NCBI GenBank assembly: GCA_019454185.1
Contig: CP075368.1
Span: 2,831,649-2,895,648, forward strand
Direction: 5' to 3'
Source of the DNA: Phycisphaeraceae bacterium
GTDB taxonomy: Bacteria; Planctomycetota; Phycisphaerae; Phycisphaerales; UBA1924
Length of the DNA stretch: 64,000 bases
Part shown: in pieces, positions 1-64,000 of the stretch
How the letters are laid out: every line of letters starts with the position of its first letter
How positions within the stretch are numbered: position 1 is the first letter of the stretch
The notes under the pieces: generated by a model
The model's database searches: none
Told to the model about the DNA's origin: nothing
What the model saw: the letters and a program-made list of their open reading frames with translations, nothing else
Made by a program: the position numbers and the translations under genes

Positions 1-275
1 GACAGGGCATGATGGGCTCCGCCGCGGCACACTACGACGGCATCAAGGCATTCTCAGAAACCGACTTCACCGACGATCTCACATCCATCAACGTGCCGAC
101 CCTCGTCATGCACGGCGACGATGACCAGATCGTCCCCATCGACAACTCCGCACGCCTCGCCGCCAAACTCCTGAAACGATCAACCCTCAAGGTCTACCCC
201 GGCCTCCCGCACGGCATGGCCACAACCCACGCCGACATCACGAACGCTGATCTCCTCGCATTCATCACCGAGTAG
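1..275 (+). CDS. Alpha/beta hydrolase, C-terminal part only
   Basis: This is the last ~90 residues of an alpha/beta-hydrolase-fold enzyme whose start lies before the window. It carries the typical end of the fold: strand-loop [15 protein letters not shown] with the acidic catalytic residue (GDDDQIVP), then YPGLPHGM with the catalytic histidine. The spacing resembles cofactor-free haloperoxidase/esterase-like members. The nucleophile serine elbow is outside the window, so substrate and exact family cannot be judged. The frame is open from the first bases to the stop at 273-275. Confidence 0.8.
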
Positions 276-533
276 CGCCCCGCCCCATCACCAATCGCAA
301 CACTCCCCACGTGCCATCGAAGTCGCCGCCCGTCGCGACTCGATGCTGACTCGCGCCATCACCGACCGCATTCCACCACCTGCCCTCAATGCTGACGCTG
401 CGGAGCAGCGAGCGACGGTTGCCAGACCCAAGGCGCACGCCGAAGGCGTCGCCGCAGGGTCTGGTACAAGTCCCCCGCGCAGCGCATCCTTTGAACGCCT
501 TCGAGTCGCCGAAGGCGACGCTCCCAAAGGGAG
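276..533. other. Non-coding stretch with two strong hairpins before the IS
   Basis: No convincing gene is present; overlapping open frames on both strands lack a ribosome-binding site and family resemblance. Two adjacent hairpins are visible: GTCGCC/GGCGAC around 506-520 and GCTCCC/GGGAGC around 520-534, directly against the left end of the insertion sequence. They may end transcription of the upstream hydrolase, although there is no T tract. Confidence 0.5.
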
Positions 534-1529
534 CCCCGGGCGCGAGAGCATTTTGCGCCATGTGTTCCAAGTGTTTCCATTGTGGAGACTTGCGCGATCT
601 GATGGCTCATGCCATGCTCGGTCCCACTGGTGGAGCTGCCAGACAGGAGACCGAGCATGGACAACGCGAGTTGGAGGGTGTTGGCGGCGAGCGTGCGGAA
701 GCTGGATCGGAGCCCGCGTGGCGGTCGCTTCACCTTCACCGATGCGGACATCGTGCTGACCTTTCTCTGGGCCGTCTTGCACCGACGACCCACCTCCTGG
801 GCGTGCCGACGCGATGCATGGCCGTTGTGGCGGCGTGGTCGATTGCCCTCGCCAAGCAGGATGAGCCGGCGGCTGAGAACCACCAGCGTCCAGGCGTTAC
901 TTGCCGCGGCGGAGGCGGAGAATCTGGTCTCTGCATCGGGAGCGTTGGTGCTGGCTCTTGACGGCAAGGCCCTGCGCGTCGCCTCGCACTCCGGAGACCG
1001 GACCGCGACCTTCGGCGCATGGGGACTGCGCGGCTACAAGCTCCATGCGATCTGCGATCTCGCGGGCTCGATCGTCTCCTGGCGTCTCACGCCCATGCAC
1101 TGCCATGAAGCAGTGATGGCCAAGCGGATGATGCGAGACATGGAGTTGAACGGGTATGTGCTGGCCGACTCGAACTACGACAGCGTGAAGCTCTATGAAC
1201 TCTGCGCGTGCAAGGGCGGACAACTGGTGGTTCCGCGGAAGGACTGCCGCGTGGGTCGCGGCGTGCGGCGGTCCGGAACGCATCCGGACCGCCGTCGAGC
1301 CATCGACATGCTGGAGCAGAGCATGACGGGCTTCGGCAGGGGCCTGCTGTCACTCCGGCGCGTGATCGAGCGTGTGTTTGCACGCCTGGAAATGACCCAC
1401 CATGTGGGGCTTATCCCGCCGCACGTGCGCGGCATCGAGCGGGTCCGTCGATGGATCCAAGCCATCATCATCCTTGATCGACACACACAGGCAATGAAGC
1501 GATGACGCAAAAAGCTCTCGCGCTCGGGG
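534..1529 (+). mobile_element. IS5-like insertion sequence with 28-bp terminal inverted repeats
   Basis: The ends at 534-561 and 1502-1529 form imperfect inverted repeats of 28 bp (about 25 of 28 positions match; both contain GCGCGAGAGC). They bracket one transposase gene, giving an element of about 996 bp. The right repeat contains the stop codon of the transposase. I see no clear target-site duplication, so the outer boundary may be off by a few bases. Confidence 0.75.
657..1505 (+). CDS. IS5-family-like DDE transposase
   Basis: A 282-residue DDE transposase. The catalytic triad can be read directly: D102 in LALDGKAL, D171 in LADSNYDS (the DxxYD signature of IS5/IS4-type enzymes) and E238 in RRVIERVF. 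The start at 657 (MDNASW) is preferred over the in-frame ATG at 609 because the usual N-terminus of this family starts near here. The N-terminal ~70 residues are Arg-rich and form the DNA-binding region. The gene fills the element between the inverted repeats and looks intact. Confidence 0.85.
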   Translation: MDNASWRVLAASVRKLDRSPRGGRFTFTDADIVLTFLWAVLHRRPTSWACRRDAWPLWRRGRLPSPSRMSRRLRTTSVQALLAAAEAENLVSASGALVLALDGKALRVASHSGDRTATFGAWGLRGYKLHAICDLAGSIVSWRLTPMHCHEAVMAKRMMRDMELNGYVLADSNYDSVKLYELCACKGGQLVVPRKDCRVGRGVRRSGTHPDRRRAIDMLEQSMTGFGRGLLSLRRVIERVFARLEMTHHVGLIPPHVRGIERVRRWIQAIIILDRHTQAMKR

Positions 1530-1596
1530 GCCGGGCGGGCAACGGTGGAGTGGGCGTGAAGTCCGAAGCCGCGTTCCGGCGGCCCAGAGGTGAAAC

Positions 1597-1818
1597 ATGA
1601 GCAAGCCGACCAGCACCGAGATCGTGTTCATCGTCGAGGACGACCCGGAGGGCGGCTTCGTCGCCTCCGCGCTCGGACACTCGGTCGTAACGCAGGCAGC
1701 GACGCTCGATGCCCTGAAGCAGGCGCTACGCGACGCAGTCGCCTGCCACTTTGACGATGCGGAGCGTCCGAAGATGATCCGGCTCCACTATGTGCGTGAC
1801 GAGGTGATCGCGGCATGA
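1597..1818 (+). CDS. HicB-like antitoxin
   Basis: A 73-residue protein with the compact HicB-type fold pattern: IVFIVEDDPEGGFVA (strand-turn-strand) followed by a helix rich in Leu/Ala and a short C-terminal strand ending VRDEVIAA. Such proteins usually neutralise a HicA mRNA interferase encoded immediately downstream. The stop overlaps an ATG (ATGA at 1815-1818) that opens a HicA-like reading frame, but that frame is broken after 16 codons. The antitoxin is therefore probably an orphan remnant of a toxin-antitoxin pair next to the IS element. Database entries of this kind are often misnamed 2-oxoisovalerate dehydrogenase. Confidence 0.65.
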   Translation: MSKPTSTEIVFIVEDDPEGGFVASALGHSVVTQAATLDALKQALRDAVACHFDDAERPKMIRLHYVRDEVIAA

Positions 1819-1865
1819 AGCTGCCGCGTGACCTCTCCGGCAACGATCCAGACGACAGTGGCTGA
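1815..1865 (+). pseudogene. Truncated HicA toxin remnant
   Basis: The frame starts MKLPRDLSG, the typical beginning of HicA proteins (MKLPRDxSG), overlaps the HicB-like stop by four bases and then ends at TGA 1863-1865 after 16 residues. Family members have about 60-80 residues including a conserved GSH motif, which is absent here. This is read as the 5' stump of a deleted or broken toxin gene. Confidence 0.6.
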
Positions 1866-1898
1866 GAGGGACATCGCCTCAGCATACCAGCACTTCTG

Positions 1899-3296
1899 TC
1901 ACGGTCCGCCAGCCGGACGCACGATGTGGAATGGTGAAGTGGTCTCGACGGTGCTCATCGGCATCGTGAATGAGCCATGCCAGTACGTGTCGCGTTCATA
2001 GTCGCAGATCGCGACTCGTGGGTCTCCGGTCAGTCGAACGTCCCACTGGTCGCTCGACAGCGTGTCGCGCGTGGGAGGCAGCACCAACCAATGAAGACGG
2101 GCGATGCTGGGCGATTTCCACATGCTGTTGGAGTATGGGAGCAGGTATGCGCCAGTGGCTACGACCAGGCCGTTCCGTAGCACCTCGACGCGAAAGCCGA
2201 CGGCGCACGCCTGCGCGCTCGCGGCCCGGCCGCCGATCTGACGGAAGTGCAGTCCAACGCCGCCACCAGAATCGAACGAAAGCGCGACGGACACAGTGGC
2301 CATAAGCCGCCGCCAGTCCTCCTGATTCGTCGAAGGGCGGATGATCGACTCAAGCGGGGTGTCGACGACCCTCGCGATCACGATCCTGTCTCGCCAAACG
2401 ACGCCGTCCTTGACGGCCCGCTTGATATGCTGTCCGCCTCGCTTCTTTGTGACCTTCCGCTGGATCAGCAGTTCGACCTCGATGTTGACGCAATCGCCTT
2501 CCGCGTTTCCGAGATCGAGCCAACCAAGTGCGCCGCGCGTGCCAATTGATAAGCCGGGCGTCGGGCCAGCGTACGACCATTCTCGCGAGCCCACCTGTCG
2601 TGCGCGAACCCTGAAGGTCCGCGAGAGGACGCCAAGCCGGTCGGGCATCGTTGCAGATGCCCACGCGGCGACATCGCGCGGCCACACATCCCTCGTGTGA
2701 AGCATCTCCTCCGCGACATTGTCATCGAGGCGCTCGGTTGCGATACGCCATGCGACCATCGACATATCGCCCGAGTTCATTCGAGTAACGAGCTCAATCA
2801 TGAAGCGCTCGCCAAGATTGGATGCGGGTGGCGGGGGTGGCGGGGGTGGCGGGGGCGGCGGGGCCGGGAACGTGAACATGGCCGGTGATCTTGTCTGAAA
2901 CAAAGCTGCTTGCCACGTCACATCATCCATCGGCGCGAACGCCGCGAGAGCGATGGTCGGCACCGCCCCGATCCACCCTCGCGCCAGCACCCGATCACGC
3001 GCACTCCAGCCGTAGAGCGCAAACAGAATCGCCACCGCCGCGAATGTCGCCGTCCATGGCCGCCTCCTCGCCTTCCTCAGCCGCCTCTCCGTGCGGCTCA
3101 CCTTGCCACACTCCGAACACGTCCACGGCGGCTCAGCCGCTGCTTCCACAGCCCCCTTCATGTCATACCAGCACTTCGGGCACCGCAGCCGCCCACGCGC
3201 CCGATCCCAGAACATCGCCCACAGAAACAGCACGCCCCCCATCACGCCGAGCGCAATCGCAACCGCATTCCAGATGAGAGCGGGGGAGAGAGCCAC
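1899..3296 (-). CDS. Zinc-ribbon membrane protein, paralogue 1 (unknown function)
   Basis: About 465 residues. The N-terminus holds a membrane helix (LIWNAVAIALGVMGGVLFLW), then a four-cysteine zinc ribbon (CPKCWYDMKG ... CSECG), an Arg-rich stretch and a second membrane helix ending YGWSARDRVLARGWIG. A run of about 13 prolines (encoded near 2823-2865) links this to a large soluble domain that I do not recognise. A GTG start at 3296 is chosen because paralogue 2 begins MSLSPALIWN at the same point, and a TGGTATGCT box lies 6 nt upstream, which would give a leaderless mRNA. It differs from paralogues 2 and 3 in lacking their secretin-like C-terminus. Confidence 0.7.
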   Translation of the reverse strand: MALSPALIWNAVAIALGVMGGVLFLWAMFWDRARGRLRCPKCWYDMKGAVEAAAEPPWTCSECGKVSRTERRLRKARRRPWTATFAAVAILFALYGWSARDRVLARGWIGAVPTIALAAFAPMDDVTWQAALFQTRSPAMFTFPAPPPPPPPPPPPPASNLGERFMIELVTRMNSGDMSMVAWRIATERLDDNVAEEMLHTRDVWPRDVAAWASATMPDRLGVLSRTFRVRARQVGSREWSYAGPTPGLSIGTRGALGWLDLGNAEGDCVNIEVELLIQRKVTKKRGGQHIKRAVKDGVVWRDRIVIARVVDTPLESIIRPSTNQEDWRRLMATVSVALSFDSGGGVGLHFRQIGGRAASAQACAVGFRVEVLRNGLVVATGAYLLPYSNSMWKSPSIARLHWLVLPPTRDTLSSDQWDVRLTGDPRVAICDYERDTYWHGSFTMPMSTVETTSPFHIVRPAGGP

Positions 3297-3383
3297 GGAT
3301 GGAGCATACCACGACGCGCGGATCGAGCGTGATGTTGTCGCCCGTTTCTGCCTCACGTCGAGGCGTCACCCATGGCGTGCGGG

Positions 3384-4928
3384 TCATCCCCCGCTACCGG
3401 GCTGCGGTCGTGCCGGCGGGACCGACTCGCGCTCCGGCGCGGCGTAATCCATCAGGAACCGCGCGACGCGGGCGTGAACCGCGGGCGTCGAGTTGACCAC
3501 GAAGAGAGAACCAACCGCCCGGATGTTTGCGCCGTTGTCGATCCAGCCTTCATCTGCCGCGCGCCGGATCAGTTCATCAAGAGTGGGCTGAACGGCACCC
3601 GCACGGCCGAGATCGTCTCTCGTCAAGCCGTTCCCGTCTTCAACGAGCAACGGCTTCAGCGAGTACACGCGCGGTGCCACACAGTGAAAGAGTGCCCGAC
3701 GATCTCCTACCTCGATGCCAGCACTGGAATGCGTCCAATGGATGCGGTCGCGCGAGCTCGGAACCGACAGTGCCGCGACGAGAGCATCGCATGCCTCGCT
3801 CACCGTCGCCCGCGGCGGCAGATCCACCCTTGCGCCAGTGTCTACGAGAGTCGGATCAAGGAAGACGCGACGCCCGGAGACCTCCTCAATCACGCGGCAT
3901 AGTTCGTCAAGCGTGGGACTGGCGTTCATGTGCGGCAGTGCCAGGTTACGGAATGAGTCTGCAACAGCCAGGTCTGCCAAGGAATCCTTCGGCACCGCGG
4001 TGCGAGTGTTCGACGCCGACAAGAGCAAGTCCGCACACACCTTTGCACGCCTGACCGAGTCCGGCGGACCAAAGAACAACAGAACGCTGTGAAGATCGAC
4101 GCATAATGCGCTTGGCGAATGCTGAGGCAAATGCCCGGAGTCGCGATCGAGTCGAAAGTCGGCAATAAGCGAGGCACCGCTGGAAACGCTCTTGAGAAGC
4201 TCTTCGATGGTGAGCCGCCGCTCCTCCGTACTCCGGCCCCTGCTGACGCTGCGTGTGCGTTTCACAAGTGTCCGGATGTCGATCGAGGCAACAACCGGCA
4301 CCGCGGCGTTTACGCGCTCCCCGACTCTCGTTGGTCTCGTGGGGACACCGCGTGACATGTCAAGCGGCACAATTCCGACGCGCCCGAGGTCCCGGACGAT
4401 TGTGCGTGCCCACAGACGCGACTGAATAGGACCTATCGCGCGAGCGTCGAGCCGCGCTGTACGCTCGCTTCGAACTTTATCACGCCACGTTGGGGGTGCC
4501 ATGGGTGCCGGCCACGCCGACCAGTCACTCCAGACCCCTGGCAGTGTGTGCTCATCATGCAGCCCGGGAACGACCACCAGCGCAGTCGTCGGCACCGCCC
4601 CAATCCACCCTCGCGCCAGCACGCGATCACGCGCGCTCCAGCCATAGACCGCAAGCAGAATCGCCACCGCCGCGAACGTCGCAGTCCATGGCCGCCTCCT
4701 CGCCTTCCTCAGCCGCCTCTCCGTGCGGCTCACCCTCCCGCACTCCGAACACGTCCACGGCGGCTCAGCCGCTGCTTCCACAGCCCCCTTCATGTCATAC
4801 CAGCACTTCGGGCACCGCAGCCGCCCACGCGGCCGATCCCAGAACATCGCCCATAGGAAAAGCACGCCGCCGATCACGCCGAGAGCGATCGCGGCTGCAT
4901 TCCATATGAGGGCCGGGCTGAGGGACAT
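3384..4928 (-). CDS. Zinc-ribbon membrane protein, paralogue 2, with secretin/STN-like C-terminus
   Basis: A 514-residue paralogue of its neighbour with near-identical first ~110 residues: membrane helix, CPKCWYDMKG/CSECG zinc ribbon, second helix, ARGWIGAVPT. The C-terminal third (from LDELCRVIEEVSGRRV through VYSLKPLL to LFVVNSTPAVHARVARFLMDYAA) resembles the short repeats of secretin N-domains and planctomycete proteins with a YxVxDLL ... VxxTPxxHxxVxxLL pattern; that assignment is inference. The start is supported by alignment with the paralogues, and TGGTATGCT ends 6 nt before the ATG. Function is unknown. Confidence 0.7.
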   Translation of the reverse strand: MSLSPALIWNAAAIALGVIGGVLFLWAMFWDRPRGRLRCPKCWYDMKGAVEAAAEPPWTCSECGRVSRTERRLRKARRRPWTATFAAVAILLAVYGWSARDRVLARGWIGAVPTTALVVVPGLHDEHTLPGVWSDWSAWPAPMAPPTWRDKVRSERTARLDARAIGPIQSRLWARTIVRDLGRVGIVPLDMSRGVPTRPTRVGERVNAAVPVVASIDIRTLVKRTRSVSRGRSTEERRLTIEELLKSVSSGASLIADFRLDRDSGHLPQHSPSALCVDLHSVLLFFGPPDSVRRAKVCADLLLSASNTRTAVPKDSLADLAVADSFRNLALPHMNASPTLDELCRVIEEVSGRRVFLDPTLVDTGARVDLPPRATVSEACDALVAALSVPSSRDRIHWTHSSAGIEVGDRRALFHCVAPRVYSLKPLLVEDGNGLTRDDLGRAGAVQPTLDELIRRAADEGWIDNGANIRAVGSLFVVNSTPAVHARVARFLMDYAAPERESVPPARPQPGSGG

Positions 4929-5075
4929 GACCGGAGCATACCACGACTCCGCGGGCAGACTTATGGAGTGTTCGCCTTACGCCGCAGGCAAGAACCGTTC
5001 GACGAGTGGGCGTGGCGCATGAAACCCTGCCCGGTGTGGCAGCCCGCCGGGCGCTTGTCGTTCAACTTGGATGCT

Positions 5076-6590
5076 CTATCGTCCGGTGTTCTGCCCGCGC
5101 TGCTCATTGGCGTTTAGTTCGTGGTCTTCCGCTGCATACTCCATCAGGAATCGAGCGACACGGGCATGGGTGGTCGCAGTGGCGTTGACAACCAGCCATG
5201 AGCCAATGGCAACAACGCGATCATCTGAGCTGCCTACACCGCTTTGTTTGAAGGAGAATGTGCGAAGGGCCTGCAGAAGCGCTTCGCGCTCGGATGTGCG
5301 GTTCGTCGTCGTGCTATCGAGTGGGAGACGTTTGTCAAGGAGCTCTTCGATGGAGTAGACACGTGGTTCCAGCATACACGGTCGTTCGAGCGGCATGAAG
5401 AACTCAATCTCCTGATCGGTGATCGTCCAGAGCACCTTGTCATATCCTGGAGATGGCCTCAATGCGTGGGCGATGCGGTCGCAGAAGTCCGCCACGTGGT
5501 GTGCGTCTCTCATGTCCACGGCTTTGCTTGGGCGATCCCTTGCGCGTGTGAATCGCACGCTTCGTCCGGTGAGGCGCTCCAACCTCGTGGAGGCATCATC
5601 GAGCGAGACATCCCCATCTGAGGTCGTGTCGCACGGAATGGCCTCAAGCTCGCGCAGGGCCGACAGATCGTGGGCTGATCGCGATGGGATGAGCGAGGGT
5701 GCGGTGGCAGCGACTCGAAGTGCGGCATCGAACTGCGAGAGTCGCAGCATCGCGCAACGCGGCCCGACAAAGAGAGACTCGCTGGCCATGGCAATATGGA
5801 GCGACATGGACGAGGGATCGCCGCGTGGAAAGCCGATAGCCCAACTGTTCATGCTCAGCGGCTGCTTGGCAACCTCGTCGCACGCGAGGCGCCATTCGTT
5901 GAGGAGGCGATCCTGTGGCCAGTTCGCGCGATCGCCTCGGCTCAGCACGGGGCGAAGGACGAGTGAGCGTTGGATCACGCCGCATTGAGGGTCGTCGTCT
6001 CCACGATTCTCTGAGTGAGCTGACAGATCCTGTTTGACTAAGTCGCCGCAGCCAGCACGCCGCAAGTCTGCTTGGAGCGTTCGTCGCCACACCCACATGT
6101 GCGGCACTCGCATGTCGCCGGCCAAGTATCACCTCATGCACTCGTGCTTGATGCTCCCAGATTGGACAGGCGGCGTTCCATCGAAGCGGTGATTGAGATA
6201 GAGCGATGACCACTTGTCATACCCGGCCGGTATCGAGACGAGCACCATTGTGGGTACTGCACCGATCCATCCTCGCGCAATCACGCGGTCGCGTGTTGTC
6301 CAGCCATACAGCACCAACATGATGAGCGTGGTCGCGAGCGTCGCGATCAACTTCCGCTTCTTGGTGCGTCTCAGCCGCCTCTCCGTGCGGCTCACCCTCC
6401 CACACTCCGAACACGTCCACGGTCCCTCCGCCTTCGCCTCCACCGCCCCCTTCATGTCGTACCAGCACTTCGGGCACCGCAGCCGCCCACGCGCCCGATC
6501 CCAGAACATCGCCCACAGGAACAGCCCGCCCCCGATCACGCCCAGCGCGATCGCGGCCGCGTTCCAGATGAGCATGGGTGAGAGTTGCAC
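5076..6590 (-). pseudogene. Zinc-ribbon membrane protein, paralogue 3, split by an in-frame TGA
   Basis: The N-terminal part (start GTG 6590, VQLSPMLIWN) has the family helix-zinc ribbon-helix unit (CPKCWYDMKG ... CSECG). The frame is interrupted at 6129-6131 by TGA and continues in the same frame (YLAGDMRVPH) to 5076. The downstream part carries the same secretin-like end as paralogue 2 (RVYSIEELL ... LVVNATATTHARVARFLMEYAA). Because both halves are in register with no length change, a single nonsense substitution is the simplest reading. The second half could be translated alone from TTG 6125, without its membrane anchor. A sequencing error is also possible. Confidence 0.7.
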
Positions 6591-6689
6591 GGCTGCCAGT
6601 CTACTCGGGCACTCGCTCGGTGCGGCATCTCTCAAGCGGCACTCGGCACTTCACACGGGGCTGCACTACGTCTCACACCCAAGGGACAA

Positions 6690-6715
6690 CCGCCGACCCC
6701 TTGCGGGATCGGCGG
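6690..6715 (-). terminator. Hairpin between the PEP-CTERM gene and paralogue 3
   Basis: CCGCCGA and TCGGCGG form a 7-bp stem, with a further CCC/GGG pair inside. On the minus strand it follows the end of the PEP-CTERM gene and is followed by TTGTCCCTT. A plausible transcription terminator, though the T tract is weak. Confidence 0.5.
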
Positions 6716-6799
6716 CTGCGTTGGAGGTCGCGTGTTGTCGGCACGATGTGCCGAGGTTGATCGTGCCGGCTCAGGAGTTCAGCCAGAGCAGACGCGGGT

Positions 6800-7897
6800 T
6801 CAGCGGCGCCGGCGAGCCGCGAGCAGGCCGCCGAGGCCGAGCACCGCGAGCGAGCCGGGGGTGGGGATCGTCACGGACCATCCGATGATGCCGAAGCCGC
6901 CTTCGGGGCGACCAGCGCCGACGATGGTCTTGCCATCCTCGGAGATGCCGAGCGGCAGCGAGAGGATGATCCCCTGCGTGTCGATGCCGAGCGACTGGAC
7001 ATAGGTGGTCAGGTTGACCATGCCCATGCCCTCGCGCCAGATGAACCCCTCGCCGCCCGTGGGGAAGCCGAAGCCGCGCTCGAAGCCGACGATGGTCGAG
7101 CCGTCGCCGCTGATAGATGTGGCGCTGCCTCTGACAAAGAACCCGCCAGCGAGCATGCCGAGTTCCTGCAGGCCTGTGGCCTCGCTCCAGCGCCAGGCCT
7201 GAGAGGTGGGGCCATTGCCGCCGACGACCCAGGTGCCGGCCGAGTCCACATCGCTCGCCTCGCTGACAGAGAAGCCGTCCTGATCTGTGATGACGGTCTG
7301 GACGCCGTTGCGCCACACCGCCGCCTGGCGGAAGCCGTCAGTGGCGTCCTGCCAGCCGACGATGACGGATCCGTCATAGTTCGCGGCATTGGCGCGAGTC
7401 GAGCGACCCGCAACGGTTGAGCCCATGTCAGCGACGCCCGATCCCGCGGTCCAGTTGATCGCGTGTGCCGAGCCGGCGTTGATCCAACCGAGGCCGACAA
7501 CCGTGTTGCCATCGCCGGAGATCCCCCAGCCGCTGGAAGCGGAGCCATCAGAGGATGCGCCGAGCGAGCCGAGCGAGGTCCACGTGGAGGACGCGGTGCT
7601 GTAGCGGCCCATCTCGTAGAAGCCCGACGCGCCGTTGAGGAGCGTTCCGGAGATGTACGCGCCGTCGTGGGAGATGTTGACCTGGCCGCCGCGCATCCCC
7701 CCGCCGATGTTGACACGACCGGCTCCTGCGGTCCAGGTGTAGACGGGTCCATCGGGGTTCTGGTCGGAACCGACGACGAGCCCGCCGTTGGTGGCGTCGG
7801 AAGGCCACCAGCCGGTACCGAGGTTGTGGAACTGGGCGTGGGCGAAGCCCGAGACAGCGGTGACTGCTGCGAGAGCGAGAAGCGTGCGGACGGTCAT
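6800..7897 (-). CDS. Secreted HAF-repeat protein with PEP-CTERM-like sorting tail
   Basis: 365 residues. The N-terminus is a signal peptide (MTVRTLLALAAVTAVSGFAHA). The body consists of repeats containing G-x-N/D-G-x-x-V-V-G (for example DGNTVVGLGW, DGSVIVGWQD, DGSTIVGFER), as in extracellular HAF-type repeat proteins with a beta-propeller-like outline. The C-terminus IPTPGSLAVLGLGGLLAARR followed by Arg is a PEP-CTERM-like anchor (Pro motif, hydrophobic helix, basic end), normally cut and handled by an exosortase, none of which is encoded in this window. A GGAG ribosome-binding site lies just upstream of the ATG. Confidence 0.8.
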   Translation of the reverse strand: MTVRTLLALAAVTAVSGFAHAQFHNLGTGWWPSDATNGGLVVGSDQNPDGPVYTWTAGAGRVNIGGGMRGGQVNISHDGAYISGTLLNGASGFYEMGRYSTASSTWTSLGSLGASSDGSASSGWGISGDGNTVVGLGWINAGSAHAINWTAGSGVADMGSTVAGRSTRANAANYDGSVIVGWQDATDGFRQAAVWRNGVQTVITDQDGFSVSEASDVDSAGTWVVGGNGPTSQAWRWSEATGLQELGMLAGGFFVRGSATSISGDGSTIVGFERGFGFPTGGEGFIWREGMGMVNLTTYVQSLGIDTQGIILSLPLGISEDGKTIVGAGRPEGGFGIIGWSVTIPTPGSLAVLGLGGLLAARRRR

Positions 7898-7998
7898 TTC
7901 AATACTCCGTTGTGAAGCCCGAGGTGCGGCGCCTCCCTGTGGCGAACACGCGCGGGCGGTTGGTGTCGAGGACCACTGTACCGAAGCAGCCCCGTCTT

Positions 7999-8024
7999 CG
8001 CAAGTGTTTATATAAACATTTTCG
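7999..8024. promoter_or_regulatory. 26-bp imperfect palindrome between divergent genes
   Basis: The core TGTTTATATAAACA at 8005-8018 is a perfect 14-bp palindrome; two more matched pairs (A-T) and an outer CG/CG pair extend it to 7999-8024. It lies in the 254-bp gap between the divergent PEP-CTERM gene and the HTH-protein gene, in otherwise GC-rich DNA. It is a good candidate operator for a dimeric regulator, possibly the HTH protein itself. Confidence 0.55.
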
Positions 8025-8154
8025 TAGACATTCGTGGCGTGCTCGCGACTTTTCTGCTACGCTGAGTCTGTGGCCCATTGTTACACCCATTGCCGGACAA
8101 CTTGTTCGTATTACGTTCGTATATTAGTGTCTGAAAGTCTGATTTCGACTCGTG

Positions 8155-9381
8155 ATGCATCTTCAATCCACACAGCGTGTTCCGGCCTTTGAGGAGCATC
8201 TGACGACGGCGTTCCAGCGTGTGCGTCGATCGATCGGAAGCGTCCTGGATGCCGCGTTGCTGGACGCCGCGGAGCCGCAGGAGATGGCTCGGCGCCTGGG
8301 CGTGAATCGCAATCTGACCTGGAAGGTGTCGAAGGTGCTCGGGGGGAATGATCTGTATCAGTCGCTCCAACACCTGCCGGGTGCAGAGGGGATTGAGATC
8401 CTTCTGAAGGCGGCACGGAAGGCGGGGGTGGCCGAGACGCTGCTCGAGAGCGTGCGCGAGGCGCAGCGCGACTTTGACAAGGTGGTGGAGATCCACACCG
8501 GCGATCGCGCAACACTCGACCTGATTCTGGACAGCATGGGCAGCGCGGGAGCGGGCGAGCGTCTGGAGCACAGCCGGAAGCTGGCGTTCCGTGGGAACAG
8601 CGGCGTGTGGGGGTTGCAGGCGCGCGTTCGATGCACGACATCGTTCATCGCGCCGAACCGCGAGAACCCTGACCTGCTCGACCTCGGGCTGGTGGGTGGG
8701 CTTGTGGATGTCAGGAGATTGCGGGCCAACATCCGGTGGCCGCTCTTCCGTCCATCCTTCTATAACGATGACGGCACGCCCGCGTCCAACGCCCCGGGCG
8801 AGCGAGCACTGGACCCCGCGTACGCCGACTCACCCGGCCCGAAACTGCTCGGGGCATTCTGCTCGCCCAACATGCCGGAGGTCCACGCCTCGAAGACGCG
8901 TCGCGGCTGGGTCTACGAGCTCATGGGGGGGCCGATCGGGAACACTGGTGCGTTCACGTGCTTCTTCGGGACGCTCGCACGCGGCGCCGCTTCGCGCTGG
9001 CGGACCGAACAGGACACGTTCGCCGAGCTCGGCTCACAGGCGACGATGCCGACCGAGATGATGCAGTTCGATCTGATTGCGCATCGCGATCTCGACTTTC
9101 TGATGACTCCGAGACTTCACTACATCGGGCACCTGCACGGCAACGAGCCCGGGGACATCGAGACGCACACGATCCCCGTCCACGAAAGACCGGCGGAGCT
9201 GTCGGGCGTGCCACCCGTGGTGGGGACGTCTCTTATCCCTCGCTACGACGAGATGGTGGCGTACACGATGGAGCGGGCCGGTTGGGACATGCGAGATTTC
9301 CGTGCGATCCGTCTGGCGATCAAGTACCCGCCGATGCACTCGTCGGCGGTGCTGAGGGCGGAACTGCCCCGGAAGCCATGA
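8155..9381 (+). CDS. HTH-containing protein of unknown function
   Basis: 408 residues from the ATG (a GTG at 8152 is directly adjacent). The N-terminal region carries a helix-turn-helix-like segment, EMARRLGVNRNLTWKVSKVL, followed by helical sequence to about residue 130. The remaining ~280 residues are mixed alpha/beta with no motif I can assign. This layout (HTH plus a large unknown domain) is seen in planctomycete hypotheticals. A regulatory role is inferred only from the HTH and from the palindrome upstream. No ribosome-binding site is obvious. Confidence 0.6.
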   Translation: MHLQSTQRVPAFEEHLTTAFQRVRRSIGSVLDAALLDAAEPQEMARRLGVNRNLTWKVSKVLGGNDLYQSLQHLPGAEGIEILLKAARKAGVAETLLESVREAQRDFDKVVEIHTGDRATLDLILDSMGSAGAGERLEHSRKLAFRGNSGVWGLQARVRCTTSFIAPNRENPDLLDLGLVGGLVDVRRLRANIRWPLFRPSFYNDDGTPASNAPGERALDPAYADSPGPKLLGAFCSPNMPEVHASKTRRGWVYELMGGPIGNTGAFTCFFGTLARGAASRWRTEQDTFAELGSQATMPTEMMQFDLIAHRDLDFLMTPRLHYIGHLHGNEPGDIETHTIPVHERPAELSGVPPVVGTSLIPRYDEMVAYTMERAGWDMRDFRAIRLAIKYPPMHSSAVLRAELPRKP

Positions 9382-9428
9382 GCGAGCGGCGGGGGAGTGG
9401 TCCCGGCCGAGGGCGGCGCCGCTCTCCC

Positions 9429-9434
9429 TACAAT
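9429..9434 (+). promoter_or_regulatory. Putative -10 box of dnaX giving a leaderless mRNA
   Basis: TACAAT ends 8 nt before the dnaX ATG at 9443. No Shine-Dalgarno sequence precedes the start. A transcript from this box would begin at or within two bases of the start codon. Confidence 0.45.
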
Positions 9435-9442
9435 CGCCCACC

Positions 9443-10600
9443 ATGGCCTACACCGTTCTCGCACGCCGATACCGCTCCCAGGATTTCGACTCTGTCGTCG
9501 GGCAGGAGGCGATCGCCAGGACGCTCAAGAACGCCATCGACACCGACCGCGTTGCGCACGCGTACCTCTTCTGCGGCACGCGGGGCGTCGGCAAGACCTC
9601 CATGGCGCGCATCTTCGCCAAGGCCCTGAACGGGGGCAGCCCGGAGATCGACGCGCTCATCATGCAGGGCAAGGACACCGATGTCATCGAGATCGACGCC
9701 GCGAGCAACACCGGCGTCGATAACGTCCGCGAGTTGATCGCGAACGCGGCGTACCGGCCGCTGCGCGGGCGTCTGAAGATCTACATCATCGACGAGGTCC
9801 ACATGCTCTCGAACAACGCGTTCAACGCGCTGCTCAAGACCATGGAGGAGCCCCCCGAGCACGTGAAGTTCATCCTGTGCACGACCGATGCGCACAAGGT
9901 CCCGGCGACGATCGCGTCGCGCTGCCAGCGGTTCGATTTCCGCAACATCCCCGCGTCGCAGATCGCCGAGCACCTGCGCAGCGTCGTGAAGAGCGAGGAG
10001 CGCACCGCCGAGCCCGAGCTGCTGCACGCGGTCGCGAAGCTCGGCAACGGCTCCATGCGGGACGCGCTCTCGCTGCTCGACCGGCTGATGGCATCCGGCG
10101 AGAAGAAGCTCACGGTCAGGTTGCTGGAAGAGCTGCTCGGCCTCCCCGATCGCGAGCTCACGGGAACACTCATCGATCGCATCGCCGAGGGGGACGCGGG
10201 CGAGGCCCTCAAGGCGGCGGACGCGCTGCTCTCGCGCGGGAACTCCATCGACCAGATGCTCGACGCGATTGTCGAGCGCCTGCGCGACCTGATGGTTCTC
10301 GCGGCGTGCGGCCCGGAGACCACGCTCGTGGACCTCTCCGAAGAAGCGCGCGCGGAGGAAGCGGCTCGCGCGAAGCGGTTCGATGCCGCGGGGATCGTCC
10401 ACATGATCGCGCTGTGCGAGAACGTGCAGCAGGCCGCGAAGCGTTCGTCGGCTCCGCGCGCGCTGCTTGAGGCGCTGGTTGTGCGTCTTGCGCTGACGGA
10501 GAAGCTGGCGGATGTGACCGCGGTGATCACGGCCTCGAAGTCGGTCTCCGGCGCGCAGCGTGCCGCGGAGCCAGCGGGGGCCGGCGCAAAAAAACGCTGA
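9443..10600 (+). CDS. dnaX: DNA polymerase III subunit gamma (short product of dnaX)
   Basis: 385 residues in the zero frame. The clamp-loader ATPase is clear: Walker A GTRGVGKTS (residues 45-53), Walker B YIIDEVHML, the SRC arginine-finger motif (ASRCQRFDF), then the lid and oligomerisation domains. The cysteine cluster that normally sits between Walker A and the VIEIDAAS segment is missing; the site reads ALNGGSPEIDALIMQGKD. The frame ends GCA AAA AAA CGC TGA, just after an A7 run, and the typical tau C-terminus continues in the -1 frame. This product therefore corresponds to gamma, and tau is made by frameshifting. Confidence 0.93.
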   Translation: MAYTVLARRYRSQDFDSVVGQEAIARTLKNAIDTDRVAHAYLFCGTRGVGKTSMARIFAKALNGGSPEIDALIMQGKDTDVIEIDAASNTGVDNVRELIANAAYRPLRGRLKIYIIDEVHMLSNNAFNALLKTMEEPPEHVKFILCTTDAHKVPATIASRCQRFDFRNIPASQIAEHLRSVVKSEERTAEPELLHAVAKLGNGSMRDALSLLDRLMASGEKKLTVRLLEELLGLPDRELTGTLIDRIAEGDAGEALKAADALLSRGNSIDQMLDAIVERLRDLMVLAACGPETTLVDLSEEARAEEAARAKRFDAAGIVHMIALCENVQQAAKRSSAPRALLEALVVRLALTEKLADVTAVITASKSVSGAQRAAEPAGAGAKKR

Positions 10601-10650
10601 CGGCGGTCGGAGCGGGTGAGGCGTCGCCTCCCGTTCGCTCCGCGCCGCCG
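10588..10650 (+). promoter_or_regulatory. Programmed -1 frameshift cassette of dnaX
   Basis: The slippery sequence A AAA AAA occupies 10588-10594. After a 6-nt spacer a long stem-loop follows: outer stem CGGCGG/CCGCCG (10601-10606 with 10645-10650), a small internal loop, then GGAGCG/CGCTCC (10609-10614 with 10636-10641) and an inner GAGG/CCTC capped by CGTCG. Spacer length and stem strength match known -1 frameshift stimulators. A G5 run about 8 nt upstream could act as the Shine-Dalgarno-like element known from E. coli dnaX. Transcript slippage on A7 is an alternative. Confidence 0.8.
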
Positions 10651-11136
10651 CGAACACCGGTCCAGACGCCCCCGATCGCCTCGGCCCCCGAGCCCGCGGC
10701 ACAGGTTGAATCGCAGCAGGCGCGTGCCGATGCGAGCCGATCGCCCGGCGCGGCGGATCCGATCGGCGCGCTGCGTGCGGCGTTCCCTTCGTCGATGGCA
10801 TCGACCGCGCTCGACCAGTTGCGCGTGGCCCGCATCGAGGCCACGGAGGTCGAGCTGGTCGGGCCGATGGGAGCGATCGCCGTCTTCCGGGCCCGGATCG
10901 ATGATGTCTCACGCGCGCTCTCGGGCGCGCTCGGCCGTCGCCTCCGCGCGGTGCTCACGCCGGAGTCCGCTCCGGCCGAGGGGCCGGACTCACGCGGCGG
11001 GTCGGATTCATCGGTTACAATGGAAGCCGCGAAGGAGCACCCGCTCGTGGTCGCCGCACGAAAGGCGTTTGATGCCGACATCGTGCGTGTGGAGCCAGTC
11101 TCGAAACGCCCTGTGACACCGGAGCCGAACGCATGA
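10594..11136 (+). CDS. dnaX: Tau-specific C-terminal extension of dnaX (-1 frame)
   Basis: Read after a -1 shift at 10594, this frame is open for 180 codons: a Pro/Ala-rich linker of about 70 residues, then a folded domain from LDQLRVARIEATEVEL to EHPLVVAARKAFDADIV, which resembles the conserved end of many DnaX proteins (HPLVxxAxxxFxxxI). Tau would total about 564 residues. The stop TGA (11134-11136) overlaps the next gene's start (ATGA), indicating translational coupling and that this extension is really translated. Confidence 0.8.
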   Translation, partial: TLTAVGAGEASPPVRSAPPRTPVQTPPIASAPEPAAQVESQQARADASRSPGAADPIGALRAAFPSSMASTALDQLRVARIEATEVELVGPMGAIAVFRARIDDVSRALSGALGRRLRAVLTPESAPAEGPDSRGGSDSSVTMEAAKEHPLVVAARKAFDADIVRVEPVSKRPVTPEPNA

Positions 11137-11591
11137 ACGCCTCGAACCGCCGTCCGATGATCTCCCGCCTTGCCGTGGCTGGTTGTGTGATCGCCTGCGC
11201 GGCGGTCACGCTCGGGTCGTTGCCCGGATGCGAGAGGCCCCGTGCCAAGGCGGAGAAGATCGTGGCCGCGGGCTCGCTGATCGGCGTGACGCTTGAAGAG
11301 GGGAACAAGATCGTCGGGCATGAAGTGACGAAGCACGACGAGTTCAACTACTACTGGGACATGGGCAAGGGGAACGGGGTGATCCAGGTGCTCGTGCGGG
11401 GCGGGAAGATCGCACGCGTGGAGCATGTCGAGGCGTTCGAGGCGCGTGCCGCACGGGACAACACGCCGAGCCATCCCGGCGCCAAGAACGAGACGATCCC
11501 CACGATCGACGAATTGGAGAAGATGAACCCGCCCCAGCAGGACGGTGGCGATGGTGGCGGCACGCCGCCGCCTGTGACGACGGGCGGGTGA
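11133..11591 (+). CDS. Small lipoprotein of unknown function
   Basis: 152 residues. The N-terminus has a basic start, a hydrophobic stretch and a lipobox-like LGSLPGC, so export and lipidation are likely. The middle (GVTLEEGNKIVGHEVTKHDE, GVIQVLVRGGKIARVEH) forms a small beta-rich domain; the C-terminus is a flexible Pro/Gly/Asp-rich tail. It overlaps dnaX by four bases and is probably co-transcribed with it, but no functional link is evident. Confidence 0.65.
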   Translation: MNASNRRPMISRLAVAGCVIACAAVTLGSLPGCERPRAKAEKIVAAGSLIGVTLEEGNKIVGHEVTKHDEFNYYWDMGKGNGVIQVLVRGGKIARVEHVEAFEARAARDNTPSHPGAKNETIPTIDELEKMNPPQQDGGDGGGTPPPVTTGG

Positions 11592-11701
11592 GTGGGCAGA
11601 GCGGAAGTCGCTCGGGTGGCTTGACGCTCGAACGCCTTTTCGGTCGGTCCGTCCACGCGGTGCGGGCTCATGGCAGAGCGGGCATCATGGATCAGGTTTC
11701 A

Positions 11702-11747
11702 CGCCCGTGAGGGCGAGCGTTACGTTGCGAGTGGCTTCAGCCACTTG
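11702..11747 (-). repeat. Left REP unit (two hairpins) of the RAYT element
   Basis: Two hairpins: CGCCC/GGGCG at 11702-11715 and AGTGGCT-TC-AGCCACT at 11730-11745. The unit lies in inverted orientation to the two right-hand copies. Confidence 0.65.
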
Positions 11748-11860
11748 CTGCGGGTGTCTCTGTTGGCTTGCTTCATTCCCTGGTATCTTCCGCCCTGTGG
11801 GCGGACGGGCGGGCAGCTAGTGCACGGCCGGACATTCGCCGTTAGCCCGGGAGTTTGCTG

Positions 11861-12313
11861 ATGCCACGCGCGTGGACCCAGAACTATTACCATCTGATTT
11901 TCTCGACGCGGCACCGCAAGCCATGGATCACGCCCGATCTGGAGAGCCGTCTCTTTCCGTTCCTCATCGGCATCGCGCGTGATCTTGGATGCCAGATGAT
12001 CGCACTCAACGGGATGCCCGATCATGTACATATGGTGCTTCGGTACCCTTCACATCTGTCACACGCCGACATGGTGAGGCACCTGAAGGGCCGCTCCTCG
12101 CGATGGATCCATGAGGAATTCCCCGCGCTCGCCGATTTCGCGTGGCAGGAGGGATACGGCGGGTTCACGGTGAGCCGATCATCCCTCGACGCCGCGTCCG
12201 AGTATGTCAGGCGACAGAAGGAGCATCACGCACGCATGAGCTTCGAGGATGAGTTCATGGCCATTCTTGAGCGGCACGGCTTGCAGGTCCCGCGCGAAGA
12301 TGCACTCGGGTGA
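11861..12313 (+). CDS. REP-associated tyrosine transposase (RAYT, IS200-like)
   Basis: About 150 residues of the Y1 HUH transposase family. Diagnostic features are YYHLIFSTRHRKPWI near the start, the HUH motif in MPDHVHMVL, and the nucleophile tyrosine in SEYVRRQ near residue 115. The ATG at 11861 is chosen over the TTG six bases upstream, with GGGAG about 8 nt ahead. The gene is bracketed by palindromic REP units (one left, two right), the substrate arrangement expected of RAYTs, which spread REP sequences around the genome. Confidence 0.88.
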   Translation: MPRAWTQNYYHLIFSTRHRKPWITPDLESRLFPFLIGIARDLGCQMIALNGMPDHVHMVLRYPSHLSHADMVRHLKGRSSRWIHEEFPALADFAWQEGYGGFTVSRSSLDAASEYVRRQKEHHARMSFEDEFMAILERHGLQVPREDALG

Positions 12314-12336
12314 GTACGGACCCGACCGCCTTCTTC

Positions 12337-12462
12337 GCCGAGTGGCTGAAGCCACTCGCAACACAGCGTGCGCCCAGGGGGCGCGGACAGAAGTTGAGGA
12401 ACGAAAGCTGTGCATCCATGCCGAGTGGCTGAAGCCACTCGCAACGTGCGCCCTGTCGGGCG
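12337..12462 (+). repeat. Two right-hand REP units
   Basis: Copies at 12337-12384 and 12420-12462. Each starts GCCGAGTGGCTGAAGCCACT followed by CGCAAC, then a second hairpin (GCGCCC/GGGCGC or CGCCC/GGGCG). They are in direct orientation to each other and inverted relative to the unit left of the RAYT gene. Confidence 0.75.
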
Positions 12463-12510
12463 AAGCGGGAGTGCGGGAACGCTAGGAGGGCACTGCTTTG
12501 ATCCAGTCGC

Positions 12511-12957
12511 TCAGCTCCGCAGATACAACTCGAGGTACTGCACGGTCTGTTCGAGTTCCTGGGTGTGGACCATGTTGAGGTCGCCGATCGAGACCATGCC
12601 CACGGGCTTCTCGTCATCGACAACCGGGATATGGCGCACGTGCTTCTCGCGGATCACGGCCCGCAGCTCGTCGGCGTTCGTCTCGCGCGAGCAGCAGACG
12701 ACCCGCTTGGTCATCACGTCCGAGACGGTGGTCTGCTCGGGGTTTCTGCCCTCGGCGACGACGCGCGTCAAGAGGTCGCGCTCGGTGAAGATGCCGGCCA
12801 TCTTCCCCGACTGGCGATCGACAACGATCACGCTGCCGATGCGGTGATCGTTCATCACCTTCACCGCGTCGAGCACGCGGTCCTCGGGCGCGACGGTCAC
12901 GATGGCGGCTACGCCGCGGCCTGCCTTGTTGGTCAGCACGTCTGCAACGGTGGGCAT
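12511..12957 (-). CDS. CBS-domain pair protein
   Basis: 148 residues made of two CBS repeats (VLDAVKVMNDHRIGSVIVVD and ELRAVIREKHVRHIPVVDDE), the module that binds adenosine nucleotides and senses energy state. It has no attached enzyme or channel domain. The start at MPTVADVL is supported by GGAAGGAG about 8 nt upstream. The open frame extends much further upstream as an antisense shadow of the neighbouring aromatic-pathway gene, which should be ignored. The ligand and partner are unknown. Confidence 0.85.
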   Translation of the reverse strand: MPTVADVLTNKAGRGVAAIVTVAPEDRVLDAVKVMNDHRIGSVIVVDRQSGKMAGIFTERDLLTRVVAEGRNPEQTTVSDVMTKRVVCCSRETNADELRAVIREKHVRHIPVVDDEKPVGMVSIGDLNMVHTQELEQTVQYLELYLRS

Positions 12958-13043
12958 CCTGGGGCTCCTTCCTGGAACTCCCTCGCTCCTCCGGCCACGA
13001 GACTCTCTGCAGCGCAGTCTACCAGAAACAGGTGACGGATCCA

Positions 13044-13090
13044 AGGGGATTCTGGCATTCGGCATTCGGCATTCGCCATTGGGCATTGGA
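13044..13090. repeat. Heptamer tandem repeat GGCATTC
   Basis: GGCATTC is repeated about three times head to tail, followed by decaying versions (GCCATTG, GGCATTG). It lies in the 240-bp gap between the CBS gene and the DAHP synthase gene, which shows nothing else. Confidence 0.6.
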
Positions 13091-13196
13091 AAGTACATGC
13101 CCTCTGCCCCTCGCTTCGTCACCAATCCGCCCTGATCGCTCATCCCGCAGTCTGGCCCTTTGTCATTTGTTCTATGGCCCGTCTGCCCTCCGCGCC

Positions 13197-14618
13197 TTAC
13201 TTCCCGGCGTCTTGTGAGAGCCGCCTCGCCAGCGCGAAGGCCAGTTCGAGGGCCTGGTGGTAGTTCAGACGGGGGTCGCAGAGCGTGGCGTAGTTGGTGT
13301 GCAGGTTGTCCTCGGTGATGTCGGTTGCGCCGCCGACACACTCCGTCACGTCCTCGCCCGTCAGTTCGACGTGGATGCCGCCCATGTGGGTCCCCGCGCC
13401 ACGGAGCGCGTCGTAGGTCGTCTCGAGTTCGGCACGGATCGCGTCGAACGAGCGAGTCTTGAGCCCCGAAGCCGTCGAGACGGTGTTGCCGTGCATCGGG
13501 TCGCAGATCCAGAGCACGGGCGAACCGGCACCGCGGACACCCTCGACGAGCGCGGGGATGCGCTCGGCGGCACGGCCCGCGCCGAGGCGCGTGATCAGCA
13601 CGATCTTGCCGCGCTCGCCCGTCGGATTCAGCACCCGGACGAGGTCGCGCACATCGGCGGGCGAGGTCGCGGGCCCGATCTTGATCCCCACGGGGTTCTG
13701 GATGCCGCGGAAGTACTCGACGTGCGCGCCGTCGATCTGACGCGTGCGCTCGCCGATCCACGGCAGGTGGGTGGAGAGGTTGTAATGTCCCTCGCGGCGC
13801 GGCACGCGCCGCGTCTGGGCCGACTCGTACAGGAGACTCAGCCCCTCGTGGCTCGTGAAGAACTCGACGCGTGTCAGCTCTTCGACACGGGCCTCGCCCA
13901 GCACCTCCATGAAGCGCAGCCCGTCGGCGAGCGAGCGCGTCATCTGCTCGTACTGGGCCCGAAGGTCCGCGGGCAGCGAGGCGTGGCGCATGAACGAGAG
14001 ATCCCAGTACTCCGGGTGGTGGATGTCGGCGAAGCCGCCCTCGACCAGCGCGCGGATGAAGTTCAGCGTCAACGCCGCGTGCTGGTACGCGCGGACGAGC
14101 AGGTGCGGGTTGGGCGTCCGCGCCTCGGGTGTGAAGGGCGCGCCGTTCACGAGATCCCCGAAGTAGCTCGGGAGCGACACCCGAGCGCCGTTGATCTCGC
14201 GCGTCTCGATCGCGCTGGAGCGCGGCTTGGCGTACTGGCCCGCGAATCGCCCGATCCGGACCACGGGCTTCCGACCGCCCCAGACCAGCGCGAGCGACAT
14301 CTGCATCAGGATCTTGAGCTTGTTGGTGATCGCGCCGGGCGTGCAGTCGTCCAGCGTCTCGGCGCAGTCGCCCCCTTGCAGCACGAACCGCCTCCCCTCC
14401 TGGGCGTCGGCGATCTCCTGCTTGAGTTTCTCGATCTCCCACGACGTGACCAGGGGCGGGAGCGAGCCCAGCTTCGCGACCTCGCGCTCGACCGCGTTGG
14501 CGTCCGGGTACTCGATCCGCTGCGCCTCGACGCGGCTCCGCCACGAGTCCGGGCTCCATGGGCGTGTGCCCGCGCCCGGGGCTGCGCTCTCCGAACCCGG
14601 TTGGACTGGCGTCGTCAT
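13197..14618 (-). CDS. aroF: 3-deoxy-7-phosphoheptulonate synthase, class II
   Basis: 473 residues catalysing the first step of the shikimate pathway, condensation of phosphoenolpyruvate with erythrose 4-phosphate. It matches class II (plant/Mycobacterium type) DAHP synthases by length and motifs: WxPxSWR near the start, VLQGGDCAE, KPVVRIGRFAGQYAKPR, THLPWIGERTR, NPVGIKIGP, LWICDPMHGNT and the C-terminal TECVGGATDI. The start MTTPVQPG at 14618 is chosen over an in-frame ATG 39 codons upstream because the family begins here. It appears to be a single-gene transcription unit divergent from the histone-like gene. The symbol is by function; class II genes are named variously. Confidence 0.95.
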   Translation of the reverse strand: MTTPVQPGSESAAPGAGTRPWSPDSWRSRVEAQRIEYPDANAVEREVAKLGSLPPLVTSWEIEKLKQEIADAQEGRRFVLQGGDCAETLDDCTPGAITNKLKILMQMSLALVWGGRKPVVRIGRFAGQYAKPRSSAIETREINGARVSLPSYFGDLVNGAPFTPEARTPNPHLLVRAYQHAALTLNFIRALVEGGFADIHHPEYWDLSFMRHASLPADLRAQYEQMTRSLADGLRFMEVLGEARVEELTRVEFFTSHEGLSLLYESAQTRRVPRREGHYNLSTHLPWIGERTRQIDGAHVEYFRGIQNPVGIKIGPATSPADVRDLVRVLNPTGERGKIVLITRLGAGRAAERIPALVEGVRGAGSPVLWICDPMHGNTVSTASGLKTRSFDAIRAELETTYDALRGAGTHMGGIHVELTGEDVTECVGGATDITEDNLHTNYATLCDPRLNYHQALELAFALARRLSQDAGK

Positions 14619-14967
14619 GGTTCTCTCGAATCGACCTTCCATCGCATCGGGGTGAGGCAACAACGCCCGACACCCGGCCCGCCGGTCAGAGCGCGCACAA
14701 GAGAATGGTTGCGCGTGTGACCTCGAAGGGCGCAACTTTGGCCCGGTTTCGCATCAATCCTCTGATTTTTCCGTCTTTTCCGGTGCACTGCTCAACTCGG
14801 GGGTGCTGTGGTGACGATGGGCGAGGTCTGCCGCGGGTTATCGCGGCGACGCCGTGGGGCGTTCGAAGGTCGGCCGAGTGGCCCGGCCCGTCCCGAAGGC
14901 AGCAGTCCGAGGCCGGCGCACCAGTCGGCCCTCACGTTTGATCCCGACCGGGATCAGGAGCAAGCCA
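14619..14967. other. Divergent promoter region
   Basis: A 349-bp gap between the minus-strand DAHP synthase and the plus-strand histone-like gene. An A/T-richer island at about 14755-14790 stands out from the GC-rich surroundings and is the best place for promoters. A clear AGGAG lies at 14956-14960 before the histone-like start. No RNA gene is recognised. Confidence 0.4.
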
Positions 14968-15288
14968 ATGCCGACCCGTACCCGCCGTACCGCCCGCAAG
15001 ACGACCGCTCGCAAGAGCCCCGCCAAGCGGACGAAATCGCGCAAGACCACCGCCCGTAAGACGACCGCTCGCAAGAGCCCGGCCCGCAAGACGACGGCCC
15101 GCACGTCTTCCTGGAAGAACTCTTTCAAGAAGACGACCAAGGCCAAGAAGAGCACCGCTCGCAAGAGCGCGAAGAAGAGCACGGCCCGCAAGACGACCGC
15201 TCGCAAGACCACGGCCCGCAAGACCGCGCCCAAGACCTTCTCCTTCAACCGCTCGATCAACACCGGCGCTCGTCGTCGCGCCGCCTGA
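14968..15288 (+). CDS. Histone H1-like lysine-rich DNA-binding protein
   Basis: 106 residues, almost wholly composed of Lys, Arg, Thr, Ala and Ser in repeats such as TARKTTARKSPAK, with no globular part. It matches bacterial H1-like nucleoid proteins (Hc1-like tails) known from planctomycetes, chlamydiae and some proteobacteria. The start at 14968 follows AGGAG by 7 nt; the upstream in-frame ATG at 14854 would add an unrelated sequence. The role is presumably DNA compaction by charge neutralisation. The repeats are near-identical at DNA level, so length variation between strains is expected. Confidence 0.8.
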   Translation: MPTRTRRTARKTTARKSPAKRTKSRKTTARKTTARKSPARKTTARTSSWKNSFKKTTKAKKSTARKSAKKSTARKTTARKTTARKTAPKTFSFNRSINTGARRRAA

Positions 15289-15407
15289 GCCGCACACGAC
15301 TCCGCTCGCCCGCCCACGGATGCGCGGCGCGATGCGAAGAACATGGGTCCAGCCCCCCGCAGGGACGCAACGGCGGCTGATCCGATCTTCACAATCTATC
15401 GCACGAC

Positions 15408-15433
15408 ACGGCCGCGGCACCCCCGCGGCCGTT
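15408..15433 (+). terminator. Intrinsic terminator after the histone-like gene
   Basis: ACGGCCGCGG and CCGCGGCCGT form a perfect 10-bp stem with a 5-nt loop, followed by TTCGTCGTTTA. It separates the histone-like gene from the CRISPR leader. Confidence 0.7.
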
Positions 15434-15547
15434 CGTCGTTTAGGGAGCGGGTGGGACGACGCGGAACTTGACTGGGCAGGGGACTCGGTCAGCGTTTTTG
15501 ATTTTTGCGGCGGCCCTCGCTTGGGACTACGTCCCTTCGCTCGGGCC
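15434..15547 (+). promoter_or_regulatory. CRISPR leader-side region with hairpin at the first repeat
   Basis: This contains TTGACT at 15468-15473, a T-rich stretch (TTTTTGATTTTT, about 15495-15506) and an inverted repeat GGCGGCCC ... GGGCCGCC with an inner GGGAC/GTCCC pair, whose right arm runs into the first three bases of repeat 1 (about 15508-15550). Its position upstream of the plus-strand array makes it the candidate leader. Confidence 0.45.
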
Positions 15548-18500
15548 GCCGTGGTCTGCCGCGAAGGGCCGCTCTGGTACACTAGAGATCAGCGGCGCGC
15601 CAACGATCATGCCGCCGTGGTCTGCCGCGAAGGGCCGCTCTGGTACACTGGGATCACGGTGCGCGTCGCTGGAGGCGATGCCGTGGTCTGCCGCGAAGGG
15701 CCGCTCTGGTACACTTTCGTCGTGTCCGTGATCACGCGCGAGCCGGCCGTGGTCTGCCGCGAAGGGCCGCTCTGGTACACTATGCAGGGGGTGCGGCAGC
15801 GGATCGAGGAGGCCGTGGTCTGCCGCGAAGGGCCGCTCTGGTACACTCGATCGCCAGCAGCGCACCACCCCCGAAGGGCCGTGGTCTGCCGCGAAGGGCC
15901 GCTCTGGTACACTTCCGCTCGGACATGATTCGGAAAGTCGGACGCCGTGGTCTGCCGCGAAGGGCCGCTCTGGTACACTCGGCCCGGTCGTCAACGGGCG
16001 CGTCGAGTGGCCGTGGTCTGCCGCGAAGGGCCGCTCTGGTACACTCAGCAGCGATCACATCTGACGCTACTCCGCGCCGTGGTCTGCCGCGAAGGGCCGC
16101 TCTGGTACACTGCCGAATCCTCGTGTTGACTTCATGCCCCAGCCGTGGTCTGCCGCGAAGGGCCGCTCTGGTACACTGCGTCTGATTCGATGCCCTGCTT
16201 CACGAAAGCCGTGGTCTGCCGCGAAGGGCCGCTCTGGTACACTGCGGCCTCGCGGCGATGCCGCAACAACGGTGCCGTGGTCTGCCGCGAAGGGCCGCTC
16301 TGGTACACTGACGTGCCGCGTGAGTGGCTACGCGCGTTCGCCGTGGTCTGCCGCGAAGGGCCGCTCTGGTACACTACGATCTACAACAAGCGCGAAGAGT
16401 GTACCGCCGTGGTCTGCCGCGAAGGGCCGCTCTGGTACACTGACGTGCCGCGTGAGTGGCTACGCGCGTTCGCCGTGGTCTGCCGCGAAGGGCCGCTCTG
16501 GTACACTTCGTCGGTGCCGGCTTGTCGCCACGCCGCTGCCGTGGTCTGCCGCGAAGGGCCGCTCTGGTACACTAGAGGCCCGAATCGGCGATCGATGATC
16601 GTGGCCGTGGTCTGCCGCGAAGGGCCGCTCTGGTACACTCCTACAGGCACCTACGACGATCCGGGGATCGCCGTGGTCTGCCGCGAAGGGCCGCTCTGGT
16701 ACACTGCGAGTAGTCTTCGCATGTCAGGCCGCGATGCCGTGGTCTGCCGCGAAGGGCCGCTCTGGTACACTTCTCGCCAGGTCCACCAACCGATAGCAGC
16801 GGCCGTGGTCTGCCGCGAAGGGCCGCTCTGGTACACTCGACAAGCCGCACGGCCGCCCCATCTGGCGGCCGTGGTCTGCCGCGAAGGGCCGCTCTGGTAC
16901 ACTTCGAAGCAAATCCTTTTGTTCGCCCAGAAAGCCGTGGTCTGCCGCGAAGGGCCGCTCTGGTACACTTTGCACCGTTGATCGGTTCGTAATAATTTGG
17001 CCGTGGTCTGCCGCGAAGGGCCGCTCTGGTACACTGATGTCCAAGAGATACCCGTGCGACCCGCTGCCGTGGTCTGCCGCGAAGGGCCGCTCTGGTACAC
17101 TTGTCGCCAGCACCCACGATCGTGTACTTCCGCCGTGGTCTGCCGCGAAGGGCCGCTCTGGTACACTGCGTCCTGGCAGGACCGTTGAGTCCAGAACGCC
17201 GTGGTCTGCCGCGAAGGGCCGCTCTGGTACACTGAGTTTGCGCCTGCGCGGCCAAGTGCTTTTGCCGTGGTCTGCCGCGAAGGGCCGCTCTGGTACACTG
17301 CGGAGATGTTCGGGCGGGTGGAAGAAGTGGCCGTGGTCTGCCGCGAAGGGCCGCTCTGGTACACTCCGCTCGCTCGGCGGCGTGTCCGGCGACGAGCCGT
17401 GGTCTGCCGCGAAGGGCCGCTCTGGTACACTTTTCGGCTACGGCGTAGGTGTGGTCGAGAGGCCGTGGTCTGCCGCGAAGGGCCGCTCTGGTACACTCCG
17501 GATCATCGCGGAAGCGCGTGAACGCCCGCCGTGGTCTGCCGCGAAGGGCCGCTCTGGTACACTCATGTTCGCGATGATGGTTTCGGCTCTGTTGCCGTGG
17601 TCTGCCGCGAAGGGCCGCTCTGGTACACTCGTCACGGAGTCATACGGCATCGGGGCAATGCCGTGGTCTGCCGCGAAGGGCCGCTCTGGTACACTGTATG
17701 GATGTCGAACAAGCGAGGCGATCACGCCGTGGTCTGCCGCGAAGGGCCGCTCTGGTACACTGACCCGACACGATGCACTCGCGTTCCCGTCGCCGTGGTC
17801 TGCCGCGAAGGGCCGCTCTGGTACACTTCCGTCAAGGTCGATACCGACGGCAAACTCGCCGTGGTCTGCCGCGAAGGGCCGCTCTGGTACACTAGTTCCG
17901 CAAGGTTGAGCCCCAGCGATGACGCCGTGGTCTGCCGCGAAGGGCCGCTCTGGTACACTGGAAACGCGCCCGGCACGAACCGCGTGGAGGCCGTGGTCTG
18001 CCGCGAAGGGCCGCTCTGGTACACTGTATGTACGGACGGGCGGGGCAGAGTTTGCGCCGTGGTCTGCCGCGAAGGGCCGCTCTGGTACACTCCGCCTGAA
18101 TCGCCACCTGAGCGGCTTTGGGCCGTGGTCTGCCGCGAAGGGCCGCTCTGGTACACTGCCAGCGTCGGACGGAAGGTGATTACGAGCGCCGTGGTCTGCC
18201 GCGAAGGGCCGCTCTGGTACACTGCAGTATGCAGAATGCACGCCGTTGTCGGTGCCGTGGTCTGCCGCGAAGGGCCGCTCTGGTACACTAAACCCGAGGA
18301 TCGAGATTGAGATGCCACCGCCGTGGTCTGCCGCGAAGGGCCGCTCTGGTACACTCGTAGTCGAGAAGGCGGATGAAGGTGGCCAGCCGTGGTCTGCCGC
18401 GAAGGGCCGCTCTGGTACACTGGTAGCGGTTCGCGGTGCTTTGGTGCTGACGCCGTGGTCTGCCGCGAAGGGCCGCTCTGGTACACTGGCATCACTCAGC

Positions 18501-19213
18501 CCCGCGATGGTCTCGGGGCCGTGGTCTGCCGCGAAGGGCCGCTCTGGTACACTCTGCCGGTTTGCAAGCAGGTACGTCCAGTCGCCGTGGTCTGCCGCGA
18601 AGGGCCGCTCTGGTACACTCCCCCGCGTGATCGGCGACGTGCTGAACATGCCGTGGTCTGCCGCGAAGGGCCGCTCTGGTACACTCCATTGCGGCATCGA
18701 CATCATCCCCGAGTTGCCGTGGTCTGCCGCGAAGGGCCGCTCTGGTACACTCCGGGGTGGGTGGAGCCGCAGCCCGCCTGTGCCGTGGTCTGCCGCGAAG
18801 GGCCGCTCTGGTACACTGCGATTGCAGCAACGCCGCGAGCGTCTCGTGCCGTGGTCTGCCGCGAAGGGCCGCTCTGGTACACTCGTGCGCTTGCGTTGCC
18901 GGTGTCCGACCTTGCCGTGGTCTGCCGCGAAGGGCCGCTCTGGTACACTCCCCCGCGTGATCGGCGACGTGCTGAACATGCCGTGGTCTGCCGCGAAGGG
19001 CCGCTCTGGTACACTATGATCGATGTGCAGGCGATGACCGCCATGGCCGTGGTCTGCCGCGAAGGGCCGCTCTGGTACACTCAGGGCGAGCGGCGAGCGT
19101 GGTCATGCGGCGCCGTGGTCTGCCGCGAAGGGCCGCTCTGGTACACTGTGGAGCGTGCCGAGCCCGTCCTGTACGGCGCCGTGGTCTGCCGCGAAGGGCC
19201 GCTCTGGTACACT
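15548..19213 (+). CRISPR. CRISPR array, 56 repeats of 36 bp and 55 spacers of 30 bp
   Basis: The repeat begins GCCGTGGTCTGCCGCG and ends CCGCTCTGGTACACT. Every repeat that I checked sits on an exact 66-bp period from 15548 to the last copy at 19178-19213, and copies look identical, including both terminal ones. Two spacers occur twice: at 16310 and 16442, and at 18620 and 18950. Plus-strand transcription is inferred from pairing with the tracrRNA, whose 3' anti-repeat part matches the 5' part of this strand's repeat, and from the extended -10 motif TGGTACACT at the repeat end. The array converges on the cas2 3' end, 49 bp away. Confidence 0.98.
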
Positions 19214-19262
19214 ACCCTGATCGGAATGTCTTCTGCAAGCAAGACTTACGACAGGGTCACGG

Positions 19263-19658
19263 CTAGAAAAGCATGAGTTGGGGAGGTGGTTCCTCTGCCG
19301 GACCCGCACTTTTGCCGCGGTAGACCTCCATCTTTCCGAACTGGCGATCGGTGATCGCGACGAGCCGGACCTGTCCGTGATCGGGCAGCACACTTCGCAC
19401 TTCTGCCTTGATCCCATCGGCGAACTCCTCGCTCGAGCAATGGCGAGCATACACGGAGAACTGGAGCATCGTGAACCCGCGCAGGAGCAGGTCGCGCCGG
19501 AATCGCGCCGCCCGCTTCTTCTCTGCCTTTGTGACGACGGGAAGGTCGAACATCGCAAAGAGCCACATCGCACGATACCCCGAGAACAGCGGATACTCAT
19601 CGTCTGGCGTGAAGCGCGGTTCAGCATGCTTCGCGCTGCGATTCCGCCTCCTTCTCAC
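19263..19658 (-). CDS. cas2: CRISPR-associated endonuclease Cas2
   Basis: 131 residues. The ferredoxin-like core begins at WLFAMFDLPV, with the conserved Asp at residue 38, and continues through FRRDLLLRGFTMLQFSVYAR; a second half VRLVAITDRQFGKMEVY follows. A basic N-terminal extension of about 30 residues (RRRRNRSAK) precedes the core. Cas2 dimers bridge Cas1 dimers in the spacer-integration complex. The start overlaps the cas1 stop by four bases (ATGA), so cas9-cas1-cas2 is one translationally coupled operon on the minus strand. Confidence 0.95.
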   Translation of the reverse strand: MRRRRNRSAKHAEPRFTPDDEYPLFSGYRAMWLFAMFDLPVVTKAEKKRAARFRRDLLLRGFTMLQFSVYARHCSSEEFADGIKAEVRSVLPDHGQVRLVAITDRQFGKMEVYRGKSAGPAEEPPPQLMLF

Positions 19659-20593
19659 GATCGCACCAGCCCGTCAGGAAAGAACACACGGAGCTTGGAC
19701 ACATCGTCATCGCTACAGAACGCGCGACCGAGAGAGGCCGCGGAGCGTCCGATCCAGTCCATCACCGTTCTGGATTCTCCCTCGTGCGTGAGTCGTTCGT
19801 GGAGCACACCGATGATCTGCTGCTTTGTGTGTGCATCGAGTTCCACGCCCGGTCCGTGCTGACCGACGATCTCGGCGACGGCATCGTCGATCATCACGCG
19901 CCACGGTTCCATGAGATCATCGGCGAGGCAGTACGGGTTTGACCGCCCGTGGTGGCAGACCCCGAGCGAGGGGTGAAGCCCATTGGCGCAGATCGCGCGA
20001 CCGACCGCGGCCCGGACCACGGCGTAGCCGTAGTTCAAGAGACGGTTCTGGTCCGGTGCATCACGCCGGCGCCGAAAGTTCGAATCTCCGAAGAGGCGCG
20101 GCCAGTAGCGTTGTGCGGCGTGCGCTTCGGCGTTCCCGGCATCGCCCGATCGCACCCCTGCCGCGATTGCGAGCAGGCCGCCGTCATCGCCGATCCGAAT
20201 CTGGAGCAGCGATGCCTGGGCCATGATCTTGGCCCGCACGATGGACTGCCAGATCCGCTTCTTTCGTGGCTCCGTCACGGAGGCCTGCGCGATCATCCGC
20301 TCGGTCTGGAGCGTGTTGGCTGAGAGCGGGAGCATCAAGCCGTTGGGGAGCATCGAATCGTCGCAGACAAGCACCGCAGCGCCCTCGGCCATCAGCCCGG
20401 AGAGCACGGATTGCGTGCATGTCACGCGCGCGTTGGCGAGAATCAACGCGGCGATCTCAGCCAGCGGCGTGGAGAGGTCCGGCATCCCTTCGCGCTTGAC
20501 GATGAGTTGGCCGTACCGCACGCTGAGGTACGCCCCATCGTTGGAGAAGTCGAGGATGCGTTCGGCGCCTGAACCCATATGCCGCTCAGTCAT
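19655..20593 (-). CDS. cas1: CRISPR-associated endonuclease Cas1 (type II)
   Basis: 312 residues, the integrase subunit for new spacers. Likely metal-binding residues are E156 (NAEAHAAQRYW), H214 (LGVCHHGRSNPY) and D226 (LADDLMEPW), in the usual type II layout. The start at 20593 overlaps the cas9 3' end by 8 bp; an alternative ATG five codons in (MGSGAERIL) is possible. No cas4 or csn2 follows, which together with the Cas9 size indicates subtype II-C. Confidence 0.95.
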   Translation of the reverse strand: MTERHMGSGAERILDFSNDGAYLSVRYGQLIVKREGMPDLSTPLAEIAALILANARVTCTQSVLSGLMAEGAAVLVCDDSMLPNGLMLPLSANTLQTERMIAQASVTEPRKKRIWQSIVRAKIMAQASLLQIRIGDDGGLLAIAAGVRSGDAGNAEAHAAQRYWPRLFGDSNFRRRRDAPDQNRLLNYGYAVVRAAVGRAICANGLHPSLGVCHHGRSNPYCLADDLMEPWRVMIDDAVAEIVGQHGPGVELDAHTKQQIIGVLHERLTHEGESRTVMDWIGRSAASLGRAFCSDDDVSKLRVFFPDGLVRS

Positions 20594-23500
20594 TGGCTCG
20601 GCGGATCTCGCCGAGATAGGTCACGAGTACTTTGCTAGCAGCGAGCTTGCGCATAGAATCGCCCGAACCCCTGATACGAATCCGCTCGCGTTGCCGCTGC
20701 GGTGATGGTCTTGCATCATGGGTTGGCAGGACCTCGATGTCCCCCTCACTGATGGAGAGGACACGAAAGACGCGACGCGTCGCCGGGCCTCTCGGATCAT
20801 CCATCTCGATGTGCTCGCCCTTCGCGAGCGAGAAGAGGAACCTTCGCCCTTCCCCGCCGTCGCGGCAGACGATCGGCTGTTTCGCCGCCTTGCGGCGGTG
20901 GGCTTCCATGAGCGTGACAGGCGTGTGCTCCCAGCGTGTGCGCCCCTTCTCGTCTGTCACCTCCCACACTTCCGTGTGGTGGTTGCTGCCGAGTTTGACG
21001 TACCGCTCCTGCGATCCCTTCCCGATCCGATCCGGCTTGGCATCGACTTCGACGCGGACACGCCGAAGGGGGACCATGCGCCCGTCGTACCCTCGGACCA
21101 TCGGTGCGTTCTCCGGAACGGCGAAGATCTGCGAGAGTTGCTGCGGTGTCGGATCCGGTCGTCCGAGTTCAGTGAGCTTTGCCCGGATCGCGGCGAGCGC
21201 TCTCTTGTCGACCAGCCGCCCCTCTTCGATATCCTTTGGAGTGAGTTTCTGGAGTTCTTTCCGGACTCGGTGCTTCGCACCAATGGGCTTGCTGTAGATC
21301 GTCGCTTCGTGCAACGCGCCTCGGGCACGCTTCGAGATCTGATTCGAGACGATCACGGATGAGATCAGCCGCTCAACCTGATCGCGGAGTCCGGGCAGCG
21401 GCTCATCCACCGCGTCGAACGCACGTCGGGCGAAGCGGGCGTCCGCGCTCGCCGCGGCACGCTGGAGCAGTTGAACGGCTCGCCCATCGGTAAGCCCGAT
21501 GACGATCGCGTCGATCGCATGATGCCTGTGGTCGTCACGATTCTTATCCGGTGTGTCGCCGAGCAGTCCGGAGAGACCCCAGCCGGTGCGGAGCCACGCG
21601 GTCAGTCCGCCGCTCGTAGCCTGTATGCGTAGATTGCCCTCAAGGTCGCTTCGGCCGCCGTAGAGCAGGGCGAGGTAGTCCGCTGCGAGTTTGGCGATGT
21701 ATCGCGTGTCGCTGAGGTGGCGATTGGTGAACCCCTCGGGAATCTCCTGTGCGAGGAAGCGTTCGAGTTTCGCTCTGCGGGTCCGGAGGTCGCCCTTGAA
21801 TGCACTGACGCGCTCGATGATCTCGCCGTAACGTCCATCGTCGGCGCCATAGGCCTCAAACGGTGTGCGGTTGTGCTTTCTCGCGATGTTCTCCTCGTGG
21901 TAGCAGAGCGTCTTGTTGAGGAAGCTGTCGTCGAGCGAGCGGGATCGCGGCCAGATGTGCTCGATGTGGAACTGGGCACTTGCGCCGAAGAGCGTGCGCC
22001 ACTCGATCTGCCTGCCTGTGTATGGGCAGCGCCAGCCGCATTCGTCCGCGAGAAGCACCTTCTCGATGTCTTCGCGCGATGGGCGGCTGATATGGGCCTC
22101 TTTCTCGATCTGTTTGGCGATGCCATCGCGATGCTTGGCGCGTGCGGTGTTCGTCCTGTGGATCTGTTCGCGACGATGGGCGCCGTGCTTGAGCTCTCGC
22201 GCGAGCTCGATCCTGATTCGAGCCGGCTTGCCGTGCTCTCGTACCAGTGCGTTCACGAGCTTGCGGAGTTCCGTGAGCGCGCGGATGACGCCAGGATTGC
22301 GCAGGTCCTCGAACGCGTCGGTGACCGGAGGCAGTGAGTCCGCAGATTCAACAGCCCTGAATGACTCTGGGAACTCTCGCTTTCGCGCTTCGGCATACGT
22401 GACACCCTCGCGCATGTGTGGCATCAGACGGGCGATGGCCTTGAGGGAGAGAGATGCGTAACCCTCTTCGAGCTCGATCGCACTCAGTGCCGCGGCCTGC
22501 TCCTGCGAGAATCCGTAGTGCCGGGCCATGCGCCTCTGGCATGCTTCCGGCGTACGGAGTGATCGAAGGTCGTGGACAAGCGCGTCCCGAGTCTCTTCAG
22601 GCAAGGAATCGAAGCCCTCGCCGATCACGTCGCGGAGCTTGGCATCAGTGCGGTTGCCGATGATCTCTTTCTCGCCATCGTCTTCGATATTGAACCTGCT
22701 TCGCTTGCCGAGAGCGAGGGCCTTCTTCGCCTGTGTGGCCTTCGTGTCACCGGCCCGCTCAAGAATCGTGATGAGAGCGCGACGCTCATCTTGCGTGAGC
22801 GACCGCGCGGGAGCATCGTTCTCTGATACTTCGACGTTGTTTACGGCCTGAAGGATGCGAAATGATTGGAAATCACGAGACGCGATCGGGGCGCGACGCT
22901 CCGTCGGAATCAGACTGCACCTGCCGATCGTGTGCTTCTGGCTCTTGAGGGGCCTTTGCCAGAACAACGCCCGGCGGATCTCCTTGCGTGCATCCTCCGA
23001 AAGTCCGAGATGCGACTGCTGTTTCTGCCAGATCGCATCAAACTCCTGCTCGTACATCTCGCGACCGGTCCAGCGATGCCGGATCCTCACCTCGTCTGGC
23101 GTCAGAGATGCGAGGTAGGCGCCGAGCGTGGGGGGATCGTGAGCCGCGATCTTGATGGCGAGGTCCCCGATGGCGGCCTTCACCTTGCTCTTCTCATCTG
23201 CTTTCGCTCGGGCATCGGCACGCCGGTTCGACTTGAATCCACGACGCTGGCCGAGTTGGTAGATGGCGCGTCCGAAGTCGAGCCGATCTATCTCACGGAT
23301 CGCTGCGGCAGCGCGGATGCGGTATGTCCACCGCTGTTGATCATCATGAGTACCGACCCATCGCGGCATGATCTGTCGGTCGAGATTGCCGAGAAAGCGG
23401 CATACATCATCGGCCGTACGGAGTTCGGTGTCGGGCTGCGGGAGCAAGCCGTGCCTGACCAGTGCCTGTATCAGTGCTCGCTTGCGTCGCCACCGTCGCC

Positions 23501-23732
23501 AGGCCTGCCTGCGTTGCTGTCGAGCGGTACGCCTCGCGGTGTTGCGTGGCTGATCCGCTCCCCGAAGCCGATCGAGGTCGGTCCCGTCGGTTCCTGGCTC
23601 AAAGAGATGGGAGCCCGTCCTCACGACCTGCTTCGGCACGCCGGTCGAGTCGAGACCGACAACAGACCAACCGATCGACGCAACCCCCAAGTCGATGCCG
23701 AGGACCCATAAGCTGTCCTTGTACCCGTTCAT
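20586..23732 (-). CDS. cas9: CRISPR-associated endonuclease Cas9, subtype II-C
   Basis: 1048 residues, in the compact II-C range. Domains in order: RuvC-I (VLGIDLGVASIGW, D14), an Arg-rich bridge helix (ARRTARQQRRQAWRRWRRKR, about residues 65-85), a recognition lobe, RuvC-II (RIRIELARELK, E near 509), HNH (HIEHIWPRSRSLDDSFLNK, His near 592, and the KHN following), RuvC-III (HHAIDAIVIGL, near 738-745) and a C-terminal PAM-interacting region. All nuclease residues are present, so it should be active. The start MNGYKD at 23732 is preferred over an ATG 12 codons upstream because GGGAGGA precedes it by 5-7 nt and that upstream segment overlaps the tracrRNA promoter. Confidence 0.97.
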   Translation of the reverse strand: MNGYKDSLWVLGIDLGVASIGWSVVGLDSTGVPKQVVRTGSHLFEPGTDGTDLDRLRGADQPRNTARRTARQQRRQAWRRWRRKRALIQALVRHGLLPQPDTELRTADDVCRFLGNLDRQIMPRWVGTHDDQQRWTYRIRAAAAIREIDRLDFGRAIYQLGQRRGFKSNRRADARAKADEKSKVKAAIGDLAIKIAAHDPPTLGAYLASLTPDEVRIRHRWTGREMYEQEFDAIWQKQQSHLGLSEDARKEIRRALFWQRPLKSQKHTIGRCSLIPTERRAPIASRDFQSFRILQAVNNVEVSENDAPARSLTQDERRALITILERAGDTKATQAKKALALGKRSRFNIEDDGEKEIIGNRTDAKLRDVIGEGFDSLPEETRDALVHDLRSLRTPEACQRRMARHYGFSQEQAAALSAIELEEGYASLSLKAIARLMPHMREGVTYAEARKREFPESFRAVESADSLPPVTDAFEDLRNPGVIRALTELRKLVNALVREHGKPARIRIELARELKHGAHRREQIHRTNTARAKHRDGIAKQIEKEAHISRPSREDIEKVLLADECGWRCPYTGRQIEWRTLFGASAQFHIEHIWPRSRSLDDSFLNKTLCYHEENIARKHNRTPFEAYGADDGRYGEIIERVSAFKGDLRTRRAKLERFLAQEIPEGFTNRHLSDTRYIAKLAADYLALLYGGRSDLEGNLRIQATSGGLTAWLRTGWGLSGLLGDTPDKNRDDHRHHAIDAIVIGLTDGRAVQLLQRAAASADARFARRAFDAVDEPLPGLRDQVERLISSVIVSNQISKRARGALHEATIYSKPIGAKHRVRKELQKLTPKDIEEGRLVDKRALAAIRAKLTELGRPDPTPQQLSQIFAVPENAPMVRGYDGRMVPLRRVRVEVDAKPDRIGKGSQERYVKLGSNHHTEVWEVTDEKGRTRWEHTPVTLMEAHRRKAAKQPIVCRDGGEGRRFLFSLAKGEHIEMDDPRGPATRRVFRVLSISEGDIEVLPTHDARPSPQRQRERIRIRGSGDSMRKLAASKVLVTYLGEIRRAND

Positions 23733-23745
23733 GCGTTCCTCCCGC

Positions 23746-23775
23746 TTGACTGCGACACAGCGCATCAACTAATAT
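23746..23775 (+). promoter_or_regulatory. tracrRNA promoter
   Basis: TTGACT (23746-23751), an 18-bp spacer, then TAATAT (23770-23775), reading rightward. Transcription would start about 23782, exactly at the first base of the anti-repeat. It lies immediately upstream of the cas9 ribosome-binding site on the opposite strand. Confidence 0.7.
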
Positions 23776-23784
23776 AGCAGTAGT

Positions 23785-23801
23785 GTACCAGAGCGGCCCT
23801 T
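23785..23801 (-). promoter_or_regulatory. Repeat-derived extended -10 facing cas9
   Basis: Read on the minus strand, the anti-repeat is a partial CRISPR repeat ending CTCTGGTACACT, the same extended -10 found in the array repeats. It points into cas9, and TATATT lies 6 nt further on as a second candidate -10. Either could drive the cas9-cas1-cas2 operon. Confidence 0.45.
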
Positions 23802-23856
23802 CCGTCTTATCACGGTAAGGAAATCCGCGCGGGGCAAGGTCTGCGGGCCTCCCACG

Positions 23857-23880
23857 AACGCCCATCAATGGGCGTTTCTT
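23857..23880 (+). terminator. Intrinsic terminator of tracrRNA
   Basis: AACGCCCAT and ATGGGCGTT form a 9-bp stem with a minimal loop, followed by TTTCTTATT. In II-C guides the last hairpin also serves as the 3' tail recognised by Cas9. Confidence 0.8.
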
Positions 23881-23959
23881 ATTGGCGATGTCTCTGGAGC
23901 ATTCAGGACGAGACACCACTCGCTCACGCTCGTGGTGCCCCAGTGCCTCCGTCGCTTCC

Positions 23960-25321
23960 CTACCTCCGGATCAACCCCAACTGCCGGTACTTCTCCAGGT
24001 ACTTCTTGTAGAGCGCGGTGTGCTTGGTGTTCATGTCGAGCGTCTTGCCCTGGATGAACGCCATCTCCGTGTGCGTGCGGACCTCCAGCGGGTCGCCATC
24101 GGTCACGATCAGCGTCGCGTCCTTGCCGATCTCCAACGAGCCGACGCGCCCCGACACACCGAGGATCTGCGCCGGCGTGAGCGTCACGCTGCGAACCGCC
24201 GCGTCGTGCGTCAGCCCCATCGGCTCGCCGTGGGCCAGCGCCTGCGCGACGTGGTAGGGGAGGTTGCGCTCGTGCGGGGTCTCCTCGCCGCTGGCGATCG
24301 CCCAGCGGACGCCCGCCTTCTCCAGCAGCGCGGGCTGCGTATACGCCTCGTTATAAGGAGAGTCGGTGCGCTTGGGGAACTTATGCGTCGCGACGATGAT
24401 CACCGGCACATCATGCTTCTTGAGAAGATCGGTCACAAGGTGCGCGTCGCGCCCGCCGACGATGACGGGCCGCAGCTTCCGCTCGACCGCCCAACGCACC
24501 GCGGCCTCGATCTGCTCCACCTCGTTCACCATCAGATAGACGGGATTCTGCGTGCCGCCGCTCTCACCCGCCTCGGGCAGCACGCCCAGCACACCCTCCA
24601 GCCGTGCATCCACCGGCGCGGCTCCGTCCCTCGCGCGCAGCTCACGGTACGTGCGGCTGCGCTTGAACAGGTCCTCGAGCGCGTCGAACGCCTCGTCCAG
24701 GCGACGCTGCGCGGCCTCGTCCGCGCGCCCGAAGATGTTCTGCCCCTGACGCGTCTGCGGGAAGCCCACGACCAGCCCGACATCCGCGTCGACGGTCATG
24801 TCCTCGTAGGTCCACCCCTCCATCTGCATCACGCTCACACGCCCGGGGATCAACCCGCCCGTCGGGAAGACGCCCTGCAGCAGGATGCCGTTCGCACGGG
24901 TGACAGGGATCAGCGTCGAGTCGGGATTGACAGCGACCGCGGCGTAGACCTCCGGCGTTGTGCCGCCCGTCTCGCGATGGTCCTCCGTGGCGCGGATCGA
25001 GCCGATCTCCGACAGACCCATCTGCGAGTACGCGCCGAAGAGGCCGGGATAGACGTGCTTGCCCTTCGCCTCGATCACGAGCGTGCCGAGCGGCAGCACG
25101 CCGTCGCCGGGTCCGACCGACGTGATCCTGCCCTTCTCGAACAGCACGTGGCCGTTCGGGATCGACGGGCCGCTCACCGGATGGATCGTCGCCTTGGTGA
25201 TCGCGATGGGGCGGTTCTGGGGCGGGGCCTTGATGCCCAGGTCCTGCGCGCACGCCGCGGCGGCGATCGCCCCGCCCGCCACGATCGCCAGTGTTCTCTT
25301 GATGATCGTGTTGGTTCTCAT
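23960..25321 (-). CDS. Secreted amidohydrolase-like protein lacking the HxH metal site
   Basis: 453 residues with a signal peptide (MRTNTIIKRTLAIVAGGAIAAAACAQ). The amidohydrolase-superfamily outline is clear: an N-terminal beta sandwich (ITKATIHPVSGPSIPNG), the segment before the barrel (HVYPGLFGAYSQMGL) and the C-terminal return (LGVSGRVGSLEIGKDATLIVTDGDP). The metal-binding HxH that normally follows PGLID is replaced by AYS, so hydrolase activity is doubtful. Its start overlaps the stop of the larger upstream amidohydrolase by four bases, so the two are probably co-translated and may form a complex with one catalytic and one non-catalytic partner. Confidence 0.8.
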   Translation of the reverse strand: MRTNTIIKRTLAIVAGGAIAAAACAQDLGIKAPPQNRPIAITKATIHPVSGPSIPNGHVLFEKGRITSVGPGDGVLPLGTLVIEAKGKHVYPGLFGAYSQMGLSEIGSIRATEDHRETGGTTPEVYAAVAVNPDSTLIPVTRANGILLQGVFPTGGLIPGRVSVMQMEGWTYEDMTVDADVGLVVGFPQTRQGQNIFGRADEAAQRRLDEAFDALEDLFKRSRTYRELRARDGAAPVDARLEGVLGVLPEAGESGGTQNPVYLMVNEVEQIEAAVRWAVERKLRPVIVGGRDAHLVTDLLKKHDVPVIIVATHKFPKRTDSPYNEAYTQPALLEKAGVRWAIASGEETPHERNLPYHVAQALAHGEPMGLTHDAAVRSVTLTPAQILGVSGRVGSLEIGKDATLIVTDGDPLEVRTHTEMAFIQGKTLDMNTKHTALYKKYLEKYRQLGLIRR

Positions 25322-28300
25322 CGCGCACCTCCCGCAACGCCGTCCTCATACCGGATCAGCGCGTCCATCTGCATCATGCCGCAATCGCCTGCGGTGGAGC
25401 CGACGCCCCACATGCCCGCCGTGTACTCGTTCATCGTCTCGGGGCGGGGTCCGCGCCGTCTGCCGCCGCCCGGAGGCCCGCCCGCCGCCTGCGCGTCCGC
25501 GCTCTCGCCGTCGGGCTTCTTCGGCTTGGCGTCGAGCGCGAGGATCTTCTTGATGAGCCGCGTGCGCTCTGCCGCGGCGTGCCGCTGCAGCTCCGCATCC
25601 CTCGCGAGCGAGAACATCTCGCGTCCGTCGACATACGTCGCCTCGGCGCGGGCCGTGGCGGTCAGCGGATCGCGCGACCAGATGACGACATCCGCGTCCT
25701 TGCCGACCTCGAGCGAGCCGGTCCGCCCGTCGATCATGAGTTGCTTCGCCGGGTTGATGGTGATGAACTTGAGGGCCTCGGCGGGGGGCACGTTCCCGTA
25801 GCGAACGGCCTTGGCCGCCTCGATGTTCATGTGCGTCGCGAGCTGGTCGTCGTCGCTGTTGAACGAGACGTTCACGCCGGCAAAGTGCATGAGCGCGCCG
25901 TTGTAGGGGATCGCGTCCTGCACCTCGACCTTGAAGTTCCACCAGTCGCTGAATGCCGAAGCGCCGATCGCGACCTCCTTGATCGCCTCCGCGACCTTGT
26001 ACCCTTCCAGCACATGCTGGAAGGTGCCGATACGAAAGCCGAAGTCCTTCGCGACGCGACAGAGCATCAGGATCTCATCCTGCCGGTAGCTGTGGCAGTG
26101 AACGAGGCGATCGCCGCGCAGGATCTCCCAGAGGGCCTCGAGTTGGAGGTCGCGGCGCGGCGCGGTGCCGGGCTTGTCCGACCCGCCGCTCGCGTTCCAC
26201 TTCGTCCACGCCTCGCCGTACTCCTTGGCCTGTTGGAAGCGATCCCGCAGGATCGCCTCGACGCCCATGCGCGTCTGCGGGTATCTGGTGCTCCCCTGTC
26301 CCGAGTTTGACTGCTTGACGTTCTCGCCCAGCGCGAACTTGATGCCGGGCTTGGCATCCTCGACGTGCATGTCGTCCGGGTGCCTCACGCCCCAGCGGAG
26401 CTTGAGGGTCTGGCTCTGGCCGCCGATCGGATTCGCCGAGCCGTGCAACTGGTTCGCAGCGACAAGCCCGCCCGCCAGCTGGCGGTACCAGTTGATCGTG
26501 TCGGGATCGGTCGTGTCGCCGATGGCGCACTCCGAGGTGATGTTGGTCGCGAACTCGTTGACGCCCCAGCGGAAGAGCCCGGTGTGCGAGTGGCAGTCGA
26601 TCAGCCCGGGCGTCACGTGCTTGCCCGTCGCGTCGATGACGGTGTACGAGTCGTCGAAGCGCGGCATCGACGCGCTCGGCCCGACGTACACGATCTTCCC
26701 GCCCGAGAAGAGCACCGCGCCGTTCTCGATGATCCCGGCATCCGCGCTCGTCCAGACCGTCGCGTTGGTGATCGCGACGTTCCCCTGCGCGGGCATCTCT
26801 CTGATCGCGAACGGCCCGAAGGGATATCCCGGAAGGTCGGGCGTCTCCGCGGGCTTCTCCTCATCGTCCGACGCTTTCTTGCGGGCCTTCCATGTGTGGA
26901 CCGTCCCATCCGGCATGATCGACCGGCCGACCATCTCGTCGTTCGAGATCGTCGCAGTGTCCCTCACGATGCCGGGCTCGCCGAAGGGCCCGTTCTCGTA
27001 GGCGAACGAGATCTTCCCCTCTTCGATGACCACGTCGGTCGCGACGCTCCTGGCCTCGCCGATGTGGATCGTCATCTCGCCCTTGTCGGTGATCTCCGCG
27101 CGCGGCAGGTCGGGCGCATCGGGGAGCACGGGCCTTCCATCCGCTTCGGTCACCATCCATGTGCCCGCGATCTTCTGAGCGGGGGTCTTCGCGGTCTCGG
27201 CATTGCCGGCGCGTCTGGAGCCGGTAAAGGGCATCGTGCCGACGCCTGGGATCATCACTCTTCCAACGATCCCATCGCCGATCAGCGTCGCCGTCACGAC
27301 GATGGAGGATGTCTCGGTGCCCTCCGTGATGTCCACGACATACGACAGCACACCGTTCCGGTACGCGACGTTCCGGGCACGCTCGCCACCCGATTTCTTT
27401 CCTTCCGCGTCCGCCTTCTCCTCGTTCTTGACGCTCACCTTCCCGTCGTCGCCGACCTCGACGATGATCGCGCCGTCGAACGACTCCCCCATCCCGAACG
27501 TGTAATCCCACGTCCCCGCGATGCCTTTGGGCGTCTCCGGCGTGATCTCGTAACGCACGCCGTCCACCCACACGTCGCGGATCTTCGACTTCTTCGCGAA
27601 GATCGGCCCGTCGGCCACGATCAGGTTCGCGACCTTCCCCTTCTCGACCGTTCCGAGCATCGCGTCGGCGCCCAGCATCTTTGCGGGGTTGGTCGTCAGC
27701 ATCGCCAAGGCGCGATCCTCTTTCAGTCCGTGGTTGATCGCCTTGCGCAGGTTGCCGGCAAAGTCGCGACGCGACTCCAGCTCGCTCGACGTCAGCGCGA
27801 CCAGCAGCCCCTTCTCGTCCAATCGCCTCGGGTTCGTCGGATGCTGCTCCCACGACATCAGGTCGCGCAGGTCGATCTCATCCGCCTTTGAGATCGAGTC
27901 CACCTGCGGCGTTCTCGGGAAGCGAAGCGGGATGATCGTCGGGTTGCCGTTGGCCGCGATCGCATCCAGACGCTTGTACTCATTGCCGGATCCGATCAGG
28001 ATCGTCGGTCTGCCGAACTCCTGCCCGATCTTCGCTGCGCGGAGCGACTCCAGCTCGTGCTCCACATCGAACGCCAGCGGCACACTCTTGTCCGCGAGCG
28101 CGTCGAGACACGACCAGGGGTCTGTCGAGACGCCGCGCTTCAGCTGATCCGCGCGGTGGTCCGCGTCCAGAAGCGTCTGCCTCACGAGCGCGATCGCACC
28201 CATCTGGCTCGACGGGTAGACGCGGAACCCCGCCTCACCCGACTTGATCGACGCCGCCTGATAGATGGCTTTCCTGTAGACGGGCGGACGATCCGCGCTC

Positions 28301-28899
28301 GCCTCGGTGGGGACATCGCCGACGGAGACCAGCGCCGCCGCGCCGCGCAGGTTCCCACGCAGGGGCGCGATCGCCGCGCTCGTGAAGCCGAGCCCGCGCA
28401 GGGTCTTGCGTGTCTCCGCGTCCATGCCCACACCGTCGAGCGCGCTCCGCTGGGGAACGACGTTGGGGTTCTGATGCACACCCGGCGCGCTCCGGTCGGG
28501 CGCGGGCACCTCGACCTCAAGGAACGGCTCGATGAACCCCGCATAGACGTGCAGACCGCTCCCGTCCCACACGCGGCTTCCCGCCAGGGCCTCCGCGTCC
28601 GCATCTCCCGTGACCACGCGATCAATCAGCCCGTCTTTCACGATAACGGTCGCGCGCTCGAGCGTCTGCGTCGGCGAGACATGCACCGTCGCGTTCGTGA
28701 TCGCGTGCCGCGTGGGACGCGCATCACGGACCGACTCCGGCTTGGGAAGGAGCGGCGATGTGCCCGTCGGCTGGGCGGTCGTGACGCCGCATGCAGTGGT
28801 CGCACTCAGCGATACGACTCCGATCGATAGGATTCGTGTGAGGTGACGGACAGCGCGGCTCGCGCGAGGCGGCGGGAAGGGGTGGGTGGGCATGGTCAC
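25318..28899 (-). CDS. Large secreted double amidohydrolase
   Basis: 1193 residues. After an N-terminal hydrophobic export segment comes a first amidohydrolase-like half (about 60-480), in which the metal motif is degenerate (HVYAGFIEPFLEV). Two beta-rich insert domains follow (AGTWDYTFGMGESFDG; AGTWMVTEADGRPV). The second amidohydrolase half (about 720-1130) retains the active-site motif VTPGLIDCHSHTG, a downstream HCHSYR histidine pair and the late Asp in SFNSDDDQLATHM. Only the second half should be catalytic. Substrate is unknown; imidazolonepropionase/dipeptidase-like enzymes are the nearest functional analogues. Translationally coupled to the degenerate 453-residue partner. Confidence 0.82.
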   Translation of the reverse strand: MTMPTHPFPPPRASRAVRHLTRILSIGVVSLSATTACGVTTAQPTGTSPLLPKPESVRDARPTRHAITNATVHVSPTQTLERATVIVKDGLIDRVVTGDADAEALAGSRVWDGSGLHVYAGFIEPFLEVEVPAPDRSAPGVHQNPNVVPQRSALDGVGMDAETRKTLRGLGFTSAAIAPLRGNLRGAAALVSVGDVPTEASADRPPVYRKAIYQAASIKSGEAGFRVYPSSQMGAIALVRQTLLDADHRADQLKRGVSTDPWSCLDALADKSVPLAFDVEHELESLRAAKIGQEFGRPTILIGSGNEYKRLDAIAANGNPTIIPLRFPRTPQVDSISKADEIDLRDLMSWEQHPTNPRRLDEKGLLVALTSSELESRRDFAGNLRKAINHGLKEDRALAMLTTNPAKMLGADAMLGTVEKGKVANLIVADGPIFAKKSKIRDVWVDGVRYEITPETPKGIAGTWDYTFGMGESFDGAIIVEVGDDGKVSVKNEEKADAEGKKSGGERARNVAYRNGVLSYVVDITEGTETSSIVVTATLIGDGIVGRVMIPGVGTMPFTGSRRAGNAETAKTPAQKIAGTWMVTEADGRPVLPDAPDLPRAEITDKGEMTIHIGEARSVATDVVIEEGKISFAYENGPFGEPGIVRDTATISNDEMVGRSIMPDGTVHTWKARKKASDDEEKPAETPDLPGYPFGPFAIREMPAQGNVAITNATVWTSADAGIIENGAVLFSGGKIVYVGPSASMPRFDDSYTVIDATGKHVTPGLIDCHSHTGLFRWGVNEFATNITSECAIGDTTDPDTINWYRQLAGGLVAANQLHGSANPIGGQSQTLKLRWGVRHPDDMHVEDAKPGIKFALGENVKQSNSGQGSTRYPQTRMGVEAILRDRFQQAKEYGEAWTKWNASGGSDKPGTAPRRDLQLEALWEILRGDRLVHCHSYRQDEILMLCRVAKDFGFRIGTFQHVLEGYKVAEAIKEVAIGASAFSDWWNFKVEVQDAIPYNGALMHFAGVNVSFNSDDDQLATHMNIEAAKAVRYGNVPPAEALKFITINPAKQLMIDGRTGSLEVGKDADVVIWSRDPLTATARAEATYVDGREMFSLARDAELQRHAAAERTRLIKKILALDAKPKKPDGESADAQAAGGPPGGGRRRGPRPETMNEYTAGMWGVGSTAGDCGMMQMDALIRYEDGVAGGAR

Positions 28900-28944
28900 T
28901 AGAGTACAGATCGTGCGGGCAGAAGGTGCAGGCCGCTCGGGAGA

Positions 28945-29967
28945 CTACACCCGCGACGACGCTGGCTTTCGGGGGACCCGGGTTCCGGGGGCCTGCTTCT
29001 TTGCCCTCGCAGACCTGGAGTACTGCGTGAACGCGATCTCCATCGCGTCGTCCCACGGGATACAGGTCTTGCGCGGCTGGGAGAAGCACATCTCAAGCGC
29101 CCGCGATTCGGAAAGAACGTCGGTGACGCGCCAGGAGTATTTGTTGCTTGTCACTGCAGCGAGATTCTCCTGGCTGCTCAGGATAAGCGCCTCTCGAACG
29201 CACGCGATGGTCTGCCCGTGGCGTTTCACGATCGAGAGTTTCTCGTGCGGCTGCATGAAGAACCATGTGATCTCGTCGACTCGCACATTCTCTCGAAGCG
29301 TCTCTACAAAGCTCAGGCCCAGGCCCGAGGGCTTCTGGATATCTCGAATCCTGGCTTCGAGCAGGAGGCAAGACATCAGTTCGAGGTACGATGTTCTCGG
29401 GTTCTCGGGCACAAGGCAGTTCAACACATCAATGATATTGGATGAGTGCTCGCAATCCTCCTGGTTCGCCTCAGTGAACAGGCGGTGGATCCATGACACT
29501 TCGGGATAGAGAAACTCGAACTTCACGCCCCGATTCGAGGCCTCGAGAACCTCAGTGCGCACATCGGAATTGTGGGCGTCGTGGAGCGGGAGTGCGGTCA
29601 CGACGGAGATCTTGTCGCCCGGCTTGGACTGGCGCATGTCGCGGATGATCCGCTCGACCGCCTGCGGCGTGGTCTCTATGCGAGTGAAAAATCGCGCGCC
29701 GTCTCTGAGCAGCGACTCCAACTGGGTCGCGACCTTTCTCGGAATGCGCGACACGCCGTCGCTGACGCCGCCCCTGCGACCGTAACTCTTCCAGAGGGCG
29801 TAGTCGGGGTTCTTGAGATATTGGAAGTAGCGATCGCTGACGCCGAGTCGCGAGATTACCTCTCGCTCGCTCCAGCCATTGGCGATCAAGGTCTCGATTC
29901 CCCGGGCGAAGTCTTGTGGTGACACGATCTCGCCGGAAACGCTCGCGTCCGTACTCGTCTCAGCCAT
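28945..29967 (-). CDS. HTH-containing putative regulator
   Basis: 340 residues. The N-terminal part contains a helix-turn-helix-like segment (GWSEREVISRLGVSDRYFQYL), and the middle (KISVVTALPLHDAHNSDVRTEVLEASNRGVKFEFLYPEV) looks like a phospholipase-D/TrmB-type sensor fold. It could be a transcriptional regulator or a stress sensor; I do not recognise a named family. The start MAETSTDAS at 29967 has GGAGA 8 nt upstream; the open frame extends 42 codons further without support. The gene is isolated, with a long A/T-rich upstream region. Confidence 0.65.
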   Translation of the reverse strand: MAETSTDASVSGEIVSPQDFARGIETLIANGWSEREVISRLGVSDRYFQYLKNPDYALWKSYGRRGGVSDGVSRIPRKVATQLESLLRDGARFFTRIETTPQAVERIIRDMRQSKPGDKISVVTALPLHDAHNSDVRTEVLEASNRGVKFEFLYPEVSWIHRLFTEANQEDCEHSSNIIDVLNCLVPENPRTSYLELMSCLLLEARIRDIQKPSGLGLSFVETLRENVRVDEITWFFMQPHEKLSIVKRHGQTIACVREALILSSQENLAAVTSNKYSWRVTDVLSESRALEMCFSQPRKTCIPWDDAMEIAFTQYSRSARAKKQAPGTRVPRKPASSRV

Positions 29968-30453
29968 TGATTCGTTCTCCGGACATGTCTTGCTGCCGCA
30001 ACAGCTCTGCCCCAGTCCCATCCCACTGAAGTTAGCACGACGACGCCCAGCGTGCGAACCGTCCGATGCAACGCTCATCACGCAGGGTGCCATTCTACGC
30101 CATTCACAACAAATTGTTCACTGGCATTACCATTATTGTCGCATTTTTCACATTTTGTGAGAATGTAGGGCATCTCACTGTTCGGGGGGGCATCTCCCAA
30201 GGCCGCATCATGGGCAAATTTTCCACATATTCGGTATCTGAACGGGTGATGCGGCCCTCGAAAAAATTCTTGCCGTAAGCTCGCAAAACAGTTATGATAA
30301 AGTAGCCCAACCTAGGGCAGTTCCGAAGTCGAGCACGATGCGGGACTCAATGGAGTAATTAGAGGCGCCATCGCCGTGATGGCCCGCCGCGGTGATCGGG
30401 TCTGTGTGCGTTCTCCGCCTCGATCGCGTGCTCGACGGATGCAGGAGGTCATC
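29968..30453. other. Long A/T-rich intergenic region with operator-like palindrome
   Basis: 486 bp between divergent genes, with a markedly A/T-rich core (30105-30310). TCACATTTTGTGA at 30148-30160 is a 5+3+5 palindrome of the kind bound by dimeric regulators. TTGCCG-17 bp-TATGAT (30270-30298, plus strand) is a good promoter for the hypothetical gene to the right. Confidence 0.5.
30270..30298 (+). promoter_or_regulatory. Sigma70-like promoter
   Basis: TTGCCG at 30270-30275 and TATGAT at 30293-30298 with 17-bp spacing, in an A/T-rich setting and upstream of the gene starting at 30454. Confidence 0.55.
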
Positions 30454-31182
30454 ATGCCTCGCCGCCGCACCACCGCAATCGAATCCATCGTCGTCTCCAC
30501 GCTGATCGCGACCATGCTGCTAGCCGCCGTTGCTCATTCTGCGACTGGCCTTACGAACCCGAACCCCCCGGCCACATCGACGAGGATCGTCGGCTCGCTG
30601 AGTCCGTCCTTGACAGTCACATGGGTGTCGCCGGTGCACATCCGCACGTCGAGCCGTGCGCCCGCGCCCGGCGAACGCCCACTGGCTCTGAGCGCTTCCA
30701 CGCCTCCTCAGCCCATCACCAAGAAGCGCCGTCGTTGCCCGCTCAGGCCGGGGCTGCGCTACACGCTGCTTTCCGTCGCGCTGATGATGCCGGTCGGCAT
30801 CATCGCGACCTGTGTGGGCAACCGCGCGAGCAGCGCGAGCGCGTCGGATAGCAACGCGGCTGGTGCATTGAGTCCAATGGTGGCTCCGCAAGCGAACTCG
30901 TTTAATCTGCACTTCCGCACGCTGGATGGCTTCTCGTTCGGCCAAGTGAGGGTGTACAACGACCGAGACGGCTTCGAGTCGACAAACGCCGAGAGCATCC
31001 TGATTAATGCGCCAGACAGTTGGTGCCGTCACGGAGAACGACTGCGGCTCTATGTCCGTGCTCAGCGAGGCGAGTGGATCTTTGTCGACGCGGTGACAGT
31101 CGAACTCGATGGGAGAGGGCGGCCTCTCGACGTGATGCTCAGCAAGACGCTGCACGACATCCGAGAAGTGCGAGCCAAGTGA
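30454..31182 (+). CDS. Membrane-anchored hypothetical protein
   Basis: 242 residues from the ATG preceded by AGGAGG (GCAGGAGGTCATC), which decides the start over upstream in-frame ATGs. Two hydrophobic segments are visible: SIVVSTLIATMLLAAVAHSA near the N-terminus and LLSVALMMPVGIIATCV near residue 120, separated by a Pro/Ser/Arg-rich stretch. The C-terminal ~90 residues are a beta-rich soluble domain. I do not recognise the family. A promoter lies about 155 bp upstream. Confidence 0.55.
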   Translation: MPRRRTTAIESIVVSTLIATMLLAAVAHSATGLTNPNPPATSTRIVGSLSPSLTVTWVSPVHIRTSSRAPAPGERPLALSASTPPQPITKKRRRCPLRPGLRYTLLSVALMMPVGIIATCVGNRASSASASDSNAAGALSPMVAPQANSFNLHFRTLDGFSFGQVRVYNDRDGFESTNAESILINAPDSWCRHGERLRLYVRAQRGEWIFVDAVTVELDGRGRPLDVMLSKTLHDIREVRAK

Positions 31183-31529
31183 GCCTTCGGCGGTCGGCTG
31201 GTCTTCGAACCAACAATCTCGCCCGTGCGGTGTTGAGGCAAAGAGTGTTCGCAGAAGGTGTCGGTGCTGTTAGCACGTCACACTATGAAAGTCTGGCTTT
31301 TGTACGCATATAGCGCATGCGGCGTCATTGTTCTTGTCGTTAGATATATGAGTGGTATGTGCGGTCGTTCCGTCGCGCAGGCCCTGCGCGGCCGATGGCC
31401 CGCCATCGAGCGAATCTCTGAATCTTGGCTCGCTCGCCGAAAACGGGTGGCCGAACTCCGGTTCGCTTTGCATATTCCCCCATCAGCGGCCCGCATCGCC
31501 GCTGCGCACGCACCTCGGGAGCCCTCGGA
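31183..31529. other. Intergenic region, nothing firm
   Basis: 347 bp between the hypothetical gene and the next PEP-CTERM gene. A 91-codon frame at 31258-31533 contains one hydrophobic stretch (VWLLYAYSACGVIVLVV) but has no ribosome-binding site and overlaps the next start, so it is not annotated. No RNA gene or terminator is evident. Confidence 0.4.
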
Positions 31530-32168
31530 ATGAAACGCACCGTCGCATCGCTCGCGCTTGCGGGCGCGCTGTCCGTGACCTGCCACGCCGGCATCATCAC
31601 CCAGGAGTTCGCGATCCCGTGGTCGTCGGGGCTTCGTGTGATGGACATCGCCGTCGATCCCTTCGCGCCCCCCTCGGCCTCGCAGCCGCTGAACAGCGTC
31701 ACGATCTCCATCATGGGCTTCTCGCGGACGCAGCTCACCACCGCGACGCCATTCGGCGGCACGGTGCCCGTCTCAATGACCCAGTCATTCGGCGCACTTG
31801 TTGAGTTCTCCGACGGGACGGACATCGCGATCGTGGACCGGACTTCGACGGTCCAGGAATTCAATCTGGGGATGGAGAGCGTGTGGTTCTCAGGGTTGAC
31901 GCTCGCGGGCGCGGTGCTGGCGCCGCCGACGCTCTACCTCCCGGGCGACTCGGCGTTCGATCGCTTCACGGGCGCGGCCCCGGTCTCGATCTCACTGTCG
32001 CTCGACGGCGGCACGAACCTGCTCTCGCCGCCGACGCCCGGACACATCGGCGCGATCACGGGCACGGAGTGGATCGTGACGGTCTCGTACGACTTTGTTC
32101 CCGCGCCGGGCGGGCTCGCGCTCGCCGGGGTCGCGGGCGTGATCGCGATGCGCCGTCGGCGATCCTGA
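31530..32168 (+). CDS. PEP-CTERM protein (choice-of-anchor E-like)
   Basis: 212 residues: signal peptide MKRTVASLALAGALSVTCHA, a beta-sandwich body (ITQEFAIPWSSG start, SVTISIMGFSRTQLTT, FDRFTGAAPVSISLSL, WIVTVSYDF) and the sorting tail VPAPGGLALAGVAGVIAMRR followed by Arg. The body pattern agrees with the choice-of-anchor E exported proteins (inference). The start at 31530 is fixed by the signal peptide; the open frame upstream encodes unrelated sequence. Predicted to be exported and processed by an exosortase. Confidence 0.75.
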   Translation: MKRTVASLALAGALSVTCHAGIITQEFAIPWSSGLRVMDIAVDPFAPPSASQPLNSVTISIMGFSRTQLTTATPFGGTVPVSMTQSFGALVEFSDGTDIAIVDRTSTVQEFNLGMESVWFSGLTLAGAVLAPPTLYLPGDSAFDRFTGAAPVSISLSLDGGTNLLSPPTPGHIGAITGTEWIVTVSYDFVPAPGGLALAGVAGVIAMRRRRS

Positions 32169-32171
32169 TAC

Positions 32172-32798
32172 TCACCGCTCGATGGTGTAGGAATCCTGCA
32201 GGAAGATATCTCGCCCATCCGGCCCGACTGTGCGCAGCACGGCCATGATGCGGATGCGCGAGGTCGGCGGCGTGGGGTTACCACGCGCGAGAAGGGCCTC
32301 CGCCGCGCCGAGCGCGGTTCCCGAGCGATTGAGCCCGCCGAGTGTGAAGCGGTACATCTTCGATGCGGGGTCGTACCACGCGGCGTTCTCTTCCAGATCC
32401 GAGAGGCGCACGCTCGGCCACGTCAGTTCGAGCGTGTCGTCGGCCGACCCGATGGCGCGATCGCCCGCGTACAGGCGGAGTTCGAGGTTCCCGATCGCCT
32501 TCGAGAAGTCCCCCCAGCGGTCCACCGTCTCCAGATACACAACGACGATGGGCCTGCCTCTCTCATCGCGGTCGAGGCGCGTCAGCGGGTAGACGCGCAG
32601 CTCGGTCGGCGCGAAGGGCCACGCCCGGCCCGTGGGGTCGACATCGCCTCGGATCACAGGGCGGATGGGGTTGGCGACCTGGCAAGAGCCGAGCACGCCC
32701 ATGGCCGCGGCCCCCGAGATCAGCGCAGCGCAGAACCGCGCGCCTGACCGTGCCCGGCTGGGTAAGAGATCGAACAGGGATGGATGGGCGGCGGTCAT
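32172..32798 (-). CDS. Lipoprotein of unknown function
   Basis: 208 residues. The N-terminus carries a hydrophobic segment and a lipobox (GVLGSCQ), so the mature protein should be lipid-anchored. The body is beta-rich (ELRVYPLTRLDRDERGRPIVVVYLE, LELRLYAGDRAIG, RIMAVLRTVGPDGRDI) and resembles small planctomycete lipoproteins without known function. It ends 4 bp from the convergent PEP-CTERM gene and lies immediately downstream of the phage-like head module. Confidence 0.65.
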   Translation of the reverse strand: MTAAHPSLFDLLPSRARSGARFCAALISGAAAMGVLGSCQVANPIRPVIRGDVDPTGRAWPFAPTELRVYPLTRLDRDERGRPIVVVYLETVDRWGDFSKAIGNLELRLYAGDRAIGSADDTLELTWPSVRLSDLEENAAWYDPASKMYRFTLGGLNRSGTALGAAEALLARGNPTPPTSRIRIMAVLRTVGPDGRDIFLQDSYTIER

Positions 32799-32892
32799 GG
32801 AGCGTCAAGTCTATCGGAGTCCGGGCACGGTCATCGGTCGGGGGAGCGATCTGCCCGAGGTCATCACAGGAGATCCCGCGGGCTCGGCGCTC

Positions 32893-33195
32893 TCACGCGG
32901 CGGATGCCGGTCCCTCCCTGGACTGCTTCGGCTCCGGACGGTTCTCGACCGATCGCGCCGAACTCGCCGCGGATCGCATCCGCAGCGCGGCTTCGAGCGC
33001 GGTGAGCGCACGCGTGTTCTCCCGGACAACGCCGACCAGCAGCGAGAGCTCGGAGCGCTGCCTTACCAGTCGCTCGTGCGCCTGCGTGAGTTGTCGCTCA
33101 CGCTCAGCCGATGCCCGCCGCTCGGTCAGCCACAGGAACGCGATGAGCCCCGCGGCTCCGAAGGGCGTGAGTGATGTGATCGTGGTGGGGTCCAT
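32893..33195 (-). CDS. Small membrane coiled-coil protein, holin/spanin-like position
   Basis: 100 residues from the ATG at 33195. One N-terminal membrane helix (LTPFGAAGLIAFLWLTERRA) is followed by a charged coiled coil (RERQLTQAHERLVRQRSELSLLV). This topology, and its place at the distal end of the phage-like module, resembles small phage lysis or tail accessory proteins. No family signature is visible, so function is inferred from position only. Confidence 0.5.
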   Translation of the reverse strand: MDPTTITSLTPFGAAGLIAFLWLTERRASAERERQLTQAHERLVRQRSELSLLVGVVRENTRALTALEAALRMRSAASSARSVENRPEPKQSREGPASAA

Positions 33196-33265
33196 GGGAG
33201 GAGTCGCGAAGTCAGAAGGCACACAGGGAGAAGGCACTCAGGCACAAGCACGCAAAGGCGCGAGA

Positions 33266-33664
33266 TCAGGAAGCGGGCGGCGAGAACGCGAGCACGCTGA
33301 AGCGTCTGAAGCGGGCCTCATACGCGATCGACCGCATCCGCCCGCGATCGGTCCGGTCACCCTCGATGTACGTGTGGAACGACATCCCTTCCCACGTGCG
33401 TCCGTGGGTATCCACGAGCGTGCCAGGTGTCGGCGGGTCGAGGAGTTGCGCAGTCATCGCGTCGCGGAGCGTCCAGAGAGCCGACTCGCTCGCCGCGACG
33501 AGACGCCCGGTGACGATGACCTCCAACTCGACCAGGCCAAGCGGGTATGAGTTCGGCCCAAAGCCGCCGAGCGCAAAGTCGGCGACGACCAGGTGCCCCT
33601 GCCTGGCGAGCGCGAAGCGGTGGGGGCCTGCAAAGAGCGCGAGCGACTTGAAGGTTGATGGCAT
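33266..33664 (-). CDS. Phage-like small structural protein
   Basis: 132 residues from MPSTFKSLALF at 33664; the open frame upstream runs through repeat DNA and is not used. The sequence is beta-rich (HLVVADFALGGFGPNSYPLGLVELEVIVTGRLV, WEGMSFHTYIEGDRTDRG), compatible with a phage tail-tube or neck protein. It lies in a same-strand run with the capsid and portal genes, separated by gaps filled with octamer repeats. Confidence 0.5.
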   Translation of the reverse strand: MPSTFKSLALFAGPHRFALARQGHLVVADFALGGFGPNSYPLGLVELEVIVTGRLVAASESALWTLRDAMTAQLLDPPTPGTLVDTHGRTWEGMSFHTYIEGDRTDRGRMRSIAYEARFRRFSVLAFSPPAS

Positions 33665-33720
33665 GGGGGTACTCCAAGAAGGCACAAAGGCACAAAGGCA
33701 TGGAGACGAAGCGCAGGGAG

Positions 33721-34128
33721 TCAGTCGGAGGGCTCCGTCGCGATGGGATCGGTGGCGCCGTCGGTTGAGAGCGCGATGAGCGTGATCGTGCGGACCGCGC
33801 CGCGTTTCAGCGAGACCTCGTGCGTGACCGACTCGACGCACGCTTCGGCCGCGAGGCGCGTGCGCGGACGATTGGTCGATGTGGGCGAGGTGAAGAGCTC
33901 GAACATGCCGACCTCACCGGGGCGGGGTGCGCCGAGATCCTCAGAAGCGAGTTCCTGAACGATCTTGATCCGCGTCACCTGCTCCGGGGCATCGACGAAG
34001 GTCGGATGCGGCCCGGTGTCCGTGTAGGCGATCACCGAACGCGAGGCCTCGCGGTCGATGGTCACGAGCGCGACGTTGGCCCACGTCGAGTCGCCGAAAC
34101 TCACTGTCCGTGGTGAAAGCAACAGCAT
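33721..34128 (-). CDS. Phage-like hypothetical protein
   Basis: 135 residues starting MLLLSPRTVSFGDSTWANVALV. It is beta-rich and ends TITLIALSTDGATDPIATEPSD, with no recognised motif. Its position between the connector-like gene and the next small gene suggests a head-tail joining or tail component. Confidence 0.5.
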   Translation of the reverse strand: MLLLSPRTVSFGDSTWANVALVTIDREASRSVIAYTDTGPHPTFVDAPEQVTRIKIVQELASEDLGAPRPGEVGMFELFTSPTSTNRPRTRLAAEACVESVTHEVSLKRGAVRTITLIALSTDGATDPIATEPSD

Positions 34129-34155
34129 GATTCACTCCCATTGCCCACTGCCCAT

Positions 34156-34806
34156 TCAGCCGCGTACCAACTGCATCACGCCCGGTCGCCGGATCGCATC
34201 GGGCATTCCATCACCATCAAGATCAAGGAACGCGCCGATGCCCACGCGCTCCTGCTCGTACATCTCGCGGTATCGATCGGCGCGCATCGAGACGCCCGCA
34301 TCTGTCCCTGCGTTCAGAGACGCGCTCAGCCAGATCAGACGCAGCGCAGCGAGCGCTTCCAGGCGCGCGAGCGAGCCGGGATTCAGGATGCTCTCGACAC
34401 CCGGGAGCCCCGCGCGGGCGTCGGGCGGCAGATCCGGCTCGATCCCGATCGAGCGCATCACCTGGGCGTGGGCGATCCCCCGCTGTGGCACGAACGAGAC
34501 GATGTGCAGCGGGCGGTTCGTCACCGGCGAGGGCGGCTGCGGGGCGTCCTGTGCCCCGCGCCTGATGCGAGAGATCACGAGCGTCGAAGGGCCCGTCCGC
34601 TCCACGACTTCGTAGGTCTGCCCGTCAACCACGCAGACGTGCCCGGGCGCGATGCCCGCGGCATCGAACGGAACGTCGACCCCGAGCGCGGTGAGCGTCG
34701 AGCCGCTGATCGACGCGCTGCCCCGTGAGAGACGCTGCCCGGCGTGCTGCGCCTCGATGAACGCTTGGGTCTCGATGCGGGCGATGTCGGCGTCGGTGGT
34801 GAGCAT
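34156..34806 (-). CDS. Phage head-tail connector-like protein
   Basis: 216 residues from MLTTDADIARIETQAF at 34806. A helical start, a middle segment that could be beta (HVCVVDGQTYEVVERTGPSTLVIS) and a helical C-terminus ending near FLDLDGDGMPDAIRR. It follows the capsid gene, the usual place for a head-completion or adaptor protein. Family assignment is by synteny only. Confidence 0.5.
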   Translation of the reverse strand: MLTTDADIARIETQAFIEAQHAGQRLSRGSASISGSTLTALGVDVPFDAAGIAPGHVCVVDGQTYEVVERTGPSTLVISRIRRGAQDAPQPPSPVTNRPLHIVSFVPQRGIAHAQVMRSIGIEPDLPPDARAGLPGVESILNPGSLARLEALAALRLIWLSASLNAGTDAGVSMRADRYREMYEQERVGIGAFLDLDGDGMPDAIRRPGVMQLVRG

Positions 34807-34876
34807 GCGCGCTCCTCTGAGAGTCTCTGGACTCGGCTGGCTGGATAACCCACGGATGGCGATCCGCGGGTTCGCG

Positions 34877-34995
34877 TGAAGCGCCGCGACCGGCCCGTCT
34901 GCCGGCCGCGGCGTGTGGCACGGGGCTCCCACCCCGCGATGGCTCTTGGTGGCACCGCTCTCCTGAGCGGTGTCGTCTCGGCTCGGAGAGCCGAG
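34877..34995. repeat. Cluster of three perfect hairpins between phage-like genes
   Basis: CCGCGACCGGC/GCCGGCCGCGG near 34887-34914, CACCGCTC-TCCT-GAGCGGTG at 34953-34972 and CTCGGCTC-GGA-GAGCCGAG at 34977-34995. The last two are tightly paired, like a dispersed REP-type double hairpin. They fill the gap downstream of the capsid gene. Confidence 0.6.
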
Positions 34996-35007
34996 CCACC
35001 CCGGGAC

Positions 35008-36174
35008 TCAGGCCGCGAGTCCGGCGATGATGGCGTGCGCGTTCTCGTTGCGGCACTCCAGCGTGTACTCGCCGATCACCTGCCCGGCGTGCGCATCTCC
35101 GCGCGCCGCGAGCGGCTTGAAGTGGAACGAACGCCCGCTCAGCGGAAGAACCTCCACACGCGAGGAATCCAGCATCAGCACGTAGTCCTGGGGCACCCAG
35201 CGCGAGAGGATCACGCGGCAGACGCCATAGTCCGACTCGTACACGCTCACCATGTCGCGGAAGCGGGTCTCCTCGGGCAGGTACGAGCGGGCCGCGCTCG
35301 CGAAGGCGTTGATGCGCCTCTTCTGCGCCCCTCCGACAACGATGGTGTCGATCCGTGCCGAGGATTGCTCCCACACGCGCCGGAGCGCGGCGTTCAGCAC
35401 CTCCTCGTTAAGCACATCGCCGACGCCGCCCCCCGCCGGGAAACCGGCGACACCGGGCACAAAGCGATTGGACTGGATGATCCGGAGCAGACCGTTCATG
35501 GACCGACGCACGGTCGTCGAGCCCTGCGGGTCGCTTGCCGGCGCGACGCCGTTGATCACGCAATTCTCAAGGTCGCGCAGCAGCTCGCGCGTCCGCTCCT
35601 GCTTCTGGAAGTCCATCTCGTCGGCCACGCCGTGGGCGCGGGCCGCCTGCATCGAGCCGGAGACCTCGACGGTTGAGGTGAAGATCTGCGTGTAGTTGCG
35701 CCGTCTGATGCGGCTCGTGAAGCGTGCGGCGTTCGCGTCCGCGCCTTCGAGCGCGGCGTTGCCGAGAATCGTGAGCAGCATGTCGTTCGCAAGCGCGTGG
35801 GGCGTGGTGGCTCCGTAGCCGCGCACGACCGTGAGCGTGTTCGACGCGACCGCCGTCACCAGCATCACCTCCGTCGAGTTGCCCGGGCGGACGAGATCGC
35901 CCGGCTGGAAGCGAACGCCGTTGTCCACCGTGATCGATGTCGCCGTGGTTGCGCTCGGCGTGAACGTCGTCTGGTTGATCTGGTCCGTGTTGGGAAGGAG
36001 CGCGTCCTCGATCCACTCGTGGATCGTGCTCTCAGACGATCGCTTGGCATCGCCGAGATGATCGAGCAGCGGCGTCTCGAACGGGCTGACGATCGAAACG
36101 ATATCGGCGACATCTTCCGCGAGTTCCGGCAGCGTCGCGCCGGCTGCGAACGTGGACTTTCCGGTAAATGGCAT
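35008..36174 (-). CDS. Phage major capsid protein (SU10/DUF5309-like)
   Basis: 388 residues. The N-terminus ELAEDVADIVSIVSPFETPLLDHLG ... STIHEWIEDALLP matches the start of SU10-like (DUF5309) major capsid proteins, which share a DIISxxSPxxTPLLxxxG ... HEWxxDxL pattern; the later VVGGAQKRRINAFAS and SRVEVLPLSGRSFHF fit the HK97-fold core. The ribosome-binding site AAAGGAG lies about 6 nt upstream. It belongs to a minus-strand run: portal, scaffold-like, capsid, connector, small proteins. Confidence 0.8.
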   Translation of the reverse strand: MPFTGKSTFAAGATLPELAEDVADIVSIVSPFETPLLDHLGDAKRSSESTIHEWIEDALLPNTDQINQTTFTPSATTATSITVDNGVRFQPGDLVRPGNSTEVMLVTAVASNTLTVVRGYGATTPHALANDMLLTILGNAALEGADANAARFTSRIRRRNYTQIFTSTVEVSGSMQAARAHGVADEMDFQKQERTRELLRDLENCVINGVAPASDPQGSTTVRRSMNGLLRIIQSNRFVPGVAGFPAGGGVGDVLNEEVLNAALRRVWEQSSARIDTIVVGGAQKRRINAFASAARSYLPEETRFRDMVSVYESDYGVCRVILSRWVPQDYVLMLDSSRVEVLPLSGRSFHFKPLAARGDAHAGQVIGEYTLECRNENAHAIIAGLAA

Positions 36175-36239
36175 GGGGACTCCTTTGAGAAATGGCCAGA
36201 TGGCTAAGAGCCATATGGGAAACAGGAAAGAGCACTACA

Positions 36240-36320
36240 CAGCGAGAATTAGAACATCGTGCCTTCGTGCCTTCGTGCCTTCGTGCCTTCGTGACTTCGT
36301 GACTTCTCGCCTTCGTCACT
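36240..36320. repeat. Octamer tandem repeats upstream of the capsid gene
   Basis: TTCGTGCC and TTCGTGAC are repeated head to tail about seven times in the 151-bp gap between the scaffold-like gene and the capsid gene. The rest of the gap holds ATGGCCAGATGGCTAAG, which recurs before the scaffold-like gene. Confidence 0.65.
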
Positions 36321-36325
36321 CTTCT

Positions 36326-36892
36326 TCACGCTCCGCGCCGCAGGCGCAGGTAGCGGAGCAGTTGCGAGCGGCTGCCGCTCGAGCGTGCCTCTTCGAGCGC
36401 ATCGTCGATCGGGTCTCGGGTCGGCGTGCCGGAGAGGCGGGCCATCGTCGCGCCCGCGTGAGAGGCCGACCGAACGTTGGCGCGGAAGAGGTACGGGCGA
36501 TCGGTTGTGAGCCGCTCGACCGCGCCCGCGATCCGTTCGCCGAGATCGCCCTGCGCCGGCTCTCCTTCGCGTGGCTCTTGTTCGAGTTCGCGCTCGACGA
36601 GGATGGCGCACAGCGCGGCATCGATCGGGTGGTGCGGCGCGAGCGCATCGGCGATGCCGCGCTCCCGGGCCGCCTGCGCTTCGGACTCCGCCTGGGCCTT
36701 GGCGATGCTCTCGATGTTCCGCTCGTGCGTGGCGCACCGCTCCGACACGGCCTCAAGCTCGGCCCTCGCCGCTTCGAGCGCGGCCTCGGCATCCAGGGCT
36801 CGCTTCTTCCAGTTGATCTCTTCAAGATGAGGCGCACGCCGCGGCGCGGGCGGCTCGATGGGGTTGGGATCGGGAATCGGATCGGGTGACAT
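36326..36892 (-). CDS. Scaffold-like coiled-coil protein of the phage module
   Basis: 188 residues from MSPDPIPDPN at 36892, preceded by AAAGGAC. A Pro-rich start, a long charged coiled coil (RALDAEAALEAARAELEAVSERC, about residues 30-90) and a helical C-terminus. This composition and its place between portal and major capsid genes are typical of capsid scaffolding proteins. No protease motif is seen. Confidence 0.6.
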   Translation of the reverse strand: MSPDPIPDPNPIEPPAPRRAPHLEEINWKKRALDAEAALEAARAELEAVSERCATHERNIESIAKAQAESEAQAARERGIADALAPHHPIDAALCAILVERELEQEPREGEPAQGDLGERIAGAVERLTTDRPYLFRANVRSASHAGATMARLSGTPTRDPIDDALEEARSSGSRSQLLRYLRLRRGA

Positions 36893-36989
36893 GGGAGTCC
36901 TTTCAAATGGCCAGATGGCAAAGGGCCACACGGCAGACGGAATGAACAGATGAACAGCCAGAATCAAGGGTGCTATGTGCTGAAACTCA

Positions 36990-37116
36990 GTGACTTCATG
37001 ACTTCATGACTTCATGACTTCGTGACTTCATGACTTCATGACTTCATGACTTCGTGACTTCATGACTTCGTGACTTCGTGACTTCGTGACTTCGTGACTT
37101 CGTGACTTCATGACTC
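36990..37116. repeat. Long octamer tandem repeat GACTTCAT/GACTTCGT
   Basis: About 15 near-perfect 8-bp units (GACTTCAT, switching to GACTTCGT toward the right end) fill the gap between portal and scaffold-like genes and run into the portal stop codon. Related units occupy other gaps in the same module. Confidence 0.8.
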
Positions 37117-38622
37117 CGTCTCTCGGTCACTCTCGCCCGCAATCTCCCCGAGCGGATCCTGCCAGCGGACCTCTGTCACGCGGCCGCTCTCGCTCGTGCG
37201 CAGCACGCCCGCGCTGTCGAGCGCACGCAGGATCAGCGTGTTCAACTCCGCGATGCCGCGCCCATAGGCGAGCCGCTTGCGTGCGGTCTTCGCCAGCAGC
37301 GACATCAGCGTGATGCGCAGCGCGTTCGCGCTCGACAAGTTGCCGATCCGCGCCCGCACCACGCCCCCGGCCAGTGGCGGCACGGCGGAGGTCTTGTCCA
37401 TCGCCTCGCGGATCTGCTCGATGTGCGCATCCTCCGACGGGCTCGACGCGTCGCCGCCGAACGCCGTGACCTCCGCGTCCGGGTTGTCGGTGGACCAGAC
37501 CTGCCCCGGACCGACCGGCACGCGATCGAACCCCTCGATCCCCTTGGCCAGGTACATGTTGAACGACTGCATCGTCACGCGGCACGCCCGATCCGACAGG
37601 CGCGTGTTCAGCTCGTCCTGCAGCGGGATCAGCGGCTCAACCTCCGACACGCCGGTGTAACGGAACGGCTGCGACGTGTTCTGCACGTGGACCACGGGCA
37701 CGACATCGGGCAGAAGCAACGAGCGCTCATCCAGCACGACGCGACCGTCCTGCTCGACGATGCGCCGCCCGGGCGTCATGGTCTCCAGCGTCGTGACGCG
37801 CCGGCGTGAGGCCACGTGGGAGGCGGGACGCGAACGCGAAGTCAACGACGACAGCATCCCGCGGCAGTCCACGGCGTTGTCCTCATGCTCAACATGTATG
37901 AGATACGCATCGAGCACGCGATAGTCCGTGGGCGATGTGATGGGGATGCCCCGCGTGGGCTCGATGAGCTCGATGCGGATCGCGCGGGCGATGCGGTCGA
38001 GGGAGACACTCTCGTCGATCCTGCTCACGCTGCTGCCGACCTCGCGGATCGCGCCCTCGTCGATCCGCAGCATGAGATCGACATGGCCGTAGACGTGGCC
38101 GAGGAGGGCCATGTCCTGGATGAGCGTGATGCCGCCGGAGGCCTCCCAGATCGCGTTCAGCACGCGCTCGACACGCGTGCGCATCGCATCGTCCGGCGCG
38201 GTGCTCGCGATCGTCACGGGCCGCCCGGCCATGAAGTCGACCATCAGGTGGATGCGCCACGCGATGTCGTTCTCGATCACTGCTTCGCGCCGGGCTCTGG
38301 CCCGATCGTCGCTGAGCTGCCCCGGCGTTCCGACGATCCGCTGGGGCAGACCGACCTCCTGCGCGAGTGTGTACCAGCGTCCGGCCCGCGTGACGGCGTT
38401 CGCGACGGTCTGCGATGGCTCGGCGCGAGCCGCGAGCGCGTTGCGGTAATAGGCCCAGAGCCGCTCAAGCCGCACCACCGTCGTGCGTCTGTGCTCGTCG
38501 ATCACATGCGCGATGAACGCGGGATCAAGCCCGTGATGCGAGGCGTGCTCATCGCGCGAAGGCGAACCGGTCGGCGGCTCGACGCCGCGTGCTCTCGTGC
38601 GCTTCTGGATCGATGCTGGCAT
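37108..38622 (-). CDS. Phage portal protein (SPP1 gp6-like)
   Basis: 504 residues with the typical portal outline: a helical N-terminus with RLERLWAYYRNAL, a wing with NDIAWRIHLMVDFMAGRPV, a central crown region (VVPVVHVQNTSQPFRYTGVSEVEPLIPLQDELN) and the C-terminal stem with GRGIAELNTLILRAL. The SEVEPLIPLQDELN segment is characteristic of SPP1-type portals (inference from family knowledge). It is the most upstream gene of the module; the expected large terminase gene is not upstream of it, where a 292-bp gap and an unrelated gene follow. Confidence 0.8.
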   Translation of the reverse strand: MPASIQKRTRARGVEPPTGSPSRDEHASHHGLDPAFIAHVIDEHRRTTVVRLERLWAYYRNALAARAEPSQTVANAVTRAGRWYTLAQEVGLPQRIVGTPGQLSDDRARARREAVIENDIAWRIHLMVDFMAGRPVTIASTAPDDAMRTRVERVLNAIWEASGGITLIQDMALLGHVYGHVDLMLRIDEGAIREVGSSVSRIDESVSLDRIARAIRIELIEPTRGIPITSPTDYRVLDAYLIHVEHEDNAVDCRGMLSSLTSRSRPASHVASRRRVTTLETMTPGRRIVEQDGRVVLDERSLLLPDVVPVVHVQNTSQPFRYTGVSEVEPLIPLQDELNTRLSDRACRVTMQSFNMYLAKGIEGFDRVPVGPGQVWSTDNPDAEVTAFGGDASSPSEDAHIEQIREAMDKTSAVPPLAGGVVRARIGNLSSANALRITLMSLLAKTARKRLAYGRGIAELNTLILRALDSAGVLRTSESGRVTEVRWQDPLGEIAGESDRETES

Positions 38623-38914
38623 GGGGTGCTCCGATCTGGTCGTGTGTCACACACGAGTGGATGGCTCGAAAGAGGGGAGCGGGCGGAGGCCCCGAGTCTC
38701 ACAGGCCCCGCTCACGAGCCCGCTCGCCCTCACCCACCCCGGCCCGCGTCGCGCACCGGGCGCGCACACGCCCCGACCCGCCGCGAGCGATTCGCGCAAG
38801 TGCCTGCGATCACGACTCAGAAAAATGTGCGGAAAGCGCACACGCCCCGACTCAGGAGTGGGGGTGTTTGGGCGCGCAAGGAGGGGGACTGACAGACAGG
38901 TGTCAGGAGGAGAG

Positions 38915-39769
38915 TTACGGCGCGGGCGGGGTCGTTCGGTGGAGCCGCGTGGAGACCGGCAGGATGCGTCGGAAGATGTGATTGGCGAATACGAGAACCG
39001 GAATGCCAAGCAGAAGCATCGCCGGGGCGGATGCCCACGAGAGGAGCATGTCTGCCCAATCGAGCATGGCCGGGGTGTAGAGAGCGGCTCGCGCATACTT
39101 CAGTTCGATGATGTATCCAACGCAAACTCGTAGCCCGCCGCATACAAGGAGTACGGCCCCGATCATTGAGAGCCAGCCCCATCGGCGGTGTCGGCCTTCC
39201 AGGGCAATCGCGCGGAGATAGAGAGCGATCGCCAGCGTGCAGAGAGGCGGAAGAGCGATCAGCGCGAGATGGATGTAGAGGCCGTTGTGGCGGTATGCGC
39301 CGAAGAGACGGGGCCACGGCCTCCCGTTGATGTACCACTCGATCATGACGCTCGCGGCGTACAGGGCGAGCGCGCACCAGAGGATGCGAGTGATGACGTG
39401 TCCAGAGACGAAAGGCACGTTTCGGATCTGCCATGCGACAGATGCCGCGAGCGCGGCGACGAGTCCCGGAAGCCACGTTCGAATGAAATCGAACGTGTTC
39501 ACAGTCCACCACGAGAGGCGAGTCGTGTGACCCTCGACGGCGAAGTTGATGTACCAGAGACCCGTGAACACCCACGCGGCTCCGATCAAGGCCACGCACC
39601 ATGCGACGAGCTTGAGGGCGCGGGGCGAGAGCGCGGCCAGCGGCATCAGCTGGCGCGCTTTCGCGGCATCGAGATCGCACTCGGGGCAGCGTGTGCCTGT
39701 GTCTAAACCCGCGAGGTCGTAGCCGCAGCGCGAGCAGGGGAGCATGGGTGTGTGTGCGGGGCGTGACAT
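38915..39769 (-). CDS. Zinc-ribbon multi-pass membrane protein, copy 1
   Basis: 284 residues. The N-terminus MSRPAHTPMLPCSRCGYDL ... RCPEC is a four-Cys zinc ribbon, followed by about six membrane helices (KLVAWCVALIGAAWVFTGLW, ITRILWCALALYAASVMIEW and others). It shares its first 20 residues and layout with the gene immediately upstream, a tandem duplicate with strongly diverged helices. Function unknown. Confidence 0.7.
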   Translation of the reverse strand: MSRPAHTPMLPCSRCGYDLAGLDTGTRCPECDLDAAKARQLMPLAALSPRALKLVAWCVALIGAAWVFTGLWYINFAVEGHTTRLSWWTVNTFDFIRTWLPGLVAALAASVAWQIRNVPFVSGHVITRILWCALALYAASVMIEWYINGRPWPRLFGAYRHNGLYIHLALIALPPLCTLAIALYLRAIALEGRHRRWGWLSMIGAVLLVCGGLRVCVGYIIELKYARAALYTPAMLDWADMLLSWASAPAMLLLGIPVLVFANHIFRRILPVSTRLHRTTPPAP

Positions 39770-39778
39770 TCGTGTGTT

Positions 39779-40702
39779 CTACGTCTCAGGATGAACGTGT
39801 GGCATCTGCGTTGTGTCCGCGATTGCGAGGGCATTTCTGAACCGCCCTGCGAGCGTTCGTGCGAGCAGCAGGGCGGCGAGTCCGAGCAACAGCATGCAAA
39901 GCTGATCAAACCACGGCCATGCCCAGGCAACCCACGCGGCTGGCACTTCCATCGAATACGCCCACGTCGCAAGTGATCCGCCAGTGCCGTTATGGAAGGT
40001 CGTGTCAACAGCATCGGCAGCGAGAGAAAGCACCACGCCGAGGCACTTGAAAGCGAAGAGACACGCGATCGCGCACGTCAATCGTTCTCGCAGTACGTCT
40101 CGCGCACATGATGCGATGCCCGTTGCGACGAGCAACAAGACCGTGTGGAGCGAGAGAATGAGAAGCACATGACCGGCATAGATGGACCACGAGTAGACAT
40201 TGAGTTGTGGCCATAGTCCGCCTCCTCGCCAGCCGCCGAGCAAGAACTGGACAGGAACGCCGATGGCCGCGAACGCGACGGCGATGATGATGCACCATGC
40301 CAGCCGCGGCCTTCCGTCGATGGGATGGTGCAATCGTCTGGCGAAGAGGAAAGCGGACACGACAAAGGCCAGGAACGAGGCGGTCAATGCGAGCGCTGTG
40401 CCGACATATGCCAGTCCGAACTTCATGTTCTGCCACGGTCCTGTGACTCCCAGTATCGCCGTGTTGATCTGGAGCAAGCAGAAGCCGAGGACCGCCACGG
40501 CAATATAGCTCCAGCCGAGAGACTGAATGGATACCGCGAGCGCGCGGAGTCTTCGGGGTTCTGCGACGGCAAGCACGCGCTGTGCGCGGATGCCTGCGTT
40601 CGGGATCGAGCATTCGGGGCAGGGCAAGTGTTGATCGATGCCGACGAGGTCATAGCCGCATCGCGAGCATGGGAGCGTGGGTGTGTGCGCGGGGCGGGAC
40701 AC
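39779..40702 (-). CDS. Zinc-ribbon multi-pass membrane protein, copy 2
   Basis: 307 residues with the same start as its neighbour (MSRPAHTPTLPCSRCGYDL, then PCPEC) and about six to seven membrane helices (SYIAVAVLGFCLLQI, LTASFLAFVVSAFLF, MLLLGLAALLLARTL). Only 9 bp separate the genes, so they are probably co-transcribed. The zinc ribbon may bind a protein partner on the cytoplasmic side; no enzymatic motif is visible. Confidence 0.7.
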   Translation of the reverse strand: MSRPAHTPTLPCSRCGYDLVGIDQHLPCPECSIPNAGIRAQRVLAVAEPRRLRALAVSIQSLGWSYIAVAVLGFCLLQINTAILGVTGPWQNMKFGLAYVGTALALTASFLAFVVSAFLFARRLHHPIDGRPRLAWCIIIAVAFAAIGVPVQFLLGGWRGGGLWPQLNVYSWSIYAGHVLLILSLHTVLLLVATGIASCARDVLRERLTCAIACLFAFKCLGVVLSLAADAVDTTFHNGTGGSLATWAYSMEVPAAWVAWAWPWFDQLCMLLLGLAALLLARTLAGRFRNALAIADTTQMPHVHPET

Positions 40703-40744
40703 AAAGACATCATACAGGATGCGAGCCGACTATCCGCCGCAATC

Positions 40745-40835
40745 CCGTGCGGCCGCCTTTTCTCCGCGTCCTCCGCGAATCCTCGGCGGCCTCTGCGTTC
40801 TCTTCTCTTCGCGCCTTCGCGAGCTTCGCGTTCAA
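40745..40835. repeat. Degenerate tandem repeat, CTCCGCG/CTTCGCG type
   Basis: The gap holds a run of related 7-9-bp units (TCCGCGTCC, TCCGCGAATCC, CTTCGCGCC, CTTCGCGAG). It is of the same style as the other intergenic repeats in this window. No gene is present. Confidence 0.55.
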
Positions 40836-40841
40836 CCCGCC

Positions 40842-42578
40842 TTACAGCTCCACCACCTGCATGTCCGCCTCCGCCAGCGAGCCCGTCGCCGGCACTGCGA
40901 CATCCGTGAGGAACACCGAGAGCGCACCGTGTGCGTCGGCCATCGCGCGCCGAGTCTCCGCGGCGTTGAACAGCCGCGCCGACGCGTGCGCCGCGCCCCG
41001 ACCCGATACGCCCTTGCCATCGTGCCGGAGATGAGCCGCCAGGTCCAGCGCGATCTGCCCCTCGCTCTTGGCAATCTCGATCACGGGGATCGCCTGGTCG
41101 AAGTGCTGGAGCATGTGGCGTGCGTTCTCGAAGCACCCGGACTTCTCCATCCACGTCGCGCCGGGGAGAACCACGTTCGACGCCTCGACGAGCGACGAAC
41201 CGAGCGTGTCGATGAGCGTGACGAACTTGCCGCCCAGCGAGTTGATGAGGTCATCCGTCCCCCACGCGCTCGGATAGTTGCCTGTGAGCAGCACCGCGCC
41301 GACATCGGAAGCTCCGCTGCCGTGGCCGAGCGCCCGCAGGGCTTCCTCGTATGTCAGCACGCCGCCGCTGCTTCCCCCGCCAGCGATCGCTTCCAGCACA
41401 CGCCGCACACCCCGCGCGTTGGGCGCCTTCTCGGCGTACACCCTGAAGCCGTTTGCGTCGCCCGCCGGGAATGTCTTGTCCTCACCCTTCATCGGCACCG
41501 GGCCGACGGCCAGTGCGGCCTGCGGATCGATCGACCGCGCCAGCGTGCCCAGCAGGTACGCCTCCTCGCAAGAGAGCATGGGGCTGACCATGACGAGGAG
41601 GCGCTTGCCGGAGCGGACGGCGCCCTCCATGCCTGCGATCGCGTCGTCGTACGCGCGGCTGTAGTCGCTCTCGGTCAGCACGCCGTGCATGCGCCGCATG
41701 GGTGAGCGGAGCCGGGCGTCGGACTGCACGTGCTTCCAGCCGTAGCGGACCTCGTCCGTGATCCACCACTTGTTGACGGCGGGGTTGGTGCGGGGCTTGA
41801 TCCGATAGACCTTCCCCTCGTTGTGCTCAATGAAGATGTTGTCGCCGCTCGCGGTGATCCCGTCGATGCTCGGCGTGCTCTTCAGGAACCACACACGCTG
41901 CGCGAACAGGAAGTCCTTGTCCAGCAGCGCGCCGACCGGGCAGAGATCCACCACGTTCGCCGACAGCTCGTTGTCGAGCGCGATGCCGGGGAAGACATCG
42001 ATCTCTTCCTTGTTGCCTCGCCCCGTGACCAGCAGCTCCGACGTCCCCGAGACCTCGCGCGTGAAGCGCACGCAGCGCGTGCACATGATGCAGCGATCCG
42101 AGTAGAGATAGACGTGCGGGCCGAGGTCCTTCTTGGGCTGCTTGACCTTCTGCTCCTCGAAGCGCGACACGCCCCGCCCATACTCATACGAGAAATCCTG
42201 CAGCGTGCACTCCCCCGCCTGGTCGCAGACCGGGCAGTCCAAGGGGTGGTTGATCAGCAGGTACTCCATCACCGCCTTCTGGTTGGCGACGGACTTGGGC
42301 GAATCGGTGTAGACGACCATCCCGTCGGAGCAGGGCGTCTGGCAGGTCGGCATCAGCTTCCCGCCCATCAGCGGCTCAAGGGCGTTGTTGTTGCGAGGAT
42401 TCGGAGCCCACACCTCGGCGAGACAGATGCGGCACGAGGCGACGATCGACAGCCCGTCGTGGTAGCAATACTGGGGGATGTCCACGCCGCCCTCGTTGGC
42501 GACCTGAAGGATCATCTGACCCGGCTTGAACTCGCGGACGACGCCGTTGATGGTGATCTTGGGTGAGGTTGGAGCCAT
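40842..42578 (-). CDS. nuoG: NADH-quinone oxidoreductase subunit G, short form
   Basis: 578 residues. The N-terminal 2Fe-2S domain (CYHDGLSIVASCRICLAEV ... PTC), the N3-type cluster motif (HPLDCPVCDQAGEC) and the N4-type motif (DRCIMCTRCVRF ... CPVGALL) are all intact, so it should carry electrons within complex I. The molybdopterin-type C-terminal domain is much shorter than in E. coli NuoG (908 residues). No other nuo gene is adjacent: upstream is a divergent PEP-CTERM gene and downstream a membrane-protein pair. Confidence 0.9.
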   Translation of the reverse strand: MAPTSPKITINGVVREFKPGQMILQVANEGGVDIPQYCYHDGLSIVASCRICLAEVWAPNPRNNNALEPLMGGKLMPTCQTPCSDGMVVYTDSPKSVANQKAVMEYLLINHPLDCPVCDQAGECTLQDFSYEYGRGVSRFEEQKVKQPKKDLGPHVYLYSDRCIMCTRCVRFTREVSGTSELLVTGRGNKEEIDVFPGIALDNELSANVVDLCPVGALLDKDFLFAQRVWFLKSTPSIDGITASGDNIFIEHNEGKVYRIKPRTNPAVNKWWITDEVRYGWKHVQSDARLRSPMRRMHGVLTESDYSRAYDDAIAGMEGAVRSGKRLLVMVSPMLSCEEAYLLGTLARSIDPQAALAVGPVPMKGEDKTFPAGDANGFRVYAEKAPNARGVRRVLEAIAGGGSSGGVLTYEEALRALGHGSGASDVGAVLLTGNYPSAWGTDDLINSLGGKFVTLIDTLGSSLVEASNVVLPGATWMEKSGCFENARHMLQHFDQAIPVIEIAKSEGQIALDLAAHLRHDGKGVSGRGAAHASARLFNAAETRRAMADAHGALSVFLTDVAVPATGSLAEADMQVVEL

Positions 42579-42912
42579 ATGGGTCGAGAGTGTAGGAAAG
42601 CGTGCGCGCTCCGTCGGTCCCTTGCGCGCTGTTCAGATTCACCTCACCAAAGCCCGGCGCGAGTGCATCGTCCGCTCCGCCTCGCTCGTACAGTCCCACG
42701 TGACGAAGACTGGCCACGGGGCATCAATGTCCGTATTGTGTTAGGAATCCGTGCGATGCGATTGTTGCGGGTCCGAGAGGATTGACGGATAACCCACCGA
42801 AAGACGTGGCCTTTTGGGACTTCGTGGGGTATATCACAGTATCGGCGCGCTCTGGAGGGTCCGGCGCGTCTCTCTCTTGGCCGGTACACGGCTCCGTTCT
42901 TGGAGGTCGAGC
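42579..42912. other. Divergent intergenic region
   Basis: 334 bp between nuoG and a PEP-CTERM gene. TATATC at about 42831 and the surrounding A/T-richer bases are the likeliest promoter area for the right-hand gene; a TTGACG occurs near 42782 without a matched -10. Nothing else is recognised. Confidence 0.35.
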
Positions 42913-43740
42913 ATGAAGAAGTTCATCAGCGTTCTGTCCGTCGCCGCACTCGCGGGTTCCGCCTGCGCGGTCGACTTCTTTGGCACCGCGTTCGACGTCG
43001 GATATCAGGGCAATTCCAGCTCCCTGAGCGCGACGCACAGCCTGTCGGACTCGATCCGCGGCCTCGAAACCCTCTGGTCCAGCGGCGGCTTCGCCCACGC
43101 CAACGCCGGGTTCGGCTCGGTCATCGGTGTCGATGACTTCACCTCCGGCGGCACCTCGCAGGCCGTCTACCGCGTGGACAACGCGTTCTCCGGCGTTCCC
43201 AACCTGGTGCAGATCGCCACCATCAACAGCCGCCCCGTCTCCGACCTCACCGTCGGCAACGGCAAGATCTACGGCATCCGCAACGTCGGCGGCACCGGCT
43301 CCAACCTTGAGGTCGTCGAGTTCGACACCTCCTTCAACGTGACTAACACCTATGACACCGGCATCGCGATCGCCGCCGTCGCCGCGGGCGGCCTCGCCTA
43401 CGACGCCTCCTCCGACTCGTTCTACCTCACCGACCCCGGTGCGGACAAGCTGTGGAACTGGTCGATCGGCGGCTCGGCGACGCTCGTCGGCGTCAACAGC
43501 TTCGACTTCGACAACAACGACCTCGCGATCGACCCGAACACCGGCACGCTCTACGCCGCGATCGAGAACGTCGTCTCCGGCGCGTGGGAGTTCGGCTACT
43601 TCAACAAGAACAACGGGCAGTTCAACATGCTCGTCTCCGTCGCCAACTCCTCCGGCTCCGTCGGCCTGGCCATCCCGTCCCCCGCGACGCTGGCCCTCGT
43701 CGGCCTCGGCGGCCTGGTCGCCGGCCGTCGCCGCCGCTGA
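42913..43740 (+). CDS. PEP-CTERM protein with propeller-like body
   Basis: 275 residues: signal peptide MKKFISVLSVAALAGSACA, a body with repeated strand-turn units (VSDLTVGNGKIYGIRNVGG, AAGGLAYDASSDSFYLTDPG, DLAIDPNTGTLYAAIEN) resembling a beta-propeller, and a sorting tail IPSPATLALVGLGGLVAGRR. GGAGG occurs about 9 nt before the start. It is followed by a strong intrinsic terminator, so it is a single-gene unit. Confidence 0.8.
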   Translation: MKKFISVLSVAALAGSACAVDFFGTAFDVGYQGNSSSLSATHSLSDSIRGLETLWSSGGFAHANAGFGSVIGVDDFTSGGTSQAVYRVDNAFSGVPNLVQIATINSRPVSDLTVGNGKIYGIRNVGGTGSNLEVVEFDTSFNVTNTYDTGIAIAAVAAGGLAYDASSDSFYLTDPGADKLWNWSIGGSATLVGVNSFDFDNNDLAIDPNTGTLYAAIENVVSGAWEFGYFNKNNGQFNMLVSVANSSGSVGLAIPSPATLALVGLGGLVAGRRRR

Positions 43741-43765
43741 TCGCACCGCTCTTCCATGTCTCCAC

Positions 43766-43792
43766 GAAGGCCCGGCCCTGTGCCGGGCCTTC
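43766..43792 (+). terminator. Intrinsic terminator
   Basis: GAAGGCCCGGC and GCCGGGCCTTC form an 11-bp perfect stem with loop CCTGT, followed by TTCATTCC, just after the PEP-CTERM gene. Confidence 0.85.
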
Positions 43793-43803
43793 TTCATTCC
43801 ATG

Positions 43804-43809
43804 TAAGAT
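43804..43809 (+). promoter_or_regulatory. Putative -10 box, leaderless start
   Basis: TAAGAT ends 9 nt before the ATG of the HYExAFE gene; no ribosome-binding site is present. Confidence 0.4.
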
Positions 43810-43818
43810 GTCCGCCAC

Positions 43819-44412
43819 ATGGCCCAGCGTCGCCACCACTACGAGGTCGCGCTCGAATACTACCTACGGGAGCATCGCATCCCGTACATCTCAGTGGATG
43901 AGGCCCGCCGCGCGATCCTCCCGCAGATCACGCCCCTCCGCATCGCCGAAGGCCCCGCGCTCAAGGCGTTTGATTTCGTTGTCTACGGCGCGTCGGAGAA
44001 CCTCTTGATCGAGGTGAAGGGGCGACGCATCGCGCGTGCCGGCTCCGCGCGCGCTCGCCCGCGGCTGGAGTGCTGGGCCACCCGCGACGATGTCGATTCG
44101 CTCCGCACCTGGACGACCCTCTTCGGGAGCGGCTTCCGGGCATCCCTCCTCTTTGTCTACTGGTGCGACGAGCACCCCCCCGATGCCCTCTTCCACGAGA
44201 CCTTCAGCCACAAGGGACGCTTCTACGCCCTCCGCTGCGTCGGGGCCGACGAGTACGCCTCGCGCATGCGTCCGCGCAGCCCCAAGTGGGGCACGGTCGA
44301 TCTCTCGGCACGAGACTTCGAGGCCATCTCCCACCCCTTCCTGCATGCCGCCGGGGTGTCCGGACGGTCCGACCCCGCACCCCTCGCCGCCATGGAGCCG
44401 ATCGGGGCTTGA
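43819..44412 (+). CDS. HYExAFE-family protein, nuclease-like
   Basis: 197 residues. It opens HHYEVALEYYLREHRIPYISVDEARR, the signature region of the planctomycete HYExAFE family (here HYExALE). FDFVVYG ... LLIEVKGR has the D-x(n)-ExK arrangement of PD-(D/E)xK nucleases, so a nuclease-type fold is likely but activity is inference. Its last 184 bp are duplicated about 900 bp downstream. Confidence 0.75.
   Translation: MAQRRHHYEVALEYYLREHRIPYISVDEARRAILPQITPLRIAEGPALKAFDFVVYGASENLLIEVKGRRIARAGSARARPRLECWATRDDVDSLRTWTTLFGSGFRASLLFVYWCDEHPPDALFHETFSHKGRFYALRCVGADEYASRMRPRSPKWGTVDLSARDFEAISHPFLHAAGVSGRSDPAPLAAMEPIGA
44229..44412 (+). repeat. 184-bp direct repeat, copy 1 (end of the HYExAFE gene)
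   Basis: Matches 45136-45319 at 182 of 184 bases; the two substitutions I see are T/G and T/C. The repeat ends exactly at the stop codon. Confidence 0.9.
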
Positions 44413-44473
44413 CACGACACAGTGCCGACCCTAATCTCAGGGTTCATAGGATCCACTTCAATTAGGGAGAGAC

Positions 44474-45109
44474 ATGATGCTTAGGTTCATAGTTGTTGGA
44501 TGTGTTGCTGCGCAATCTGCTGCGGCTTTGTCCCCGATCTCTGAGGAGTTCAGAAGCTCCTACAACGCTCGCTATGGCACGGCGCTTTCGGGCAGCGATC
44601 TTCTGGCGATTCGCATTTCAAACGATTACCTCTGGAAGGCCGGAGATGAGCCACGATACTCGTTCATTGGTTCTTTCACAGCAGAACGCAACGGATTCGG
44701 GCTTTATCTCGATCCCGGTGTTGCGAGTAATCGCGTTCAGCTCTTTCCGGCTCGGCCAATGCTTGGATACGCGCCAGGTCCCTCAATCGATCTGAGTGGT
44801 CTCGTCGCGAACACGACCTTTGGCTTCTACATGAATACGTCGATCTTCTCATTTATCCGTGTGACCGAACCGTATCTGAATGGCCCTACGGAGCCCAGCT
44901 ACGGCGGTGGGCCGGGACAGGACTATGTCTGGACATTTCCAACGCCGGTGCCGGGAACGTTCATCATGGGATGGGAGGACTGGCACGGTGACGGTGGCGA
45001 CCACGCCGATCTGATTATCGAAGTGACCGGCATGCGACCCATTCCTGCCCCCGCAACATGTGTAGTGATCTTGGCAAGTGCTGTGATGCATCGTCGCAGA
45101 CGGGCTTGA
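44474..45109 (+). CDS. PEP-CTERM-like exported protein inside a direct-repeat cassette
   Basis: 211 residues: signal peptide (MMLRFIVVGCVAAQSAAAL), a beta-rich body (YSFIGSFTAERNGFGLYLDPG, VWTFPTPVPGTFIMGWEDW) and a tail IPAPATCVVILASAVMHRRR that fits the PEP-CTERM pattern. AGGGAGAG precedes the start. The gene is visibly less GC-rich than its neighbours and lies between two 184-bp copies of the neighbouring gene's 3' end, suggesting insertion by recombination or transfer. Confidence 0.7.
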   Translation: MMLRFIVVGCVAAQSAAALSPISEEFRSSYNARYGTALSGSDLLAIRISNDYLWKAGDEPRYSFIGSFTAERNGFGLYLDPGVASNRVQLFPARPMLGYAPGPSIDLSGLVANTTFGFYMNTSIFSFIRVTEPYLNGPTEPSYGGGPGQDYVWTFPTPVPGTFIMGWEDWHGDGGDHADLIIEVTGMRPIPAPATCVVILASAVMHRRRRA

Positions 45110-45135
45110 TAGCGAACCTGAGCGACTGAGAACAT

Positions 45136-45319
45136 CCTCCGCTGCGTCGGGGCCGACGAGTACGCCTCGCGCATGCGTCCGCGCAGCCCCAAGTGGGGCA
45201 CGGTCGATCTCGCGGCACGAGACTTCGAGGCCATCTCCCACCCCTTCCTGCACGCCGCCGGGGTGTCCGGACGGTCCGACCCCGCACCCCTCGCCGCCAT
45301 GGAGCCGATCGGGGCTTGA
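45136..45319 (+). pseudogene. 184-bp direct repeat, copy 2: duplicated 3' end of the HYExAFE gene
   Basis: This encodes the last 60 codons of the HYExAFE protein in an orphan position, without the upstream part or a start. Sequence is nearly identical to copy 1, including the stop codon, so the duplication is recent or kept by gene conversion. Confidence 0.85.
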
Positions 45320-45380
45320 GACTCATCCCACCCCCTTTCATGGAACGCAAGTCCGGCTTCGGACGTACAATCCAACCACT

Positions 45381-45623
45381 ATGCGACAGACACGCCGAGT
45401 GCTCACCATCCTCCTCGCGGCATGCACCATCGCCCTTAGCGCACCCCTCGCCGAGGCCCAGCCGCGACGCGACACGGGGATCGACCTGACCACCGTCCGA
45501 CCCCCCTCCCCCGCCAAGCAGGACGATCCGCCGACCATCCGCACGTATCTCCTCCTGGCCTTGCTCGTCGCTGCGGCCGTCGGTGCCAACTGCATCCCCA
45601 GCAAGCGCGGCCATCAGGACTGA
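45381..45623 (+). CDS. Small membrane protein
   Basis: 80 residues. An N-terminal signal-like segment (VLTILLAACTIALSAPLAEA) and a second hydrophobic stretch (TYLLLALLVAAAVGANCI) flank a Pro/Asp-rich linker, giving a hairpin or single-pass topology. TACAAT at 45366-45371 lies 9 nt before the ATG with no ribosome-binding site, which suggests a leaderless mRNA. Function unknown. Confidence 0.6.
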   Translation: MRQTRRVLTILLAACTIALSAPLAEAQPRRDTGIDLTTVRPPSPAKQDDPPTIRTYLLLALLVAAAVGANCIPSKRGHQD

Positions 45624-45629
45624 GCAGAA

Positions 45630-45772
45630 GTCACGCAGTCGCGAAGTCTCTCAGTGACACAGCCAGAGAATGTGAATACCGGAGCACGCGCCCCTGTCGT
45701 CGTCACACTTCACCGACTGAGTGCCTCCGTGACTTCGTCTCTCCGTCTCTCCGCGCCTTCCTTGGAGTTCCC
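45630..45772. repeat. Degenerate octamer repeats in intergenic gap
   Basis: AGAAGTCACGCAGTCGCGAAG at the left and CTCCGTGACTTCGTCTCTCC at the right are relatives of the 8-bp units in the phage-like module. No gene is present. Confidence 0.5.
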
Positions 45773-46090
45773 ATGTCTCCCTCCTCACGTCGTCTCCTCC
45801 GCCTCGTCGCGCTCAATGCCGCGCTCGGGCTCGTCCTCGCCGCGTTGTTCGTGATTCCCGAGCCGGTTGCCGCACAACCCTCGCTCTCGGGCGCTCCCGC
45901 CTCGCGCGCCCGCGGCACATACACCATGCTCGCCGGCAAGCCCCGCACAGGCAGCGGCAGCGCGATCTACGTCATCGACAGCGTCAACCAGGAAGCCGTT
46001 GCGCTCCGCTGGAACGACGGCAAGAGCGCGCTCGAAGGGCTCGGCTACCGCAGTTTCTCACGCGACTCGGCCCTCCTCCCCGGACGGTGA
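45773..46090 (+). CDS. Small exported hypothetical protein 1
   Basis: 105 residues. A signal segment (LVALNAALGLVLAALFVIP) precedes a small beta-rich domain (RGTYTMLAGKPRTGSGSAIYVIDSVNQEAVALRW). The pattern IYVIDxxNQEAVALRW reappears in outline in the next gene (LLVLDNRTERIMVYRL), so the two are probably diverged relatives. GGAG lies upstream of the ATG. Function unknown. Confidence 0.65.
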   Translation: MSPSSRRLLRLVALNAALGLVLAALFVIPEPVAAQPSLSGAPASRARGTYTMLAGKPRTGSGSAIYVIDSVNQEAVALRWNDGKSALEGLGYRSFSRDSALLPGR

Positions 46091-46124
46091 ACACGCACCA
46101 CGCCACGCCCGAAGGACCGACGCC

Positions 46125-46463
46125 ATGAACACCATCCCGCCCGCCTCTGATGCCCACCCCTCCCGATCCACGGAACGCGCCTCGACACTCTTGGTGCTCA
46201 CGGCGATCGCGCTGGCCTTCTGCTGCGGCCTGCGCCTCATCGGGCTTGCTGGCTCTCCCGCCTCCGCCGAGATGGTCACCACCATCCAGGGCGACATGGT
46301 CGCGCTCACCGCCGATTCCGGCTCGGAGGACGCCCTCCTCGTGCTCGACAATCGCACCGAGCGCATCATGGTCTACCGCCTGACAGCGAAGGGGCTCGAA
46401 CTCTTCGCGTCTGAGAGTCTGCGCGAACTCTTCGCAAGAGCCCGCGCCTCCTCACCCGGCTGA
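46125..46463 (+). CDS. Small exported hypothetical protein 2
   Basis: 112 residues from the ATG at 46125. A hydrophobic segment (TLLVLTAIALAFCCGLRLIGLA) is followed by a short domain VTTIQGDMVALTADSGSEDALLVLDNRTERIMVYRL, a strand pattern like a single propeller blade. It follows the previous gene by 34 bp and is likely in the same operon. Function unknown. Confidence 0.65.
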   Translation: MNTIPPASDAHPSRSTERASTLLVLTAIALAFCCGLRLIGLAGSPASAEMVTTIQGDMVALTADSGSEDALLVLDNRTERIMVYRLTAKGLELFASESLRELFARARASSPG

Positions 46464-46746
46464 GCCACACGCCCCCTCCCCTGATACCATGCCCATGTTC
46501 CGCCCCGCTCCCCCGCGGCATCGCTGATCGGGCCATGCCGCCTCCGCTCCGGCCCCTCACGGGCCACCGTCCGCGTTTGAAACTCGCGCAGGCGTCGGGC
46601 CTTGCGCGAGACCTCACAGACTCAGCCCGACGACAACCCGGCAGAGCGCCGCTCCTCTCTCGCACCCCCGCACGCCCGAACCGGCGTCGCGCCAGCGCGA
46701 GACGCAGGGGGTCAGGGGGCTCTGCCGCCCGATCGAAACCAACTCC

Positions 46747-48438
46747 ATGTCCATCTTCCCCCTCCCCCAGTTCGAGACCGACCTCAAGGAGCACCTTCTT
46801 GAGGAAGACCGCAAGACCTACGAACGCCTCAAGGCCCCGACCTCCATCGTCGTCCGCTTCGGCGCGATGAAACTCGTCGGAGAGTTCCCCTACGACGGCG
46901 AGGCCAAGCCCGGCTGCGGCTCCAAGCTCGTCGTCCGCACCCATCGCGGCACCGAACTCGGCGAGATGCTCACCAGCACCTGCCCCAACTCCGGATGCTC
47001 CAAGAGCGTCTCCCGCCAGGACATGCTCAAGTACATCGAGAACTCCGGCGGGCGCGACTACCCCTTCTTCAACAACGGCAAGGTCCTCCGCATCGCCACC
47101 AAAGAAGATCTCGACGCCCAGGCCCGCATCGAGCAGTCCAAGCACGAACTCAAGATGGACGCCCGCCGACGCGCCGAGAAGTTCCGGTCCCAGGCCCGCA
47201 TCGTCGATGCCGAGCCGATCCTCGGCGGCGAGCGCCTCACCTTCTACTACTACTCAGAAGAGCGCCTCGACGTGCACCTCCTTCACGAGGACCTCCAGAA
47301 GGCCCACCCCAACACCCGCATCGAACTGAAGATGGTCGGCGCCCGCGACGAGGCCCGCCTCATCGCCGACTACGAGAAGTGCGGGCAGTACTGCTGCTGC
47401 AAGAACTTCCTCAAGGTCTTGAAGCCCGTCAGCATGAAGTCGGCCAAGGTCCAGAAGGCCACGCTCGACCCGCTCAAGATCTCCGGCCGCTGCGGACGCC
47501 TCATGTGCTGCCTCCGCTACGAGGACCAGACCTACGAGGAACTCGCCAAGCGCCTCCCCCGGAAGAAGTCCCGCGTCGGCACCCCCGAGGGTGACGGCAT
47601 CGTCATCGATGCGCAGATCCTGACCCAGCTCGTGCTCGTCCTGCTCGACAACTCCGACAAGCGCGTCGCCGTCCCCGTCGAAGAGATCACACCCCCGGAG
47701 AGCGCGGTCGCGCCGCCACCACCGCCGATGCCGCCCCCTCGTGCACCGAGAGAGGCGCGCCCGGCCGATCGCCCCCCCGCGCGATCGCAGGAGCGTCCCG
47801 CACGACCCGACCGCCCGACGGAACGCGCCGCAGAACGCGGCCCAGATCGAGATCCGGACCGCAGCCCAGCCCGCACACCGGATGCTCCGCGCCCGAGCCG
47901 ACATGAAGCACGCCGCGACGATCGCCCCCGCGCCCCGCGCGATGCCGATCCGAGCATAGTTGATTTCGACGACATCCCCACCGACGCCGGTGATGGACCC
48001 GATCGTCGCAGCCGCCCACACCCCGCAGGAGGCCCGGACACCCCCGAATCCCGCGAAGGCGGATCCGGTGAGGGACGTCGCAAACGCCGTCGCCGTCGTC
48101 GAGGTGGCAGCGGTGGGGGCAGTGGTGGTGGGGGGGGTGGTGGTGGGGGCAGTGGGGGAGATGGTGCCGGTGCTGGAGGGAGTTCCGCGTCTGGACCAGA
48201 CGGCCACCCACAGCGTCCAGCATCAAGGCCCGAGCGTCCGCCGCAGGAACGAGGGCCGCAAGACGGCCCCATGCGCGAGCCGCAAGCCGGAGGCGGCGAG
48301 GGTGGCCCACGCAAGAAACGCCGCCGCCGCAAGCGTCGCCCCGGTGGAGGTCCGGCTGGGGGGCCGGGTGGAGGTCCGGCTGGGGGACCAGGTGGGGGGG
48401 CCGGTGGAGGCAATCCCGCCGGCGATGGAGGCGCATGA
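46747..48438 (+). CDS. PSP1/RicT-family protein with long disordered Gly/Arg tail
   Basis: 563 residues. Residues ~30-290 are the PSP1/YaaT (RicT) domain, with the family cysteines in ADYEKCGQYCCCKNFL and SGRCGRLMCCLRYEDQTY; in Bacillus, RicT works in a complex affecting RNase Y and RNA maturation. The last ~240 residues are low-complexity: Pro/Arg-rich, then blocks of Gly and RRRRRR, typical of RNA-binding disordered tails. The tail DNA has long G runs, so it may vary in length. The start MSIFPLPQFE begins the family sequence, although no ribosome-binding site is clear. Confidence 0.85.
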   Translation: MSIFPLPQFETDLKEHLLEEDRKTYERLKAPTSIVVRFGAMKLVGEFPYDGEAKPGCGSKLVVRTHRGTELGEMLTSTCPNSGCSKSVSRQDMLKYIENSGGRDYPFFNNGKVLRIATKEDLDAQARIEQSKHELKMDARRRAEKFRSQARIVDAEPILGGERLTFYYYSEERLDVHLLHEDLQKAHPNTRIELKMVGARDEARLIADYEKCGQYCCCKNFLKVLKPVSMKSAKVQKATLDPLKISGRCGRLMCCLRYEDQTYEELAKRLPRKKSRVGTPEGDGIVIDAQILTQLVLVLLDNSDKRVAVPVEEITPPESAVAPPPPPMPPPRAPREARPADRPPARSQERPARPDRPTERAAERGPDRDPDRSPARTPDAPRPSRHEARRDDRPRAPRDADPSIVDFDDIPTDAGDGPDRRSRPHPAGGPDTPESREGGSGEGRRKRRRRRRGGSGGGSGGGGGGGGGSGGDGAGAGGSSASGPDGHPQRPASRPERPPQERGPQDGPMREPQAGGGEGGPRKKRRRRKRRPGGGPAGGPGGGPAGGPGGGAGGGNPAGDGGA

Positions 48439-48509
48439 TCGCTTGGGCTCCCGATCGCACAATTCCCGCAACCCCGACTCGTCGGGCCGACCGATGAACA
48501 CGCCGCACG

Positions 48510-50195
48510 ATGCCCGATGATTCGCCCATCACGCACCCGGAGCCCGCGTCGGCCGATCCAGCGGGCGCCTCGCCGCCGCGCGAGCACTTCAGCGCGAAGG
48601 ACACCTTCACCTCGCTCGCGATCGCGTTCATCCTCGCGTTCGTGATCCGGGGCTTCGTGGTCGAGCCCTTCATCATCCCGACCGGCTCGATGGCGCCGAC
48701 GCTCGTCGGAGCCCACGTGCTGGCAAGGTCGCCCGAGACCGGCACGACATGGGCGATCGGCCCGTGGCACTACAGCGACGGAAGCCGCAAGGTCCCCGCG
48801 TCGATCCAGGGCGAGATCGTCGTGCCCGATCCGATCACCGGCGAGCGGCTGCTCTTCGACAAACCCCCGACCCGCGCGGGCGACCGCATCTTCGTCCTCA
48901 AGTATCTCTATGCAATCTTCGAGCCCTCGCGCTTCGACGTGGTCGTCTTCAAGAACCCCGTCGATCCCCGCGAGAACTTCATCAAGCGGCTGATCGGCCT
49001 CCCCCACGAGCAGATCGCCATCGTCGACGGCGACATCTTCACGCGCGACACACGCACGCTCCCCCCCGATGCGATCCTCGAAGGCCCCGACGCATGGTCC
49101 GGCCCTGAGTGGAAGATCCAGCGCAAGCCCGAGCGCATCCAGCGCACCCTCTGGCAGACCGTCTTCGACAGCGCGCACACCCCGCTCGACGCCGATCGCT
49201 CCGGCCGTCGCCCCTTCCGCTCTCCCTGGGTCGGTTCCACGCAGAGCGCCGACGCATCGCAGGATGGCAGCGCGAATCCAGCCGGCGAGTGGCACATCGA
49301 TCAACGCGCCAGCTACACCTTCGACGGCGCGGGCCGCGCCGACCTGACGTGGAACGAGGCCTCGCGCCCCGTCACCGATTACTACCCCTACGGCCACACC
49401 AGCGAGCACTACCCCTCCCCCCGCTTCCCCGTCGGCGATGTCCGCGTCCGCGCAGGCGTCCAGCCGCACGGCCCGGGGCTCTCCTGCTGGATCACCGTGA
49501 TCTCCAGCGCCCACTGCTTCCAGGCCGAGATCGGGCCCGATCGCACCGCGCTCCGCATGGCCCCCGTCTCGGACTCCGGCACGCTCAGCGACGAGTGGAC
49601 CACGCTCGCCGAGGCCTCAACCCCGCTCACCTTTCCGAAAGGAAAGGTCACGAATCTCGAACTCTGGCACACCGACCAGACGCTCGAACTCTGGGCCGAC
49701 GGAGAGCGCGTCCTCCGCGCCGAGTACGACTGGTCGCCCGCCACGCGCTTCAAGCACGCAACAGGCAGAGACCCCGGCGCGTTTTTCGCCACGGGCGCAC
49801 GCGAGCCCGCGGCTGATCCCACCATCTACCGACGCCCGCGCATCTCATGGCAGTTCCACGGCTCACCGTTCACCCTCCACAGAGTCGGCCTCGACCGCGA
49901 CATCCACTACCAGGCCTCCCCCTCCCCCGGCCCCCGCCCCGCACGCGCCACCGACCCCAGACGCCTCCCCTCACTCAAGGCCGATCAATACTTCGTCTGC
50001 GGCGATAACTCCCCCCAGTCCGACGACGGCCGACTCTGGGAAGCGCCCGATCCATGGATCGCCATGCTCGACCCCGACGAGGGCGTCGTCAACCGACGCC
50101 TGCTCATCGGCAAGGCCTTCTTCGTCTACTGGCCTGCCACCCACGCCGGCAAGATCCCCATCTTCGACGCCGGACGCGTGCGGTTCATCTGGTAG
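48510..50195 (+). CDS. lepB: Signal peptidase I with large inserted domain
   Basis: 561 residues, about twice the usual length. After one membrane helix (LAIAFILAFVIRGFVVEPF) the catalytic Ser60 lies in IPTGSMAPTL and the general-base Lys159 in ENFIKRLIGLP; the box GDNSPQSDDGRLW near residue 505 closes the fold. Between them, about residues 200-470, is an inserted beta-rich domain (YTFDGAGRADLTWNE ... TLELWADGERVL) resembling LamG/DUF1080-type concanavalin folds. The enzyme removes export signals from the many secreted proteins in this genome. Confidence 0.88.
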   Translation: MPDDSPITHPEPASADPAGASPPREHFSAKDTFTSLAIAFILAFVIRGFVVEPFIIPTGSMAPTLVGAHVLARSPETGTTWAIGPWHYSDGSRKVPASIQGEIVVPDPITGERLLFDKPPTRAGDRIFVLKYLYAIFEPSRFDVVVFKNPVDPRENFIKRLIGLPHEQIAIVDGDIFTRDTRTLPPDAILEGPDAWSGPEWKIQRKPERIQRTLWQTVFDSAHTPLDADRSGRRPFRSPWVGSTQSADASQDGSANPAGEWHIDQRASYTFDGAGRADLTWNEASRPVTDYYPYGHTSEHYPSPRFPVGDVRVRAGVQPHGPGLSCWITVISSAHCFQAEIGPDRTALRMAPVSDSGTLSDEWTTLAEASTPLTFPKGKVTNLELWHTDQTLELWADGERVLRAEYDWSPATRFKHATGRDPGAFFATGAREPAADPTIYRRPRISWQFHGSPFTLHRVGLDRDIHYQASPSPGPRPARATDPRRLPSLKADQYFVCGDNSPQSDDGRLWEAPDPWIAMLDPDEGVVNRRLLIGKAFFVYWPATHAGKIPIFDAGRVRFIW

Positions 50196-50272
50196 TCAGG
50201 TGCTTGTGATCTTCTCGGTGTGCATGTCGAGGCCCACGACAGCAGTCAGCGTGTGCTGTGCTTTGTTGCGGC

Positions 50273-51061
50273 CTACTTCCTCCTGTTCGCCGCGATCTCG
50301 TCCAGTCTGTTCCGCACGCTCGACTTTGACTGCTCGTGCAAGTCGATCGCGGACTCCGCATCAAAGTCTCTCGCGGCGGGCGTCACCTCAAGTGAAGCCA
50401 GTTCAAACTTCGAGAGAGCAGATCGCATAGAGACCGGAAACCCCGGCGGTGAATCGGGTGAGTACTCGTACTCGAACGTCGGCAGCCCCGGCTTCTCAGG
50501 ATCGAGCGATGTTCTGACGACTCGACCCTGCGCATCCACCTCGACACAGAGATCATGCACAGGCATTGCACCAAAGATCGGGTCACTCGTGTGCCGTGAT
50601 CCGCCGGGGAGCGGCGCGATGAGCACGAGGTTTCCACCCTCGCCTTTCTCCAGTGATTGGATGAGCTCAGGTCGTGCGAGAACAAGGTCCAACAGGATCA
50701 GTGTCGGGAAGTAGCGCTCGACACCGAAGTCCGAACCCGGCGCATCGTCAGAGTACCGGATGTCAGACAGCCCTCCATCATCATCGACCGATGCCCAGAA
50801 GCGGCGCCCGTCATCGCCACGCCCGCCGGCGTGTCCCTGGGTGACGTGGTACCACGCACCGGTCATGCCGTTGTAGCCGACGTGCAACTCGCCCGCTGCA
50901 TCCGTCCGGGTCGTTCGATAGACCGCTCGAACGCTCACGTCCCCAGGGCCGATGAGTTGATGGCGGAGCACTTCCAACTCCTCGGGCGGCACCGCCAACG
51001 CCGCAGCAGGCGTAGCTACAAGCAGCGTGAGACCGAACGCATGTCTGGCAAGACTCAGCAT
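50273..51061 (-). CDS. Exported hypothetical protein
   Basis: 262 residues from the ATG at 51061, preceded by AGGAGG. A signal peptide (LARHAFGLTLLVATPAAALA) precedes a beta-rich domain (VSVRAVYRTTRTDAAGELHVGYNG, WYHVTQGHAG, LVLIAPLPGG, VHDLCVEVDAQGRVVRTSL) that resembles outer-membrane lipoprotein-sorting or LolA-like folds; this is a loose inference. It is convergent with lepB. Confidence 0.6.
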   Translation of the reverse strand: MLSLARHAFGLTLLVATPAAALAVPPEELEVLRHQLIGPGDVSVRAVYRTTRTDAAGELHVGYNGMTGAWYHVTQGHAGGRGDDGRRFWASVDDDGGLSDIRYSDDAPGSDFGVERYFPTLILLDLVLARPELIQSLEKGEGGNLVLIAPLPGGSRHTSDPIFGAMPVHDLCVEVDAQGRVVRTSLDPEKPGLPTFEYEYSPDSPPGFPVSMRSALSKFELASLEVTPAARDFDAESAIDLHEQSKSSVRNRLDEIAANRRK

Positions 51062-51514
51062 CGCAACACCTCCTGTAAATTGCTCATCACCGACGCACCG
51101 CGAAGGGAGAACTCGCACTCCCGAGCGGTGGCAAGAGTTCCGAGAGAACCCGAGAAAGAGCGCCACATCGCGCCCCGAATGACCACAGACTGATCAGCGT
51201 GAACGCGCGCCCGACCGCCCCGGGTCTCGAAATCCCCGTTCCATCCTGGCACCCATCGTGGCGCCCAACGTGCCGCCCAACGTGCCGAATGTGCTGTTGT
51301 TCGCAGTCAGTCATGGATCCTCCCAGACCCGCAGATGCCACATCCTACCAGACGCGGGGGGGGGGCGTGTCAACCCCAGCCACGCACCGAAGGCCCCATG
51401 TGACAGAACCAGTACAATCCCCCTGCCCGGCTCGGGAGGCGTGGAGCGCCTCCAGCCGCACGCGTGCGCCATTCCCTCCGCCCCGCCGCACGCGCCGCCC
51501 CTAGGAGTCTCCGC
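51062..51514. other. Intergenic region with G10 tract
   Basis: 453 bp between divergent genes. It contains a GTGCCGCCCAAC direct repeat near 51260 and a run of ten G at 51356-51365, about 150 bp before the prolyl oligopeptidase start. No gene or RNA is recognised. Confidence 0.4.
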
Positions 51515-53791
51515 ATGAATCGTTCGCACGCGCTGCGCACAACCGCCGCACTCGTCCTCTCATGCAGTGCGGCTCTTGGTTCTCACGCACAGCCCTCCGC
51601 CGGCCCGCAAACCAAGGGCCCGCGCTCCGGCCCAACGCCAGCCGCCGACCGCGTCCCCGCCAAGAGCGTCCATCACGGCGTCGAGGTCATCGACGAGTAC
51701 CAGTGGCTGGAGAACTGGGACGATGCCAAGGTCAAGTCCTGGTCCGATGCCCAGAACGCCTACGCCCGGGGCTACCTCGACACCCTCCCCGGCGTCGAAC
51801 GCATCCGCGCGCGCATCACCGAGATCGAGAAATCCGTCAGCGTCGCCTATCTCGGCTGGGCCGTCGCCGGCAATGAGAGCACCGGCCTCCGCATCTTCGC
51901 GCTCAAGCGCGACCCCGCCTTCCAGCAGCCACTCCTCGTCGTCATGGACTCCGTCGACCACCCCGACACCGCACGCGTCGTCGTCGATCCCAACACCATC
52001 GACGAGCACGGCCACGCCGCCATCGACTGGTTCATCCCCTCCCCCGACGGCGCGCTCGTCGCCGTCTCCCTCTCCTCCGGCGGCTCCGAATCCGGCGACC
52101 TCCACATCTTCAACACCGACACCGGCAAGCGCGTCGAAGATCCCATCGCCCGCGTCAACGGCGGCACCGCCGGCGGCAGCATGGCCTGGCTCCCCGACAA
52201 CTCCGGCTTCTACTACACCCGCTACCCCCGCGCCGGCGAGCGACCCGCCGAAGACCTCGACTTCTACATGCAGGTCTACCGCCACACCATCGGCACGCCC
52301 GAATCCGCCGACACCTATGAGATGGGCAAAGACCTCGCCCGCATCAGCGAGATCCAGCTCCAACTCGACGCACCCACCGGGCGCGTGCTCGCAAGCGTGC
52401 AATACGGCGACGGCGGCGAGTTCTCTTATTACATGAAGCAGCCCGACGGCAAGTGGACCAAGTTCCTCGACCACGCCGACGAGGTCGTGCAGGCCGTCTT
52501 CGGCAAGGGCGACTCCGCCGGCGACCTCATCCTCCTCACCACCAAAGACTCGCCGCGCGTCCGCGTCCTCCGCATGAACGCCTCGACGCTCGACCTCAAG
52601 AACGCCAAGACCATCATCGCCCAGGGCGCAGACGTCATCGTTCCCGACTTCTGGCCCCCCTCTCCCGTCGTCGTCACCAACCACCGCCTCTATCTCACCT
52701 ACCAGCTCGGCGGCCCCTCAGAGATCCGCGCGTTCGACCACAGCGGCAACCCCCAGAAGAGCCCCACCGTCCTCCCCGTCTCCGCCGTCAACTACATCAA
52801 GGCCATCCCCGGCACCGACGACATCATCTTCGACAACCGCTCCTTCATCGACGCGCCCGCCTGCTATCACTTCTCCTCCGCCAGCGGCACAACCCGCAAG
52901 ACCGCCCTCGCCGCCGTCTCACCCGTCGACTTCTCCGACACCGAGGTCATCCGCGAGTTCGCCATCAGCAAGGACGGCACCAAGATCCCCGTCAACATCA
53001 TCAAGAAGAAGTCCGTCAAGCTCGACGGAACCAACCCCACCATCCTCTGGGGCTACGGCGGCTACGGCGTCAACATCCAACCCGCCTTCAACGCGGTCCG
53101 GCGCCTCTGGATCGAGTCCGGAGGTGTCTTCGCCGTCACCAACATCCGAGGGGGCGGCGAGTACGGCGAAGAATGGCACCGCCAGGGCATGCTCACGAAG
53201 AAACAGAACTGCTTCGACGACTTCGCCGCCGCCGCACGCCACCTCGTCGCCCGCGCCTACACCCGCACCGATCGCCTCGCGATCATGGGGGGCTCCAACG
53301 GCGGCCTTCTCATGGGCGCAACCATCACGCAGAACCCCGACATCTGCCGTGCCGTCGTCTCCAGCGTCGGCATCTACGACATGCTGAGAGTTGAACTCTC
53401 CGCCAACGGCGCGTTCAACATCCCCGAGTTCGGCACCGTCAAGAACGCCGAGCAGTTCCGCGCTCTCTTCGCCTACTCACCCTACCACCACGTGAAAGAG
53501 GGCGTCCGCTACCCCTCCGTCATCTTCCTCACCGGCGCGAACGATCCGCGCGTCGATCCCATGCAGTCGCGCAAGATGACCGCGAGCATGCAGCGCGCCA
53601 TCGCCTCGGTCCCCAACGCCAACCCCATCCTCCTCCGCACCAGCGCCAACACCGGCCACGGCCAGGGCACTCCCCTGAACGCCCGCATCGAAGAGCAGAC
53701 CGACATCTACTCGTTCCTCTTCAATGAACTCGGCATGTGGTCCGAGGGCGAACAGAAACCCGCATCCAAGCCGACCGAGGCCAGGAACTGA
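51515..53791 (+). CDS. Prolyl oligopeptidase, exported (family S9A)
   Basis: 758 residues: signal peptide (LRTTAALVLSCSAALGSHA), the S9A N-terminal motif DEYQWLENWDDAKVKSW, a seven-bladed propeller, and a catalytic domain with Ser in GGSNGGLLMG, Asp in TGANDPRVDPMQ and His in NTGHGQGTP. The motif WGYGGYGVNIQPAFN and the following RGGGEYGEEWH are characteristic. It cuts after proline in short peptides, here probably in the periplasm. AGGAG lies 8 nt before the start. Confidence 0.93.
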   Translation: MNRSHALRTTAALVLSCSAALGSHAQPSAGPQTKGPRSGPTPAADRVPAKSVHHGVEVIDEYQWLENWDDAKVKSWSDAQNAYARGYLDTLPGVERIRARITEIEKSVSVAYLGWAVAGNESTGLRIFALKRDPAFQQPLLVVMDSVDHPDTARVVVDPNTIDEHGHAAIDWFIPSPDGALVAVSLSSGGSESGDLHIFNTDTGKRVEDPIARVNGGTAGGSMAWLPDNSGFYYTRYPRAGERPAEDLDFYMQVYRHTIGTPESADTYEMGKDLARISEIQLQLDAPTGRVLASVQYGDGGEFSYYMKQPDGKWTKFLDHADEVVQAVFGKGDSAGDLILLTTKDSPRVRVLRMNASTLDLKNAKTIIAQGADVIVPDFWPPSPVVVTNHRLYLTYQLGGPSEIRAFDHSGNPQKSPTVLPVSAVNYIKAIPGTDDIIFDNRSFIDAPACYHFSSASGTTRKTALAAVSPVDFSDTEVIREFAISKDGTKIPVNIIKKKSVKLDGTNPTILWGYGGYGVNIQPAFNAVRRLWIESGGVFAVTNIRGGGEYGEEWHRQGMLTKKQNCFDDFAAAARHLVARAYTRTDRLAIMGGSNGGLLMGATITQNPDICRAVVSSVGIYDMLRVELSANGAFNIPEFGTVKNAEQFRALFAYSPYHHVKEGVRYPSVIFLTGANDPRVDPMQSRKMTASMQRAIASVPNANPILLRTSANTGHGQGTPLNARIEEQTDIYSFLFNELGMWSEGEQKPASKPTEARN

Positions 53792-53807
53792 ATCCGCCGC
53801 CCGCCCA

Positions 53808-55673
53808 TCAACCGACGCACCTGCCGAACGCGTCCATGAAGTCCAAGCGGTCGAGCACGTCTATCAACCCGTCGGCGTTGACGTCCGCGCGCGGACGCGC
53901 CGACCCGAACGCATCGAAGAACTCCAGAAAGTCGAGGATGTCCACCTCGCCCGAGCCGTCGATGTCCGCGCCGCACGACCCAAGATCAATCTGCGACATC
54001 GCCATCAGCACCGGCGCGCTCTTCCCCAGCGACTCCCACAACGCGTACGCCACCGCCCCCGCGCCGTTCGTGATGTTCTCATCACGCAGGAACTCGATGT
54101 ACTCGCGCGTCGTCGTCTGGTGATACAGACGCGCCTCCGCACGTGCCGCGCCGGGCGGCACCGCGAACACCGTCCCGTCCCAGTACTGACCGTCCTGGTA
54201 CGCGTACCCCACCGGAGCCGCCTGCACGCTCGCGAACCCTGCGTTCGTGAACCCGCGAGGCGGGATGCGATTGTCCGAATACCACACGTTGTTCAGCGCA
54301 AAGTGGAACCCGGGACCCGACGGCTTGCCCGTCAGCGCGCTCATCGCGGCGTCCAGCCCGAGTTTCCCCTCGTACACCTTCGTCGTCGCTCCGTCGAGCG
54401 TCGCCTCGCTCGCGTCGTACGCCCCGCGCTCGTCGATCAACGCACCCGCCCCATCGAAGAACCTCACGTTCACCCACATCCGCGGCCCCTCGGGATACCC
54501 CGTCGGCAGCTTGTGCCCGGACTGATTCACAACCCGCACCAGGAGCGTCCCCTCGTCGAACGCGCCGAGCGGGCGCACAACCTCAAGATCCGCCGCACGC
54601 TCCATCATGCTCCGCGTCCGCGCCTCGGATGCGTCCACGCTCTCCTCCGTCAGCCCGCTCGCCTCGCCGTACTGCGCCAGCACCGCGCGCAGCACCCACG
54701 AGTTCGCGCCCGCGAACTGGTGCGCCGGCACGTCGTCGCGATACCGTGCCCCGAGCGCCTCGCGCGCACCGAACCCCGACACGTCCGGCATGTGGCAGTC
54801 CTGGCAACTGCTCACCTCCAGCTTGTTCCCGCCGAATCGACCCCCCATGTCGATCGCGCCGCGCGCAAAGTCCGACTCGGACCACTCGCTGTACGTCCGC
54901 TCCACAGGGAACATGTCGTTCTTCAGCCCCGTCGGATGGCGAGCATCCACAGGGCCGAGCACGTACGTCCCGTTGCTCGCACGCTCGAACAGCGGATTCG
55001 AAACATCGTGGCACGTCGCACACATCCGCGACTCCGTGTGGAACGGCGACTCCAGCCACTGGTGATAGAACATCTCCTCAAGCTGGAACGGCCCGCGCCG
55101 ACGATCGAACGGATCGATCACAAACTGCGCCGAGTGCGTGTCCTGAGGAACATCCGCCAGCGACGCCAGGATCCCCCAGTCCTCCATCGGGCTCACACCC
55201 GGAACATACACAGGGTCCACCATCCGATGGCACATCGAGCAGTTCACCCCATCGAAGTCCTCCGGAATCAGCCCCGTCCCGTCCGGCGGCTCGCTCCGAC
55301 CGCTGATCCACCCACCCGGCGTGTGGCAACGCAGGCACATCTCGCCCGCGAACGCCGCGTCCTGGTTCGCGATCGCCAGTGCGGCATGAAAGATCGGGTC
55401 CCGCGCGGCCTGCCCCATCATGCTCGCCTTCCAGTGCGCGTGCGGCTCCGCGTGCTCGTCGTATCCCCCGTGGCAGAACTGGCAGGCGTTGCTCACCAGC
55501 GGATACTCAACCAGCGAGAAGGGCTGCGAGCCCGGCTGATGGAAGTCCTCCAGCGTCGTGCCCGGAGAGGCCAGCACCGCCGCCGTCAGGCCGATCGCCA
55601 GCAGCGCGCCCCCGCCCCAGATCGCCTCAGGCAAAGGACGCACCCGACTCATCCGCTCCGAACGCTCGCTCAT
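53808..55673 (-). CDS. Exported five-heme c-type cytochrome with dockerin-like C-terminus
   Basis: 621 residues from the second ATG, which sits 6 nt after GGGGAG (55679 is an alternative). One membrane/signal helix, then five CxxCH heme sites: CQFCH, CLRCH, CSMCH, CATCH and CQDCH. A beta-rich region with VNQSGHKLPTGYPEG resembles the cytochrome c554/multiheme family. The C-terminal ~60 residues are two EF-hand-like dockerin repeats (DIDGSGEVDILDFLEFFDAFG; DVNADGLIDVLDRLDFM) ending near a terminal Cys. It probably functions in periplasmic or surface electron transfer; the substrate is unknown. Confidence 0.83.
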   Translation of the reverse strand: MSERSERMSRVRPLPEAIWGGGALLAIGLTAAVLASPGTTLEDFHQPGSQPFSLVEYPLVSNACQFCHGGYDEHAEPHAHWKASMMGQAARDPIFHAALAIANQDAAFAGEMCLRCHTPGGWISGRSEPPDGTGLIPEDFDGVNCSMCHRMVDPVYVPGVSPMEDWGILASLADVPQDTHSAQFVIDPFDRRRGPFQLEEMFYHQWLESPFHTESRMCATCHDVSNPLFERASNGTYVLGPVDARHPTGLKNDMFPVERTYSEWSESDFARGAIDMGGRFGGNKLEVSSCQDCHMPDVSGFGAREALGARYRDDVPAHQFAGANSWVLRAVLAQYGEASGLTEESVDASEARTRSMMERAADLEVVRPLGAFDEGTLLVRVVNQSGHKLPTGYPEGPRMWVNVRFFDGAGALIDERGAYDASEATLDGATTKVYEGKLGLDAAMSALTGKPSGPGFHFALNNVWYSDNRIPPRGFTNAGFASVQAAPVGYAYQDGQYWDGTVFAVPPGAARAEARLYHQTTTREYIEFLRDENITNGAGAVAYALWESLGKSAPVLMAMSQIDLGSCGADIDGSGEVDILDFLEFFDAFGSARPRADVNADGLIDVLDRLDFMDAFGRCVG

Positions 55674-55776
55674 CGCCATCTCCCCGATTCACACACAGCA
55701 CACCTGCCCCTCATAAAAAGAGCATGGGCCCGGGACAAGCCCGGACCCACGACCTCCAGCTGGGGAATGTCGAATC

Positions 55777-57408
55777 TCAGAACGTGCAGCCGCTCCCGAA
55801 CGCGTCGAAGAAGTCCAACAGATCGAGCACGTCGAGCACGTCGTCGCCGTTGAAGTTCGGATCAACGCCGCCCGCGGTGCAACCGACCGGCTGCCCCTCG
55901 CACTGACCGAACGCGTCGAGGTAATCAAGGAAGTCGAGCACGTCGAGCTCGCCGTCGCCGTTCACATCCGCCGGGCACGGCGACTTGAACGTGATCGTGC
56001 CGCTCGACCACGCGCCGGTGGTCGTGCCGCCGTCGGTGATCGACGCGTACACCCAGTACGTTCCGGGCTCGACATACGCGGAATTGAGCACCGTGGTCCC
56101 CTCGACCGCGGGTGTGTTCAGTGATGTCGGGATGAGCAACTCATTCCCGTTGAGCGACGGCGTGTCATTGACATAGATAGAGACCCAGCGCGTGTTGTTC
56201 TCCGGGTCGCTGCTCGTCCACGTCACCGGGTACGCGTCCAGCCCGTGCATCAGGTCGATGTTGCCCGCGGGCGGATTCACCACCGTCACGCTCGGTGCGC
56301 CGTTCGCCGAGGGATTGATCTTCAGCGTGTAGTTCGGGCTCGTCGCGCCCGACCAGCCGTACACCTGCACGTAGTAATACCCCGCGGCACGCCCGCTCAG
56401 CGAGATCTGCTCGAAGTTCGATGTCCCCTCGGAACTCGCGAGGATCGACCCGCCCGAGTTCTGCAGACGCATGTCAAGGTCGCCCGCGCCGTGCGAGAAC
56501 TCGATCCGCACGAAGTCGGACGCCGTGCCCGTCGCGGGCATGTAGAAGCGGAAATAGTCCTGGTCCGTCGAGGTGTGGATCGTCAGATTCGAGATCACCT
56601 TCTCGGGGTTGCAGGGGCCGAGGTTCGGGCTGTTGAGCTGTCCCTCAGCGCGAGCCAGCGTCTCCGCACGCGAGTTGTTGCTCTCGTACGCGTCCGGCAG
56701 AATCGTCGTGCCACCCGAACCGATCGTGATCTTGATCCGAGAGGCGTTGTTGTTCTCGTTCGACTCAAGGAAGTGACCCTCAGGGTCCGCCTCGGCCTCC
56801 AGCCAGTACTGCCCGTTGGGAATGTCGGTGATGTCGATCCACTGGCCGTCAAGGTTCTTGGAATAGATATCCATCCATCCCACCGAGAGCCCCTGTGTGG
56901 TCGAGGAGCAGGAGAGGAATTGACCCCCCGGCGGGAAGCCCGGCAGCGACGAGTTGTACACCGCGAGGTCGAGGATGCAGAAAGAGGTCTTCTCACCCTC
57001 GGCGATGATGTCGCCCACCCCGTCCCCAGGCAGGATCTCGCGGATCCGATACTGGCACCACGCCTCGACGTGGATGTGGCTGTGCGTCGGGTGATAGACA
57101 AACTGCCCCGCGTTCCGATCCCAGAACGTGCCGTTCGAGCGGTAGATCCGCTGGATCACCTGCTGCTTGCCGTTGCCAAGGTCAGCGCCGCCGTACACAT
57201 ACAGCTTGCCCGCGCCGATGTTCGGCGTCCCCGTCGAGAGCCGGATGTGACGCCGACCGGGAACGATGTTCGTCACGATCACGTTGTCATAGAGGTCATC
57301 CTCACGGACCGTGATGTCCGGGAGAAGATCCGTCTGCGCCCTCGCGACATCGGCAAACAGAACCGACACGCCAGCGACCGCCACCATCAACGATCCAATC
57401 TTCATCAT
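55777..57408 (-). CDS. Exported lysyl oxidase homologue with dockerin-like C-terminus
   Basis: 543 residues with a signal peptide. The lysyl-oxidase domain (about 25-225) is recognised by the copper-site histidines in HPTHSHIHVEAW, the conserved YRIRE, and GQWIDITDIPNGQYWLE ... ESNENNNAS, all classic for the family, which oxidises protein lysines to allysine. A pre-peptidase C-terminal-type beta domain follows (about 245-350), then an Ig-like stretch and two dockerin-like repeats (DVNGDGELDVLDFLDYLDAFG; DVLDVLDLLDFFDAFG). The gene is divergent from the subtilase gene. Confidence 0.85.
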   Translation of the reverse strand: MMKIGSLMVAVAGVSVLFADVARAQTDLLPDITVREDDLYDNVIVTNIVPGRRHIRLSTGTPNIGAGKLYVYGGADLGNGKQQVIQRIYRSNGTFWDRNAGQFVYHPTHSHIHVEAWCQYRIREILPGDGVGDIIAEGEKTSFCILDLAVYNSSLPGFPPGGQFLSCSSTTQGLSVGWMDIYSKNLDGQWIDITDIPNGQYWLEAEADPEGHFLESNENNNASRIKITIGSGGTTILPDAYESNNSRAETLARAEGQLNSPNLGPCNPEKVISNLTIHTSTDQDYFRFYMPATGTASDFVRIEFSHGAGDLDMRLQNSGGSILASSEGTSNFEQISLSGRAAGYYYVQVYGWSGATSPNYTLKINPSANGAPSVTVVNPPAGNIDLMHGLDAYPVTWTSSDPENNTRWVSIYVNDTPSLNGNELLIPTSLNTPAVEGTTVLNSAYVEPGTYWVYASITDGGTTTGAWSSGTITFKSPCPADVNGDGELDVLDFLDYLDAFGQCEGQPVGCTAGGVDPNFNGDDVLDVLDLLDFFDAFGSGCTF

Positions 57409-57925
57409 CCCTGCGCTCCACCGGGATGCCGCTCCCGGAACGGCCCCACACTCCCAAAAGGGTGCAGGGCATCACGCCGAAGCCAGAGGCCGCGGCCAAA
57501 GTCTCCCACGAGCAAACGGCTCCGACCAGATCCCACGGCGGGCAGTCGGATAGACGAGGAGAACAGCGTAACGGATCGCATCGCGCCAGAAAAGCCCCCC
57601 GCATGAGGGAAACGGACTTCTCTCACCTCTTTCAAGTCCTATAACCACTTTGACTTGATTCAAGACCTCGACATGATCTTCTCTCGTACCTTCTGGAAAC
57701 CGGCTCACCCTTGCATGCGGATTGGTGAAGGTCCCCGACTGGGGTGCTTTCCCGTCCCCCAATAACCCAACCCACATACCCCAGAGTTCAGACACCGTCT
57801 TTCAGTGAACCATCAACCCGGCCGATTCGGTTCCGCGGCCTGTTTTGTGACACCACCAACACTCGCCGCCGATCGAACGCTCGTGCTCGATCCGTCGCCG
57901 AAGGACACAGAGGGAGCGTTTCGTC
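57409..57925. other. Divergent promoter region between lysyl oxidase and subtilase genes
   Basis: 517 bp. TTGACT at 57650-57655 with CATGAT 16 bp downstream is a possible rightward promoter. TCAAGTC (57632-57638) and GACTTGA (57652-57658) form an inverted repeat overlapping the -35 element, a candidate operator. GAGGGAG precedes the 57926 start. No gene is recognised. Confidence 0.45.
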
Positions 57926-60900
57926 ATGCAGATTCGAAGAGCACTCGTTCTCGCCGCAGCCGCCGGACTCTCCGTCGGACTGCCCGCGTTCTCCGCCGAC
58001 ATCACCACCGGCGACGGACAGTCACGCTCAGTCACGATCATGCCCCACGCCGCGGCTCATCTTGAGCCCCCCCAGCACTCGATCTCCTTCGCCCTCGGCC
58101 TCATCGACACATCCGTTCCTCGCACAATCACCTCACTCGGCACCGCGCTCGTCAAAGACGCCCGCATCCTCATCCAGCTCGACGGCCCCATCTCCCCCGC
58201 GAGACGTGCCGCGATCCAGAGCGCGGGCCTCTCGATCGGCGACTACCTGCCCAACTACGCCTACATCGTCCGCCTCGACCGCGTCGATCTCGCCGCGCTC
58301 AACGGACTCGGCTTCGTCCGCTACGCCACGCCCTTCGAGAACGCGTGGAAACTCAGCCCCGAACTCGGCGTCAGACCGTTCAGCACGCCCGAGCGCCAGT
58401 CGCTCCGTGCCGCGGGCATCTCACGCCTCATCGTCACGCTCTTCGACGGCGAGACCGAAGCAGGCGCGCTCGCCCAGATCGGCGCCATCCCCGGCGCGAT
58501 CGTCACGGGTGTCGAGCGCACCGGCACGCAGCGCGACATCATGGTCACCATGCCCTCGGGCTCGATCGCGCAGCTCGCTCAGATCCCCACCGTCCAGATG
58601 ATCGAAGAGGCGCCGGAGATCACCTACCGCAACGCCACCACGACCTGGATCATCCAGACCAACGTCTCCGGCTCGACCACGCTCTGGGCCAACGGCCTCC
58701 GGGGTGAGAACCAGATCGTCGGTGTCATGGACAGCGCGCTGGATCGCAACCACTGCTCCTTCTCCGACTCCAACCCCATCGGCCCCACCCACCGCAAGAT
58801 CATCGCGTACAACACCTCCTTCGGCGCCAGCTCACACGGCACCCACGTCTCCGGCACCGCAGCGGGCGATGCCGGCGTCACCGGAAACACCCGGGGTGTG
58901 GCCTACCTCTCCAAAATCGCCTACCACGCCACTCCCTCCTTCACCGACGCGGCGATGTACAGCCGCCTCGAAACGCACCACAACCAGGGCGCACGCTCGC
59001 ACACAAACTCATGGGGCGACGACGGCACCACCAGCTACAACTCCCTCGCCAGAGGCGTCGATCGCTTCTCCTATGACTACGAAGACTCGCTCGTCCTCTT
59101 CGCCGTCACCAACACCAGCTCCCTCAAGAATCCCGAGAACGCCAAGAACCTCGTCGCCGTCGGCGCATCGCAGGACACGCCCAACCAGGGCAACCACTGC
59201 TCGGGCGGCACCGGACCCACCGCCGACGGACGCCGCAAGCCAGAGGTCTACGCACCCGGCTGCAACTCGACCTCCGCCTCCTCCGGCACCTCCTGCTCAA
59301 CCGTCTCCTTCACCGGCACCTCGATGGCCTCCCCCGCGCTCGGCGGACTCGCCCTCCTGATGCGCCAGTACTACACCAGCGGCTACTACCCCTCCGGCGC
59401 ACCCAACGCCACCGACGCCTTCACGCCCACCGCCGCGCTCGTCAAGGCCACCATGATCAACTCCGCCGTCGATATGACCGGCGTCAGCGGCTATCCCAGC
59501 AACCTCGAGGGCTGGGGACGCGCGCTCGCCGATGAAGCACTCCACTTCTCCGGCGAGACCAGGCGCATGATCGTTCAGGACGTGCGCAACGCCGACGGCT
59601 TCGTCACCGGCGAGTTCGATGAGTTCCAGATCACCGTCAACTCCAGCTCACAGAAACTCAAGGTCTCACTCGTCTGGACCGACCCCCCCGCCAGCGCGTC
59701 CACAGGGGCTGGAAACGCCGCCATCAACAACCTCGATCTCGAAGTCGTCACGCCCGGCGGCACCCTCTACCGGGGCAACGTCTTCAGCGGCGGAAGCTCC
59801 ACCACCGGAGGAACCGCCGACGTCCGCAACAACGTCGAGCAGGTCCACATCAACGCGCCCGCCGTCGGCACCTGGACCGTCCGCGTCCGCGCCACCGCAG
59901 TCAACTCCGGCAAGCAGGGATACGCCGTCGTCGCAACCGGCGCGATCGATCCTCCCGCGCCCCCCAGCTCGCTCACGCTCGAAGCCACACCGCCCACGCT
60001 CGTCGCCCCGGGCATCGAGACCACAATCAACGTCACTATCACCCCCGACAACGACACCATCGTCGGCACACCCACCATCTCCTACCGCTTCGATGCCGGC
60101 TCATTCACCTCCGCCCCGATGACTGACCTCGGCGCGGGCGTCTGGCAGGCCACCCTCCCCGGCACACCATGCGAGACCTCGCCCCAGTTCTACTTCTCCG
60201 CACAAGGCACCGTCTCCGGCACGACCACCCTCCCAGCCACTGGCGCGGCAGATCCATTCGTCGCCCCCGTCGGAACATTCGTCCATGCCTTCGCCGACGA
60301 CATGGAAACCGACCAGGGCTGGACAGTCGGCGCCTTCGGCGATGCCGCCACCGCGGGCGTCTGGGAGAGAGCGATCCCCGCCGGCGGACTCGGAGCCCCG
60401 ACCCAGGACAACACCCCCGACCCCGGCGTCTACGCCTACATCACCGGCCTCTCCTCCGACGTTGACGGCGGCCTCACCACCCTCCTCACGCCTACCTTCG
60501 ACCTCAGCACCCCCGGCGATTACACCATCTCCTACGCACGCTGGTACAACAACAGCGAGGGCGCAAACGCCAACGCAGACACCTTCAACATCGGCATCTC
60601 CAACAACGGCGGCTCCACCTGGACAACCGTCGAAGTCGTCGGACCGGCTGGACCCGGCACCTCCGGCGGCTGGATCACCCAATCCTTCGATCCCGCCACC
60701 AAGATCGCCCTCACGTCCAACATGCGCATGCGCTTCATCGCCAGCGACCTCTCCGCCGACTCAAACATCGAGGCAGGCATCGACGACTTCTACGCCTCAC
60801 GCATCACCTGCCAGAATCCGATCGATTGCCTCGCCGACTACAACGGCGACACCGAACTCGACGTCCTCGACCTCCTCGACTTCTTCGATGACTTCGGCGA

Positions 60901-61018
60901 TTGCTCCGGCCAGCCCGCTCCCTGCGGCACCGTCAGCGATGCCGACTTCAACGGCGACACCATCGTCGATGTCCTCGACTTCCTCGATTTCCTCGACGCC
61001 TTCGGCACCGGCTGCTGA
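57926..61018 (+). CDS. Subtilisin-like serine protease (S8) with dockerin-like C-terminus
   Basis: 1030 residues. Signal peptide, then a propeptide-like region to about 240, then the S8 domain: D269 in GVMDSALDRNH, H304 in SSHGTHVSGTAAG and the Ser in GTSMASPALGG. It has the S8A pattern with a C-terminal P/beta domain (VSLVWTDPPAS, NNLDLEVVTPGG), then an Ig-like and a jelly-roll-like stretch, and ends with two repeats (TELDVLDLLDFFDDFG; TIVDVLDFLDFLDAFG) and a terminal Cys. It is expected to be secreted and retained by the shared C-terminal module. A terminator follows. Confidence 0.9.
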   Translation: MQIRRALVLAAAAGLSVGLPAFSADITTGDGQSRSVTIMPHAAAHLEPPQHSISFALGLIDTSVPRTITSLGTALVKDARILIQLDGPISPARRAAIQSAGLSIGDYLPNYAYIVRLDRVDLAALNGLGFVRYATPFENAWKLSPELGVRPFSTPERQSLRAAGISRLIVTLFDGETEAGALAQIGAIPGAIVTGVERTGTQRDIMVTMPSGSIAQLAQIPTVQMIEEAPEITYRNATTTWIIQTNVSGSTTLWANGLRGENQIVGVMDSALDRNHCSFSDSNPIGPTHRKIIAYNTSFGASSHGTHVSGTAAGDAGVTGNTRGVAYLSKIAYHATPSFTDAAMYSRLETHHNQGARSHTNSWGDDGTTSYNSLARGVDRFSYDYEDSLVLFAVTNTSSLKNPENAKNLVAVGASQDTPNQGNHCSGGTGPTADGRRKPEVYAPGCNSTSASSGTSCSTVSFTGTSMASPALGGLALLMRQYYTSGYYPSGAPNATDAFTPTAALVKATMINSAVDMTGVSGYPSNLEGWGRALADEALHFSGETRRMIVQDVRNADGFVTGEFDEFQITVNSSSQKLKVSLVWTDPPASASTGAGNAAINNLDLEVVTPGGTLYRGNVFSGGSSTTGGTADVRNNVEQVHINAPAVGTWTVRVRATAVNSGKQGYAVVATGAIDPPAPPSSLTLEATPPTLVAPGIETTINVTITPDNDTIVGTPTISYRFDAGSFTSAPMTDLGAGVWQATLPGTPCETSPQFYFSAQGTVSGTTTLPATGAADPFVAPVGTFVHAFADDMETDQGWTVGAFGDAATAGVWERAIPAGGLGAPTQDNTPDPGVYAYITGLSSDVDGGLTTLLTPTFDLSTPGDYTISYARWYNNSEGANANADTFNIGISNNGGSTWTTVEVVGPAGPGTSGGWITQSFDPATKIALTSNMRMRFIASDLSADSNIEAGIDDFYASRITCQNPIDCLADYNGDTELDVLDLLDFFDDFGDCSGQPAPCGTVSDADFNGDTIVDVLDFLDFLDAFGTGC

Positions 61019-61050
61019 TCGCACCCACCCCGCACCCAAGTGACCGACCA

Positions 61051-61080
61051 GCCGCCCCCTCCGCATGAGGGGGCGGCTTT
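61051..61080 (+). terminator. Intrinsic terminator after the subtilase gene
   Basis: GCCGCCCCCT and AGGGGGCGGC form a perfect 10-bp stem with loop CCGCATG, followed by TTTCGTT. Confidence 0.88.
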
Positions 61081-61377
61081 CGTTCCCGATCCACACGATC
61101 CGCCGACACCCCCGCCCCCTGTGGACTGGCCGAGGGTCCAAGATTGAGTTCCATCCACCGGGGAAACTCATTACACTGGGCCGATCGTGTGGGCCATCCC
61201 GACCGGGTTGGTGGGTTGTCGGCGCAGACACCCCGGCTCTCGGTCTCAGTCCGCGGCACGCACGATCGCAACGCCGCACACGTCCGTTCGCACTCGCGAT
61301 GCGCATGGGAGCGACGCGAGCCACCATGGTGCCCAGCAACACAACGCCGAGCCGCACATCACCAGTTGGAGCCACGA
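61081..61377. other. Intergenic region before the LVIVD protein
   Basis: 297 bp (359 bp including the terminator) with no recognised gene. Several in-frame starts upstream of 61378 exist but encode sequence unlike a signal peptide, and no strong promoter stands out. Confidence 0.35.
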
Positions 61378-63699
61378 ATGACCTCGATCGACCCCTCCCG
61401 TCTGACTCTCGCCCGATATCTGCTCGCGGGCGCCGCCGTCGCCGCGCTCACGCTCCCGTCATTCGCCGATGAAGACTGGCGCAAACTCGCCGACAGACGC
61501 CCACCCAGAGAAGGACAGGTCTGGACCGCGGGCGACCCATCCCGCTCGACGCCGCCTCGCTTCCTCGGCGACAACATGTACTTGCAGGCCTGGTTCCCGG
61601 TCTCGGCCTTCCCCGGCGGCAGCAACTCCGGCAACAGTTGCTGGGGATACACCTCGCCCTCCGGCCGCAGATACGCCATCATCGGGCTTCAGAAGGGCTT
61701 CGGGTTCGTTGAAGTGACCGACCCCAGGAACGCCCAGTACGTCGGGTTCATCGGCGGACCCTCTTCGCTCTGGCACGATGTCAAGGTCCTCGGCCACTAC
61801 GCCTATGGCGTCTCCGAGGGCGGCTCGGGCATCCAGGTGATGAACCTCGCAAACATCGACAACGGCGTCGTCACGCTCGCACGCAACCACTCCACCATGG
61901 GGCACTCGACGACCCACACCATCATGTCCAACCCCGCCAGCGGATTTCTCTATCTCGCAGGCGCCAACGTCGGCAACGGCGGACTCGTCGCGGTTTCAAC
62001 CGCGGACCCCGCCCGCCCCGCGATCGTCGGCGCATGGACCACCCGCTACGTCCACGAAGCGCTCATCGTCTCGTACACCTCCGGGCCATACGCCGGAAAG
62101 GAGATCGCCTTCTGCTTCTCCGCCGGCTACGGGCTCGACATCGTCGATGTCACCAACAAGTCCAGCATGGTCCGCATCGGAGGGAACACCGACTACCCCT
62201 TCCGCTCCTACTGCCACCAGGGCTGGCTCAGCGAAGATCGCAAGTACCTTTACATGGACGATGAGCTCGACGAGGGCGTCAAGGTCTGGACCACGACCAC
62301 ACACGTCTTCAACGTCGAGAACCTCTCAAACCCGATCTACGTCGGTTCTTTCTCCGGCGGCACAACGGCCATCGACCACAACCAGTACGTCCACAACGGC
62401 AAGCTCTACCAGGCCAACTATCGCGCGGGGCTGCAGGTCTTCGATCTCTCCTCCAGCCAGACCTCCCCGACACTCGTCGGTTCCTTCGACACACACCCCG
62501 AAGACAACCGAGCCAAGTTCAACGGCGCATGGAGCACATACCCCTTCTTCGGCGACGACGCCATTCTGATCAGCGACATCGAGGGCGGCCTCATCGTCGT
62601 CGAGTTCGATCCCCGCAAGCTCGTGATCGAGCCCCTCGCCGCGCCCGAAGTCGTCGGCCCGGACAACACATCGAACACCGTCACCGTCCTCATCACCGGC
62701 GACGGCACCGACGTCGTCCCCTCCACCGTCACGCTCCACGCCTCCATCAACGACGGGCCGGAGATCATCGTCCCCGCGATCGACAACGGCGATGGCACCT
62801 TCACCGCCTCGCTCCCCCCCGCGCCATGCCCCTCACACATCGACTACTACTTCTCCGCACAGAGCCAGACAGATCGCACGTTCACCCATCCCAAGCGCCC
62901 CGAGAACGGGAAACTCCGCGTGCTCGTCGCCGCCACCGCGACCGTGGTCTACGAAGATCTCTTCTCAACCCACGGCTTCAACGGCTGGAACTTCGGTGAT
63001 CCCTCCAGCCCCGACACCGCGACCTCCGGACGCTGGATCAAGATGGTCCCGAACCCCACCGTCGCCCAGCCCGGCTCCGGATACACCGGCCAGATCTGCT
63101 GGGTCACCGACGGACGCGCCGGTGAGAACCCGCAGCAGTACTCCGTCGGAGGAGGCAAAACCACACTCATGTCCCCCGTCTTCAACCTCGCCGGAGCCGT
63201 CGATCCCCGAGTCTCCTACTGGCGCTGGTTCGTCAACGGAATCGGCAGCGAAGCCGCCAACGAATCCCTCACCATCGACATCTCCAACGACGGCGGCTGG
63301 ACCTGGACAAATCTCGAAGTCATCAACAACGCCTCAGGCCAGGACGACGGCGGCTGGTTCTACGCCGAGCACCGCCTCGCAGGACGCATCGGGTTCACCT
63401 CGCAGATGCGCGTCCGCTTCGTCGCCGCCGACTACCCCCTCGCCTTCACAACCGTCGAGGCAGCCATCGACGACTTCCGCGTCATCGATGTCGGATGCAC
63501 CTACTGCCCCGCCGACTACAACACCAGCGGCTCCGCCGATGTCCTCGACCTCCTCGACTTCTTCAGCGACTTCGGACTCTGCTTCGACTCCCCCCTCCCC
63601 TGCGGCGAGTTCGGCAACCCCGACGTCAACGCCGACGAGGCCGTCGATGTCCTCGACTTCCTCGACTTCCTCGACTTCTTCGGCCAGGGCTGCAACTGA
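61378..63699 (+). CDS. Choice-of-anchor B family / LVIVD-repeat protein with dockerin-like C-terminus
   Basis: 773 residues from MTSIDPSRLTLARYL, which leads into a signal peptide. The first ~430 residues contain LVIVD-type propeller repeats (GFGFVEVTDPRNAQYVGF, GLQVFDLSSSQTSPTLVG) and the choice-of-anchor B signature WHDVKVLGHYAYGVSE and HEALIVSY. A jelly-roll-like segment follows (WTWTNLEVINNASGQDDGGW, repeated in outline in the subtilase). Two dockerin-like repeats (SADVLDLLDFFSDFG; EAVDVLDFLDFLDFFG) close it. It is probably a surface binding protein. Confidence 0.82.
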   Translation: MTSIDPSRLTLARYLLAGAAVAALTLPSFADEDWRKLADRRPPREGQVWTAGDPSRSTPPRFLGDNMYLQAWFPVSAFPGGSNSGNSCWGYTSPSGRRYAIIGLQKGFGFVEVTDPRNAQYVGFIGGPSSLWHDVKVLGHYAYGVSEGGSGIQVMNLANIDNGVVTLARNHSTMGHSTTHTIMSNPASGFLYLAGANVGNGGLVAVSTADPARPAIVGAWTTRYVHEALIVSYTSGPYAGKEIAFCFSAGYGLDIVDVTNKSSMVRIGGNTDYPFRSYCHQGWLSEDRKYLYMDDELDEGVKVWTTTTHVFNVENLSNPIYVGSFSGGTTAIDHNQYVHNGKLYQANYRAGLQVFDLSSSQTSPTLVGSFDTHPEDNRAKFNGAWSTYPFFGDDAILISDIEGGLIVVEFDPRKLVIEPLAAPEVVGPDNTSNTVTVLITGDGTDVVPSTVTLHASINDGPEIIVPAIDNGDGTFTASLPPAPCPSHIDYYFSAQSQTDRTFTHPKRPENGKLRVLVAATATVVYEDLFSTHGFNGWNFGDPSSPDTATSGRWIKMVPNPTVAQPGSGYTGQICWVTDGRAGENPQQYSVGGGKTTLMSPVFNLAGAVDPRVSYWRWFVNGIGSEAANESLTIDISNDGGWTWTNLEVINNASGQDDGGWFYAEHRLAGRIGFTSQMRVRFVAADYPLAFTTVEAAIDDFRVIDVGCTYCPADYNTSGSADVLDLLDFFSDFGLCFDSPLPCGEFGNPDVNADEAVDVLDFLDFLDFFGQGCN

Positions 63700-63737
63700 C
63701 CCACACCCTCTCCTCCCACTCACCCACCCAACCCACG

Positions 63738-63765
63738 ACGCGGATGCACGAGCGTGCATCCGCGT
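63738..63765 (+). terminator. Intrinsic terminator
   Basis: ACGCGGATGCACG and CGTGCATCCGCGT form a 13-bp stem with a 2-nt loop, followed by TCGCGTTCTG. It lies 39 bp after the LVIVD-protein gene. Confidence 0.75.
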
Positions 63766-63823
63766 TCGCGTTCTGAGTCCCCACGCCCGAGAACCCGCCC
63801 CGCACCGATCGCAACCCCCATCC

Positions 63824-63851
63824 TTGACCGGCCCCCTCCGGTCCGTACCAT
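63824..63851 (+). promoter_or_regulatory. Putative tRNA promoter
   Basis: TTGACC (63824-63829), a 16-bp spacer and TACCAT (63846-63851), about 63 bp before the mature tRNA. Confidence 0.5.
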
Positions 63852-63914
63852 TCCCCTCACGCCCGGACCGGCTCCTGCCGATCCTGGTCACAACTCGGGA
63901 TAGATCCCGTTGTC

Positions 63915-63987
63915 GGGGGCGTAGCTCAGTTGGTAGAGCGCTTCCATGGCATGGAAGAGGTCGAGAGTTCGAGTCTCTTCGCCTCCA
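63915..63987 (+). tRNA. tRNA-Ala(GGC)
   Basis: 73 nt with a complete cloverleaf: acceptor GGGGGCG/CGCCTCC (one G-T pair), D-arm GCTCAGTTGGTAGAGC, anticodon stem CTTCC/GGAAG around loop ATGGCAT with anticodon GGC, T-arm GAGAGTTCGAGTCTCTT and discriminator A. The CCA end is not encoded. Confidence 0.95.
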
Positions 63988-64000
63988 CTCGACACACAAA

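Follow-up and report, generated by a model that had tools for sequence, protein, structure and literature searches.

The repeat end and the type II-C locus

Are the guide RNAs of a CRISPR array cut from one long transcript, or can each repeat carry the promoter that starts a separate crRNA in the adjoining spacer? The question is raised by a 64,000-nucleotide stretch of planctomycete DNA (the window), in which a long array lies next to cas2, cas1 and cas9 (Table 1). The repeat, GCCGTGGTCTGCCGCGAAGGGCCGCTCTGGTACACT, is maintained with 0 mismatches among all 56 copies and a period of exactly 66, and, as a first-pass annotation of this DNA had reported, each of the 56 terminates in TGGTACACT. The whole window has 57 occurrences of this box where 0.07 would be expected, 56 of them repeat ends and one on the minus strand; the 56 copies were counted as one event and not as 56. 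The same box had been described before two genes, at 3303-3311 and 4935-4943. Boxes are present at both places, on the minus strand and 6 nt before a start codon, but both read TGGTATGCT.

Table 1. Coordinates of the array, its flanks, the cas genes and the tracrRNA locus within the window
Feature	Position	Strand	Details
Terminator-like stem and T run	15468..15505	+	One found, 0.3 expected
Strong hairpin	15507..15552	+	Directly 5' of the first repeat and into it; from folding
CRISPR array	15548..19213	+	56 identical 36-nt repeats, 55 spacers of 30 nt
TGGTACACT of first repeat	15575..15583	+	-10 hexamer TACACT at 15578-15583; recurs each 66 nt to 19205-19213
Conserved 3' flank, last repeat to cas2 stop	19214..19262	.	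Probable acquisition leader, CG.AA ... GG..TT
cas2	19263..19658	-	TIGR01573
cas1, type II	19655..20593	-	TIGR03639
cas9	20586..23732	-	1048 aa; TIGR01865; RuvC and HNH domains
tracrRNA promoter	23746..23775	+	TTGACT-N18-TAATAT; similar architecture in 44/45 loci
Predicted tracrRNA	23782..23885	+	Anti-repeat AGTGTACCAGAGCGGCCCTTC at 23782-23802; lower-stem partner CACGG; terminator AACGCCCATCAATGGGCGTTTCTTATT at 23857-23885
Mirror copy of TGGTACACT within anti-repeat	23782..23790	-	Faces cas9; relatives do not keep it as a -10

Together these features make up a complete type II-C system, cas9-cas1-cas2, whose array converges with the cas genes. Cas9 scores 610 bits against TIGR01865 (cut-off 100) with matches to HNH_4 and RuvC_III, and its length, with both nuclease domains, fits the type II-C size of about 1,000-1,100 aa. 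The three cas genes are contiguous in an operon that has neither csn2 nor cas4, and the genes immediately past cas9 are amidohydrolases. The array sits downstream of cas2 and, as judged from tracrRNA pairing, its transcription is directed towards cas2. The tracrRNA has the anti-repeat, the promoter of its own and the terminator by which the type II-C tracrRNA is recognized, and the arrangement of cas genes, array and tracrRNA is the standard one for type II-C (PMC4607530).

The tracrRNA gene is on the plus strand, divergent from cas9. Over the first 21 nt the tracrRNA is perfectly complementary to the 3'-terminal 21 nt of the repeat, and the lower stem forms with the first bases of the repeat (-60.1 kcal/mol). 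This fixes the array in the left-to-right direction, in which it converges with the cas genes. The box had been said to be oriented in agreement with the tracrRNA, and the promoter, the anti-repeat starting at 23782 and the terminator confirm that it is. The reverse orientation of the array was considered and rejected, as it leaves the tracrRNA without lower stem, tail and terminator and gives a duplex of -46.4 versus -60.1 kcal/mol. Of 45 loci, 44 have a tracrRNA promoter that scored as good, and its -10 usually precedes the anti-repeat by 6-7 nt (34/44). Read towards cas9 on the minus strand (23772-23790), the anti-repeat region presents two boxes of the form TGnTAnnnT, TGGTACACT and then TGCTATATT, at a distance of about 40-50 nt from the cas9 start; divergent promoters overlap in this region, one for the tracrRNA and perhaps one for cas9. 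As a general cas9 promoter the mirror box of the anti-repeat is unsupported, its final T being missing in 10 of 45 loci.

Promoter usage of the host

Promoter usage was examined in the window together with 1.6 Mb from elsewhere in its genome (1.66 Mb), which gave 637 gaps between co-directional genes; the gene calls and starts come from a simple codon-usage script, not from a genome annotation. A first hexamer statistic, obtained with a crude gene caller, was weak and is superseded by the better caller and additional sequence. In the 637 tandem upstream gaps, TACACT ranks first among the 4096 hexamers for over-representation, with 20 forward and 3 reverse occurrences against 3.8 expected, and the longer form TGNTA[CT]NNT likewise shows enrichment and a preferred orientation, with 29 forward and 3 reverse occurrences against 8.9 expected. 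Furthermore, a TANNNT box ends 5-8 nt ahead of the start codon in approximately 107 of 1293 genes, compared to 19.9 expected and with a sharp mode at 6 nt, which suggests that leaderless mRNAs are widespread in this planctomycete. Among the boxes of these apparently leaderless genes, the commonest hexamer is again TACACT (11). The box that closes each repeat matches the -10 preferred by the host sigma factor. The housekeeping sigma factor RpoD also retains RIPVHMIET of region 3.0, the segment that reads the TG of extended -10 promoters.

The distance between -10 and start, calibrated independently on the leaderless genes and on the tracrRNA promoters of the class, indicates a start approximately 7 nt after the box, which would place the crRNA start at spacer base 7 and leave a guide of about 24 nt. 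The guide length of 23-24 nt proposed earlier is thus supported, as a prediction, by the promoter geometry of the host. Among 1,148 spacers we saw no purine preference at spacer bases 7-8, which counts against the promoter reading.

Conservation of the repeat end in relatives

Searching for Cas9 in 397 genomes of the host class and in one genome collection yielded 46 arrays. These contain 42 distinct repeats, of which one is gammaproteobacterial and the other 41 belong to the class of the host. The closest relative carries the window's own repeat and is 95% identical, and none of its 11 cas2-side spacers is shared with the window array. All 42 distinct type II repeats end in TA-N3-T, in the form of TACACT, TACAAT or TATAAT, and mean information is 1.84 bits at repeat positions 31-36 compared to 0.89 bits at positions 7-30. 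The TG at positions 28-29, which the window's repeat has, is found in only 5 of the 42, and TG accompanies only 7 of the 107 leaderless host promoters. The core promoter element is therefore general whereas its extended part is not, and the emphasis that the first-pass annotation placed on the TG is unsupported, although TGNTA[CT]NNT is enriched over all the host gaps. The larger Cas9s of the class, intended as a negative control from other type II subtypes, also had repeats ending in TA-N3-T, and the negative control was therefore drawn from the II-A and II-B repeats published in PMC4607530.

Most relatives additionally have TTG at repeat positions 9-11 (33/42), which as a -35 lies 16 nt from the -10. 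The window's repeat has CTGCCG at the position where these relatives have TTGnnn, and its promoter may consequently be weak. A trade-off between a -35 TTG and the TG of an extended -10 was considered, but counts of 30/3/2/7 give no clear pattern.

Seven arrays have a degenerate first repeat. In these, 89% of positions 25-36 are kept versus 26% of positions 1-12, and, in this small sample, TA-N3-T is intact in six of seven. A first repeat that lacks the handle but retains the -10 is what a promoter in the repeat would lead one to expect. Among 364 arrays, Feussner et al. (2025) observed first repeats mutated with the same bias, which they interpreted as a way to disable the extraneous crRNA (PMC12080349).

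Flanks of the array

No recognizable sigma-70-like promoter was found in a search of 15280-15600, and a TTGAC-type promoter occurs within 200 nt upstream in only one of 31 arrays of relatives. What does precede the first repeat is a terminator-like stem followed by a hairpin (Table 1), the latter with a centroid of -33.1 kcal/mol for a 94-nt stretch and a z of only -1.9. This hairpin would cover the would-be guide of an extraneous crRNA, and stem and hairpin each correspond to a strategy that PMC12080349 describes for avoiding such a crRNA. With no recognizable promoter upstream, and with stem and hairpin before the first repeat, the repeats themselves are the likeliest source of transcription.

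The 3' flank contains a conserved 45-nt element, with a mean of 0.45 bits per position across the 3' flanks of 40 relatives compared to 0.04 on the 5' flank. Leader and growing end are therefore probably located on the 3' side, as has been reported for type II-C (PMC12638026, PMC12080349). In seven relatives (L036, L044, L046, L050, L070, L077 and L083) the flank element is a long near-perfect palindrome centered approximately 22-23 nt from the array, and the palindromes differ in arm sequence.

A probable promoter in each repeat and the alternatives

From the observed sequence, orientation and conservation of the box, the -10 preference of the host and the lack of a recognizable sigma-70 promoter upstream, we infer initiation at the repeats, and consider it likely (a probability of roughly 0.85) that the TACACT repeat end serves as the -10 of a housekeeping-sigma promoter that starts a separate crRNA in each spacer, with the 3' end made by tracrRNA and RNase III. 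RNA polymerase would start about 7 nt downstream of these last six repeat bases. The start would then fall on spacer base 7 (about 6-8), each spacer would have its own promoter, and each crRNA would begin with a guide of about 24 nt and need no 5' processing. Because the repeat-end hexamer is the start signal most used by the host, transcription of each guide RNA probably begins independently of the others. New spacers would enter at the 3', cas2-side end beside the conserved leader, and with a promoter in each repeat this polarity of growth would cost nothing in expression, which helps to explain how 3'-growing arrays can be expressed without a leader promoter.

The host RNase III gene is present and intact. 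In N. meningitidis, RNase III is reportedly dispensable for the type II-C system. The earlier proposal that crRNAs arise here without RNase III is nevertheless unsupported, given the intact gene and the pairing of repeat and tracrRNA over 21 consecutive nt, and independence from RNase III is not a property that can be read from sequence. In C. jejuni, which has the same layout, RNase III still makes the crRNA 3' end (PMC3656092), and the 3' end in the planctomycete would probably arise likewise, from tracrRNA pairing and RNase III cleavage.

The same intact gene and perfect pairing are what one would expect if the array were transcribed as one precursor from an upstream promoter and processed only by tracrRNA and RNase III, with the repeat end kept for pairing to the tracrRNA 5' end. 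Repeat position 35 co-varies with its tracrRNA partner, in keeping with such a role. Position 36, however, is T in 42 of 42 repeats even though the tracrRNA has a base other than A opposite it in 10 of 45 loci. Pairing alone is thus an insufficient explanation, and a precursor would have to start without a recognizable promoter at 15280-15600, pass a terminator-like stem and hairpin, and do so in a group in which 30 of 31 relatives lack a TTGAC-type promoter upstream. We regard this explanation as very unlikely. That the repeat fits TGnTAnnnT by coincidence deserves almost no weight: one repeat sequence is indeed one event, and most relatives lack the TG, but TGNTANNNT arises at a given position of dinucleotide-shuffled upstream DNA at a rate of only about 1.8e-4, and the TA-N3-T at the end of all 42 distinct repeats already contradicts chance.

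Conservation of the 3' repeat end is not specific to a promoter, since this end is also the leader-side integration end and pairs with the tracrRNA. It could be conserved for recognition by Cas1-Cas2 at the leader-repeat junction, with the promoter match a by-product; the 3' flank is conserved and leader-like whereas the 5' flank is not, and G1 and T36 are both invariant among the 42 distinct repeats, as integration sites should be. This is nonetheless unlikely, because the conserved letters are those that a -10 needs, the hexamer is the host's favorite -10, TA-N3-T persists in six of seven degenerate first repeats, where integration has ceased, and no alternative promoter for the array was found. 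The promoter in each repeat and these other roles could also coincide. At somewhat less than even odds, the TACA(C/A)T end has a triple use as the host -10 for each crRNA, the pairing site of the tracrRNA 5' end and the leader-side integration site of Cas1-Cas2, in which case each newly acquired spacer would automatically come with its own promoter, and the host favors the same -10 hexamer.

Relation to known systems

The locus belongs to an already known group, and its place among type II-C systems with repeat promoters is well supported by its sequence features. Direct transcript evidence for this layout comes from C. jejuni (Dugar et al. 2013, PMC3656092), which shares with the planctomycete the genes cas9-cas1-cas2, a 36-nt repeat with a terminal -10 box (GGTAAAAT in C. 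jejuni), a tracrRNA that covers most of the repeat and a start inside the spacer, mapped there and predicted here. The C. jejuni repeat is AT-rich and of unrelated sequence, whereas that of the planctomycete is GC-rich. In C. jejuni the start was mapped at spacer base 5 and RNase III was shown to act on the transcripts; the planctomycete start, at spacer base 7, is a prediction. N. meningitidis II-C (Zhang et al. 2013, cited in PMC12638026 and PMC4607530) also has a 36-nt repeat ending in TGnTAnnnT, of different sequence, and combines 3'-end acquisition with promoters in the repeats, as proposed here.

Pearson et al. (2015), whose survey included Planctomycetes, reported that type II-C repeats terminate in a sigma-70 -10 box (PMC4607530), and the layout is described there and in Feussner et al. 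(2025, PMC12080349) for II-C generally. The probable repeat promoters of this planctomycete, put forward earlier as bringing processing-independent crRNA biogenesis into a planctomycete, are therefore not of a new kind. II-C at large shares with this locus the 3' -10 box (gnTAnaaT), the antisense convergent array, the degenerate first repeat and the upstream terminators and hairpins; beyond them, the host's own -10 preference and -10-to-start spacing were tested for this genome. Our comparison extends the layout of a promoter in every repeat to GC-rich repeats across the whole planctomycete class, sets it beside host promoter usage and distinguishes the conserved part, the -10 hexamer, from the non-conserved TG.

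Additional observations

Two pairs of spacers in the array are identical, namely 12 and 14 (16310-16339, 16442-16471) and 47 and 52 (18620-18649, 18950-18979). Just 5' of the array, at 14968-15288, we identified by eye a Lys/Arg-rich repeat protein resembling histone H1, and also by eye, a small ORF at 11855-12313 that resembles REP-associated transposases and is flanked by copies of the palindrome GAGTGGCTGAAGCCACTC (region 11720-12450). Elsewhere in the same genome (L103:328-4184, about G000:C1:140328-144184), approximately 55 copies of the conserved 20-nt unit GTGTCCATCGATCAGAGCCG lie 70-72 nt apart, a spacing that is CRISPR-like, yet with a period that varies.

Follow-up and report, generated by a model that had tools for sequence, protein, structure and literature searches.

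Type II-C CRISPR-Cas systems have already been described with tracrRNAs upstream of the cas genes, predicted from a promoter, a terminator and a segment complementary to the repeat (PMC6199352, in the portion available to us). In that account, the Haemophilus parainfluenzae type II-C system has, upstream of cas9, one RNA complementary to the repeat that possesses a promoter and a terminator of its own, and the locus described here follows the same plan; it differs in that its sequence falls in a clade with members from Planctomycetota, Acidobacteria and other groups, and in a predicted start that falls exactly at the first base of the anti-repeat. A catalogue of 79 Cas9 orthologs and their tracrRNAs reports, in its accessible part, that gene position, orientation and RNA modules are conserved within clades (PMC7606464); words beginning with 'planctomyc' do not occur in its main text as available, and we found no paper in the openly licensed literature on the tracrRNA of this lineage. 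In the minimal type II system of Campylobacter jejuni, as far as the available part of the study goes, the repeats end in GGTAAAAT and contain promoters from which crRNAs begin at the fifth base of the spacer (PMC3656092).

The window, by which we mean the whole 64,000-nucleotide stretch of DNA analysed here (65% GC), lies in a closed genome of 3,800,083 bases and holds a compact type II-C-like CRISPR-Cas9 locus with the gene set cas9-cas1-cas2 (Table 1). Expected of a type II-C locus are a cas1 of family TIGR03639, just three cas genes (cas9, cas1 and cas2, with neither csn2 nor cas4) and an array whose transcription runs in their direction. Between the array and the tracrRNA, the only cas open reading frames are cas9, cas1 and cas2. 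Cas9 matches both the HNH_4 and the RuvC_III domains, the solved structures that score best against it are Cas9 chains of 1055-1092 aa, and ten aligned relatives are 46-95% identical to it. A 174-aa open frame at 19103-19627 (-) overlaps cas2 and crosses the last repeats of the array; it was rejected as cas2, matching no NCBIfam or Pfam family. Every spacer in the array is 30 nt long and 53 of the 55 are distinct (numbered from 1, spacer 12 equals 14 and 47 equals 52); none of the 55 is shared with the 11 spacers of the sister genome, a comparison sought as a clue to array polarity. By eye, a long GC-rich inverted repeat at 15510-15551, with arms CGGCGGCCC and GGGCCGCCG, adjoins the first repeat at the array edge far from the cas genes.

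Table 1. Features of the CRISPR-Cas9 locus, in coordinates of the window.
Feature	Position	Strand	Remarks
CRISPR array	15548..19213	+	56 identical 36-nt repeats ending TGGTACACT; 55 spacers
cas2	19263..19658	-	131-aa frame, TIGR01573
cas1	19655..20593	-	type II, TIGR03639
cas9	20586..23732	-	1048 aa from ATG at 23732; TIGR01865, 610 bits
-35 box TTGACT	23746..23751	+	tracrRNA promoter; within the cas9 5' leader region
-10 box TAATAT	23770..23775	+	18-nt spacer after the -35 box
Anti-repeat upper stem	23782..23802	+	21 bases perfectly complementary to repeat positions 16-36
Extended -10-like TGGTACACT	23782..23790	-	back strand of the anti-repeat, aimed at cas9; candidate promoter
Internal loop, tracrRNA side	23803..23808	+	asymmetric, 6 nt against 7 nt of repeat
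Anti-repeat lower stem ATCACGGT	23809..23816	+	pairs with repeat positions 1-8; AAG next
Nexus-like stem-loop region	23828..23856	+	from folding and the covariance model
Intrinsic terminator	23857..23882	+	8-bp stem, 4-nt loop, T-rich tail

The forward-strand segment from 23746 to 23880 is, judged from its sequence, almost certainly the tracrRNA gene of this system. It carries, outside the array and on the strand antisense to the repeat, an anti-repeat complementary to the repeat; it is linked to a cas9 with HNH and RuvC domains; and at the level of sequence it has its own promoter and intrinsic terminator. The upper stem consists of 21 uninterrupted Watson-Crick pairs (AGTGTACCAGAGCGGCCCTTC), so that the perfect pairing claimed by an earlier sequence-only reading stands while its count of 20 does not. 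The asymmetric mismatch bulge that this reading placed next is present as an internal loop, in which a few weak pairs are possible, and beyond it ATCACGGT forms 8 bp with GCCGTGGT, two of the pairs being G-U; CACGGT, correctly said to pair with the 5' end of the repeat, makes up the last six bases of this stem rather than a stem of six. Co-folding of the repeat and the tracrRNA, a check that the same reading had named, gave -86.6 kcal/mol with the predicted pairing present. When the 3.80 Mb genome was searched with the first 18 bases of the anti-repeat, allowing up to three mismatches, the only forward match was that at 23782; the reverse strand gave 57, namely the 56 repeats without mismatch and one stray with three, so the better anti-repeat elsewhere that would have undone the earlier claim was not found at this stringency. 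The RNA could instead be a scaRNA-like regulator of the same sense as the repeat, since scaRNAs are similarly placed in some type II loci (PMC6199352, in part). The strand transcribed here is nevertheless complementary to the repeat, which the available portion of that study takes as the mark of a tracrRNA, and with a single forward anti-repeat in the genome the system would lack a tracrRNA without this RNA; we consider a scaRNA very improbable.

The tracrRNA reading was compared with relatives of the locus. Among 150 genomes of the family surveyed, 38 had a match to the window's Cas9, and 20 places were kept, the window's included; adding the best 80 of 494 confirmed loci among genome contigs gave 100 loci, some of which are one contig from two sources and which are not phylogenetically independent. 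An array consensus was obtained for 62 of the 100, and 60 of these had a readable cas9 start (two array-bearing loci, in which cas9 began close to or beyond the end of the contig, were left out). In 49 of the 60, the stretch searched contained an anti-repeat with 15 or more of 20 bases matching; none at this threshold was found there in the other 11 (L084, L087, L093, L097, L100, L102, L108, L112, L122, L127 and L131), and the arrangement is thus not universal. Six loci of Lentisphaerae/Lentisphaeria (L087, L093, L097, L100, L102 and L112) have repeats ending in TGCTATATT, and some stretches upstream of cas9 in this group hold only a shortened anti-repeat (for example, ACTCTACAAGTCC); their repeat/anti-repeat duplex seems much shorter. 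Collapsing duplicates left 46 unique repeat/anti-repeat pairs and 47 unique promoter regions, or 48 loci with L041. L128 is doubtful, its anti-repeat lying 410 nt off and the opposite strand holding a better match. In L041, L073, L075 and L077, a second and better anti-repeat-like start follows a few bases after the first motif match upstream of cas9, and the first match is probably no more than a piece of the promoter region. Summed over the 46 unique loci, 865 of 920 anti-repeat positions agree with the repeat of the same locus, whereas 10,000 permutations gave a mean of 589 (sd 12.5) and a maximum of 639; every one of these anti-repeats also agrees better with its own repeat than, on average, with the others. 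The lower stem, tested by best placement within a 20-nt range applied equally to true and permuted repeats, had 329 of 344 possible pairs over 43 loci (permuted repeats: mean 285, maximum 303), and in these loci AAG or AAA always follows it directly.

The promoter points to the same conclusion. The sequence-only reading had held that TTGACT-18-TAATAT sets the start at the first base of the anti-repeat, and the predicted +1 is in fact that base, 23782, seven nucleotides past the -10 box; the -35 box lies directly upstream of the cas9 Shine-Dalgarno, whose complement is 23737-23742. When the 64 kb were scanned on both strands with a simple matrix, this site (score 11.4) came out as the second-best of sigma70 type, with one site above it and only five reaching 9. 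In the 47 loci with unique promoter regions, the mean score is likewise 11.4, against 4.3 in shuffled sequence, and the best upstream site exceeds its own shuffled mean in 46. Counting back from the first base of the anti-repeat, the -10 box ends at 6-8 nt in 39 of these 47 loci, 7 being the commonest offset (23 loci); the eight exceptions have offsets of 3, 9, 10, 12 and 28, and L094 stands out for a weak site (2.7). This constancy marks the predicted start at the first base of the anti-repeat as a feature of the clade rather than an accident of the window.

Downstream, the RNA is predicted to be 99 nt long (23782 to 23880), as the earlier estimate of an end near 99 nt had it. Its terminator, described there as having a 9-bp stem, has 8 bp in the minimum-energy fold and 9 if an outer G-U is counted, followed by TCTTATT; terminators were found at 44 of 48 loci but in only 25 of 240 shuffles. 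RNAalifold on a diverse 26 of the 48 tracrRNAs recovered only three conserved pairs, all in the terminator, owing to a poor alignment of the tail, and the main evidence for the nexus fold is therefore the folding of single sequences and the nine-sequence covariance model that took the place of that analysis. The model was built from nine relatives (eight of the 48 loci and the array-less L012), leaving out the window and its sister. It matches 23782-23882 in the window with 88.1 bits (E 6e-21); the 20 other window matches up to E 5 score at most 19.9 bits and all lie within the array, and in the whole genome the tracrRNA is the sole strong match. Strong matches occur in two of the four genomes of the genus, this one included, and the sister genome G120 (Cas9 95% identical) keeps its tracrRNA at 86.7 bits. 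An Rfam scan of 14000-26000 matched no family at E up to 1. These data bear on whether the segment might be a decayed or silent copy of the repeat and not an expressed tracrRNA. The promoter, both stems, the terminator and their spacings are conserved and co-vary in relatives, and together with the retention in the sister genome this leaves a silent copy with a very slight chance. As a tracrRNA gene, the segment has every element that the sequence-only reading named, each kept in relatives as a co-varying anti-repeat, a promoter at fixed distance and a terminator, and a held-out model recovers the RNA.

By homology, the RNA is expected to be transcribed and to guide this Cas9, and a plausible course can be outlined. 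RNA polymerase with the housekeeping sigma factor would initiate at 23782, give or take one or two bases, and terminate at the hairpin around 23880. With its 5' half, the transcript would then pair with the repeat part of each crRNA through 21 bp, the loop and 8 bp. If known systems are a guide, the long upper stem may be cleaved by RNase III, and Cas9 would hold the lower stem, the AAG and the nexus; we infer processing, loading onto Cas9 and DNA cutting for this system.

The end of the repeat may have a function of its own. All 62 repeats, the window's included, end in TANANT (57 as found and five after trimming one or two trailing bases), 41 of them in TACACT, and 14 have TG at the extended -10 position. 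In the window, the repeat end TGGTACACT is an extended -10 of the kind seen in the repeat-borne promoters of Campylobacter and Neisseria. In the available account, C. jejuni shares with this locus such an extended -10-like repeat end (GGTAAAAT there and TGGTACACT here), a repeat-complementary tracrRNA and only three cas proteins; transcription from each repeat has been measured in that species, whereas for the array of the window we only infer it (PMC3656092). The last base of the repeat is T in 46 of 46 loci though the facing anti-repeat base has changed in 9 of 46, which suggests that something besides pairing may keep it. Promoter function may be the reason, and is the one we prefer; spacer integration is the alternative.

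The back strand of the anti-repeat carries the same motif, its -10 box lying 50 nt upstream of the cas9 ATG. The tracrRNA gene could then also hold the cas9 promoter, with interlocked divergent starts about 7 bp apart and room for one polymerase at a time, a proposal we regard as possible but doubtful. The array holds TGnTAnAnT 56 times and the rest of the window five times (both strands), and two of those five, at 23790 and 23779, are on the minus strand just upstream of cas9; by our reading, however, the 23779 motif is absent from the sister locus L038, and no good minus-strand -35 was found at the window's anti-repeat. Averaged over 47 loci from -40 to +160, the minus-strand -10 score peaks at the first anti-repeat base (4.8, the next being 0.3), but a peak there is expected anyway because an anti-repeat must complement a repeat ending in TANANT. 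In 42 of 47 loci, the anti-repeat is found 28-91 nt ahead of the predicted start of cas9, and in L045, L049 and L061 a large plus-strand open reading frame starts 162-171 nt past the anti-repeat start, which leaves little room for a separate cas9 promoter. Against this, 9 of 46 anti-repeats have lost the base that would be the last T of the -10 box, although the repeats keep it in 46 of 46, which looks like fraying of the duplex end and not like a kept promoter. The gene to the right of the tracrRNA, considered as a further clue, shows no preferred orientation (23 versus 23, by rough longest-ORF calls), and we found no paper in the openly licensed literature that describes an anti-repeat containing a promoter for cas9. 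Nesting of the cas9 promoter within the tracrRNA gene is thus a tentative proposal, to which conservation lends no firm support. Somewhat less likely still is the wider version, in which, across a large clade, the -10 box at the repeat end drives crRNAs and, copied onto the back strand of the anti-repeat, cas9 as well, with tracrRNA and cas9 competing for polymerase.

The RNA itself is a well-supported but ordinary tracrRNA beside its Cas9, and relatives carry the same RNA in the same place. It provides a reliable dual-RNA scaffold for a lineage of 1048-aa Cas9, making the nuclease directly testable, and it offers the testable idea that transcription of cas9 and of the tracrRNA may be coupled.
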